Shown: piece by piece, positions 1 through 64,000 of the stretch
How positions within the stretch are numbered: position 1 is the stretch's first letter
Layout: every line of letters starts with the position of its first letter
NCBI GenBank assembly: GCA_009869945.1
Contig: WIXG01000007.1
Span: 62,001 to 126,000, forward strand
Source: Mesaphorura yosii
Taxonomy: Eukaryota; Arthropoda; Collembola; Poduromorpha; Tullbergiidae
Length of the DNA stretch: 64,000 nt
Direction of reading: 5' to 3'
Position numbers and translations under genes: made by a program
The notes under the pieces: model-generated
Seen by the model: the letters and a program-made list of their open reading frames with translations, nothing else
What the model was told of the DNA's origin: nothing
Databases searched by the model: none

Positions 1-365
1 CAAGTGCTAAAAGCTTCATGCCCAGCCCCATTGACCTTGATGGGATGAGATCGTGAGCCCTGCCAGCAGATGTATGGAACAGACTCACTTCCTTGAAAGC
101 TGAGCAATTCCAGGGAATATTAAATTAAGTCTCGTGTAATCACTTTTCACGTATCACACTTAAATGACCCATTCACCTTCCCGCATTCGTAATAACGTGT
201 CAAGATAGTCAAGTTGGGCTTTGAAAAGAAGCTGAACTCGTATCGTTCCACAAAGGTCAGTCCACTGCCGCGGCATGCATAGGACGGAGTCGCATCGTGT
301 CTCAACTTGGGCCCTAATTTCACCCAGCTCAAAGTCCTCTTGGAGATTTCGTGTATGGTCGCACG
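1..365. other. intergenic, no gene seen
   Basis: Short open frames on both strands have no splice context or recognisable protein pattern. The last 8 bases (358-365, GTCGCACG) are the left target-site duplication of the adjacent transposable element. Confidence 0.5.
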
Positions 366-808
366 CAGGGTTAGGATTTTATCCACGTTTGCAGGTTTCG
401 TCCAGGCCACTGGATGAAATGGGACGAAGTTGAATGAAATGGACGAAATTACTACGAGCTGCTAATTGTTGAAAAAATACTCGAATCGATAGTCTCGACT
501 GATATGATTGAAGGACTACTATTTTATGTTGTTTGAGTGATTTTGTGCACAGATCCACACATTCTAATGCACTTAACGAGAAAATAATTTGCTAATGGGG
601 CTTCAAAATTCGTGCTCGTAGCGATTGATTCGGCCTGGACCTTGCTTAGATATTTGAAAAAAAAATAGAAAATATTTCAATGGGAGAAGAGTGTCACGCT
701 CAAGTTATGTATTTTTAATTTCGTCCATTTTGTCCACCTTTTGGAGGTGGATGAAACCAATTTTGTCCAATGGATGAAACCAGTGGATGGATGAAATTGC
801 CAACCCTG
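366..808. mobile_element. hAT-type MITE (non-autonomous DNA transposon), 443 bp
   Basis: The element starts at 366 with CAGGGTTAGGATTTTATCC and ends at 808; read from the other strand the right end is CAGGGTTGGCAATTTCATCC. These form imperfect terminal inverted repeats beginning CAGGGTT, as is usual for hAT elements. The 8 bases on each side, 358-365 and 809-816, are identical (GTCGCACG), matching the 8-bp target duplication hAT transposases make. Inverted similarity continues inside both ends as copies of TTTCRTCCA / TGGATGAAA, including ATGGACGAAATTA near 439 and its complement near 720. The interior holds no transposase-like frame, so it would need a transposase from elsewhere. The perfect duplication suggests a fairly recent insertion. 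The diagnostic features are seen directly; family assignment is inference from TIR and TSD. Confidence 0.9.
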
Positions 809-3800
809 GTCGCACGTGCGGTTGTGAAGGATGGTCGTACTGTACTTCTTGAAATGAGTGACTGTGGTCTTTACAGACTTTAACTGCTCTGGCACACTGA
901 TTTTGACTACAGGAAACGTGACCGCCTGTTAGCTAGCCCGGCATCCGGCTCAAGTGGAAGTGGCACCCGATTTCCAAGTCAATCCAAGTTTAGCATGTAA
1001 TGATGAATTTCTTTCTACCTCACCATGCGATGCGACTGAAGGACGAACTCTAACATTTCATTGTCAGCACTGCGGTAATACAATCCACCTTTTCTTAGTC
1101 AGTACCTTCAGAACTTGCACAGAAGAATTAAATCACACTGAATAAAGTACTGTACACAACAGACTGGGCACACACTTGACAGTTTACACTTTTTATCGAT
1201 TTGCTGGTGAAATATAGACTATGACTCTTCTGTTCTGAAAATGACCCAAAACGGTATCAATTTTCATCGAGGCAATTTAGCTATAAATACGATATTCTGC
1301 ACAACACAAAAGCCGAAGAGCAGAACCAGTTTAAACTTGAACCAAACGTGGTTTGAACTGAAGGCCACTGAAAAGGGACGTAGCACGGAGTTAACTTCTT
1401 TGAATTTTTAATAATTTTATTGACGTTTGCAAACCGTCTACCGTCGTGGCTTACTTTGCTTTGACTGGGTCGAGAGTCGAGACTCACCATTCACCAAGCT
1501 AAACACAAATTGAAAGACAAAACCAGCTAAGCCGAAGAAGAAACGCCTGTTTCACTGCCACTGCCGTTTTCTAATCCGTTGAATAAAGTTTGAAACTCAA
1601 TTGCCGATATGATGAACAACATTGAACCGCACTGCACTGCGCCACATCTTGAATCTGGCAAAGGATCTTCGCCTTGAATGGTATTCGCATTTACTTTGCT
1701 TTGCTAATTGAATACGATTGAAATATGATGCCGCTGTTGACGTTGGCCAGTGATCACTCTCACTACTACGCGGAGTACGGTGCTGGCCTCACGCATGGTT
1801 TCACCGTGAGCGAAACCGTACGGGAATAGGAAAATAATGAAGTCAAGCTTCTTCTTACCTTGCGGTCTAACTAAATGCTAGGTTTATTTACGTTCAATAC
1901 TGCAGAACAGAACAGACAGCAGTGCATAAATTATGGAGATTTCATCCTTCGATTAGCGTACAAAGCTTTATAGCGCACTAGCAGCAAAAAAATAATAATG
2001 CTGCTAGATTTGCCTCTTGCGTGTTGAATTTGGGTTGAAGGAATCTGCAAATTATGCGCTAGTTATTATTCAAACGTGAAGCACTGCATGGAGAAGCATG
2101 ACTGAGAAACTACGCATTCAGAATTCAATTAAGTGAATGAATACACAAATTACGACTACGATTAGCATGAGAATTGATTCACATCCGTCACAGATGACGA
2201 GATGCAGGATTTTGCCAGGAAAGCGAATATCAAAACAGACTCCAACACAAAAGCGAGCAAGCAGACAGTGGGTCTTGCGATTGAAATTGGAACTGGAACA
2301 TAAGCAACCTCAAAATAGCAGGTTTTGTGAATATTTCGAGTTTGTGAGCCGTGGGCCATGATTCACGGCAAGGCAAGGAAGAGGTCTACTAATTTAGGTA
2401 CAAAGAGAAAAAGTAGCAGATAATTTGATATTTCAACAGACGAGCACCGGCAGAGACGAGGGAATACGAACACACGAGCAACGTGGACGGGCATTTGCTA
2501 GTAGTCAAGGACTAACAACGGCCAATACATTCCCATTTTAATCCCTCTGATCGTGTTCCAATTCGCAAGTTAACAAATGCAAATAAAGTGCTTGTGCTTG
2601 TGGCGTGTGTCCAAATTAGCAATGCTTCGATGGCTGATTTTAATTACATTTGGCTGTCATCCCTTTACTTTACTGTACGAGTTTTGGATTAATCCGGTGG
2701 GATTAATTGAACTTTAATGGAATCGGTGGTGCGATGCGAAGACGCAAACATTAAACATATGATGCGGTGCTTAATAAGTGTGCTCAATTCTCATTCATTC
2801 CCATTCACTGTTCTTGCCAATGCTAATTTATGTATGGTGATTGCGTTTCTGCTGTGTTGTAAGCTAGAAGTTTCACTTTCATAGACAACAGAAAAGATGA
2901 ACTTCGTGAATGCCAATATTCAAACGAAATCTTCCGTTCGTCCAGTTTCCTTCCATCAGCATAAACTTCGAAGAAAGGGGAAGAGCATTCCATTCGAGGA
3001 ATTGAACCTTTACAAATAATAGAATTTTACAGTCTTGCGGACTCGAGCTTGGCCGTCTTTTAATACGAGAATACGACGCAATTTTGATAAATGCATGCGG
3101 CAACAATTTCTATGAACGGCAATGCTGATGCTGGCTGACATAGACATACTAGACTTGTTCACAAGCTCAATGGAGTGGATGCTAAATGGTTAAACCATGC
3201 AGGAAGATGATGATAATAAACGTAAAACTAAAGTAGTGAACTTCTTCCACTTCTTTTTACAGTTCTAACCGGATTATCACATTTTATTTGGCAGTTATTA
3301 CAATTTATGGATTAAAATACACAAGCACTCTGCATCGTGCTGCCGGCCGACGCTGTTCAGTTCATAGAATATAGCCATACGAACTTCTAAAGTCAATAAA
3401 CATAAATACAAACAAGAATCCGAAGAAGTTTCTGCCATTGCATACCACAGATTGTGACGAGATTTTGCATTTTGCATGAATTGGCACTGGCAGCGCACGC
3501 CTTTGAAACACGAATTAGAATCTAGAATCCGAACCAAGCCAGGAGGAGGAGGAGACGTGTGTGTATGCGTTTGTATTTATATATTTCCAATTAAGTACCT
3601 CCCTTGGCGATTTGTAACTGGAGGCAAAATCCTGATTAAGTAGATTTCTCGATTTCTGCAGTAATTGCTAAAAAATAAAAGGTATAAGCTTGATTATCTC
3701 ACCAGCATAAATCTTTTCCACGACACCTTCCACGACTGCTTTCACAGTCGAATCACTGCTTGATGTATTTGTTTTTGTGACTGCCATTAGTCTTGGGTGG

Positions 3801-6800
3801 GTATCGTCTTTAGTCTTCAGCAGCTTCCCTCCCTCAATTACTACTACAGCATCATCATTCTTTGATCTGTCTTGTTTACTGAGATGGATCGCAGAATATA
3901 CGGGAATACTGCATCTTGCCCGTTAAAGCGAATCCTCTGAATGAGATGCCGGCCCGCTCCCTACTTCCTTGCTGTAGTCTATTGTGTTGCTAGCCTCCTT
4001 CATTTGATTGATAGTTGTTACGATTGCGATTGCGGTTCTGAGACCCGATTTTTTTTGCATGCACTCAATCGTTAAAACGAGACGCAGCGTTGATGCTCAC
4101 ATGAACACTATAAACCAAGCTTCTTCCTCCGGATTATGTTTCCCATCATCAATCCTTTCCTCTCATTCTTTCGTCCCGGTTTTCATTCTCGTTCCACTTC
4201 TTCCTCTGCGCCTCAATTACACACAATTGCGCCAGACAATGAACCAAGAACTGGCTCACTAGCTGCCAAAATCGAATTCCTTCTGGTTAGTGTATTGAGT
4301 ATTGTCTAATGTTATTATTGCCAATAATTCCACTAAATAAGCAGACTGCTGCCGAATTCTCATCGTGCCGGGGATTTATTCCCGCTCCGGCTGGGAATTA
4401 GAATTAATGAAGAAGAACTGCCAATTTGATTCCGATTCTTCGGCTCTGTATTCCTGTTGAAGGCGGAATGCCCCTTAGACCAAAGAATCTAGCAAACCCT
4501 GGACAGCCCTAAGCCTCAAATTATGATTGACGCGGAACTAGCAGAGAATTTAGTTTTTAGTCATTTTGGCTTGTGAAAGATGAAACCACACACTGGTTAC
4601 ATGGCTGCTCGTTGTTGGCTGCCTGAACGGTCTGAAGTCAACTTGGACTTGAACTCGACATCGACTTCGACTTGGTTCTCAATGCTTAATTACTTGTGGC
4701 TTAACCAGCCAACTTTATTTTGATTTTACTTAATTAGTATCAAAATCAAGCATGCTGCCACAGCCATCGGCGTTCGCCTGTCAATTCAGTCCTCTCGCTG
4801 TCAGTCTAAGCTCGGTGTTGAATTTCTGGGTCGCGGTCGCTCGCAGTCAAATCTGTCAAAATATAATATTTTGAGCCTTCATTCATTAAAGGTCGAAGAT
4901 CTAAAATTTTTGAAGGTGAAACTGGGCCAGACACAAAGTCCATTTTAATTGAAGACTGGTACTTGGTAGTTGCCACATTCCCTGATTGGAGATGGAAGGT
5001 CGGAGCGGAGCTGGAGTTCGGCTCGGCTTTGTTTATAATTAATTAATGTAATTCATACTGGGTCTTGTGAACCCGGTGTGAGGGCTTTGTACTTTACTTC
5101 TTATGATTCATTAGCTAAATTAGCCTTGCCCATGTCTGCCTGTCTCAAGTTTAAATTAAATGCGGCTTAAGAGCCTTGAGCTTGACATTTTGTATTTGCT
5201 ATACCGTTACGTTTTTTTTCGAAATTGCAATTCTAAATCGTAAGCTCTTCAGGTACGACTACTCTTATCACACCAGGACCGGGCCAGGACTGCCAGGACG
5301 CGAAGTTTGACTGTCGCACAAAGAGCCCAGCGCGTCCAACAGTAAGGCATATTTTGTGGAGGTTGCAAAAATGGAGGACATCAACTCGAAACAAAAAGTA
5401 ATTAAAAATAATTAGTATTTGTGCCCGTCTCGCCTCGTCTTACCATCCACGCCGGCTTATTGTGCACTCGACCGCGTGGACTCGAATTTTTACAGGACAA
5501 GTACGCCTGGTGCTTGACTCAATGGAGAAAGTTTTTGAGTCATTAAAATCTTAGTAGTCCGTCGTCTTCGTCCTCGTGAGTTCGTTGTACTCTGGACTAT
5601 AGAACTTTCACTCTGAGAATCACTCTGACACAATTTCCCATAAAATGTGTACAAAATACGTGGGTTTACAAAATCAGGCAGAAGTCAACCGGCAGGCAGT
5701 GAGTATTTTTGGTTCATCGTAGTCAAATATCAGCATCGTCCCATAAATTCAATGGTCCATGGTTCCTGTGGACAAATATAAACTTGAACGAACAGCTGGC
5801 TCAGCAACTCCGCACGTTGTAAAGGAACCCGACTAGCCGGAGTCGGAGACCTAAAGGCCTTTGAAACCAATTCAAGCATATGTTATTGCCATTTCCTCAT
5901 CGCTGGTAACGCAAAACGCACAGGCACAAAGTTCCGGGCTCGGATCTCGGATTTATACGAGAAATTGCTTACACAAATTGTTTTCGTCATTTCACCGATT
6001 CGGATTCAAGTTCCAAGATTTTTATGCGAGTGTGAGTGGTGGCCAATAGTGCAAGCCAATGCAAATGCATTGACAGCGAATTTTATTTGTACTGATTTTG
6101 TCTCCGTACATTCTTGTCAAATCGCTATTTCCTGTAGAGAAAACGAAACGAGATAAGACGATTCACCCTTCACTGTGCGTGCAGGCAGTCATGCGTGCTT
6201 GCTTGCACCCTGCTGAAATTCACGCGAAAGAGCCAGCCAAGCAAGCAGCCAAACTTTTCAAATTTATCAAATTCAAATTACGGAGGACATGAAAAAGGGT
6301 CGGTCGTCGCCCGCCGCGTCGTCGGAGGCCCGCAAAGTGGATGGAGAGAGAAAGTTGTTGAAAATTGAAAGAAACTTTGTTTACATTAAATTACATTGCT
6401 AAATATTATAACTCTGTACGTGTAACGAGTCTGGGCTACTGAAATAGTTGTGTTTATTTCATTACCCAGGAAAGTTGGGCCGGAGCAGCGAAAGCACATG
6501 CATAAAAGTTGGTCGGTCATTGAATTGGTTTGGTTGGCGAAATGAGCCGTTTTAGTGATACGCGGAAGGCGCAGCTGGTCAGGGGAAGTTGGTCTTATGT
6601 TTACAAATTTCGTGTGTTCGTAGACCGCAATGCAAATTATTTGACCATAATTACATCATTTCCACCGTGGCGCGCGCTGCGTGCCAGGCGGTCTTCTCTC
6701 CAAGAGGTGACCATTGCGTTGGGTCGGTCGAGCTCTTTATCATGCAGCGGTTAGCGTTTTGTATTTTGAAGACAGAGAAGGTGAATGAGTGAAAGAGCAG

Positions 6801-9630
6801 GTGCAGAGTGCAGAATTGTAGAATGAGCACAAGTGATGCAGAATATAGATGCAGTGACTACCTCGCTGTTGAATCTTGACTGCAGACTTTAGCGAGCACC
6901 ACCAGCAACAAAAATCAAGACTGCTCTATTGCGACTCGGTCCTGGAGTCTATGCCTGGTGGTGGACGTGGACATGCACTTTCTCTCACTGTCGTGATCGC
7001 ATCCAGCCAGCCAGCACCAACACGCCGGCACGAACGCGCAGTGCGCACGTTCGCTATCTCCGTTCAACTGCTACAATCTTGAAAGATGAGAATAAATCAC
7101 TCTCTCGATTTCTCACGCCTCTTGAATTCCTGACACTTTAACTTCTTCTCTTCTCTTTATCTCTCCTCTTCCACTTTATAACCGCCATACGTGCGTGGTG
7201 CGCGTACGCACTGTACGCAGGGCTTACGGCATAAAGTCGCCAATTCATACAGTTTTCCAGCGAGTTGCGCTTTGGCCTGGATGATTTGCGCCAAGTGCCA
7301 GCTCGGTCAGTTGTCGGTACTCCGAACCGCGTTTTGTCTCCTGACGCGACGCTATCAAGAGCCGCCTTACCACCCGACGACCTCGTTCAGTGAACCAGGA
7401 AAACAAACATGAAATGATTTACAAGTTGTGTTTTCTTATCTTTAGTTCACACGTTTGTAATTTGTGATCAGGCATGTCTACAGTCCACAGGAGTCAAAAT
7501 CCGTCAAATCAGCCTCTTGATTGATGTCAAGTCTCTCACAGCTCGCACAAATCGCATCTGTATCAATGAGTGGCGTTTGTTTCATTTTCTTTTCAGAAAA
7601 GAGGACAGCGTTAAAAAAAAACTCGAAGTAGGTGCAGTCAGAGAGCTTGAAAAGCTTGTGGTGATTTCAGTGCTTAGCCTAGCTGATTGTTATCGGAAGA
7701 CTTTAGCACTGCTGGAGTCAATTGATTGGCTCATCTTCTATCCCTACTCGTGCAGCCATACAAAGGATGCTGTAGTTAACAACAAGGCGAGCTAATAATG
7801 TCGCAGAGGATAAAGGCCTGGGCTCAAGAACTTCGCAGTACTTGTGATTGTATTTAAACGAAACAACGAACGGAAAGTCGAAATCCTTTATCCCAGTATA
7901 TAGCAAGTTCTCAGTTTGCAGCTCGAGTCGAGATCACCACCAGGACGACACGGCACGGCATAGAAGAGAAAGAAAATAAGTTTGCAGGAAGAACAAGAAC
8001 AAGAAAGTACAAACAACGAAGAGAAACTGAAACAGGAGCCGGAGAAAATTGGACAGACGGAAATTTCTATTTTCTCTGCCGACTGACCCTCTTCCTTCTC
8101 TTCCAGTGTCTGCGATTCTAGTACTAGTACGCTGTACACTGGACCCGAATTAGAAGTGTGATGTGAGAGTGAGGGAAATAAACTTTGCTGCAAAGGTCAA
8201 TAAAAGGGTTAAATAAAAAGATACACAATAACACAACACACGAGCGAACACACGTACGAATAAACTCGTACGCTGTGGTAAGTCGTAAGTCTTATTTATT
8301 CGAGAGTAGCCCATCGTCCATCTAAGATTGGCTCTTCCACACTTTGGCCGCAATCATAACAATAACAAAGCCCCACTTGATCGTCGCCCATCCACGCGCA
8401 ACGTGGCATCGAGTTAACTTGAATTATTGACTACAATTTACCCATACTTGATCAATGCGCGCCTGCTTGGGTCTAATCCAACCTGGTCTGACCACTGGAT
8501 CCTGAATTTGTTCAACAAAGAAGAATCCCCTGGAGAGAGGCACTGTCATTGCCATTGCAAAGCCATGACACAGGGTTGCAGTGTTACGGCGTCCCAGCGT
8601 AACTTGTGAATGTGAAAGTTCCATTTACGCACGTGAGGAAGTCGGCAGAGAGGATGGCCCAGTACAGGAAGAGAAAGTCCCGGCTTGACTTGTGTGGGAC
8701 ACGGAGCATGGACGGACGGGAACATGTAATCCTACTTTTTTATATCTTCGTCCTGGGATCTGAAAGTAATTCTTTCTACCTTCATGACAGTGCGATGCGG
8801 TACGTGTGCGTAAATGTGTATGCATTACCACTGCCATTGCGTTTTACAGGTGAAAGGTCTTTTGGTTTTGCCAGAAGCTTAAACTTGATACCAAGTGCTG
8901 GATGTCTACTACTGCTGCACTGCATTTACATGAGTGAGTCGTCGTTTGCCGCACCGCACCGGTGAAATGAAGGAGACGGAAGACAGAATCCAATTATTTG
9001 TGTACTGCGACTCTCAAGATTTTTAAGGTTTGTAAATTGACTCATTTATTTTCCGTAAAGGAAAATATGACACAAATTACGTGTCAGTGCGCACGTGAGA
9101 CGTGAGCCTCTTCACTTCACTTTCACGGTTCAGTGACACGACAGAAGGAAAAGGATCCGCTCAAACCTTGCGCCTGCTTCGAGCTTCAGGCGTCTTTATT
9201 GACGCTAAATCGCGTACGACAGCAGCAGCAACGAGAATTATAGACAATGATTAATCACCCTGATCCATAATTTTTGCAATTTCTTACTCGTTTTCGTTGT
9301 TAAAGTGGTTGCAATGCAAAAGAGCTGATTGTTGCATTTTGATGGGATTCAGCAATTTTTAGAATGAGTGAAGGAAAAACAATGATCGCACATCTTCGAG
9401 CCAACTCGAATCCTCGTATTTTGCATGATGATCAAAAAGAAAATATTTGCACTGTACTCTGGTGATGCTATTACGAAAATTTAGTCCAGAATTTCAATTA
9501 CTTTAGCAGCATTCGCCCCTGCTGAGTTTTGTGAATGAATGAAATTTTGCTTTGCCAGCGAGCGATGAGCGTCCAAGTAATTTCGCGTTCCACCCCACAC
9601 TTTCCATTTTTTAGCACATTAAGAACACAG
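809..9630. other. gene-poor region downstream of dpr
   Basis: Scanned on both strands; only short open frames (up to about 119 codons) without convincing splice sites, domain patterns or coding character. The base composition is the same AT-rich background as the dpr introns. The part nearest 9.6 kb lies just past the likely dpr poly(A) site. No tRNA, rRNA or further transposon was recognised by eye. Confidence 0.45.
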
Positions 9631-9634
9631 CATA

Positions 9635-9640
9635 TTTATT
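9635..9640 (-). terminator. poly(A) signal AATAAA for dpr gene
   Basis: TTTATT on the plus strand reads AATAAA on the minus strand, 123 bases past the dpr stop codon. It is the first canonical signal after the stop, so it is the likely 3' end of the transcript. Confidence 0.5.
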
Positions 9641-9762
9641 CAATGATAGAATATTGTGTAATACGTATTTTCACATCGAATTCACCGTATTCAGCAGAAA
9701 ATTGCGAATGCGTACCAAATATTTACTCGACATCTTAATTAATACAGATAATTTCATTTTTT

Positions 9763-12700
9763 TCATCTTCTACAAGCATGAACACATTCAACAGCGTTGG
9801 CAATGACAGCGACTCGAAGTAAAAAAATAAGTACTGCGTAGACCCACAGCCAAGCCCGTGATGGCGATACCATCACTACTGCTACGGCAGCATTACGGTA
9901 GAGTTCAGCTGGATTTTCACCTGCAAGGAAGAAGAGAAAAATGAGCATGCATTTTGCGATGCAATTACGCAAGACGCAACTGCGAACTGCGCGCGGCTGC
10001 ACTTCACGTGCTAGAAGTGATAAACTTTGGAAATATTGAATGGTGGAGCATGACAGTCTAGAAAGTAAATATAAACAATGTGCACTTGTAATGCGAACAT
10101 TATGGCACCAAATTGTAAACTAATATTGACAAATGATATGCGTTCAGCAATTACTCTATTCTAGTTTCTAGTCTGCAGTCTCGTCGTTTGATACCTCCGA
10201 CCACGATAACCGCATCAAACTCCTACTACAGGAAGATTATTTAGCAAATAATAATTCAAGTGGCTCCTGTCAAGGCATAGCAGACAACTTCAAGTAGACA
10301 GTTCAATTTTAGTTTGAGATGACAAGAAAATGGAAAAATGCTTGAGAAAATTCTCATACAAGAAGACGGAATGAACATAAAGACTGTTAAGGGGTTCAGG
10401 TATTAAATTGTAGGATGTTTTATATAAATAATATAAAAGAAAGTGGCCCTGCCTGCCGCACGACTGAATTTTGAATTGTACTTACCGTTAAGCACATGGA
10501 CAGTCACTGATGCGTTTTGCGGTGGAGCCGAGCAAAGATATGTACCACCGTCCTTCCGTGTGACGAAGGCGACTCGCAGCACGCTCTTCGCGACCGCAGT
10601 CGTGATATCAGTTTTAATGCTGACTCCACCTCTGCTCACGTCATGGTTGAGCAGGTCCGCATTACGATACCAGTTCAATGATTTGGACATGATGTTATTT
10701 ACTGTAACGCAAGGCAGAAAGAGAAAGCATTCAAAAGATGACGTGATGTACGGTCGGGATTAAGTTGTTGGGAAATATTGAGAGACGAGCTCGCTTTCGC
10801 TCGGCTCGTTCGTAATTTAGTGCCGGAGCTGGTCCTGTCCGTGTACTGCAGAACAGAAAGTTGATTATGGTTATGGCGTCGGTCGTCGTCGTCGCGTCAT
10901 GTTGGTTTGGCAGCTTTAAAGTGGGTCAATGAGTATCATCATCAGACGTCCACCAATAACTGTACACAATCAAGCTAATGTTCTATACTCTCGTGAACCC
11001 GAACCGTGAATTCTTGTTCGCATTGTATACAAATATGGCTCATATTGTCGTCCGTGTACAGCTGTAATTTTCCAAATTCCATATTCACAAATTCTCATTC
11101 GCCCTCGCATTCATATTCGCTTGTACTCGTCTCGTAATTACTTTTCCTAGGCCTAGGACCAAGCAATGCACAAAAATGAGGAGCATTCCCAGTATTTTAT
11201 GCTGTAATTCATACAAACATTATCCAATTTATTTGAGGGCCCTGGCTATTTGCGCTTGCTTTTGCAATCCTGTTGCTGTTGCCGTACTCTGTCCAAATGG
11301 GTTTATTATTACAAATTACATGCGAGTCTCGAATAATGTCGTGGTTCACAGTTGCATAGTTTCACGGCGGATTTAAGTATCGTTTATCATACGATATGGC
11401 ACGACAACGGTAAAGTACAAAACGCGAATAGCAAATGCGAAATTGTTGTTCCAGAACACGCCTCTGAACTTTAGCATTAGTGTGTCACTGGAATGGATGT
11501 CTGCCTGCAAATGCAAAGTATCTTCAATTCACAGAGTGCTTTGACATTCGACCCGATCCGACACGAGGCGAGGCGACACGGTGACACGACACTGACGCAA
11601 CATCAACGAATACTCGTTCGTCGTTCGTGAAGTGTTTGGAATACCAAAAACAAAGCACGAGAGACAAGACGAAATTAGGCTAAAATTACTTTGCCAAGCG
11701 GCCAACCGAGCCTTGCCACTACGACGTACCTGTACAGATGAGCTGAAGGGTGGATCCTTCTTTGTAGTGTACTTCGGTAATCCGCTCTCCTCTCGAGTTG
11801 ACAATGAATACTTGAGGAGCTACAAGGAAAACAATACGCAGGCTATCAGATGTCCGTCATTATTCATCCTGCCCTGCTTTTAACCTTATGTATTATTAAT
11901 TTGCAAAGGATCGCGTTATAAAAGAGTCCATTAAGCGCCGCATAAAACACAAAGAGCTGCGACTGTCCTTATCAGAGTGGAATTTGATATTTGAGTCAAA
12001 GTACTCGCTTTGTCGTTTGCTTTTGATCGTTTGTCGCTCTGACACAAATTGCCCTGAATTTTACGAGTAGCCTACATTTTGTGTGGATTTAAAAGAAAAC
12101 TGCTAAAGGACGGAACCCCTTCACAGCACTTCTCCATAAAAGCTCGAAATCCTGAAGTGACTGGCTCTGGCTGACTTAATCTAAATCAAGATCAATCCAG
12201 ACAGTGAACTGACCCTCAATATTTCATAAGATTAAGTCCTGAAAGAATCAACTCGAGGAGAAAAGCCCACCGTAATTTATATAGTCTGTGCGACATACAA
12301 AGGCAAAGGCTTACCCTGGACTGTGAGATGAACCTCAAGTACTTTCGGTGGATGCGTGGAGATTTGGCAGAGGTAAACTCCTGAATCACTCCGTGAAGTA
12401 TTTCTTATGGCGAGTCTCCAATTGTTTGGATATTTAAAGTCAGAAAGTATCCTCGCATCGGAGCTGTAGTTGGTCGTACCAAGTGTCAATAAATCCAACT
12501 GATCTGATTTACGACGAACCCACGATACCTACGATCAACACAGAACGCGGCGCGTAAGCGTAAGGCAAGGATTAGCGACCGAAGACAAAGCGGCAAAATG
12601 TCGAAAGTGTACTACTGTTGTAATATTGTTACTTCCTATCTCTGCAAATAAATGAATCAATATTTTATAAATCAAATCTGCTTTCTACATGGTCGGCCAT

Positions 12701-15700
12701 AGTTTAAGTGCAGAATGATAGCATAATGTTGCCGATGCCGACTGACTCAGGCAACTGATATTACTGGTGACAGCGACTGGTGGAATGATAATCGTAGCTC
12801 GTATTGTGTACGTTTACTGCATGCGTTTACGAGCAGCGTGGGTAAAGCTGCCAAAATCGTGAAATACTGAGCACTTTTCCCCACATTTGTCTTCTCAATG
12901 TGCAATTTTGAGAGGGGATGAGAAATAAATCGGCAATCTAGAATTTGTTCGACTGAACCTGCCTCCAAAATGCTAAACACTGCATCATGGGTAATGGGCA
13001 TGGAAATTGTAGTACAGCTGGGAAATGGGTCAATCCTGTCTCAACGTAGGGCAGAAATTAGTACAGACGACACGGACACGGTGTCGTAATTTGTGGCAAA
13101 TTTTTTAAATTAGATCTCGTAATCGTAATGCGTGCTGTTCGCATTTGGAATTTGGACACTTTCCTTTTGTTTTCTCGCATTTATGAGTTTCTTGGGAGAA
13201 AAATACACAAATCATCTTTTTTCTTGCTCGCATGCGTTGCGCATATTGCATTCTTCATTCGCACTCGCGTTTTCGTCTCGCATATGATTTGCGGCAATAA
13301 ATCAAAGGGCTGTGAATGTGAAACGTGAATTTTTTATTTCAAAGTTTTCGGATCTGAGCTCAGAAAGCTCGAACTGTTTCACCCTGCAAAAAATAAGAAC
13401 GAAGCGGCAGGAGCACGTAGCACCTGAGTCCTCTCGCCCTTCTCTCATTCGTGCTCGTGTTCCAGATTTCTGAAGCCCGACAATGACAATTTATTGATAA
13501 TTGATTCGAAATCGGAATTTGAAATTAATTTTTTGCAAGCGAAACCACGCTGTGCTGAGAATGCAAAATTAAAGCAGAAGCCGTGGGAATTCTTGGAATC
13601 TGTCATTTTGCACTTTTCACATAATTTAAACCGGGAATCTTCGGTCTCAAACGTGAAATTTATTCTTCCTCACTTCTCAGCATTTTGCCTTGCATGTAGC
13701 GTGAGTCTTTGCTTGTTTGCCAAAGAGAAAGTTTATAAGGCTCAAGAGAGCAGGAGTGTTTGCTGTGAACGCAAGTAAAAGACGCGTGGATAAAAAGCAA
13801 GAGTGCATGTGATGCAGTATCTTGGCTTTCGTTCCGGCTTCGTGCACCGTTCATGTGAAGTAAAAGATTGAAATGATGTCCAAATCCATTTTGATTCCCA
13901 TTGGGTATAATTTCATTCTATTTCACTCCGCAGACATGATATGAAGGGTTGAAGGTTCAAGTCGGCCGTGAATTTGAGAAAAATAATAAAAATCACAGAG
14001 ATAAGATTTGGTTTATAATATAAAATTGCGCTCGCGAGATTTCCGTACTGACGAGTACCGAGAGCTAGTTGGTGCGTACAGTAATTGGCTTGGCCGGACA
14101 AATGTGAAAGTGCATTTAATCGTAATCATAAAGGAAAATGTCTTGCAGGTCGTACGTCGTCTTACAACTTACCATTTTGTCTTCCAACAGTCCAACTCGA
14201 CAGTCCAACACCACGGCGTCGCCTTCAGTCACCGTCACATTGGCCACGCCAGAATCCTCGAAATGTGGACCCCAAGTACGTGAGTTGTGGTGATGATGCC
14301 TGGGAAGAAAAGAGTGAAGAAAAGAGAATAAAATGAGAGCAGTCATTACGTTTACATCTTTTGGCTGCGATGCGATGGAATTCGCCATTTGCTGTTAGCA
14401 GTTTGCTATTTACAAAATTCCAATACTCTCACACGCTCAATGCAAAGCTTCGTACAATATTCAATAAAATGTAAATTTATTTAGTAACGTGCAATAGAAA
14501 TGGCCCAGATACAATGAACGGCAAAGCCAAAGCAACGGTTCGATATGTGCCTGTGTAAGTGTGGACGCGACAGGACGGGAAAATGATCACGATTCGTTAT
14601 GAATGGACCTCTTCGTCTACACTCTGCAGCTTCTGCTCTTGCTCTCTTGTTTCCTCGTAGTTTATGAGGTGAATAAGTCAAAGAATGCGCACGAGGCGAG
14701 AGCCGCTCCGCCGAGAAAGCAATTCAGTGTGAACGTGATGTGAATTCGGCGGAGGTCTGCCGCTCTCTTCTTCTGGCCAGAGTATTTGTGAGATTATGAA
14801 TGGATATTGCGGGTGGTTAATAAAATTCCTTCAGTTACTTATTGCTAGTACGATGGTATGGGACGGAGAAGTGAATAGCCGATATCGATCATTCAACATT
14901 ACAATAATGTCAACTCTCGTTAGTGTCAGGGCACGATTCGAGAATTTGAGATGGGACACTTGAGCTGTTGAAACATACGTCGCATTCGGGTACTCCAGCG
15001 AAGCGGAGAAAGGGCCTGCGTCTTCATGCAAATTACCATGATCCCAAATTACTCCGTCATAAAATGGATTAGGTCGTCAAATTAAGGTTTATGACACCAG
15101 GACCCGTGAACCTTTTGCGGGCACAAGGCAAAGTAAGTTGTGAGCAGGGCACAAGATGTTCCCACGACCCAGAGATCTAATTAAATGTTTGCCTGGCTCT
15201 TCGGTCCTCAGCATAAATCATACAGAATTCAGTTTAAGTTTCTCACGCCACGCTGGAGAAAGCTCGACGAAAGTTCCAAGCTTCCGCGTATTTCTCGGTC
15301 AGAACGGGTCAAAGCGTGCGTGATAGATCACGAAATCTCATGTCATCATAAAAGCAGGCCCAGCAGAAAGTGTACACGGAGAAAAATGGATGCAAAAATA
15401 AAGAGCGGGCAGGCAGGCACAACAACAGCACAACGCAAGAAAAGGAAGAGTTTGACATAAAAGAGAAAGGAAAGTTTCTCATTTTTACGAGAACATGTTT
15501 TAATATTGCGCTTTTTATGCCAACAATATAAAAGCAGTTCTACGTTCCCGAAAGATGCTCGGCCTCGCGTTTCGCATGAACGACAGCCGTGGAGCAGAAG
15601 TTTCTGTTTCTGACAAATATTTGCTGGACGCGTGTGGCCTGCCTCCGTCTCCCTTGTAATTGAATGTGTAATCTCTCCTGCTGCTTTCCGCTGTACACAC

Positions 15701-18135
15701 AATGTGATTTTATGGTTGTCAATCTGTCATTCATTCACAGTTTGAGACTTTCTCCCGTTCCAGCTTTCTGGGTTAAGTGAAATCAACCATTTTTCTCCGC
15801 TAGGCTGTCCGCTCACACTGAGGCCCAGTGCGGATGGAAAGCCGAGTACAATTTTGCTGATTTGTGATTTATTTAGTTCACAACTCATCACAGTACAGCA
15901 CATAGACTACAGACTCGTCCTCGTCCAACTCAATTTAGACCAGGCATAAATCAAAATCCGAGCCACCAACCACAACTAGCAAAGAGAATGGAGATGGTAT
16001 TTAGGTCAACGACAGCGAAAGAAGGATTTCTCTCGCATTCAATTGTATATGGCATTTTAATTGTTTTTTATCTACGCACTGCGCCGAGGGTGCCTAGAGG
16101 TCGGAGACAGTGGGAAGACAGAAGAAATGGGATTAAAATTACGATTATACTGGCTTTAATTCGAATTCCACAATCTTCTCGAACCCACAATTTTTCAGCC
16201 TTTCTTTCTCTGTATGGACTCAAAATAAATTGATTTCTTTGTATGCCGACCGCCAAATGCCGATGGCTTAAAGCTGAACAACGTAGACCATGATCACGAA
16301 TCGGAGGTACATCTACCTGTGACCGTGAGCTGACACAGCAAGAGCACACGAATCACACAACCTGTGGTCATTTACTGGCCTTTTCGATAAAAATTGCAGC
16401 AAAGTGGGCCACTTTATGATCCCTTTTGTTCCACTTCGGCCATAAGAAGCAAGTTGAGACTGATTCTTTGATTGCAATCAGCAAACACCGCAGAATCCCG
16501 AATAGGACATACTAACGCGCTATAATTCTCATCTCATCGGATAACTTCTTCTATTCCCGATCCAATTGAAAGGCACTGAGGAACGTAGCTAAATCTTCAG
16601 TTTGCAAGCTACATGGCCATAATTCGGAAGGTAACCTAATTTGCTCAATGATTGCGCGGTTGTGAGCACATGAAATTAAATATTTAACTCAATTAGTGCT
16701 CCGGCCATAACCTAGCTTCTCTAAGAAGAAGAAGTAAGAAGAGTTCTATTAAGGCGAACCACAATTAGAGTTCCTGCCTCTTGCAATTCTCTGGCCCAAT
16801 TCCTCGACGGATACCGCGAACAACCAACCTGAGCGCACTTCCTAAAGTTCTTAAGCCAGTAATCATGAACCGGAGCAAGAAATAGATTGCAAAAGCAGAA
16901 AAGTTCATCCCGACAAGAAATGAAACACTCTCTCCACGCTACGAGTGCGATCTCGTGTCTTACCTGAGATTGGCATGTGAATCGTGTGCGTGAAGGAGTA
17001 AGGCTGCTGTCGGATCGAGCAACGAAGACGGCGGTGGCGGTGGAGTTGAGTGCTTAGAATCTGCTGTGGGTGCCGCCACTGTAGAAAGATGACGACGAAC
17101 AGGAAACCACGCACCGGAAGATGCAGTGTGGTCGTGGTATTTTTCGCTAATAACTGGAGCGCCAATTTCTCCAGAAACTGGAACTAATTTAGTGGCTGCG
17201 GTAATGAATCTTACGGCTGCCCTGGCCGTAGTGGTCGTCGCACTCGTAGAGAAGTGAATCGGAGGGTACGTGTGATGGTGCAAGACAGGCATTGAGGCTG
17301 GTGTTGTTGTATTTTCACCCCACGTCTGCATCTTGTGCTCTGAAACATGAACAAGCGAAGGAAATAAGCACGGTGGAGATAAAAATGCTCCCGCCGTAAA
17401 TCTGGAAATGAATACGAATTCAAGACTTGAATTTCAAGTGCAATTGCAAATGCTGAGAGGCCATGTCTGTCAAATCTGAGACGAAGATGAGATTTCCACG
17501 AGCAAGAACGGTAGAAAGCATTTTCCGGTGGCGCCGCATTTAATCCTGCTACTTTATGACGATATAAATTTCCGTACGCTTAATGTACTTTCAAGTGCTC
17601 GTTTCCTTCCTTTATTCAAATACCCTTCTGCTCTGCCACCATATGCGCCATGTGGCCCCTTCGTACTGAATCGGGCAGAATTTTAGTTGGCTCTCAAAGT
17701 GAAAGCATCCAGTGTGCGAGCATACTATAAAAATATTCAAATCTGCGCTGCGTTTGCAAGTACGGAATTTAAAAAGTGAACTTTCGCGTAAATTATTTCA
17801 CACCCGTTAAGCTAACGAGGATATCAACTGCGCTGTACTGAGCTGGTAGGTTGTTTCATATCATTACAAGTTTGCGTTTGATACTTCGAAGAAAGCAGAT
17901 CGAATGCAACTCCCTTCGTACGATAACTTTGCAAAATGAATGAGCGAAGGATCAATCAATTACTTGAATCGAAAGCGCACATGGCTTTAAGCATGATAGC
18001 GACAGTTTTTGTTTACTTCGGTCGCGGATACAGAAATCCCAGAGCGTAGCCAAGAACACTGTGCTCGAGAAAGTGAAATAGTTACTCACGTGGTGAAAGT
18101 AGAACGAAGAATGTGACTAGTAGAAGCTCAGTCAT
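9763..18135 (-). CDS. dpr: dpr-family two-Ig-domain cell-surface protein, 7 coding exons, 408 aa
   Basis: Dpr proteins are neuronal surface proteins whose Ig1 domain pairs with DIP partners in synaptic partner choice. Exons, in transcription order: 18135-18090, 17339-16964, 14299-14173, 12528-12315, 11819-11730, 10701-10486, 9920-9763; all junctions are GT..AG and in phase. Exon 1 encodes the start and a signal peptide (MTELLLVTFFVLLSP). Exon 2 encodes a roughly 124-residue Thr/His/Pro-rich linker with a Pro run. Exons 3-4 encode Ig1 (GPHFEDSGVANVT, LDCRV, VSWVRR, DSGVYLCQIST). Exons 5-6 encode Ig2 (VHYKEGSTLQLIC, LNWYRN, SRGGVSI, GTYLCSA). Exon 7 starts GENPAE and ends with a hydrophobic stretch (WLWVYAVLIFLL) and a short Cys/Arg tail: either a membrane span or a GPI-anchor signal. 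Introns of 0.5-2.7 kb contrast with the mostly short introns elsewhere. The specific dpr orthologue was not assigned. Confidence 0.93.
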
Positions 18136-21100
18136 AATCCATTAAAGCTGAACGCTGCTCCTTTGCCTAGTTTTACTGCTGCTGCTGTTTGTATCTGTTT
18201 AGTAGGAAAAATAAAGAAAACGAGTTAGGAGGATGCGAATAAGCAGTGAACAAGGTAAAAGAACCCTCTCCCGTGTGCGGCATGCGTATCTGCCGACACG
18301 CATACGCACAACGCATCGCTGCGAACGAGAGTGAAACTATGTTCGAAAACAAGTTTAGAGTACTCCGGCACAGGCACAAAGGAAAAGTGTACAAAAAAGT
18401 TGGAAACTGGCGAGATAAAAGCGTAATGCGTAACTCAAACTAGGCTCTGTACATGCAAAGTGAGACGAGACTCTTTTACAGTCGTCAGTCGATGAATAAT
18501 TTATTGGCTCCTGTGCATCTGAGCCAGGCGTCGAGCACTGAACGCTGAACACTGAAATTTGCAATACATTGCGTGCAAGAACGAGCTGAGCAAATACTGC
18601 ACTGAAGTCGATGATGTGATCAGGAAAAAGAAGTGTGAGTATAACGTGATGCAAAATATTTACGTGTCAACTGCCATTTTCATGGCGTGCGGTTCTTGTG
18701 GCTGCGCTGTCTGCCCTCCTATTTTCCTTGTCGCGTCAGCCTTGGCCTGTATTTGTTTCCATCGCCATCAACGACATGGGTCTGAAAACGTAACCGAACC
18801 GACAACGTCCGTTTTTAGAAAATTCGTCAACGTTCATTTAATTAATTCATCCGTCACTCGCACAGCATGTGGCAATCCTTACCATGCCCGCTGTGTGTCA
18901 AGTCAAGATCAGGGCATTGACACGGGGGGTTCAAGCCAAATGACGCAACGCCGGGCCTGAATATCGGTCTGAATTTACACGTTTATTAAATTAAAATGTG
19001 TGCCATGTGCGAATTATTTTATAATAAGTCCCAGATTCAGACCCATGGCTCAGGCAGTGCGTATTTTGTTCGAGTGCGTGCGTAAGATGAAGATTGAAAA
19101 TGCGAAGTCTCTCAGCTGCTTCCTATCCTTCGACGGCTTGGCTTGGGTGTCACATTTCAGATGCAGAGATTAAATCAAGCCGGCACACGACAGAACGACA
19201 GCACCAGATGATGAAAGGCCTGCGTAAATGGAGAGGAAGCAAAGAATTCTCTTACATCAATCTGAGTCGAGTCGAGCAGCCAGGCTAATTGAGTCAAAAT
19301 CTCGCAACTCAAAGCAACTGCAAAAAAGCGACTGAGGCTAATAAAGTGAAAGAGACGGAACTTGTCTCGTCTCGAGTAAAAGTGAACTTGTGATGATGAG
19401 GTAAATGAATTAATGAGTTTGGCTTTCTTCCACGGCAAGATGAGGCTCGGTGGAGTCGGTCGACCTTAATGCATTCCTAAGTATTAAAAAACTTGTGCTA
19501 TGTGCGCATCTCCACTGCACCGGATTGGTACTACTTCCTGGATGATGATGAACTTCGGCTATTTTTCCAGACCCAGACTGTGTGCGACTGCAGGCAGTCA
19601 AGGCAAAGAAGAAAGTTTATGAAATTAATATGAATGAAATGTAACCCCAAGAGAAAGTTACTATAATGTACTCTCAACAGGGTTAAACCAGGAAGAAAAA
19701 AGCGAGCCAATGCCGCCGTGGCTCAAAACACTCAACAAGATGTTGATGTGTGCGCATTTGCTATTTTGCTTTCTCCTTTAAGCACTTTTATTATGACTTA
19801 AAGAGCAATTATTTTTCTTCACCACTCACTTCCTCTTTTACAGGAATCAGAATCTGACTCTTGAAAACCCGGAGTTCGAGTTGGTTGCACGCTCGTCCAA
19901 AAATCCAAACCAAACCAGCAAGAAAGCATCCAAAATTATTTCCAACCTAATTAATTTTAAAGCTACATGTATGCAACTCGCTTATACCGCGATTATGCAG
20001 CATCCTTTTGTACTCCTTATTACACTTTCGGGATCATCAAATAAATCTTGTAAAATCGCCATCGAATTATTAAAGGACATAAATCTATTTTTTATTCTAG
20101 ACACGAGCCATGTTGACAAGACTGAAAACAGAAAACGCATTTATATTGTTGTGGGTAAATTACTTTCGCATTCCGCTTTCTCTTGCCACGCTGCCAAGAA
20201 AAGTGCTGAACGCAAAGCAAACGCAATGCCGTGCTAAAGGAGTCGAGTCAAGTCAGGTCCATGCAAGTACAAGTCACGAATGGCCATAATAATCTCCAAG
20301 TGGGCTTGTTTTGGCACAGATTCCAATACTCAGCGCTTGGCTTGGCTTGGCTGGCGCGTCGGCGGTCCTCCTTGGTTTTCTTGGAGTTGGCAATAATACT
20401 CCAGCAAACATACGCTTAAAGCCCGTTTTATTATGACAGTAAAAATTTTTAACTTATTACATCATAATACACGCCATGACCGAAAATGGTGATCGCATCA
20501 TGTACCGCAGTGCAGTTGCTAAGCCATAAGTTCAATTTTTATCCGTGAATGCCATGAATGAGATCACATTATTATCGTGCCCATGCAACCAGCTTCAGGT
20601 TGACGTGCTTTATTGTTATTAAACAGAATTTAATATGGCATTACTCTCTTTATTCCATTATTTGCTGGTGTGAATAAATAATTCGGGAATTTTTTGGCTC
20701 AGCATCGCAGATCGTCAGTATTTTGTACGCATCAACAACTCTATTCATAAACACTCACGGGAACTGAAACCGAAGCCGGTGTTGGAAGGTCCATATTGCC
20801 TGAACGAAACTGAATGGACTGAGTCAGTTCAGTTTCACACTTGCATTCGAGTTCGCTACGGCACAAGCTCAGGATATTGCACAGGAAATGAGAAGGTTTA
20901 AAGAGGATCCTGAGATTTGCATAAAAATACGATAATCTGGTATTCTCGTAATCATCATTTTTCGTAGCCTCATTTGTATCCGTGGAAGAACAGTAGTGCA
21001 GCGTGCAAGAGACCTCGCGTGGATTCAGTTCTTGGAAGAAGAGACAGACACCTCGAAGTTTAAGCCCACAAGACACACAGAATACAGAATCTGGGATCCG

Positions 21101-24100
21101 GTTCCTGCTCTCCAGAATTCAAATTGCGAAACTTTATACGATTATTTGCACGCCATAAAGAAAGGATCTTCTCCTCGTTCTCTTGTCTTAATTGTTTCTC
21201 TTCGTAATTCCCCATTTTTTCCATTTACTGATTTTAATGAGTTTTCTGGAGTTGTTTAATTGCCTACAACTGTAGAATTATTTGCTGCGCTAAAGCCGTT
21301 TTATTAAATCTCTTTCCATACGACTCAGACAGTCTCCAGCCTGCAGTAAGTCAGCGTCCAATCCTCCAAACACGATTCGAGTTTAGAATAATTAAACAGC
21401 CTCAATTTCCAGCGCTGCACGGCACTCCTCGGAACAGAGTTTAAGCCTTCTGTTCCATGGTGCAAGATAAATTAGAATAGAAGTGATGGATATTACTGGA
21501 ACTGGACAATTGCCACGCTATACCGTGCCGTACCGTGAGGCCAATCCACCAATTTCATCGGCAGGATGAGGAATTATAAAAGGCAGATAGAATAGGCAGA
21601 ATTTTAAATTAGCTCAGTTTAAGTTTGGCAGATTACACGACGCGGCGGGATAAAATGTTAAAAAGCCAGGCAGGCAGTAGAAGCGAGGAGGCTGAGCAGT
21701 GAGCATAATGCAAGGCGGAAATTGGGTGTTCCTACGTTTATGTGATACGCCAGCACTCTTTTGTAAGTAGACTTCATTCATTCATTAATCTCTCACTCAT
21801 GTGCTCTGCTCTGGTTCTTGCTGTGTGTGCGGCAGGAATTGATCCATTCAAGTAGTGAAAGTTTAAAAACAAAAATGGGCAGCATCAACATTGATGACCT
21901 TAAATCCTCCTCCAAATAGCCTACTTCATCACCTTCCAGAGCCAGCTCTGATGCTGCTGGAGTGTTTCCAACAGAAAAGAGAGAACTAAGTCTCAAAAAC
22001 TCATTTAACTTATTACCAGAGACTGGAGGAACGATGTTCGAGATCTACTACTACACTCACCCATTAAATTACAAGTATTATGTTCTCAACGTTCAAGCTC
22101 TTCTAGCTTTAGTGTGCCAGTAAGCCATAAACTTTTCCCCTTTATACGATTAAATGGCCGAATTTCCAAACATGGACTACTGCTTCAGCACTTGCTTGAA
22201 GTATGTCTACGTGTTGTTTACGGGAGGCGAACTTAAAAGCTAAGCTCGCAAGTCGTACGTGCGGAATAATTTAGTGGTAAATGGCTTTTATTATTCATTG
22301 CGGAGTGCGTTGATCATTTCGTTAGTGTCTCGATCTCAGATGCGGTAAGAATTACTTGATTATGTGCGAAATCTGCATATTGCTGGCGATAAGAAAGTGA
22401 TAAGCGATGAAGTGATACGTCACAACGGCCAATTTTTGTCTTTTGTGCAAAAAAAAGTTTTAAGTACCATGCCCCAAAATTGACTGCTCACTTCTCCGCC
22501 ATGCCGTGCTCCAAAAAGAAAAGAAGACCTACTAATCCAGTCAAGGAGAAAAAGCCGGATTTTTCGCGTGAGAAAGTGACAGAGAAAGGAATTTATACTG
22601 TCTCTTCGCATGATACGGATCATGGTGGCAGAAAACTTAGAAAGTGCATGCTATGAATTTAAAGTTTGACCCGTTCACAGCCTGACATTGTTCGTTCGAG
22701 TAGCAGAACAGCACTTTGCGTTTGCTGTGGCTGACGAAGTTCACGCTGAGTCCGCTGTGGAAGGAAGCCGTGAGATCAGCGGCTGGCTTCTCATTGCCGA
22801 TGGCGTAAGTGTTTCCAGCAATTAGCACATGGTCCGTTGTTTGGGTGTCGGACATTTTTCTGCATGGTGCTGAAACTTCATTGTGGTGAATCTTCTATTG
22901 TTTCTCACAACATTCTCGCAGAGTCATTGCCCACTGCCAATGCATTAATGGAGTGTCGTCAGTTGGTCCCATTCACACTCTTTCGGCTCCAGTCTCTAAC
23001 GTTGGTGGTTGATGTTGCGGAAGAGATCATTCCCTCGTCCTCATGAATCTAACCCCAATACAGCAATCATCTTTCTCATTCATTACTCTCAATGTTCATT
23101 AAAGAAAATTTGGACAAGAACAAATAGCCAATCGCACATAACACAAGACAACACAGCCAACTTGGCCGGTCGCGTTAATTGTACTTTATGATCTTGGCGA
23201 CGGCGATGCTGCAGAAGATAATTGTGCAATGACGACGCAAAAGCGGAAATGGTGTTTTAGAAGGCATAACACAGAGTGGGTGAAAGTAAACAAATAGTAA
23301 ACATAATGACACTTCAAATTGTGTACTTATTGGTTATTTCATGGCGGGCTCGATGTAGCAAATTCTTTCTAAAGCAAACGAGCCTCATGTGTACTCTGTG
23401 CTCGCACTCTGCCATTTTCCATTTACACATTACACACAAAGCACGCACTTCAAAGAACCCAAACGCATTATTTCTCCCGTACTTGTATCAATCTTGTTTC
23501 GAACCATGCCCTTGTTACTTGTTTTTCTTTATTTACTTCGTTGTCAATTTCTTATCCAATTATTTATCATCCCGTTTCTCTGTCCCGTTCCGTTTTTCAG
23601 TAGCCTGAGCTTGCTGTACCTTTGCAATCTCGAAATTAATTGGAACAAGAACAATGTTTAAACTTTACTTCATGATTTCTAATTTCAGCAATGAACAGAG
23701 GCACGAGTTTTATTTGATTATTATCGAGATTGGAGCAAACTGCCGTCCATCGGTTAATTGTCGGGCCCAAGTCGAGAAACTCTTGCGAGTGTGATGAGCA
23801 ATTCAGGTTAACTGGATGATTGATTAAAAGATATTGTTGCGATTATTGTGCTGCAAACACAAAGCTCGGTGAACCTCTGGATCTACGGTGAACCAACTGG
23901 AAATCAACCCAACCAACCTCAGATTGAAAGTACAACCAGAGAAACGTGGAATATTTTCAAAGAAACCGAAAAGCAGACATTTTTCAAAACATTTCCCTTT
24001 GAAGTTTGTTCTTAACGTTGAACTTGCGAACTTTCTCGTTGACAGAAATGAAATAGCATGAAGTATGATAGATTATTGCAAAGCCCAGTCAAGCCCCTAA

Positions 24101-24900
24101 CCAGCAACCAGCTCATAGCTTCCAAATTTCTTTTTGTGCTCACTCCCGGCTTCGTATTTGCATTGCATAGAGCGTGGTGGCGTGGAAAGTTCTGGTGTAG
24201 CGCAGCCGCATTTTATTAATAATAGAAATGGCGACATTTAGTTGCCATTCCAAACAATAGCACTATTTGATATTACCATATCATAAAATCATGCGTATCT
24301 ATTATTTATCATGAGCTTGTCTTGTTACAAAGTTCTGCGCGTGCAAGATTGACATGATGCGTAGGTGGACTCGAAATCTACGTCGACACTACGAAAGAAA
24401 TACATTGTCATTGTCAAATCATGAAGAAACATTTAACAATGGAATGCCTGCCTTGTTATCATAATAAGCTCTGTGAGCTATTTTTAGAACATTATTCAAT
24501 TGTTCTCAAGCAATGCAGATGCGGATTGCATCCTCTTATCAGCAAAATAAATGTCGTGATGGGATTGGAGTACCCGTTCTACGCTTTCACTTCACGTTGT
24601 GCACGCGTGCAAGATTAAACGCGTATGTCATCATGCTGGTGGACGTCTTTCTTATCTTACCCCATGTTATGTCTTCCTGCGTAAATTCTTATCATAACGT
24701 CCCGTTACTTTCTTACTCATGTAAAATTTTTTATTTCCCAGTCTAAAACGTTTTGCCCTTGATTATCCTTCATCTCTAAAGCCCAACTGTGTTTACGCAT
24801 ATTCAGTTGTAATTATATTGTGGTCGTATTCGGTTAGTGCCAACTCGCACTCTCACTTTGTTGGGAAGAAAGCCCTTAGTAGTCAGTTAAGTTTCAGATC
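18136..24900. other. gene-poor region upstream of dpr
   Basis: This 6.8 kb stretch starts immediately upstream of the dpr signal-peptide exon and ends at the 5' end of the gene starting near 25 kb. It probably contains the dpr promoter and perhaps untranslated first exons, but I cannot place them. A CTG triplet run is at about 18,177. One isolated coding-like frame on the minus strand at 22,855-22,637 is described under findings. Nothing else could be supported. Confidence 0.4.
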
Positions 24901-25006
24901 GTGTGTCCAACCTTCGAGATCGTGCTAAAGTAGTTTCATTTCGTCATTTCTTCATTCTTCACATCATCACACTTTGGGTGGATTTTGGATAACAAGATTT
25001 GGGAAG

Positions 25007-25102
25007 GTTAGAATTCGTTATTACCATAATTCGCACTCACATCGATTTTTGGCATTTATAACGTGTAATGGTGCTATTTTGTTGCCCTTGATTTGTTTAC
25101 AG
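25007..25102 (+). other. 5'-UTR intron of the 25.1 kb gene
   Basis: A donor GGGAAG|GTTAGA at 25006/25007 and an acceptor TTTGTTTACAG at 25102 bracket 96 bases, and the start ATG lies one base after the acceptor (AATGGGTAAA). A pyrimidine-rich tract ending in AG directly before the ATG is best explained as an intron in the leader. Inferred from sequence only. Confidence 0.55.
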
Positions 25103-25103
25103 A

Positions 25104-27140
25104 ATGGGTAAACCCAAGGGAAGTCGAGGTGGTCGAAAACGACCTCCGCAATCGGAATCATCAGAACAAATCTCCCGAAAGCCTAAGAAGGAAGACAATG
25201 CTCATGATGTCGAAATGAGCGAAGAAAGAGGAGCAAGTGATCCTGTTGAAAGGAAAACTTCTACGACTGAAGAAATGCACACTTCTGACAATTCGCCGCC
25301 TGTACAAATACTGGTTGATACACCCGGCCCCAGATCAGATAGGTCATTTGAATATTTTGAAAGAGGAATCATGGACGTATCTAACCTTCCAGAATTTTAT
25401 GATAGCGACGACAGCCTCCCAACACCACAAACGGGCGCTGAGGAGGACGTCTTCGATTTAATTCCCTTAATCCATGATCCCGAAGTGGCAATACCAATTC
25501 CAAGCAGCTCACACGCATTGGTAGATGGGAAAATAGAGCAGCCAACATCAAAAACATCTGATCAGGCACCGGCACCAGCACTAGTCGATGTTAGCGAAGA
25601 AGATATTATGATGATGAACCAAGATCAGGAGCCAAATGCCGTTGACGAGGAAGTTGGGCATCACGCCCTAAAGGCTGAAAGTCACGAATCTGATACTTCA
25701 CGTGCAGCGAGACAAGATGTTTGTGGACACCGAGGATGGTTAACTCCTTCACCAGCTTTATCTATAGCTTCTTTGGCATCGCAAGCACTCCCTCCAGCTC
25801 CACCACCGACTCCTGCTACTTCTGTAGCCACCATGATCCCTCACGACTCAAGTTTATCTTCTCCTATCGGTCAAGTTCAAGAGAATGTCCCACAACAACC
25901 GGAAGAACCTCTGGCTGAACAGGCTGCTAACGCTGATGACGACTTGCCACATCCAAACACTGAAGAAGGAGAATGTACGTAAGCAATACGAAATACGCGA
26001 ACGATTACAACCTATCTTACTAATTTTTAAGTCCTATTTAATATTTTGTTTGTCGTATTTACGTCCAGTGGAGCGCATCAAGACAGCTTGTCGAAAAATG
26101 TTCGAAGACGAATGGCAATTCACCGGGGACACACAGAAGTCACGACAGCCCATCACACCATATCACTGGATTGAATTCCGAAAACGTGTAATCATGAATG
26201 GCGAACTCCGAATTGATGGTGAACAATTTTTGAGAGTAGAGGAGGACAGCAGTGGCCTCGGCGTGGTGATTTATAAGACGTCAGCGTCGAATCCAATCTG
26301 CAGTTTGCCATGTACGATTACACATAGCATTTCAGGTCACATAAGAAATTGTCACTCATATTTAATTATTTGGTTTAGCTTGCTTCTCGACCGATGGAAC
26401 AACTTCTCGGGCCAACACTAGGTGCTCTGAACATCATGGCAATGTCACCTCATATGCTGTAATGGAACTTGTATTCCACGAAGTAGTTTTGGGTCGTACT
26501 GTCGCTGTTGGGGTTGAACATGTGCTTCTTATGTTTTCGCACTACCGCAATGACCCCAAAGTGGAATTGAACAGAAGAAGTGTTGAAGAATACTCCACGT
26601 CTGGACTTTTGGATGAAACCGTGCGTCGTCTTAAGAAAAAGAGGCTGAAGAGGAGTGCTAAAGACTTACGAACTACAAGAAGCGCTACTGTTCGTAGACA
26701 ATGGATCTTTCGAAATCTGCAACTGGCTTGCAATCACTTCTATGTTGTTGCGGTAAGCTATTCTGTCCCACTAATAACAGAAAACAGACCATGAATCAAA
26801 ATTCAAAATGAACCTGGAGTAACCGATTCTTCCTGTATTTAGATGGCTTGCTGTTTGGTGTGCAAAAATCTTGGCACAAGCCGTACTCCGTCAATTGGAT
26901 ATTTCCGAGGTCAGCATTTGGAGAACATTACCAGAAACTTCTACTTGGAAGGCAACGTGTCACCATCTATTGAGCTGACGTTGTACACCGAAATTGATTT
27001 GGAGCAATTTCGGACTTATGGAGTAGCTACGCCAATCAAATCAATCATTTATGATTCGTAAGTGATCAAATTTAGAGTTTATAAGTTGTAATCATACCTC
27101 TCAATTTAATTGTCGCTTGTTTCTGTTCAGTTTGCTCTAG
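25104..27140 (+). CDS. unrecognised 570-aa protein, 5 coding exons
   Basis: I do not recognise this family. Exons: 25104-25974, 26069-26311, 26379-26752, 26843-27057, 27131-27140; introns are 66-94 bp and in phase. Residues 1-290 look disordered: a basic start (KPKGSRGGRKRPP), then acidic Ser/Asp/Glu-rich sequence with a Pro/Ala-rich stretch. The C-terminal half looks folded: YHWIEFRKRVIMNGELRIDGEQF, a Cys/His cluster (ICSLPSCFSTDG, TRCSEHHGNVTSYAV), VFHEVVLGRTVAVGVEHV, a basic region (RRLKKKRLKRSAKDLRTTR), then NHFYVVA joined to MACCLVCKNLG and TLYTEIDLEQF. The Cys/His pattern could bind zinc and the basic run could be a nuclear signal. The exon 1 donor is read as GTACGT; the alternative GTAAGC four bases on breaks the downstream frame. 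A second acceptor at 27141 would give a longer tail. Confidence 0.75.
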
Positions 27141-27453
27141 GATCTGTTCGTACACATATCCCGTTAAGTCAGAAAGAAGGGCGGAAGAGAAGACCAGAGG
27201 GTGCTACAGGCTTTTCTCAAATCCTAATTTCTCATTCTCAACTGATTCAGAACAATTTTTTTACTTTTGTTTTACACTCTTATCTTCTTTTATAATTACT
27301 TTAAATTTACAATTTTAACTAGTCCCTAGTCACTAATGACTATGTACTCCAAGTCTATTTTAGATATAATTAGTTTCTATTTAACCTACTTCTACCATCC
27401 ACTTCCTTATGTCATATATAACATGTTATTATTTACTATCGTTTTTATGTTCA

Positions 27454-27459
27454 AATAAA
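27454..27459 (+). terminator. poly(A) signal AATAAA
   Basis: AATAAA lies 314 bases past the stop of the 25.1 kb gene and is followed within about 20 bases by a T/G-rich stretch, the usual layout of a cleavage and polyadenylation site. Confidence 0.6.
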
Positions 27460-27479
27460 AGACTTTGTCGTCAAACTTC

Positions 27480-28531
27480 TGTCTATCGCAGTTTTATTTG
27501 AATATGACAGACTACAAATCAGAGAAGTGACTCATTTATTCAGAAATCAGATCTTGTGCAATTGGGAAGTCAAGAAGCCAATTGGATTTGGAGCAACGCT
27601 GAAGACAGAATTTGCAACTGCGTCGTTTCATGATCCATTTGTAGCTTGGCCACATCTCCTAAGTTTATAAGATTTGCCAATGGTTTGGTTTCATACATAA
27701 TGTGAAGAGGTCGTGACCCTCCAGGAGAAGCAACAGAATCAAAGAAGGGCGTTTATTCATCGCACGTTCAGTGGTTCAGTCTGCATCGTCAAAACACATT
27801 TTGTAAGAATCATCACTTCGTGTTCCACATTCTTCACTAGCCAAATCATGCGCAGCGCAGACTCGGTTTCCAGAACTCTTTTCAAGGAGACGTGACGATG
27901 GTCGGAGTTGTGGGCCGGTGCGCATTTCAGCACGCTTCAGAAATAATTACGGTAATCAGTTTTCAAGGCTCACGTTGCGTAAATTATAATAATAATAATC
28001 GTGCCAGCGCAGTGAAGAAGCAGAAACTATAATTAAAACTTCTAGTTTCCGGAATGCCTGAGCCAGAACTACTTCTGCCACTGCCCGTTTGGTTTGTTCT
28101 CATTAACGAACAAAAACGTAGCATAATCATGATGGAATAGACTTGGCAAGTGTGACTCTCGAATCGAGTACAGGAGCGATAAAAATTCATGCAACCTTGA
28201 CGTCGTATCAACATGCTCTTAGGGCTATACTTATGTGTTATAGCAGTGCAGGTTCACATTAGACTAGCACGTCGGATCGTATGAGGTTAAACGTAGCTAT
28301 GAAAACATTGGCAAACTTGTGATATAAACACAACATTCCAACCCACTCAAAGAGCAAAGTCAGTCAGTCACAGGGTTATCATTTAGTTTAACTTGAGACA
28401 CTCAAGAGACCATATCCTAATAATAATCATAGTCAATAGCAACAAACTGGCTGCAAAACTGACTCCAGGCTGCCCACACTTCTGCAAGTAAACAACATTC
28501 AGATGCTCTGCGGCTGCTGCTCCTGTAAATC
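27480..28531. other. intergenic, no gene seen
   Basis: About 1 kb between the poly(A) site of the upstream gene and the start codon of the DUF2236 gene. Only frames of up to 76 codons with no coding character. It presumably holds the promoter and leader of the downstream gene, whose sequence just before the ATG (CTCCTGTAAATC) contains a stop, so the start at 28532 is well bounded. Confidence 0.45.
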
Positions 28532-29910
28532 ATGTCTCCAGTACCGGAGCAAGTCGACTGGCGAGAAACCTACCGCCGCTTGATTGAAGAGGCGCCATAT
28601 ATCCCGGGTGACGAAGGTGAATCAATTGAAGCTGGCAAAATTGAATGGGCAGATCCGAAACTTATAGCCGAAGGACAAGCCTTCTGTCACAGACACTTAA
28701 TTGGTCTCAGCTTGTCTCACTCAGGAGCTCTTTTACTCGGTTTCTCAATCAAGAATCTGTCAACCGTTTTACTGCGCACAGGCGGTTTCAATGGCGTGGA
28801 GAAATCTATTCAGCGCATGTTTGACACGGAAGAACACATTATGGCATGGTATTTATCGGACATTCTACAGCAGATTGGAGCGGGCTACAAAAGCGTGCAA
28901 GTCGTACGAAAATTACACAGATTAGCACTGAAGAAATGCACCGAGGCAAATTATGCACCTGATCCGTCAATTGTACCAAATGACAAGGTGGAAGAGAAAC
29001 TAGCTTTCTTGGAAGCGCTCAGAAACGATCTGGCCTGTGTCGATACTTCTGAATCTCCAACGCATCTGCTCACGTACAATCCTGAATTGCTAATAAACCA
29101 ATTTGACATGGCTCTGACGCAGTACGGATTCTTCGCTCCAATCTACGTGTAAGTCCGACTTGATACACTTGACCGACGTCAGACAGAAAAGTTGAGGTTG
29201 CCCCATAATCCTAATCGTAATAATAATCATAGTCCGATTAAACGGTGCTTTACAGGAGCCCGAGAACATTCGGTATAAATGATCCCAAAGGACTGGAAGG
29301 ATTTGTGCATCTGTGGGCTGTCATCGGAAGGCTTCTCGGTAAGATCACTAATGCACACTTTGGCTTTCGATTATTTCCGCTTCCGCATTCAGGCAACCGT
29401 AACATTCTTGTTTTTCCCTATACAGGAGTTCGAGATCGCTATAATTTAGCCCTGCACGCTAACAAAGAGCTTTTCGTCAAAATTCACCATGAAATCGGAA
29501 TGGCAAGCCTGAAAAACGCAGATTTGGTTGTGGCCGGACTTCAGTTTGCATACGAAGAAGCCTTGGCCAGAGTGATGCCTGGCTTCTCCCTTTATGGGTT
29601 CATGTACTACGGATTCTCATCCAGAGCGGCAATTCCAGACTACGAAGGAAAGCACGTCTACAGTCTTATGACAACACGCAACAAATTATTTGCCCTTTGG
29701 CTGCAATTGATCTTCTTCCTGATGTTCCACTTTGACTTTATTCGAGAATTCCTCCATAAGAAATATAGGAACATGACGGAAAAGTTGAGGAAGAAACGAA
29801 GGAAATTAGCCAGGGCTCCACCAGCCAGAAGTCGTCAACGGGACAGGGAATTCTCCACAACGCCCGTGACCAAGCTTGTTTCCAAGTTTATTGAACGAGT
29901 GTACGGATAG
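28532..29910 (+). CDS. DUF2236 / mpaB-type (rubber oxygenase catalytic domain) protein, 3 exons, 394 aa
   Basis: Exons: 28532-29148, 29256-29338, 29426-29910; introns of 107 and 87 bp. The order of motifs fits the DUF2236 family (ER-bound oxygenase mpaB / latex-clearing-protein catalytic domain), heme-dependent in the characterised bacterial members: LLRTGGFN near residue 81, FDTEEHIMAWYLSD near 97, VVRKLHRLALKK near 124 (His129 is the candidate heme ligand), NPELLINQFDMALTQYGFF near 185, and HLWAVIGRLLG. The C terminus adds a hydrophobic span (LFALWLQLIFFLMFHF, about residues 325-345) followed by a very basic tail (KLRKKRRKLARAPPARSRQR), suggesting a tail-anchored membrane protein with a basic cytosolic end. 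Substrate unknown. Family call from memory of the motif pattern; no alignment was possible. Sporadic in animals, so horizontal origin is conceivable, but introns show it is fully established. Confidence 0.8.
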
Positions 29911-30016
29911 AGTTGAATTTTAACTGCAATGACATATGTGATAACCTTCAGACCTGTTTCTTTTGGTAATTGTAAATTCTTCAAAATTTATGTATTTCAA
30001 AGCGATTTTTCCAGAA

Positions 30017-30022
30017 ATTAAA
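30017..30022 (+). terminator. poly(A) signal ATTAAA of DUF2236 gene
   Basis: ATTAAA, the commonest variant signal, sits 107 bases past the stop at 29910; no AATAAA occurs nearer. Confidence 0.45.
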
Positions 30023-30569
30023 TATAATATAATATAAAGACCCGGCCTTTTAATGTTCGAATGGGATCATCCATGAACTTCTGACATTCTTATCTGAAGT
30101 TCAGCACGAGTCGGGAGTCTGTGTCTGTACCTATCTGAAAGACTGCTGTTTTTATGTTTTTTGCAGTTTTCGTGAAAAATAATCTAAAATGCATGACCTT
30201 TGGTTAATGTCCTCAGGGAGCGTGGGGTCAGTACAGTCACACTATCAACCAGCTATTTCGACATTTGCAAATACATTTCAATGAAAAATCGAAGTAAATG
30301 GAAGCCAAGACTGTCTACCACTGTCCGCTCTGGACTTGGACGTGGACGCGGACACAAAAGAAAGAATCGGAACAATGTGACATTCAATTTGACAGAGCGC
30401 ACACAATTTCAAGTCGCTGTGCTCGGAAAGTCGGAAACTTGAGGGCAAGAATGCCTTTCTTGTCATTTCTGGACTTAGTTATTGTTACGAAACACAACCC
30501 ACAAACCAATTGCTTGGCTTTTCCGTTTCCGCAAACGGCAAACTCGCGAACGCAAACTCCAATTTTCTC

Positions 30570-30593
30570 GCATTCGTATTCGTATTCGTATTC
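30570..30593 (+). repeat. (ATTCGT)n microsatellite
   Basis: Four tandem copies of the hexamer, the last imperfect (ATTCTG). It lies in a gene-poor, pyrimidine-rich stretch. Confidence 0.8.
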
Positions 30594-33500
30594 TGTTTAT
30601 TTTTTATGCCTGCAAGAATTGTCCAGAAAATTGAATTGTATACATTTCTGTTTCATTGGACCTCGTCGTGCCAGGCGTTCTCGGTCTCATTCTCTCATTA
30701 AACTGACATTTTGGCCGGTCGTGGCATGGCAAAGCATAGGAAAGTTTACAGTTCGGGCCTCAAGTCAAGTCCGAGCAAAGAAAGAAACGAAAGTGACAGT
30801 TTTACTCCAATTTAGTCTTCTTTGTCCTTCTTTTGGCTATTTAGCCTTTAGTCTTTTTCTTGTCATCCAGTTTCTACTTCTGGCTTCTGTCTTGTCTCTG
30901 TGTCATTGCCATTGTGTGCGTGTCTTTCGCCCTCTCCGAAATAAATGTCCTTCAAAGTTCTCGGTCTTGGTCCTGCGTGCACTTCATTCATCGTCTCATG
31001 TCTCGAGGCATTGCGTATCATAAATTTTTAGCATTTCGACAAACTTTGCCAGTCACTTCATCAGATTACGCAATTTATGTGCGTGGTGAAAGTTTGTGGG
31101 TTTGATGACAACCCTTTCAAATCATACACAAAAATTATTTATGACAGAAGGCTTTCATGATTTCTTTGTGCCTACTTTCACTGTGCATTCGTGGGTATGC
31201 AAGCACCCCGTCATGTCACTCGCGCCTCACTTTCACTTCTGCTTCTACTTTTATTTCTGCTTTCACGGCGGGGCTCAGAGGTTAAAGGAAATGCCTTTAA
31301 CGCAATAATGCTGCTACTCAGAGTAAGATTCAATAAATCAAAGCAATGGCAATGACGAGGCTAATGGAATGCGGTGTGAATGAACGCGGCGAGGCAACAG
31401 ACCATTCGTCATCCTACCCCCAACCAGTAATTGGTTTCAATGTGGGAAAAATTATATGGTGCAGTGCTTGAATGGCGGTGTCAGAGCAAGAAATTGAAGG
31501 AATCATGAAGGAACTGAAAATATCGTGCCTTGACTTGCCACGCGTACTCAAAATTCGTAAAACAACGCGTGCGCATACTTGTTTGGGTTAAAGTTCAAGA
31601 TTAAAGAAGTACACACAGCCCAAGGAATTAGAATGAATTTGCTCTTGGCCCGGCCCGGGTTGAAATGGAAGATTACTGATAATGAACACCACTGCAAAAC
31701 ACAAACACAGGAAAGGTGAAAGAATCTGCAGAGCCCAGTGTATGTTGAAAAGACAGAGCAAGACGGGAGAAAGTTTGAAGAAGATTTATCATCCAATTCT
31801 CCAACACCAGCAGCTGCAGCTGCTATTGTTCATTATTTATAAGGATTCATTACACAGGCAGGCGCGGCACAGACAGACAAGACAAAGGAAGAAGCGTGAT
31901 AACGCCAACGCCAAGTGAGTGTACGAATGGGAATTATGGTGTGATGATGATGCAGTGATAGTGAACGGACTGTGAACTGGTGGAAGGCGAGATGAAGAAA
32001 AGGTCTGACCCGGCCCGGCCCGTCGTGCGAATACCGGAAGAGTTAAGACTCCAGCCTCAGACAGACAGTCTACAGTATAATCCTTCTCATTCTTGTAGCA
32101 GAGCAAGGTTAAGACAAACATAACTGACAAAGTACATGACAGTTGGATTAAATCATACAAATTGTGTTACACGAATAACCCGCCACGCGATGGGCAAGAT
32201 ACTTCCGCGTCCGCGTTGTACTCAATCAATATCTTCTCACCCACGCCAAGCACGCAACGAGCACGAATCGAATGATCGAATCGAACGGGCAGAACAAAGC
32301 GAGCAGAAGTGTAAACGAAGTTGGGTACAGTAAGATCGAATTCGTTCGTGTGAAAAAAGTTATCACAATACAACATTGCGCCATTTGCCATCCAACGCTA
32401 TCGCCATTTACTCTTCGTGTATCGCGTTTCTCGTCTCGTGATGATGCCATTGCTGCCTGCTCACTTTCCTGGTGCCCTAAAGAAATAATTTCGTGCTCAG
32501 ATAGCATGCGTACAAAAACACATTCACAAAGTATTTATTTCATTTCGCTCGTTCAACTTTTCATGTTTCTATTAAAAACTCTGAGTTCAGTGCATGCGAT
32601 ACTTTGTGCTGCTGTTGGAAAGACAATGGTATAAATCTCTCGAGTTAATGTTTGCCGTCAAAGAGATAAGATACACTTTGCAGTGTGCCAGGAAGGAGAA
32701 TGGGAAGGAGCAGTACAGCGCAGGAAGACTGACGGACGAGTTTTATGTCTTTTAACAAGTCCAAGCCCCACTTTCACGTACACGTAATAAAGATCCTCAA
32801 CTCAACACAAAGTTGCATGCTGGGGCTTGGATTTTGTTTTATTTAATAGTCTACTGCTTTTACCCCGGCAAGACTTATAGCAGGAAATAAGGAAATTGTT
32901 CATTCAAGATCGTCGTCGTGCGGCGTCCTTTCAACTAGCATCTGCTTTTACTCGCGCGTCCTACGTATTTTTATTCATGCAATAAAAATTATTGCAAGTG
33001 CAAAAGGCCAAAGCCAAAAGCAAACTACCAACTGCCTGCCGTGAGTCGTGAGTGGGGATCAGGACGGCAATAAAAATAAAAGCTTGTTCAATACAATAAA
33101 TTCGGGCGTCGCGTCGTGTCGCGTAGGGCAGTCATCAAGCGTGGGGTCTGGGCTTACCTTTCTCTGCTCGGCTCTTGCGGTAATTTTTACTCTAGACAGA
33201 CCCAAAACAGTTCACAGTTCACATGTCGTGTGAGGAGTGAGGATTCTCATTTTTGGCGTTGTTCTGTTTGTTTTGCACACCCAGCCGGGCAAGGACGCTG
33301 GCCGACGGTGGCAGAATACCAAGCAAGAAGAAGGATGACAATAACAATAGCAGGCTGAAAGTGCGAACGCGAATATGAACGAAATCTTTCACCAGGCGCC
33401 TGTGACGGTGACGGCGAGTTCAAAGCTCTTGGCCAAAAAGATGAATTGTATAAATTGTCTGGTCTATTTTTGATATTCTTTTGCAGCACCGATGCAGCTG

Positions 33501-35540
33501 AATCTCGAGTTCCAAGCCAAGGGTGAGCTCAACTATGTAACATTACATATGTTCAGAGGTTGCGTTGCGTTTTGCGTTATTATTGTAATGCAATGGGTGG
33601 ACTGAACTACTTTCGTACTTTCAACTTTCGCACACGCACTGCACCGACAATGAGCACGATGGTGGCATGAGTCATGAAATATGACCTGAGTACTTCCTCT
33701 GTGCGTAAAAATCAGCAGGATGTAAAATGTTGCTTCTTTCCGTAAACGCGTGTTTCGTGTACTGAGTCTGCCGAGTTCGAAGTGGGTGAACGAGATTTCG
33801 TTCTGCTTTCTTCTTGCAGCACTTTCCTTCTTCGTGCTGCTCAGTTTGGGTTCATCATTCGTAGAAATGAAAGGGTTTCTCTCGCGCACGAATAAAAATT
33901 ATTCACACACAATTTAATTTTGTGTTATTGCCCGCCCTTATTGTGATGCGATTACGCTTACACTTACAAGTACTATTACTTTGACCTTCTTGTGTGGGCT
34001 GGACTATTTCGGCGAAAGCAGTAAATGCAGTAGACAAACCTCAATTAAGTTCCGGTGGTCGAGATTCTTGTATTCTGTGGCAGTGGTTTAATGATTCACG
34101 TCGATTTCTGTATGTTGGTTCATCAATCAATCAATGTTATGAACACTTGGATGAAATGATCATAAAGCTGCTGCTGCCGCTGCGCTGGTTTGTATTTGTA
34201 CAAATTGATATTTTCTTTCACCAGAAGTCTGCCTCAACGAATTGCGCCGGGTTCAGTGCTATTATGAAGTCTTTATGCTAATCTCGGCTTGCATCTGTGT
34301 CTTGGCTTCCATGTGGCTTGTACGGCTGCACGAGGTTTGGTAAGATAAAGTGGAAAATTATTCACAATAACGGCAAGCAGTAGAAATGAATCCGAGACCA
34401 CATCAATCTTTCCTTCTTCCTTTTCTCCGTATTGTGAGTGTACTCTACTGCACTTTTTGCTTCGCCGTGTTTGTTTTGTTTGTTTTTGAGGGATGGAGAT
34501 CTGCACGAAGATTACATTACACTACAGAAGTCAACTATGTACGTGGCCTTGCGTTGTCGTTCTGTTATCTTGATTTGCGTCGAACCGAACAAATTTCGCC
34601 AACCGTTCTCTCCTTTCTTATGCAGCGCAGGATTAGTATTTTAGCGCACACAATTTGCTGGCGTCTAATGATGATGAATTAGAACGTGCACGTGTTATTA
34701 AAAGGTGTGCGTATGTCTCGCCCGCTTCTCCTTGCTTGTTGTTTTTTTCTTACTCGTGAAACGCGAGCAGATTGAAATTGAGAAATTGAGATGTGAAAGT
34801 CATGAACCGAACTTTGGAACTGATGAACGACATGGCGTAAGTCTCCCATTTTATTCGTTTGCGAATTTCGTATCGTGTTTTCCTTTTGTTCATGTGAGCA
34901 GTGAGTCAAGAGTAAAATCTTGTGGAGCGGAGCAGAGCTTGGAGTAAAATCGTCGTAGAGCCGTTCCCTTCCGCTTTCACCCACAGCGAGCACAATCAAC
35001 CCAACAGAGGCTCAGCTTTCGAGTAAAGCGAAAAATTGTGGGCGAGTACAATGAAGAACGGATAAGAGGAGAGATTACCCTCAATTTGCGTCCGTCCGTG
35101 TGGTGCTCCTCGTTGTTTTTGTTTGATCGCTGATTGAAGCCTGGCTGATGAATACAATGAATAAAATATGGTACATTATGACTCCAAAATTGGCGAACAA
35201 TGTTCAGAATATTCAGAAACAGGGCGGCAGAGGATTATCTGCGAGATTAAGGGCGAGGATTGGCAGACGCAATTATTATTCCAAAGTTCATGAAAACTGA
35301 AAACAGTTTCGGGCAAAAAACTAAGGCCTGAATAAAGAGGAAACTTTTTCTCTGTCTGGAATCGAAAGCTGGAAACATTGCCGTGCCGGATCGGAGTGGA
35401 AGAAGCTTTCAAACTTCGGTTTTGGATGTACTCGAGTAGTGCTTTGACTTGCCATTTCACTTTACGCACTCGGCACTTTTTCGCGTTTGTTGCCTGATCC
35501 ATCAACAACATTTTTAAAATTCCTCATCTCAACTTTATAC

Positions 35541-35553
35541 GTGTGTGTGTGTG
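35541..35553 (+). repeat. (GT)n microsatellite
   Basis: An uninterrupted alternating GT tract of 13 bases in intergenic sequence; short and of no evident function. Confidence 0.8.
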
Positions 35554-37150
35554 AATAGAATACGAAGAACAATGAACAATGCAGTCTGTGAAAGAGAAAT
35601 ATTATTACGGGGATGAATAGAAAGTAGCGTGGCAGATTCGTTCTTTAAAGTTTGATGTGCTACAAGTTCTGACAGATAAAGACGAAAAGAATTCGGCAAC
35701 AGTTCGCAACTATTCTTCAAGTTAAGTTATTAAGAAATGAGGAACTCGTTTCGTTTTGACTTTCTCTCGAGCAAACTCTGTAAGAGATTTATTAAACGTT
35801 CCCGACACATTCCACAACTGTCAATATTCTGCTTGAATGAATATGCAAATGAGGCCGGAAGCTATGATTCTAATTCAGTATTCGGATTCAAAGTTTGAAA
35901 GTATCCGTTCATGCCTGAGTACTACGGCAGGTTGTTAATAATGCATCAAACTGATAACATCTTGTTTTCACAGATGCACGACTTCCCTTTAAACATGTTT
36001 ACCCATTCTTAGTTCTACACAGGGCTGCGAATTAGTATTCAAAATCTGTCGGCGATAACTTGATTTTGGAAACTATTTCCGAAAGTTCTTTTCTTCTCCG
36101 GGAGAATGAATTGCTTGGATTTGAAATTCAAAAAAAGTATTCGAAACTATCGCATTTCGAAGGTCCAAGTCGCCCTTACCACGTTAGTTTAATTTTTGTC
36201 AGTGCCTGTGAATTCAGAAACTGCTCTCGAAGTTTCATATTAACGTCTTAATTTTGGCACAAAAAGCAGTCTGCAGTCGCCTGTCCTCAGCGTTTTGAAA
36301 GTAACTTGATGACTTGGACCAATTTCATAACAAACGTAAGAAGACCGCATGAAAATGAAGGAAACTGAATTCTAAAGCTGGCCGAACTCAAGATTAAACC
36401 AGAGATCAACGAACATATTGGCTTACATTTCATCTGAAGCTTTAAAACTCACCGTCGCCACAAACATCGTTCTGGCATCAAAATTTTATTTGTCTTTGCG
36501 CTCCCCGTAAACATTTCAAATTAAGTTGTTAAAATGGAAATTGATTTTCAAGCCAAACCGCATCGCAGGCTCAGAGTGAGCAATATGTAAGAAATTGGCT
36601 GGCTGTGGAGGCCAAAGCAAAAGTAGGGCAGGGCGGTCTTCATATTCTACAATTTATTCTGAATTTTAAACAGTTTTGGATTTGGAGCCCGAGTCGACCC
36701 GTATTTGGTTTACAGCATGAATACGAAATTTTTGGCAATACGAGACAGATTCTTGGCTTGCCAAAAGATAAATTGGCCATTGGCTCCCTTCTTTTTCGAT
36801 TAAATACTTTAAATCCACCTCCGCCAGATTAAATATGTGCAATATTGGATGCCTGCCTGGATGGACCCGATTCAAAATTTGAATGTGGACCTGTGCAGGA
36901 TGAATTCAGGCAGTTTGTTGCCGAAAAGCTTTTCCATTGTTCGGTTCGCACTTTTGTCACGCGAAATTCGCCACCTTTCCGCCTTCTCCTTGTCGCTTGA
37001 GCAAATAAGCCTTACCTTCTTCCATATACTCATTTGTAGTGTGCACAAAAGCGTGTCCAAAGTCAAGAATTCCGGCAAATGTAAAGGAACGACGGATCTT
37101 TACTGTTTGTGCGAAGGCCGAAGAATTTGTATTAAACGCAAGACTGAATT

Positions 37151-37156
37151 TTTATT
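37151..37156 (-). terminator. candidate poly(A) signal for TPR gene
   Basis: TTTATT on the plus strand reads AATAAA on the minus strand, 340 bases past the TPR gene stop codon. It is the first canonical hexamer I see in that direction. Confidence 0.35.
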
Positions 37157-37495
37157 GAACGAAACTTTCTCCGCGCACTTTCACGTTTGATTATTGAATT
37201 TTTATCACCTTACATGCGGACGAAGGGTCTCGTGCGAAAAATAAAGCTAAGATCGAGCAGTCGTGCAAGCAACAATAATAAAAATACCTTCCATATTCAT
37301 CTTCGTCATTTCTGACTACATATTCGAACTTGCTAGAGCAGACTTTACGACAAGAATGTTCTGAATTCAAACTATTTACTCAGACTTACTACATAAATGA
37401 CAACAAATTAAGAACTAAAGATCTAATAAATGACAACTATCAGCTCGTTCTTTGCGAGAAAGTGATGAAGACAATTCGTCGTTCATCTCAGTTTG

Positions 37496-39113
37496 TCAAC
37501 GACGAACCCTGAACGGCTTCGGTGCTGAAGGTAGTTGTACTTGTGCTCCAAGATTCTCGCGAAATTGCACCAAGATGCGACTCTGGTCAGCGTTTAGAGT
37601 GCCACTCCTTTTCAGTTGCCCAAGTCTTATGAAAATTTTCTCAGCTTTCAAAGTATCTGGCCAGTTGTACCGAAAACCATCTCGATCCAAAAACTGCAAT
37701 CCAAAATAATCAGGTAGTAAATAATTTGTGTCATACTGAAACAATGGGACAATGTGAGATTCATGATATGACTCAGCAATTTCACCTTCATTTTCTCGAT
37801 CACACGTTTGTCAAGGTTGTAGCTGGTCACCCAAGCATCAAATCCTTTGTGATTTTCGTCTTGTGAAAAGTGATGGAGGCCATTGACGAAATACAGCTTA
37901 GATTTTCGAATATTATCCCATTCTGAATCATTGATATTTGCCTCAATCAATTCCTCCAGTCTTCCGGGATTACGCGCTAAATACACTGAGCGACGAGTTA
38001 TATCGATAAAAACTAAGCCGCCGACAAACGGTCTCAATTCAATTAGAGCTTCAAGCTTTCAATAGGATTTCTTACCTGCTAGCAACAGATCTATCAAGGA
38101 TGTAATAGTCAAATTCTTTTTATCAATCTCCACTGCACGTAAGTAGTGTTTCTCTGCGAGTTGCAAACTGCGCTCCTAAACATAAAACAGGCTATTTGAT
38201 GATTGATTAAAAGATTGGACATCCCGAAAAATAATGAAGAAATTGCCAAATTACCTGATCACTGCCAGAGACAATTTGCCTTGGTACAACTCCTGCAGAT
38301 TGATAATAGTAAGAGGCCATCCGCGAATGTGCTCTACTAGAATCTGGATTGTGCGCAACTGCATTCCTTAAACACTCAACAGCATATTCCGGTTCACGCA
38401 ATTTTGGAGGCAATCCGTTTGCGAATATTTCGAAGACTCCTATGTTAACGACATCAGATCTTGGGTCCAATGCCAGGGCTCGCCTTTGATAAACAGGGCA
38501 GAATGAACTACTTGATACAAGACTAACCTAACGAGCTGCATTACCTAGCCTCCTGCTTGACCGACTCCACGATTGCATCCGCAGTGGTGAAAAAATGCCC
38601 CTTCCCGAAACAAACGTTACCAGTCCAGTATGTGCTGTGATGTTTGACAAAATCTAGCATAACATTGCACCGACCTAAGATAATTTTGGGGTTGTCGGGA
38701 TCCAAATCACTGCCCTTTGCGATTGCTAGAATTTCTTCTCTCGAAGGCAGGGAAAAGGATCCATCCAAAGTTTGTGTACTCTTCCGTTGATATTTCTTTG
38801 CAATATAGAGCAAGTAGCGCCACTCAGAATTTGATTTGTCCAAGCTTATCATCTAGAAGATAGAAGAATGGAATGCATACCACAAATGGCAATAAAAGTT
38901 GTCCTACTTGTGAAAACTTACCTTCATTAGAACCTCAACCTGCGCATCATAGGCGGATCTGTCCAACTTAGAATACTCCCCGAACAATCGTCTGAGAATT
39001 ATGTCCTTATCAGTGCCAGTGCCAATGTCTCCTTCTTGTTCAATTGGTTTGTCACCGCCATTTTTCTCTGCAGCTATCGCCGACTTCATCAGTTTGGGCT
39101 GCTGTTGGTCCAT
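37496..39113 (-). CDS. TPR-like repeat protein, 6 exons, 443 aa
   Basis: Exons in transcription order: 39113-38922, 38852-38545, 38483-38255, 38175-38076, 38048-37786, 37735-37496; introns are 27-79 bp as modelled and all phases agree. The 27-base fourth intron (38075-38049) is too short for ordinary splicing, so that junction is the weakest part of the model. Residues 1-64 are hydrophilic and acidic. The central part carries TPR-like helices with the usual small residue and 'NP/DP' spacing: RRALALDPRSD, YAVECLRNAVAHNPDSSRAHSRM and LAEKHYLRAVEIDKKN, about residues 165-270. The last 165 residues (FIDITRRSVYLARNPGRLEEL; YFVNGLHHFSQDENHKGFDAW; LDRDGFRYNWPDTLKAEKIFIRLGQL) are not a domain I recognise. 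No signal peptide or membrane span, so probably soluble and cytosolic. TPR proteins are scaffolds; partner unknown. Confidence 0.75.
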
Positions 39114-42100
39114 TGCTTGTTTAAGTGAACTTGCAAGTTTAGCTTAGAGTTCCAACTGATAAGAAATAGTAAAAAGATTATTCACCTTAAAAATCCGAAG
39201 GGAGTCAGTCAGTCATCGAAATTCGAGTCAGTGGAATTCGTAAATCGTAAATCCCAAAGGAAACGTAATGAACCGGAAGATGAAACTGGCTACTTTCAAA
39301 TAAATAAATTGTACATTGCTTGCTTGTTGTTGAAACTTGGATATTGCGTCCTCGAAGCCCTTTCGCTTCGTCTCTCAAAAATAAAGTATGAAATCGAGAA
39401 TTTCCTCCTGAGTTGATTGCGTCAGGACAATTACGTCGTTAACCGTCTCGAATTAACAATGCAGTTGATAAATATTACTTTCGCATTTGGTAGAACAAGA
39501 CTTAAAATCATTACAATACAGGGTGGGAAGAAATCATATGGCAGATGGAATTTTCGTAATGTTGTGAAGTGGCATTGGCGTATGGTGGCGTCGCGTCATG
39601 GTTTGAGATTTCGGGTTCGACTTTTCGTTACTTTCCCTTAATCATTTCTGCATACGTCTGACTGTAGCCTGAATGAATGCAAACCCCAAGCCACAATGCA
39701 CAAGATTCATTACTTCTGGTATTGATGCTTATTAATATTCACAAATTCGGAAACCCTAAACCGAAAATCACCCAGCGTGAAATTCGTTGGGTATTACGCA
39801 CGGCTGAATACGAATAGCATTTACCTCACCCGTCGCACGAGTTTCCAACAGAAATATTGCTAATCAACACCGACACGACGACTTAGACTTCGAGTGGCTC
39901 TGCTGGCAGCTGCTGCTGTTTAATAAACTCGGATGAATTTTTAATGCCTTGAAAAATGATGTGAAGTTCACGTCGCAAGTCTCAAGTGCGTGGTGATGGT
40001 GACAGACATCGGTGAGATCGACGATTTTTCTTTGTGACAGGACAGGACAACTTGCTGCTCCCCAGCTCGGAGTTCCTCCCACACACAAAAGAATTTTTCT
40101 TAATGAGAAAATATTGTGCCATGCTTCCCTCTGTTCTGATCCAGTTCCAACCCAGTAGAAGCAAGCACCAAGTTTTATAATTTATTTCATTCATTCAAGA
40201 CAAGTTAATTCGAAAGTTCATTTCGCTGTTGTGCTGCGCGCATACCATCGTGCCTTGATGCCTTACGTTGCGATGCTGCCTAGAATTCAAGAAGGCCAGG
40301 ATTCGGTTCTGACTCACCATTTTTATATCGTAATGCGCCACTGTACCGCGCTGTCTAAATGATTCATGAATAATCCGGCACGAGCTGTATTAAAAATGCG
40401 AAATATGATGCCAACGCCCATCAAATTCATTCATCATTCCATACTTTTGTTTTTCATCTGCGTCTTTTCATTTTCATTACTCCTTCCGACATGAAAACAT
40501 CGTGGGAGAAAAGTTTCACATCACGAGGGCACGGCCACGTCGACTCTCCTACGAGATGCTTTTATGCAAAATCTCATTTTATAATTCGAGACGACCTGAT
40601 TTTGAGCTTCAACAGAGCACTAACTAGTTTCAACTTTCAGACTTTGATTTTTTCTCGTGCGAGCACGAACTCCGAACCTGGTTTGCATTTTAAATTGGCA
40701 ATGTAAGTTAATTTCTCATTACGCATTTCTTTTTCCCCGTTTAAAGTTCCAGAATACAACTTTTTCTCGTCCTTGCCGTTGTTGATGATGGAATAATTCA
40801 AAGTTTCTTTTCTGCTTTCTTGGTCTTTGTCTCCTAGCAGAAACAGGAACAGGAAGGAACCCAATTCAAATCCAGGGACACGCGACATAATGAAGTAAGA
40901 CAGTAAATCAGTCCGCGTAATCGTAATCAGAGCGAGCGAGCCGAAGAGAGCTTACCAGCTAGCTTATGGACTAACTACTAGAAGTAGAAGACGATGATGA
41001 TGAGGTCGCCTTTCAAGAATCGGAATAGAGAAACGATCTGGGTGGTCTTCTCATTCGCCACTCGCCCTAACTCTGGTCCTCGACAGGGAAGGACCAGCAC
41101 AGAAAGAAAGTTACATTTTTCCTTTGTGTCAGGACATGTCGTTTCCGTTTAGCTAATGAGTCAAGTGAAAATGAATGTTATGTAGGCTAGCGAGAGCAGT
41201 GAGCAGGCCAGCTAGGCAGGCACAGGAACTAGACTGCGAGGTTAAAAGTTTGTCACTTGAATTATTATTTTCTCAACTTGAGCACACTTTTTCCGTCTAA
41301 AATCTAGCCCATGTCTGCACGAATATATACACATGACATTTCTTTTATTTTCCTAGCGCTGTAGTTTTTATATCGTTATTAGCTGTTAGCTGAACCGGGC
41401 TGCCGTGCCGCCTGCTGTAAGTCAAGCCAAGTCAACGAGAATGGAAAGAAGAAAGTTTCCAAAATACTTTTCGTTCTCGCCGTTCGCGAAGCATCTTCAC
41501 TTTTCACTGAACCGAGTTCTGCGTCTTCATTTTTCGCATTGTGATTTTTGACTTTCACCCATTTCATGCTGTCTTCACTTGGCTTACTCTTTGCGTCTTG
41601 TGTGTCCACTCAACCACATGTGACAACTTTTCACTTGATCACACTCCACTTCATTTCTCTTTCATGAATTTGCAGAAGACAAGAGACCATCATGATCACT
41701 CTGTCTGGAAAGTGCTCAAAGATGCCAGTCTAGAATGAAAGAAGGGTAAATAATGGACCAACATTGGTAAATACACCAGTCACCTTTGTCACTGGTCGAA
41801 ATCAGAGGCAGCCCTCTGCGCTAACGCCACCAACCAAGTTGTAAATTCAAGAAAATGTAATCCTACTTTTTGACAGGTGCAGGTGTAGCATAGCATGTGG
41901 CTGCTTCTCGTGAGCCGTATGAGTATGAAGCTTAGAAGGTTCTACGTTCACCGCCTTGCTTAACACTTTTAGCCGTTAACTCATCTAGCAAGTTTTAATG
42001 TTCCACAGTTACTGGATCCGCCCAACACATGCTCTTCGAATTTTTCAGTACTTTGTTTCTATAGTCAACTTGGTTAACCGTTTGCGACCTTGACTCCCAC

Positions 42101-42826
42101 ATGAAATCAGAGCGCGAGACTTTCATTTTTGTTGCAAGCGTTCCTCGTCTTCTGAAACTGCACAGCAACTCCAGGAATGTAAACACGCCCTGAGAATTCG
42201 TGTGGTTGCAGAATTCCTTCCAGTTAGTGGCAAGGAGAATGGCGAGGTAACAGGTGGAAACTAGCCAAAGCAAATTAATGGGCCTGCAGGTCATCCAGGT
42301 AAGATTTAGAGTCTGTATCAATATTATCTTCCTACCGTTAACTGCTCTTATCAATTCTGGAGAGCAGGACGAAGCATCAAGCTAGTTAACGAATTGAAGC
42401 GTTCTTAGTGATTTAGGGTTTTAGTCTTTAATTCGATGTGGTGATGGTTTCACCTTAAAGTGAGATGGGATGTATTCTAGTTCCAATAATCTGTGATTCC
42501 GTGTAAAATTGCTCAATGTCTTGCCGTGGCAGCCTCCGTCCAATTTCGGCGTTCTGTCAGGTGCTGGAAGCAATTTTTGGACTTCCGATTCTGAAATTCC
42601 TATAAAGGTCTAGCCCAGCCACGTGTGACATAATGATATGATAAAGTTATTAAGTACGATCTATTGTTTTTGCAAATCGGCAATCCTATAAATCCTGCAG
42701 TCCTGCGCTATTGACCCATCTATTCACTCAACAATCTTTATAAAAACATTCATTTTATACGTATTTTATCAGCACAGACAGTATGCATTAGAGGAACCGC
42801 CTGATAAATCCCAGTTCTCCGCCACG
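39114..42826. other. intergenic, no supported gene
   Basis: The side nearest 39.1 kb is the promoter side of the TPR gene and the side nearest 42.8 kb that of the PHD-chromo gene. A minus-strand open frame at 42,294-41,995 begins with a signal-peptide-like stretch and is discussed under findings. No other frame has splice or domain support. Confidence 0.4.
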
Positions 42827-44634
42827 ATGTCAGAGAGAAAGTATTGCATTTGCCGGTCTACTGATGGGACAGGTTTCATGATGTAAAGCACATCTCTTGA
42901 CTACCCATATTTACCGAGAAGCTATCAATCTATTCTTCTGTTGCAATTATCGTAGTAATATATAGCAGTAGTATTTATAGCCTTGTAGTTATTCTGATGT
43001 AGAATTTTTTGCGTTTGAATGGCTTTACTTCGCACTATAGCCCATTTTGCACTGCACATCACGTTCAAAATCCTGGATCTTTGCTAACAACTTTCTTTGT
43101 AATCAGATTGTGCGAACAGTGTGACGAATGGTTCCATGGATGTTGTATTAAGATCACTGAAGAAGAATCTGAATGGATTAGCCGTTACTTTTGTGCCAAG
43201 TGCATTGCTTTACACCCGGCATTAAAAATTCGATACAAGAGAAGCGGTATGAAGAACACCAGTCGCGGGTACCAGGAGAATGACCTTGATGAAGATGGTT
43301 AGTAATCATTCATCCGATTAGAGCAAACAAGCTTCCACACACACGTGATTTGAGTTGGCTTGTTTTCAGACTCAGAACCACCATGTAAATTACGACAGTA
43401 CTACGTGAGGGATATTTTGGACAAGAAAACGTTTGAAGATGGTAAAGTCCGTTATCTTGTAAAATGGGCTGACTATGACAGGTTCGTCAGTTAAAACTTT
43501 ACATCATCATCACTATAACCTTGAAATAATGTACTACTTGAATGTCAGATGTTATGTATTAACAGTAGCCCACAATAATGCATTATCCCCTTCAACTTCT
43601 AGCGACGCCAACTCGTGGGAACCTCCTTCAAATTTGTCCACAGCCCAGTTCGTTGTAGAACGATTTGAAAGGCGCCTTAAGAGAAGGGAGAATGGGGAGA
43701 AATCAAGTAAGCGTTTATTGTGTTATAATTCTCACCAGCATTGGAAATCTTGCAGGGATAGTATTCGATTAACCTAACACACTTTGGTTTTTTAGGCAGC
43801 GAAGACAGCCATGATGACAAAGAAAACGACAATGAAGGAGGCAAAGATGGTTCATCAGGATCCTCAGATTCTGAGTCTTCATCAGGCACAGAGACAGAAC
43901 CAGAACCTTCACGAGACGACGAAGACGATAGAGAAACAGAAATTAACGAAGGCGGCTCAACGGATGGGGAGCAGGATGAAAAGGACACTCCGAACAAGAC
44001 GAACGAAAAGGGAAATGTCGAAGGCGAAGGAACTCCTTCAGGGGTAAGTTAGTTTACCAAATCGCGTTTCTTTACGTGGCTTTGCTTTGGTGAACTTAAC
44101 TAACTTGATTTTAAGTAACGTCAAACTTCTTGCGTGTATTAGGAGTTTTGTCTTCTCGAGGAACTTCCTGACGGATTCGAGCCCACGAGGATGCTTCTTG
44201 CACTTCCTTTGAGAAAGGGAGGTTTGTGCTATATGATCGAGTGCAAAAACAAAGAAGAGGAATTAGAGCCAGTCTTCATCTACGCCGACTGCTTTCGCAG
44301 ACAGTTTCCTCTCGTCGTGATTGAGTTTTACGAGCAACACATAAAATTCACTGAAGATGTTTACCCCAGTGATGATGAAAACAGTGAAGGCCAGTCAGAA
44401 GAAGAATTAGAACCAGAGCAAGCAAACGAAGAGGTTATGCAGGTACAAGAAGATGCAGTTCCTTCTCCTCCGCCTCCTCCAACTTCTACCATTCGGAGAG
44501 ATGCCAACAAACGGAAAGGTTCCACCAGCAAGATCGACTTCAGCAGTTCGTCTTCCGCTGCTGGTGCTGATTCTTCAGACGACAATGAAGTTCTTGCAAA
44601 CATTTCTACAAAGAGGAAACTCGTTTCCTCTTAA
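42827..44634 (+). CDS. PHD finger + chromodomain + chromoshadow domain protein, 6 exons, 400 aa
   Basis: Exons: 42827-42882, 43107-43297, 43370-43481, 43603-43706, 43796-44043, 44143-44634, all in phase. The PHD finger is residues 6-51 (YCICR, FMILCEQCDEWFHGCC, FCAKC): zinc ligands C7, C9, C21, C24, H29, C32, C48, C51, with Y6, M18 and W27 where H3K4me3-binding PHDs of the CXXC1/KDM7 type have their cage. The chromodomain is about residues 92-145 (QYYVRDILDKK, YLVKWADY, SWEPPSNL) and keeps the HP1 aromatic cage (Y93/Y94, W115, Y118). After an acidic Ser/Glu linker, residues 244-306 form a chromoshadow domain (LPDGFEPTRML, PLVVIEFYEQHI) followed by VYPSDDE as in HP1. Expected role: nuclear, dimeric chromatin reader. 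HP1 proteins normally lack a PHD finger, so this architecture is unusual. Domain calls are strong; ligand binding is inferred. Confidence 0.9.
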
Positions 44635-46970
44635 CCCACCAGAAACCAATATCAAAATGAGTTTGCGTGGGTTTTCTGTCCAAAAATGACAAAGCGACAA
44701 AAAAGTCAGTTGTATGGTCATTGCCATTATCCAAACTAAAGAATTGATGTAAAGATTGTACTTTAGCTTTAGATGTGATTGTATTGTATTGTGCAGCTAC
44801 CAGCTTGTAACAGAATCTCATTTTTTGACTTTCTCGTTCTCATTTTATAAACTCGCACTGTGAACCTAGTTTCAATGTTGTAAAGTTTACACGTTAATGT
44901 TAAATGTTTTAAAATTATATTTAATTAATCTTCGGTCAATCGTTTATGCTCACGTTTTCATGATACGATATTTTCTAGTTATATTATGTGTGCTAACTTA
45001 TGATATTGAAGTGCAAGTGGCGATGTAGCAATGCCAGCTTTTCACATTTCGCGTTGGTAATTTTATAAATTGACTGCCTGGCTTGCATTTTCTTGCGTGC
45101 AATTTACTCTTGAAGTTAAACCGAGATGTTCATGCAACTTTGAGATTTCGAGTTTGGCAACTTATGAGTCGCGTATGTAATGTTGAATCTCATGAAAATT
45201 AGAGCAAACGCTTGTAAGAATGTGTCGTTCGCGATTACTAAAAACCAAATAAATTTTCCAGCATGAATTGACTGACGTACAGCAAGTTTCAGGAGAATTA
45301 CTTCACTTTTCACAAGAACGAGGAGTTGGAGGACTGCACCAGTTGGCTGTGTGGTTCGGCGCGTTTCTGTATGATACAACAAAATACTTCTTTGTCACGC
45401 GCTGCTACTGCTTGTTTGTATCATTTAGATTTTTGACATACAAAATGATTTTGTCACATGTTGCCAGCACTTAAGATTTTATTCCGGCCCATAACTTTCT
45501 CTCGTGATACATATATTTTGACACGTGTTACATTCGTGCGAAGACGAATGTTTTACTCTCCTGTTTTTACTACACGTTTCATGCATATAATAACAACCTC
45601 TGCACTCACGACCTCAAATGACAAGACTCCAGAAATTATGGTTGAACACTCGCCGTGCCGTACACACGCTTGCGTCCAGAAAGACAAATAAGGTTGTCCA
45701 AGAGATTATTGCCCAGAAACATTTGTGTGGAAACCAAGGTTGCTTAGGAGTGATTGAAGGACATTGGTGGAAACAATGTTCCAGGAGAAATGTTTCCAGA
45801 CAATTGTTCCAAGAGAATTGTTTCCGGACAAATTTTCCCAGCGATGTTCCCAGGAGAATGTTTGTTCCTTGTGTTTCGGTCACGACTTTGAATTGTGAAT
45901 TCCATTTGTTGGAAAATTCATTGCATTGTGGCGAAACCCGAAGTTCAGTGGGCTTCATTTCCGCGCGTGATAATCTGTGTGATTTTCTGCCACTTGGATT
46001 GAATATATAGATTCTAATTCTATGATTTTTCATCGAGAAATTTAAGATCACACGCGGTATTTCCAGGACGGACGGAACGAAATGTGCGAAGATCAGAGCC
46101 CTCGTCAAAATGAAAATAGTTTTGGAATTATAGCAATTTGGTTGGCATTTCGGCTGCTGTTGACCGATCGTTAAATGAGTCACGGCCCACTTTTGGAACT
46201 GGAATCCCATTACACCAGGCAGTACGTTGTTCGTTTTATGACATTTCGTTCTCTTTATGGTAATGCGGGCAGCAGTTTTTTCTTGGCAGCTTTTGGCGCA
46301 CTTCTTCTGTTAAGTTTAACCTTAATCGCAATTAGATGAAAAGAGAACTTTCTCCATTGCTTGCCACGAAATATAGCTGAGCTTCCCGCCCTAAAGAATT
46401 TCGGGCACATTGAGCCCGGTATTTAAAATTACATTACAAGTAGTCGGCACGAGTAATTTCTTCGTGGACTCGTGCAAGGTTTCTAACCCTCATGAGAACA
46501 AGTCACCACGAGTCAAGTATGACACGCCAGACCGTTAAAGAACTCCTTTTCTTTTAATGTATTCGATGTCATAAAATACGGCGACAGCATCAGGCTTCTG
46601 ACACGTGTTGGACAATGAGTCAGGTCTTATCAGTTGAACTCTACGAACTCTTTCATGTCTCAGATTATTCATAACTCAGAGTATCATACTCAAATGAATC
46701 ATACACGCTCATAATCTATTAATACTCAGAGCAATCTTCTCTTTCTTCAATTTGCATAGGATGGCTATCGAATCATCCATAAGAATATGACCTCATATCG
46801 CGTAGGAAAAGAAATGGACTACTTATTCAAGATCTGCCCACAGCGTCGTCCGGTCTGCCACCACCCTCCAGTTTAATCGCAGAAATTCGTCTGTTCCGCC
46901 AATTCTATAACTTGTGTGCAATTCGTTTTAGTGACGATCAGGCTTGTGTTAAACTTTGCATTTACAAAAT
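44635..46970. other. intergenic with a short minisatellite
   Basis: No supported gene. Overlapping open frames on both strands at 45.6-46.2 kb (198 and 130 codons) coincide with an imperfect tandem repeat and have no domain pattern or splice sites that would make them credible. Confidence 0.4.
45778..45868. repeat. imperfect 28-bp tandem repeat (about 3 units)
   Basis: Units run TGTTCCAGGAGAAATGTTTC... (45778-45805), TGTTCCAAGAGAATTGTTTC... (45806-45833), then a degenerate unit and TGTTCCCAGGAGAATGTTTG. Each unit is itself two similar 14-mers (TGTTCCARGAGAAT / TGTTTCCRGACAAA), indicating an older 14-bp repeat that was later duplicated as a pair. Confidence 0.7.
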
Positions 46971-47730
46971 ATGGAAACACTTGTCCAATCACCAACGTCT
47001 GCATCCCCCGGATGTTTAAGGATCCAGGAACACAACGGATTCACTAACCGCATGGGATTGGCTGATTCTCCTGAGTCAGATCATGCAACACAAAAAGAGC
47101 CAGTATGTCCAGCCACAGCCACTCCAAAGCTAAAGCGTAAAAATTCACAAAGGCGACTCAGAATTCCAACTGAAGATCATCAATTGTTCCTTTCTGGTCT
47201 TAACGTAAGTGCTTTCATTTTTCTTACGACAGTAAATCTCTACTTTATAACGAGTCACCGCCTCGACTAAAATACAAGCCGTTTGATGACAGGACGATAT
47301 TTTACCGTACATCAACGAATGCCGCCTGGTAAATAATTCCAGTGATGAAAATGCCTTTTCACAACTTCCGGCGAGGAATTTGGCCAAGTCCATACAAAAT
47401 CAACCCACCACCTTCGATAAAAATAGACAAAGGTAAGACTGGCACAAACATCCAGAAACTTTATCCTCACCTAATCTTTTAATCTGGGTAAATTACAGAA
47501 TCTTACAAAATGGAAATGGCCACGCAATTACTCAATCCGATCACTTTGACTCGTCCTGCAATACCCGAGAAAGTCATAAATCAAAGTTTTTGTATAATAA
47601 CAACAACGTTACTACTTTCATGGATGATGCTGATGACGATTCAGTGTTCCAATTACCGGAACCTCGGCGTAAGGCGTACAATAGTCCGAAAAAGGCTGCC
47701 AGCAGCAATAGCAATTGTGTAATTGTATGA
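46971..47730 (+). CDS. small unrecognised protein with CaaX-like C terminus, 3 exons, 201 aa
   Basis: Exons: 46971-47204, 47293-47432, 47499-47730; introns 88 and 66 bp. I do not recognise the family. The protein is hydrophilic and probably largely disordered: KLKRKNSQRRLRIPTEDHQL, LNDDILPYINECRLVNNSSD, FSQLPARNLAKSI, FMDDADDDSVFQLPEPRRKAY. FSQLPARN and VFQLPEPRR resemble each other and may be repeated short linear motifs. The chain ends NCVIV, so the last four residues fit C-aliphatic-aliphatic-X, a possible prenylation signal that would tether it to membranes. No signal peptide or membrane span. The first ATG (46971) is used because the upstream in-frame sequence starts only with TTG. Its 3' end converges on that of DPM1. 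Confidence 0.72.
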
Positions 47731-47854
47731 ATAATTATGAGAAATCAATGCTTCCATTTTTTTATTCAGCACTGGTCATAAAGTCATAAATTAACGCTTG
47801 GTAGAGCTTGGCTTGGCTGTACTTAAATTTATTGTTCCCTTCCAAACTTTAAGC

Positions 47855-47860
47855 TTTATT
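47855..47860 (-). terminator. poly(A) signal AATAAA of DPM1
   Basis: Plus-strand TTTATT, 95 bases past the DPM1 stop on the minus strand. Cleavage a few bases further would place the transcript end inside the 3' region of the convergent plus-strand gene. Confidence 0.6.
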
Positions 47861-47868
47861 GAAACTGG

Positions 47869-47874
47869 AATAAA
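47869..47874 (+). terminator. poly(A) signal AATAAA of the CaaX-ended gene
   Basis: AATAAA 139 bases past the stop at 47730. It overlaps the opposite-strand DPM1 3' region, so the two convergent transcripts probably share a short complementary stretch. Confidence 0.55.
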
Positions 47875-47954
47875 ATAGAATTCTTGTATTTTGTCAAACT
47901 CGGGCTTCGTTTTGCATAGAAAGACAAGCAGTACCTTCTGGAAAATCGGGCGAC

Positions 47955-49384
<1,430 letters not shown>

Positions 49385-51105
49385 ATGAGTGCGGGAGGAG
49401 GCCCAGGACAATCAGAAGTTGCGACCACGACGACTCCAGAAGTCAGCGAACTCCGTAATGGCAAAATTGTCAAAGCAGTTATTTTGATTGGAGGCCCACA
49501 AAAAGGTAAGAGATCACCACAGGTTTGTAAGGCACTGCTCTGCGCTGTCTTGATCTAGTGAATACTTCCAGGGACTCGATTCCGTCCACTCTCTTTGGAC
49601 GTACCAAAACCCCTGTTTCCTGTTGCCGGCATACCTTTGGTTCAACATCTAATTGAGTCATGCGTTCAAGTACCAACCGTAAAGGAGATTCTGGTGCTTG
49701 GCTACTTCCCGGCACAGGACATCACACCATTTTTGGATGAAATAGGGCCTCTTTACAGCCCAGTTAGAATACGGTACTTGCAAGAATATAATCGGCTTGG
49801 CACTGCAGGTGGAATTTATCATTTTCGTGACCAAATCTGTGGTGGGAACAATTTGCTGTCATCCTTCATTTTAATCAATGGAGATGTCTGCGGAGATTTC
49901 CCCTTGGAGCAAATGCTGGAATTTCATTCAACATTAAAACAAGTAAACGGAAGTCGCAAGCCATTGATTACAATTCTTGGAACTGAAGCCACTCGACAGC
50001 AGTCAGTGAACTATGGCTGCATTGTTGAGAACAAGTCAACCCATATGGTCACACATTATGTCGAGAAGCCTGAGACTTTTGTGTCGACACTAATCAACTG
50101 TGGCGTTTATATTTGCTCGGTAGAAATATTTCCAATCATTGCGAAAATATTCAGTCAAAAACAAGAAAGTTATTACTCGTAAGCAAAGAAGCAAATATAC
50201 CTTGTGTTGCACGTAAAATTCTAACACAACCTTAAACTTTAAATGGCCTAATTCTATGCATGTTTTAGCGGTGAACTTGATGACGAAGTGAGCAACGACA
50301 GCTGGGAGGCCGTCGGGCTCGAGCAAGACATAATCATGCCTTTAGTCGGAGCCAATGGCTGTAGTCCCGTTTACGTGTACCAGACAAGTAGAATGTGGTC
50401 GCAAGTTAAAACAGCTGGGAGTGCCATTTATGCCAACAGACACTATCTAAGCTTGTATAAGAACAGAACACCAAGTCGGCTTGCCAGTTTACAGCCTCCA
50501 CATGGTAAAGATGGGAACTCTTCAGGTCCCAATCTGATTGGTGACGTGTTTATTCATCCAACCGCACAAGTCCATCCTACATGTGTCGTAAGTTTAACTG
50601 CTGATTGATTCATTGGAATACTCAGGCTGGAATTTACTGATTTTGGATTTTCCGATTTTCCAACGCAGATTGGACCGAATGTTAGTATCGGCAAAAATGT
50701 TGTGATTGGCCCTGGAGTCCGAATTCGAGAGTCAATTATTCTTGGGGATTCTATAATCCAAGACCACACCTTGCTTCGCTATTCAATTGTGGGTTGGAAC
50801 AGTTTCATTGGTAAATGGTCTCGTGTTGAGGGAACACCTTGTGATCCAAATCCGAACAAGCCTTTCGCTAAAATGGATAACGTGCCACTATTTAATGAAG
50901 AGGGAAGGTTGAATCCATCGATCACCATATTGGGTGAGTTTTGTTGCTTTTCTGTTCCAACTGCGATATCAATTGGATAAAGTTTATTACATTTTTGAAT
51001 ACAGGCTGCCATGTTCGTGTTCCATCTGAAGTTGTGGTTCTGAATTCGATTGTTTTGCCCCATAAGGAACTCAGCCGCAGCTTCACCAATGAAATAATTT
51101 TATAG
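49385..51105 (+). CDS. GMPPA: mannose-1-phosphate guanylyltransferase regulatory subunit GMPPA, 5 exons, 470 aa
   Basis: GMPPA is the catalytically weak partner of GMPPB; it senses GDP-mannose and restrains its synthesis. Exons: 49385-49505, 49572-50178, 50269-50587, 50669-50933, 51005-51105, all in phase. The nucleotidyltransferase part begins [20 protein letters not shown] (about residues 30-49) with [19 protein letters not shown] next; then [53 protein letters not shown], and a left-handed beta-helix part ([55 protein letters not shown]). It ends [18 protein letters not shown] then TNEIIL. Compared with human GMPPA it has about 29 extra N-terminal residues (Gly/Thr-rich, no internal Met to restart from), and is longer overall (470 vs about 420). 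A poly(A) signal ATTAAA lies at 51344. Confidence 0.96.
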
Positions 51106-51343
51106 TGGATGGAATTGGAAATCCAAAGAATTAATTCATAATTCATATATCTGTATCAGAGTTTTTTGGCTCGCAGGACGTAACGCATTTTCTCTGCGGT
51201 CATTTTCTAGTCGTTTCAAATCATAAGGAATGTAATGGTTAATTTAATATTCTTATTGCTTTTCACCACAATGCAATGTAATCAAATTATATGTGAACTT
51301 TTATTATTGTAGTTGTTAGCTATAAGAACGGTTTGGGATACAA

Positions 51344-51349
51344 ATTAAA
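51344..51349 (+). terminator. candidate poly(A) signal of GMPPA
   Basis: ATTAAA 239 bases past the stop at 51105 and only 64 bases before the start codon of the next gene, so the two plus-strand genes are very close or their transcripts overlap. Confidence 0.35.
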
Positions 51350-51412
51350 TGCATTTTGATCAGAGCATTCAGTGAGCACAGTTGGACTGGACTTCAAAAT
51401 TACGACCTTAAA

Positions 51413-53559
51413 ATGTTGTCCACGACCTTACTCTGTTTCTTAATTTACATTCGAATCCTTTCTATCTATTCCTACCTGAATTTAACCTCTTCTTACGTTT
51501 ACAATTTCGAGAAAGACATTCCAGACAACGAGAATTGCATTGATTCTGTCATCATGATTGTTTCAAACGAGCAGATTGAATTCGAGCCAATAACGCTTCG
51601 ACCTTACATGATATTTATTGAGACGTCTTATAACCTCATTGTCGAATTTCACACTACAAAATGTGTCATTTTGATTCTACCAGGATTCACCACACTCTCC
51701 GACAAGGTCTCTGATTTTTTGAATGATCGCTTAACAGATGTCAGGGTAGTCGTCATTTATCCGAAGTCGGAGATGTACGCCAATATCCGCAAGGAGAGAG
51801 GCGTGCTGGAGATGCAGGTTCACGTTGTGAACAAGACGACCGGTGCTGTGCACAAGTACGAAAACCTGAAACCGAGATGCGACGGGGATGTAAAGTGTTT
51901 CCTGAACAAAAGAGTTCTCCGGATAGGATACTCACCGGTCAGAACCCAAAATGAGTGACATATGGCTTTTGTGTGGAAATAATAATCAATAATCAAGTTT
52001 CTATTGATGCTTAGAGTGTGTACTTCGAGGTGCTTCACTGGGCTCAATACAAGACGCTAGGCAAGCCGATTCCTCCCATCATCTTGAACAGGACGAACGG
52101 GGTGGATAAATACTTCCGAGGTCTCGATGCTGAGCTGCTAAAGACGCTCGTTTTTCACTACGGAATGACACTCATCATGGTTGCGCCAGCTGACTTCTCC
52201 TTCGGTCGCAAATACGACAACGGAACATGGGACGGCAAATTCAGTCTTCTTGGAAAGAAAGAAGTGGACATGTTAATTCCAAGTATTGTGGGCACCGTCG
52301 AGAGAACTGAAATTGGAGTATACTCGTCACCAATTCGCATTTCGAGGTTTACCCTAGCTTCGAAAAAGATCAAAAAGCAAGAATGGGAATCACTGCTCCT
52401 ATCGTTCGATCTTCCAACTTGGGTTGCTATATTTGCATCAGTTGTGATTGTATGTCAATCCGTCTGGCATGTTACGAGAATTCACAATCAGATCCATGGA
52501 GCCAAACCCGTTAAACATCAAAGTGTTTTTCGAATTGCGGGAGTGGTAAACAGATTAAGAATTTAGATTACAATGAAGCAATGAGATCCATCCTATCCGG
52601 ATGTTTTCAGGTTTACACTGCTTTGGTGGGAGAATCTGGAAGGCAACCGAGCGGACCTGCGGCGTTGATTGTTGGCTCGTGGATGCTCTGCTGTTTAATC
52701 ATACAGTGTGCATATATTTCGAACTTTATGTCAAACTTAAGGTAGCCCATTTGAATTAACTTCGAGGCAGAAGTGCATTTTGACTAATTCAAATTTCTGC
52801 TTAGTACGCGAGACCCTGAAAAGAATTTGGACACACTTGAAGACATTTGGCGTGAAAAGAAGCGGATAATTGTGGTTCCTGGTAGTGTTCTGGAGCATCT
52901 ATTAAAAGAAAGTCACCAGCCGCACATGAAGGATTTATACAATTGGAGATTACCTTTGAACAAGGTGGACGATGCAGAATTCGTGAAATTGCTTGACATG
53001 GGTTTTGTCGGCGCTGCCGGGGAATGGCTGCTAAAGTAAACGTTCGTGGACATGTCCTGGGCTTTGGATAAAATCTTAGCTTCTGTTTCAGAGAAAGGAT
53101 TTATGAGGGTGCAAAATTCAACCAATACCACATTTCGCGGAAACCATTTTTGACCACATCCTCAGCATGGCTGTATCAATCGGGCGATAGATATCTGACC
53201 ATGTGCATTGACAAAGTCCTTCGTAACGCTGTAGACGGTGGACTCGTTGATAGATGGGAGCAAGATAATGTACGTTCAACGTCGGCAATAACCAGTAAAC
53301 CAGCTTCATTAATCAGCCATACCGTTGACCTTTATAGGAGAAGCAAATTGAGCAATTGAAGAAGGAATACTCTTCGGAAGAAATGCAGCATATCTCCAAA
53401 GAAGGGGCGGTGAGCTTGGCATTGTACCACCTGCAAAATGTATTTATCTTCTGGATATTAGGGCTTGCGGTTTCCGGATTAATTGGATTATTTGAAAGAG
53501 CTTCAACTACCGTGAAGAAGACAAAGGATACAATTCCCATTTATCCGTACTTGCCATAA
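51413..53559 (+). CDS. divergent ionotropic receptor (IR), 6 exons, 605 aa
   Basis: IRs are ion channels derived from glutamate receptors and used in arthropod chemosensation. Exons: 51413-51937, 52015-52545, 52611-52741, 52805-53035, 53092-53269, 53338-53559. A hydrophobic leader (LSTTLLCFLIYIRIL) is followed by a short amino-terminal region, then the ligand-binding S1 half from RVLRIGYSP (about residue 167) through FRGLDAELLKTLVFHYGM, KKEVDMLIPSIVGTVERTEIG and YSSPIRISRFTLASKK. Membrane span 1 is about 308-326 (LPTWVAIFASVVIVCQSVW). Pore-lining segment near 367-395 (GPAALIVGSWMLCCLIIQ then CAYISNFMSNL) replaces the SYTANLAAF motif of true glutamate receptors. S2 follows, and the last span is ALYHLQNVFIFWILGLAVSG. 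The divergent pore motif and short N terminus indicate a tuning-type IR rather than a co-receptor. The ATG at 51413 has an AAA context; upstream in-frame sequence lacks ATG. Confidence 0.88.
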
Positions 53560-54446
53560 GTTGGGAAAGAATGACGCAGATTTTCAATCATATTCCTTAG
53601 CTTTTTGTTGTGGATTGTGTTATGAAGTTATGATTCACAACTTATGATTTTTAGGGAAGGCGTATGTTATTTCCTCAAACCACATTTCAATTTCTTCTAA
53701 TAAATTGTTTTTCTTGCTTTCTCAATCTGCTCGTGGTTGTGGTGGGCTCAAAGTTAATTCACGCTAGCAAATTCTATGAGGAGTTGGACTCTACGGTGCA
53801 GAATAAAAGTGATTGGCAAGTGCTCTGCGACGAATTCAATGACAAGATGGAAGTAGATGAGGGTACGGAGCTCTGAAGTATTATGTGCATGTGAATTTAA
53901 GTTTACCACATGTTTTAGTTAAGTTGTTAAGTGTTTTTGACGTGTCTGCTTATCAATCCCGTGTGCAATTAAATTAGCTACTCTCTGCTGTGCTCGGCGG
54001 TCTAATTAGTCGGATCGTGAATGTTCTAATCGGTAATGCGACGATAGAATTTCTCTGCATTATGCGACTGGGCTTCTCATTTCCTGTCTCCAAGGCGAGT
54101 TAACTGCACTTTAGCGATAAGAGAAGTGAAAATTTTCTGATTTTGACGAAGTCTCAGGAACTGAGAGAAATTTGTTATATAATTTGCTAGCGTCCATTAA
54201 CTTTGGTCAATAGATAGCTAGATAGTCAATATTTTCTTGTTGTCACGCAACCTGTCCATGGTCATAGGTCATGGTGGGTAAATCACATGCATTCATTGTA
54301 TCGCATTGCATTGCTTCTGCTTCACCGCCTTTTTGCCTCAAAGCTGAATTTGATTCCTATCTGATGTATCAATATTGATTCAAAATTCAAGCAAGGTGAA
54401 CAAGATGGTGAAGATTTCTAAAGTTACGATGGGATAGACATGCAAA
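53560..54446. other. intergenic; IR 3'-UTR and TrxR leader
   Basis: An AATAAA at 53802-53807 probably ends the receptor transcript. It lies inside a 70-codon open frame (53664-53876) that begins with a hydrophobic segment (FLLINCFSCFLNLLVVVVGS); I do not accept this as a gene without further support. Two short upstream frames precede the TrxR start (see findings). Confidence 0.4.
53802..53807 (+). terminator. poly(A) signal AATAAA of the IR gene
   Basis: First canonical hexamer after the stop at 53559, 243 bases downstream. Confidence 0.5.
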
Positions 54447-56297
54447 ATGGGAGCCGCATGCAGAAAAAGGGCAAAGTTTGATGCTCCAATAAGATCTCCT
54501 GACATTGAGAAATCGGGCCCAGTTCAAGATTATGACCTGATCATAGTCGGTGGCGGCAGCGCAGGGATTGCTGCGGCCCGTGAAGTGGGGCAGTTCAAGT
54601 TGAAGGTGCTTGTCTGTGACTACGTCGCGCCTACGCCGTTTGGCACTACTTGGTAAGATAACAAACTTTAGCAAGATCCAAGAGTAAGAAAATGGATGAG
54701 ACATGACTCTTTTCGACAGGGGCCTTGGCGGTACTTGCATCAATGTCGGCTGCATCCCAAAGAAGCTCATGCACTTTGCTGCTCTTACCGGACAAACAAT
54801 TCACAACTCAGAAAGTTACGGCTTCTCAGTCCTTCATTGCCCGTCAGACAGCAACATTACAAAAACAGTCGTCAATGCAAAATTTGACTGGACCAAGCTC
54901 GTGGAAGAAATTCAAGAGCATGTGCATTCTCAGAATTGGAAGAGCAAAGTCACGCTTCGGGAAAATAAAATCGAGTACCTGAACAGGCCGGTGGAGTTTT
55001 TGGACTCGTTTACGTTGCAAGTTGCGGGTGGCGAAGCAAATAAGAGCGATAAACAGTTTATTCGAGGGAAGACCATCCTTATTGCTGCTGGTGGCCGACC
55101 AAAGTAAGAATCGATCGAACTCACCGAATGATCATTTGAACAAGGCTTTACGCGTTTTCAATTGCAGGTATCTCGAAATACCTGGCGGGCGTAAAGAAGA
55201 CAAGCTCTGCATCACTTCAGACGATATTTTCTCAATGGCAAAGTACCCTGGAAGAATTCTGATAATCGGAGCAGGATACATTGCATTAGAGTGCGCTGGG
55301 TTCCTGCACGGCCTTGGAATGTCAGTGACTCTACTCGTGCGAGACAAGGTTCTTCGTCACTTTGACCAGGAAATGGTTGACAAAATCATTGACCACATGA
55401 CAGGAGCTGGGATTATTTTCCTCATGCACTATGAACCAACTGAAATCAAGCGAGTCGATCTGAATACCATTGAAGTGGTGGCAAAAAGCAGAGAAAGTGG
55501 GGCTCAGCAGGAGTATTGCGAAAAATTCAATACAGTGCTTCTGGCCATCGGGCGAGATCCGTGCACACATGAATTGAAGGTCTCCAATGCTGGTGTGAAG
55601 GTTGACGAGAAGAGTCAGCGCATAATTGTGAATCCGACGGATCAGACCAATATTAAACATGTAATGAATTAATTTCTGACCCCTTGAAGGATGCCGCTGC
55701 AGCTTAATTTTTTCGTACACTCAGATTTATGCACTCGGTGATATCGCTAATGGCCACATGGAGTTGACTCCAATCGCAACGGTAAGAGAAAACGCTGACA
55801 TTTTTAGTTGCCTTCTTAATGTCGGTTGTTCTGGTTAGCATTCAGCGAAGCATCTAATACGCCGACTCTACGGAGGCTCTAAGCAGCTTACGAGCTACGA
55901 AAATGTCCCAACCACAATCTTCACTCCAATCGAATATGGCTGCATTGGGCTGTCGGAGGAAGACGCGGTTGCTCATTATGGCAAGGACAACATAAACGTG
56001 TACCCGAAATCCTTCCTTCCACTTCAGCACGTGCTGCCACATCAAGACTCTGAAACCTGCTATGCAAAACTGGTTTGTGTGAAAAGTTTGAAGGAACGCG
56101 TGGTTGGACTGCACTATTTTGGCCCCGACGCCGGAGAAGTTGTTCAAGGCTACCAGATTGGATTTCGACTAAGAGCCAAGAAGTCCGACTTTGACTCCCT
56201 GATTGGCGTTCATCCAACGTGCGCCGAACTGTTCACCGTCATGAAGTTTAACAAGGCATCTGGGCGCACGGATGAATCGGAGCAATGCTGATCATAG
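54447..56297 (+). CDS. TrxR: thioredoxin reductase, probable selenoprotein (Cys-Sec-Ser end), 5 exons, 532 aa
   Basis: Reduces thioredoxin with NADPH. Exons: 54447-54652, 54720-55103, 55168-55660, 55725-55781, 55839-56297. FAD site [19 protein letters not shown] near residue 30; redox centre [19 protein letters not shown] near 69 (CINVGC disulfide); NADPH site [31 protein letters not shown] motif [19 protein letters not shown]; catalytic base [10 protein letters not shown]. The frame runs GAG CAA TGC TGA TCA TAG (56280-56297). The TGA at 56289 falls immediately after Cys and one codon before a normal stop, where animal selenoprotein TrxRs have Gly-Cys-Sec-Gly, so I read it as selenocysteine, giving a Gln-Cys-Sec-Ser end. 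A conventional reading would stop at 56291 and lack the C-terminal redox pair. I did not find a SECIS element by eye. No mitochondrial presequence is evident; probably cytosolic. Confidence 0.9.
56289..56291 (+). other. probable selenocysteine (UGA) recoding site
   Basis: In-frame TGA as penultimate sense codon of TrxR, preceded by TGC and followed by TCA TAG. The position matches the known Sec site of animal TrxRs exactly. Confidence 0.8.
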
Positions 56298-57422
56298 TGG
56301 TCGCTTCGATAGATTGACTGCGGAAGCAGAAAATCTCGGCGTTAATTCCTTCTCTTAACAACAACAGTCGGGCAGGGTTTGCTGCTCATACCGGTGAGAA
56401 ATCTCATCGTATGGCGACTTCCTTCTAAAGCTTGAAACAAAGACGGAGTTTGTCCGATTTGTGTGGGTGCAAACTTACCTTTAATTAGTGTTCAACTTTT
56501 ATCTGAACAAATCCGTGTTTATATTAGTTACAGTAGAATTGAAGCAGGTACTTCGACTAACATGCACATCACATCACAGTGCATGTATGCGGAGAATTAG
56601 CATAGAATTATAACTAGGTCAATGCAATGTGACATTTTATTAGTCAAGGGCAGCCACCATCCATGGAGTCTGTGATACAATAAACAACTGCGAAATCCCA
56701 ACGTTCTGTACACTGCTGGAAAATCTGGTGACAATGTAGTTTAAGACCCCTGCCAGCCATAAGTTGGCGTTTCACGACTACAGTTGCAAGTGTCAATGCA
56801 TTCAAAACGCGATTATGTCATTTGTTTCCAGAATTTTGAGTTGTGTCATCTTCAGTGCATTTTCCATCGAATCAGATTCAGACGTAAACATTTCTGAATT
56901 TCCAGCGAGACAGCGAGAGACCCTCAGTCATTTCCGTAGCCAGACATTCTGATCGACAGTTGACCTTTCCGTAAACTGCGTATTACGTATAACTTCCGTT
57001 GCAGAACAGACGATCAGAACGAAATCACTGAACTAGACCTTTGCAGGAGAATCAACACAGTAGCACAGCTGAATTAATTTGAATACAATTAAGTAACGAA
57101 ATCTGATGATTGATTTCAGTCGCAGTGCTGCTTCCACTCCACATTTCAGACTTCCACTTCCTACAATAGATTATATCATCCCCGTGTCGCATTTCCTGGA
57201 TCATTACAAAGAATCACACATTTTGGGAGAACCAAAGCAGTGAACTGCGTCTTAGTTGCAGGCACACAACAGATTCGACCTTTAACGTATGAATTGTATA
57301 ATATAAAATGGTTGAACTTGGATTTCACACACAACAGTCTGACTTCAGTCCTGGATTTGACAAATTCGTGCCGCCGATTTGTAGCAGTATAGAGCCTTGG
57401 TAGTTGAAATTGCAGCTGCAGA
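56298..57422. other. TrxR 3'-UTR and intergenic
   Basis: If TrxR is a selenoprotein, a SECIS element should lie in the 3'-UTR before the AATAAA at 56679-56684 or a later site. A perfect 8-bp hairpin at 56560-56586 (ACATGCAC / GTGCATGT, 11-base loop) is present, but it lacks the TGA..GA core of a SECIS. A longer foldback lies just past the poly(A) signal, about 56,730-56,795 (CAATGTAGT pairing with ACTACAGTTG). No further gene seen. Confidence 0.45.
56679..56684 (+). terminator. poly(A) signal AATAAA of TrxR
   Basis: AATAAA 382 bases past the final stop codon, leaving a 3'-UTR long enough to carry a SECIS element. Confidence 0.6.
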
Positions 57423-58694
57423 ATGGGACTTGTGCAAAATCGTTTATCTTTCGGGTGGTTCTTTCTTCTGGGGATGGGTTTTTGCACCGGTTACATAAAT
57501 CGTAAGTAAACCTCTTTTGCCATCTTTGTAAATAGTTGATGTATACGTGCTCTGCCCACAGTGGCTGACATTGAGTGTGGACAGCAATCAGTGAAAGCCA
57601 ACCCGAAAATAAGAGCAGCTCGGATTGCAGGAGGGCGAGAAGGTTAGTAGCGTTCTTCCAATGCTTTTCAGATAAGTGCACATGTTCAGCTCGAAAATGG
57701 AATCAAGGTCGTTCCAAAAGTTGTTCAAGTTCGAATCATTTAGTGCTGAAGGCTGACTGTATAAATTATTTCGCCACCTCATCAACGTGCACATGTTGGA
57801 TCGAAACACAGCACACCTGTGTTAATTAAGATTCTACTTTGCTCATTTCAGCGTTCCACGGTGAATTTCCATGGATCGTGTCACTACAGTTCAATTCCGG
57901 CGACACTTCACATTTCTGCGGTGGTTTCTTGGTCAATCGTTCAACCGTCATTTCTGCAGCGCACTGTTTTAGTTTAACGTAAGCCACCTCTCCGAAACGC
58001 AGTACTTTAATCGTTCATACGTTTTCGTATAAACAGAGGAGTGTCAACAAAGAGAGTCAACGTGGTGATTGGAGAGCATGTAGTCGATGAAGCGGAACAG
58101 CCGATTGATACCAAAATCTACGAAATAGCCAGTGTCAATGTGCATCCAGAGTACACCCTGTCAGAGGCGACGAGGCATGACATTGCGCTGGTACATTTGA
58201 AGAAGCATGTCGAATGGAGCTCGTACGTTCAACCGGCCTGTCTTTCTAACGAGGAAGACGATCTCGAAGATGGAAAAATGTCACAAGTTGCTGGTTGGGG
58301 CCAGACTGGAAGTATGAATTAATCCTCTCAAAAATAGCGAGCTTCGATAATCTGCCAGTATTCCAACTAATCTTTCGTTTTAATTGAAGAATTCTCGGCT
58401 CCAGCAGCCACCTTAATGACGGTTGAAGTCACCATACTCAGTCATGCCAAGTGTGAAAACGAGTACGACTGGATTCCGTCAAAGAGCCAATTTTGCGCTG
58501 GGCACACATCGCGAGACAAAGGAGCTTGCAAGGGCGACAGCGGCAGCCCGTTAATGATGAAAGACTCTAGTCAAGATGCATTGAATGTGGTTGGAATCCA
58601 TACAGGAGGTCATGGTTGTGGACTGAATATGCTACCTGGCGTGTACACAAAAATATCCTCTTACATTACGTGGATACAGACAAATATAGCATAA
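57423..58694 (+). CDS. secreted S1-family serine protease, 5 exons, 288 aa
   Basis: Exons: 57423-57501, 57562-57642, 57852-57978, 58037-58311, 58390-58694. A signal peptide (WFFLLGMGFCTGYIN) leads into a short propeptide (DIECGQQSV) and the activation site AAR|IAGGRE. The catalytic triad is complete: His in SAAHCF, Asp in RHDIALVHL, Ser in CKGDSGSP. The propeptide Cys can pair with Cys in VQPACLS, tethering the propeptide as in chymotrypsin-like enzymes. The S1 pocket residue, six before the catalytic Ser, is Gly (GACKGDSGS), not the Asp of trypsin, so cleavage after Lys/Arg is not expected. The oxyanion region reads GDSGSP instead of the usual GDSGGP, and the 214-216 segment is IHTGGHGC rather than the common SWG, so specificity is atypical. 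No clip or other extra domain. Probably digestive or haemolymph. Confidence 0.92.
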
Positions 58695-58841
58695 GTAGAC
58701 AATTAAGTACTTTATTTCATTAGTTTGTTTACTAAAAACGACATGTTGTTCGTGCATTATTGTATGAGCCAGCGAAAAGTAACGATTTTTATATGAACGC
58801 TATCGGTTAGAGCTAAGGTGCTGACAACTGTTGACTACCAT

Positions 58842-58847
58842 TTTATT
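58842..58847 (-). terminator. candidate poly(A) signal of CD36-family gene
   Basis: TTTATT on the plus strand, 296 bases past the CD36-family stop on the minus strand; another lies at 58711-58716. Both fall in or near the 3' region of the convergent protease gene, whose own candidate signal ATTAAA is at 58934-58939. Confidence 0.4.
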
Positions 58848-58933
58848 ATTGAGTTAGCTTAGAGTAAGTTTATTGCGTTGTTATCAGTATTACCAACCTC
58901 TTATTGCTTCGCTCTGAGTAAAACAAAGCTTAA

Positions 58934-58939
58934 ATTAAA
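58934..58939 (+). terminator. candidate poly(A) signal of serine protease gene
   Basis: ATTAAA 240 bases past the protease stop codon. Confidence 0.35.
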
Positions 58940-59142
58940 ATATACGCCCATTTGATTTACGACGAAACTTCACTTTTAGTCTTTCAGACGTTTACATTGC
59001 TTTGGTTGACTATAGTGGCGGTCTACGGGACAGGTACATAAATCACAAATGCTTGAGTTTACACTAGCCAACTATTGAGAATTTAACTTGAGCTAATATT
59101 CGAGAATCGAGATTGCGACCTTACAAAACGGGACAGAGACCT

Positions 59143-62137
59143 TTACTTGACAAGTACGACTCTGTCATCTTGTGACCCACGCCGTGTCATCGCCAGCACA
59201 AGCCCCAGGAACATGAGTCCACCACCAAATCCAACGAACCCAAACCTGACCATATTCCATCCTTGTTGAATCCAGTTCATGATTTTTAGGAAACTCAAGT
59301 TCACTTCGTATGGCTCAATTGTCTGAAATAAATAAATACACATTGTGGAAAAAGGCAAAGGTGAAGATAAGCATATGGTATTCCGAAGGTGCTGAGATAC
59401 CTCCTCAATCCAATAAATGGGAACCATTGCCTTTGCTGGTTTTCCAACTGCCTTCACATTTTCGTATGGACCCACTTCTATCCCGTATTGCAGGCGTTTT
59501 GAAGCTTTGAAAATGTATCCAGATATCTTCCAAGGAAATACAAGTCGGAAAGTCAGAACTTGGCTTGAAATTCTTGTTTAGCATTAGCGTACCGAGCTTA
59601 AATCGTAGAATGTAGAATGCTCCTCTTCTTTCGGTGACAGGCCTTCCACACTGTTCAGCACGGCCTCGTCAGCGCCCAAGAAATGCGGTTGAGACAAAAA
59701 CAGCGGTGTGCCTGAAAAAGAACAGTATTGAGCGAAATTGGCCGATTTCTGCACACAGTCGACAATTTACCGGAATTGCAAGCTGCCAGAGACGTATATC
59801 CATTCTTGTGACATTTCTCTTCGCTTTCCTCATTGCAGAAGCACCAATTCTCCTCATTCTTGTGTGGTCCATCAAATACTCCCTCGGCAAGCTTAAAACG
59901 ATATGCCTCCAGACCATCAACCTTCATCGTCTCAGTGTAAACCAACTTCAATGACCGGCACATTTCACTGGTGAAGATGTACAGTGGAATCGACACATTC
60001 AGGAACGGTCGAAAGATTGTACCGTCAGTGCCATTGATTTGGTTACAGGATTCGTCCTTCCAGAATGGCAGCTCGGGATTTTCATTCCATTGAACGATTT
60101 CACCAAATTCCGATGTCCTGTTTCGTCCGCTTTTAACTTCAAACATTCCATGATCAGATCCATTTCTCTGAAATAAGTGATATTTCGGTTATGCATGTCC
60201 TTTAACGGAAATGAATGGAATGGAAGTTTTCCTCACATTTTTGAAGAATCCAAACTTCCCGTCCGCAAACGACTCTGGTATCTTGACTGTTTGAGACTCT
60301 TCAAATATGGGATCTTTGAAAAGCACGGCTAAAGGTTCAACAGAGTATCCGTCAAACAAAAGCTCCCGAACAGAATGAGTGACAGTCAAACTTTCTTCTG
60401 CTTTGTCAAGGAATCCATTCCATTTATCTTTCAATGTGCTGTTCCCCTCAGAAGTATTTTGAGCAATGCTGGCGACGCCCTTTACAGAAAATTGTGGTAC
60501 AAATCATGCATCTTGACACCTCATAGCAAAATTGAGAATGAGACATGATACAAGTCGTCAACTTACCAGGAGGGGCACATTTATGACAGTGACCATGTCA
60601 GCCTCAGTCCCTTTGGACATTTCCGGCTGGAAATAGTATTCCTTTAGCTGCTTGTAGAGCAAGTGTCCGGTCGTTATGTTGAGCTCTATGTCAGTTTTCG
60701 CAAATTTTTCCCTGCGCATTAAAATTTGGCGATTCATCATCAGCCAACTCTCAATTCTATACAACAGGACTGCATGAGATTAAAGATTGCTGCCACTTAC
60801 AAGTATACATAAGGCCCCACTTCCGCCACGACTGGTTTCGCGCCCTTGGCCAGCTCATTCGCATTCGTAATGTTAAAGAGATGAATACTGAGGTAAACCG
60901 GATTCGGATAGTCCTTCCAGAAGGTGTATTGATCGGTGTGATTTATTATTCGGACTTGCTACGGATGGAAAATATGCAAATACAAAAAGCAATTTAACTG
61001 CGAAATGGTTGGTGAATATAATAGCTGGGCATTGCCTTGTGCAGGCGTCTTGAGAAATGTTCGACCCAACGTCACAGTCAGTCGCAGAAATGACCTTCAA
61101 TTTTTGCCATTAAATCGCACCACGTAAATTGCAAAGTAAAGGAAATCGAACTCCAAAGTGCTGTAAAACGGTTTGCGGTATAATTTCCGCACAGGCAGAG
61201 CCCATTTCGGCTAAAATATTTAAGAAGTCCATACTGGCAAAAGGCAAAAGCTGTCCACTTAAAACTGATACCATACCATACAAGAAATGAACGCCACGAG
61301 TTCATCAATTATTCAATGTGCAATAACTTTGGGCTTTGGGCGACTGTTTTTCGCTAAGCTCCGCCTTTTCCTTGTTTTGGTGAAATCATTTTTATCATAT
61401 ATTCAAATACTTGTGAAAGGAGTTTGCATGGGCAGAAAAGTCAATAATTTTGGAAAATATGGCTAAATTATTTAGACACGTACGTAAGCCATCACCAAGT
61501 TTTGGATTTGCCTGTTATGCTTGATTGAAAATGAGACAGTTTCTGTTCCATTTTCCATACTAAACAATGGAAAGTGATGATTGAATACTCCAGAATTTAT
61601 CTCATCTTTCTTGATCCTAGCCCAATTAAGATCCCAATAATTTCCTTCTGGCTAGCTTGGAAGCTAGTGAGTGGATTCTTAGACAGACAAGTTAGCCAAC
61701 CTCACACCGCATCGAGAAAGTGAGATGGCGATTATACTCATTTCTACGAACAGAGAAGCCAAAACGGCAGGTCTTGGCTCGCCCTTGGTGGGCGGCTTGT
61801 CCCAAGTGGCAGATCCTACCTTTTAATGTTCTTAAACTTTAAAAATTCCGACGGCCTTTCAAATCATAAAATTGCTTCCTTGCCACCGTCACTTCCAAAT
61901 GATCAACTGCTGACATTTTCTCACCGAAAATCGCTGATTCGTTATCGTACCTTAATTCGTTTCTTCAGAATTCCCTCCTGCAAGGGAGCTCCAAAGGAGT
62001 CGAAACGATAGCCGAAGCTCTCTTACCTTTTTGACCTGCCCCTTAATCATTGTCGTGATGCCTCCCCATCCCATGGCCACTGTCAGTCCCAGGACCACGC
62101 ACCCAGTGATAAATATGCTCTTTGGAAACCTATCCAT
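59143..62137 (-). CDS. CD36 / class B scavenger receptor family protein, 8 exons, 492 aa
   Basis: CD36-family proteins bind lipoproteins, fatty acids or microbial lipids through a large extracellular loop held by two membrane spans. Exons in transcription order: 62137-62027, 60958-60801, 60711-60567, 60479-60237, 60167-59771, 59711-59593, 59526-59401, 59322-59143. N-terminal span about residues 7-29 (IFITGCVVLGLTVAMGWGG). Family motifs: FWKDYPNPVYLSIHLFNITN, AEVGPYVYLEKF, VRELLFDGYS, GMFEVKSGRN, WKDESCNQINGTDGTIFRPF, ENWCFC, SLAACNSGTPLFLSQPHFL, LSPKEEEHSTFYDL, RLQYGIEVGPYENV. C-terminal span MVRFGFVGFGGGLMFLGLVL, short tail DDRVVLVK. The ectodomain has the usual Cys cluster and several N-glycosylation sequons. 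The first intron (about 1.07 kb) is larger than the rest. Exon 3 is started at the AG before GGAAAAATTT because the alternative upstream acceptor adds residues absent from the family. Whether it is an SR-B or SNMP member is undecided. Confidence 0.93.
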
Positions 62138-63420
62138 CTTTCACTCTTTTCTTTCACTGGGACGATTGTTAAGCTTTATCACAGAAAGTTGCGAATGCGA
62201 ATAGGAAAAGTTGCTATAATTCTATTTAATTGGCTCTTCACTGTCTCAAAATGCTAAATGGCTTGAGTGTACACTATGTGATGGTAGAGTTGATTGAGCT
62301 CTATTCTTACGAAACGCCAAACTTCGACTGAGCCCCAGCCGAAGTCGAAGCCTAAGAAGTGAAATGATTGCACTGTATTCTTCTACACAGCAATGGTAGC
62401 ATGACATTCCACACTTTTCACCTTCATTATCAAGTCCTGAGTTGGACAACTTTCATACGACGACGATGACGAAAATTCACCTATAACCTATGAATTATAA
62501 ATAGACAATTAAATGCTAAAGGCTTAGGAGGTTACCGCACGACTGAAACCATCGACTATCGACATCGACCAACCAGAACTATAAATTGTGACAAGCTATC
62601 ATAATCACCCAGCATTCCTTTCGGTTCCCCAAAACTCCTTGTCTATATTCGATAGATCAAGTTAACAAAACCGTTCCATCCTTCTCTTTTCGATCGGCGG
62701 CATTTATGCGAACCGGAGTCGGCTAACAAACATTGCCATTGCTGCCCTGAATGTGCCCATGAACCATAAATACGAAGGTAGGAACTATGTCCATTAAATA
62801 TGGAAAACGTGCACTGACCACCGACCAGTTGCAGAAGTGAGTAAACCAAAATTGAAGCTCTCTCATGAAACACGAACGTCACCTTGCCTGTGGAGTGGAT
62901 CCTTCACTTCTAGCAGGATAGGATAGGATCCAATGCCAACCACACAGGCAGGGCGTAATTAGTTGGACAAAGTTACCTGTACTTTGTGATCCAATCTAAT
63001 TGGCAATGAAAAATGAATCCAGTGGACATGTGAGACGCTAGGATTATGTTTATTCACTTTTTCAGGAACAATATTTTGCATTAGATTGACCAGCCAATGG
63101 TCTAGGCGACCAATAATGTAAATGTTTAGTGACTTTCACTATCAAATCTGTGTTACGCCATAATCCGTCCAGCTTCCCCATCCCACAAAGCCGATAAAAT
63201 TTGGCGAAAGAAAACCGTATAGGTCAATACCCAACATAAAAGAAGAATCGTCGGTGTGTGCTGTGGGGATCGGAGGAGCATGTATTTGGAAGCTGGCGCG
63301 TGTGATGCGTGCACGTGCAGTCAGCATTTTCGTTGTCTTGGCAGTTTTAACTTTTGACTAGTTAACCGTATCGTAGCGTAGAGAACGAAGAAGACGATTA
63401 TAATATCAAAGTAAATTCAA
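62138..63420. other. intergenic, no gene seen
   Basis: Lies between the start of the CD36-family gene and the 3' end of the zinc-finger gene, both on the minus strand; must hold the promoter of the former. Frames of up to 79 codons show no coding character. Confidence 0.45.
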
Positions 63421-63426
63421 TTTATT
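63421..63426 (-). terminator. poly(A) signal AATAAA of zinc-finger gene
   Basis: Plus-strand TTTATT, 188 bases past the stop of the zinc-finger gene. Confidence 0.5.
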
Positions 63427-63613
63427 CCTCCCAATTTTTATGCATTAACAAAACGACCTCTGTAAAAATCTGAAATATGACATAAAAAACATATATCTCA
63501 TTCACTTTTGGTACATTAAGCGCCGAATTTAAGATTTTAGCTAAAGAGAGTATTCTGTACAGTCTGGAACAATCTTGATTTCTTATTGTAGTTTGGCTGA
63601 CCTAAGAATTTGG

Positions 63614-64000
63614 TCAGTTATGGTCTTTAAGTAGATGCAAATTCATTGCCAACGAACTTTCAATAATCGTATCACAAAAATAACACCTTTTAGGAAATCC
63701 AAGTCGGCGTCTCTTTGAAGAGCTCGAAGATGCGTCTGCATTGCATTGGTGCTCGTCCTCGTCCTCTGGTTCAACGTAACGGACTCCAAAAACTGATGGC
63801 GCGTGGTCATGCTTGGGATTTCTGCTGCAGTTGATTGAACTGAAGCTGGAACTGCATGTTCCTGTACCATTAGCAATTTCAGCTCCTTCGCTTGGATTAG
63901 GCTCTCTTGAAGGTCTTGAACATTCGGCACTGTGCTGCAGCATGGCTCCTTCGGTCCGAAACAATTTCTTGCAACCGTCCACTTGACACTTGAATTTCAA
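63614..64000 (-). CDS. C2H2-type zinc-finger protein, 3' part only
   Basis: The frame is open to the window edge (64000), so the beginning is missing; 128 C-terminal residues are visible. The first finger reads CQVDGCKKLFRTEGAMLQHSAEC, spacing C-x4-C-x12-H-x3..4-C, a C2HC variant. After an acidic and Ser-rich linker (YVEPEDEDEHQ, ASSSSSKRRRLGFPKR, the last a likely nuclear signal) comes a final finger RCYFCDTIIESSLAMNLHLLKDH with C-x2-C-x12-H-x4-H spacing, ending one residue later. It is probably a nuclear DNA- or RNA-binding protein; nothing indicates the target. Any upstream exons cannot be judged. Confidence 0.75.
   Translation of the reverse strand: MKFKCQVDGCKKLFRTEGAMLQHSAECSRPSREPNPSEGAEIANGTGTCSSSFSSINCSRNPKHDHAPSVFGVRYVEPEDEDEHQCNADASSSSSKRRRLGFPKRCYFCDTIIESSLAMNLHLLKDHN

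Follow-up and report, generated by a model that had tools for sequence, protein, structure and literature searches.

A gene in the window, by which we mean the whole 64,000-nucleotide stretch of the Mesaphorura yosii genome analysed here, is predicted to encode a single HP1-like protein that combines a PHD finger, a chromodomain and a chromoshadow domain (CSD), and our analysis of the sequence confirmed this architecture. On balance, we consider it probable that the product is a diverged HP1 with a CXXC1-derived PHD finger, acting as a dimeric HP1-type scaffold that would read a repressive methyl-lysine together with H3K4me2/3. With a CFP1-type PHD finger naturally joined to HP1, such a protein would offer a compact test of the joint reading of opposing H3 marks, and of the routes by which an HP1 might reach promoters or boundaries.

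Gene structure and domain content

The gene occupies positions 42827-44634 of the plus strand, and its six coding exons amount to 1203 nt, specifying 400 aa and a stop codon (Table 1). All five introns are bounded by GT and AG, with lengths of 224, 72, 121, 89 and 99 bp and phases of 2, 1, 2, 1 and 0. The first-pass annotation, made from the letters alone, had described short introns and in-phase junctions, and these introns of 72-224 bp with matching phases bear it out; the window contains zero Ns. In the same frame, 45 codons free of stops precede the ATG at 42827. Because this stretch takes in an acceptor-like site at 42773, to which a small candidate exon further upstream would join in phase, an N-terminus 25 aa longer, or an intron in the 5′ UTR, is possible.

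Table 1. Positions of the gene's features and of neighbouring frames in the window
Feature	Position	Strand	Content or basis
Possible upstream exon (ATG...CAG gtaaga)	42278..42298	+	phase 0 to 42773; conjectural
Possible 5′ extension of exon 1 (acceptor ...tttatcag CAC)	42773..42826	+	in frame with ATG 42827; conjectural
Coding exon 1	42827..42882	+	start of PHD finger (Y6, C7, C9, M18)
Coding exon 2	43107..43297	+	remainder of PHD finger (W27, other zinc ligands) and CXXC1-like stretch HPALKIRYKR
Coding exon 3	43370..43481	+	first half of chromodomain (Y93, W115, Y118)
Coding exon 4	43603..43706	+	second half of chromodomain; preceding phase-2 intron common to four other HP1-like genes
Coding exon 5	43796..44043	+	hinge, acidic, Ser-rich
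Coding exon 6	44143..44634	+	chromoshadow domain (about residues 241-314), tail, stop
Possible poly(A) signal AATAAA	45248..45253	+	
Nucleotidyl transferase	49562-50182		Pfam
Ligand-gated channel glutamate-binding domain (below cut-off)	52015-52566		Pfam
Pyridine nucleotide-disulphide oxidoreductase	54983-55672		Pfam
Trypsin	58011-58322		Pfam
CD36 family	59655-60188		Pfam

Pfam analysis identified a PHD finger at residues 7-51 (37.1 bits, cut-off 24), a Chromo domain at residues 94-144 (46.4 bits, cut-off 25.1) and a Chromo_shadow domain at residues 265-306 (22.1 bits, E 1.6e-4), with the CSD alone falling 0.3 under its cut-off of 22.4; a search of NCBIfam returned no match. The PHD finger is encoded by exons 1-2, the chromodomain by exons 3-4 and the CSD by exon 6. 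Zinc ligands are present in the finger at C7, C9, C21, C24, H29, C32, C48 and C51, and all three of its annotated cage residues, Y6, M18 and W27, were read from the translated protein as stated.

A CXXC1-like PHD finger and the case for a fusion

The finger had been annotated as CXXC1/KDM7-type, of which only the CXXC1/CFP1 part was upheld. Its best match in the PDB is CXXC1 (9c0o, E 4e-15, residues 3-60), followed by PHF2 (2e-11) and PHF8 (2.6e-11). When the animal's own genome was searched with the N-terminal part of the protein, the CXXC1 gene at contig C299 scored 77 bits (45% over query residues 4-79) and the next PHD 31.5 bits. A KDM7-type finger was ruled out on the strength of both comparisons. 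Ungapped identity to the genome's CXXC1 is 54% over 59 residues, a similarity that extends beyond the finger and includes the motif HPALKIRYKR. Nei-Gojobori comparison of the two PHD coding sequences gave a saturated pS of 0.88 over 32.7 sites and a pN of 0.27 over 144.3 sites, a pattern consistent with purifying selection on the pair, in which the share of each gene is not separable.

Both CXXC1/CFP1 and the yeast COMPASS subunit Spp1 resemble the window protein in possessing a PHD finger with a Y-M-W cage and in the stretch that follows it. The window protein differs from CXXC1/CFP1 in being joined to HP1 and in the absence, by Pfam, of the CpG_bind_C region found in the genome's CXXC1. The PHDs of CFP1 and Spp1 are reported to interact in vitro with H3K4-methylated peptides (PMC5828529), and by analogy the PHD finger described here would bind methylated H3K4. 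The genome's CXXC1 itself (L034, G000:C299:50500-54500, positions 919-2733) encodes 605 residues in one exon, with a PHD finger and CpG_bind_C (272.2 bits); even at E values as high as 10, Pfam matched no CXXC zinc finger in its open frame.

Chance or forced splicing was ruled out by the Pfam scores, the intron phases and an intron common to paralogues. A different concern is that two adjacent genes were wrongly joined at the 72-bp intron 2, with exons 1-2 encoding a short PHD protein and exons 3-6 belonging to an HP1-like gene. Reading through intron 2 meets in-frame stops at once, such that its retention would end the frame right after the PHD finger, and two related HP1-like genes, at contigs C301 and C502, begin at a Met of their own ahead of the chromodomain; both observations would suit separate genes. 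However, the intron is GT/AG with matching phase, and exon 3 has no in-frame Met ahead of its chromodomain. Since the two parts are joined at an intron and exon 3 lacks such a Met, fusion is more likely than an erroneous join of two genes, and we regard mis-joining as highly improbable. The simplest history for the fused protein would be duplication of a CXXC1/CFP1 gene, whose PHD exons came to sit upstream of a diverged HP1 paralogue, where splicing linked them to the exon that opens its chromodomain.

HP1-like genes and the HP1 core

The assembly searched (93.0 Mb in 1127 contigs, with the window on contig 7) has 66 matches to the cuticle chitin-binding family Chitin_bind_4, as expected of an arthropod, and gave no match for COX1. 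An arginine kinase fragment from it scored higher with 4bg4, 4bhl, 5zhq and 4am1, of decapod crustaceans, than with 6ky2 of Daphnia or 1m15 of Limulus, a weak hint of crustacean affinity; the double-domain kinases 4wo8 and 4rf6 rank higher still, since the scores of two stretches are added up for them. The assembly contains at least nine HP1-like genes, designated here by contig as C5, C647, C1090, C8, C292, C107, C301, C502 and the window gene. C301 exceeds both the Chromo and the Chromo_shadow cut-off, and C502 the Chromo cut-off only, so the CSD of C502 rests on a weak alignment with that of the window protein (tblastn E 0.035; 28% identity). In 5/9 genes (window, C301, C502, C8 and C107) the codon five positions ahead of the tryptophan in N[ST]WEP is interrupted by a phase-2 intron; the remaining four read continuously at that codon, without an intron. 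The next introns of C301 have phases 1 and 0 like those of the window gene, with one more inside the CSD, and C502 has only the phase-0 intron, before the CSD, among these two. In an unrooted tree built on the chromodomain and CSD together, the window gene, C502 and C301 separated from the other six (support 91), and the order within the three was left unresolved (support 65). C502 (L030, G000:C502:22500-31500, positions 4198-5608) encodes a diverged HP1-like protein with an Ala/Gly/Gln-rich hinge and a CSD unrecognised by Pfam.

The three-residue aromatic cage of the chromodomain is complete. W115 and Y118 are as annotated, and alignment with the genome's HP1s resolved the ambiguous first position, given as Y93/94, to Y93. 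In the chromodomain, the window protein is 36-51% identical to its eight HP1-like counterparts in the genome, with C502 closest (51%) and C8 at 38%, and for the CSD the corresponding range is 24-34%, with C301 closest (34%). Two motifs that had been singled out in the CSD were located, VVIEFYE at 295-301 and YPSDD at 311-315. CSD residues I297, Y300 and I304 align with CBX1 I161, Y164 and L168, which lie in the dimer interface. F306 aligns with W170 of CBX1, which is presumably needed for PxVxL binding, and phenylalanine also occupies this position in C8, C107 and C1090.

Further evidence for the CSD came from profile comparison. A profile of the CSDs of the window protein, C301 and C502 yielded 21 PDB matches up to E 10, headed by the CSDs of CBX1, CBX5 and CBX3 (E from 3.4e-5). 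Every one of the 16 matches with E < 0.01 belongs to the HP1 type, 15 under the names Chromobox or Modifier 1 and the other as Heterochromatin protein 1; the five weaker ones comprise a fission-yeast-type Chromo domain-containing protein 2 and four unrelated proteins. With hhalign, the same profile matched four canonical CSDs of the genome at 96% probability. Modelled by AlphaFold2 from its sequence alone, the CSD came out with three strands and a pLDDT of 53.4, a quality too low to confirm the fold.

The hinge of an ordinary HP1 is typically basic and binds nucleic acid, although this is not a strict criterion. Here the hinge is strongly acidic, with 32 D/E and 10 K/R in 94 residues, and its net charge of -22 argues against the nucleic-acid binding usual for HP1 hinges. 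The tail after the CSD is long and carries a net negative charge. Overall, the protein is like HP1 (CBX1/3/5) in its caged chromodomain, the presence of a hinge, the CSD dimer positions and the chromodomain intron of the genome's HP1-like genes, but differs in the N-terminal PHD finger, the acidic hinge, the diverged CSD and the negative tail.

A second gene of this kind was not seen in the genome, where 36 PHD matches fell on 26 contigs and, among the nine HP1-like contigs, only on C7, that of the window. Using two PHD queries in tblastn against 10 loci (the eight other HP1-like genes, C98 and CXXC1), we recovered CXXC1, all else having E >= 0.25. Stretches of 1.4 to 4.2 kb were covered upstream of the eight other chromodomains; no convincing PHD appeared in the 3.8 and 4.2 kb ahead of C301 and C502 (best E 0.97), and a loose PHD motif scan, which a PHD split by an intron would escape, returned nothing. 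The genome searches work on single exons: the window's own chromodomain is not among the 19 Chromo matches, nor are the CSDs of the window gene, C301 and C502 among the 7 CSD matches (6 loci), so that other domains in the genome that are split or have diverged may escape too. An HP1-like protein with an N-terminal PHD finger and intact cages, as first proposed, was thereby retained for the window, with no PHD seen in these exon-by-exon searches beside the other eight.

PHD fingers and chromodomains also meet in one protein in Mi-2/CHD4-type remodellers, which have an SNF2 motor and no CSD. No SNF2 ATPase was matched by Pfam in the window protein up to E 10, and the genome's own Mi-2/CHD4-type candidate is at C49. 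HP1 paralogues multiply and specialise, generally through alteration or loss of the domains they already have and not through gain of a histone reader. This tendency is consistent with the portion of a Daphnia magna study that describes three canonical HP1s and one chromodomain-only protein and there mentions no PHD (PMC12286036), and with a candidate chromatin domain table for five model organisms in which, in the part concerned, Chromo is the only partner of Chromo_shadow (PMC2993927). Both sources also agree, within those parts, with the statement in the first-pass annotation that known HP1s comprise a chromodomain and a CSD only. Comparable pairings are described as separate proteins: Drosophila Phf7 and HP1D3csd, of which HP1D3csd acts downstream (PMC7973481), and KDM2A, which binds HP1 via an HP1-interaction motif (PMC5388433). 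KDM2A with HP1 likewise brings a CXXC/PHD module together with HP1 on chromatin, there as two proteins and here in one polypeptide. We found no description of PHD, chromodomain and CSD in one protein in the single open-access library searched, which does not prove absence, and a scan of IMG/VR gave no relative.

Histone marks that the protein may read

In the mechanism that we favour, the chromodomain would bind a repressive methyl-lysine, most likely H3K9me, and the PHD finger H3K4me2/3, while dimerisation via the CSD would gather partner proteins in the HP1 manner. K4 and K9 of H3 are five residues apart and each reader domain covers several residues, so that a single H3 tail could probably not accommodate the two domains simultaneously, and dual reading would need separate tails or separate nucleosomes. 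PHD finger and chromodomain are connected by about 40 residues, a linker that would permit either arrangement. The two tails bound might belong to the same nucleosome or to adjacent ones, and the HP1-type scaffold could thereby be brought to promoters bearing both marks or to the borders of active chromatin. Judged from its sequence features, the reading of H3K4me3 and H3K9me together by one protein is plausible. A bolder version, in which the CSD dimer of an HP1 with a built-in H3K4me3 reader presents two active-mark and two repressive-mark readers and senses or sets a chromatin border, is tentative and somewhat doubtful.

Against the favoured explanation stand the CSD alone just under its Pfam cut-off, the poor AlphaFold2 model of the CSD, F306 in place of W170, the residues Q92 and S132, and the acidic hinge. 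Some of these points would also suit a specialised HP1, truly fused, that has kept mark reading in one domain only, such as an HP1 of the germline or of transposon silencing with a structural PHD finger, or an H3K4me3-guided scaffold with a weak chromodomain. Strong divergence of the chromodomain and CSD from the eight other HP1-like proteins, the Q92/S132 changes and the acidic hinge favour such a protein, but both aromatic cages are complete and the comparison of the PHD finger with CXXC1 fits constraint, which leads us to regard a single remaining reader as rather unlikely.

Q92 and S132 also bear on which mark the chromodomain reads. They occupy the positions of an E and a D in HP1 that presumably favour H3K9 over H3K27. 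With these K9-favouring residues replaced, H3K27me3 reading is possible, and the protein might then read bivalent H3K4me3/H3K27me3 chromatin in the manner of plant EBS/SHL. Those dual readers similarly link an H3K4me reader to a reader of a repressive mark, with a BAH domain there and an HP1 core here, and EBS/SHL chains are among the PDB matches of the PHD finger. Nonetheless, the protein has a CSD, and both the chromodomain and the intron within it are of the HP1 type. Moreover, the second specificity site is non-acidic in 3/6 of the more canonical HP1s of this genome (C5, C1090 and C107), and the first is also Q in C107. We consider a bivalent H3K4me3/H3K27me3 reader improbable, and H3K9me remains the likelier partner of H3K4me2/3.

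Elsewhere in the window, two long open frames at 28529-29910, without a Pfam match at E 0.01, may resemble mpaB-like oxygenases.
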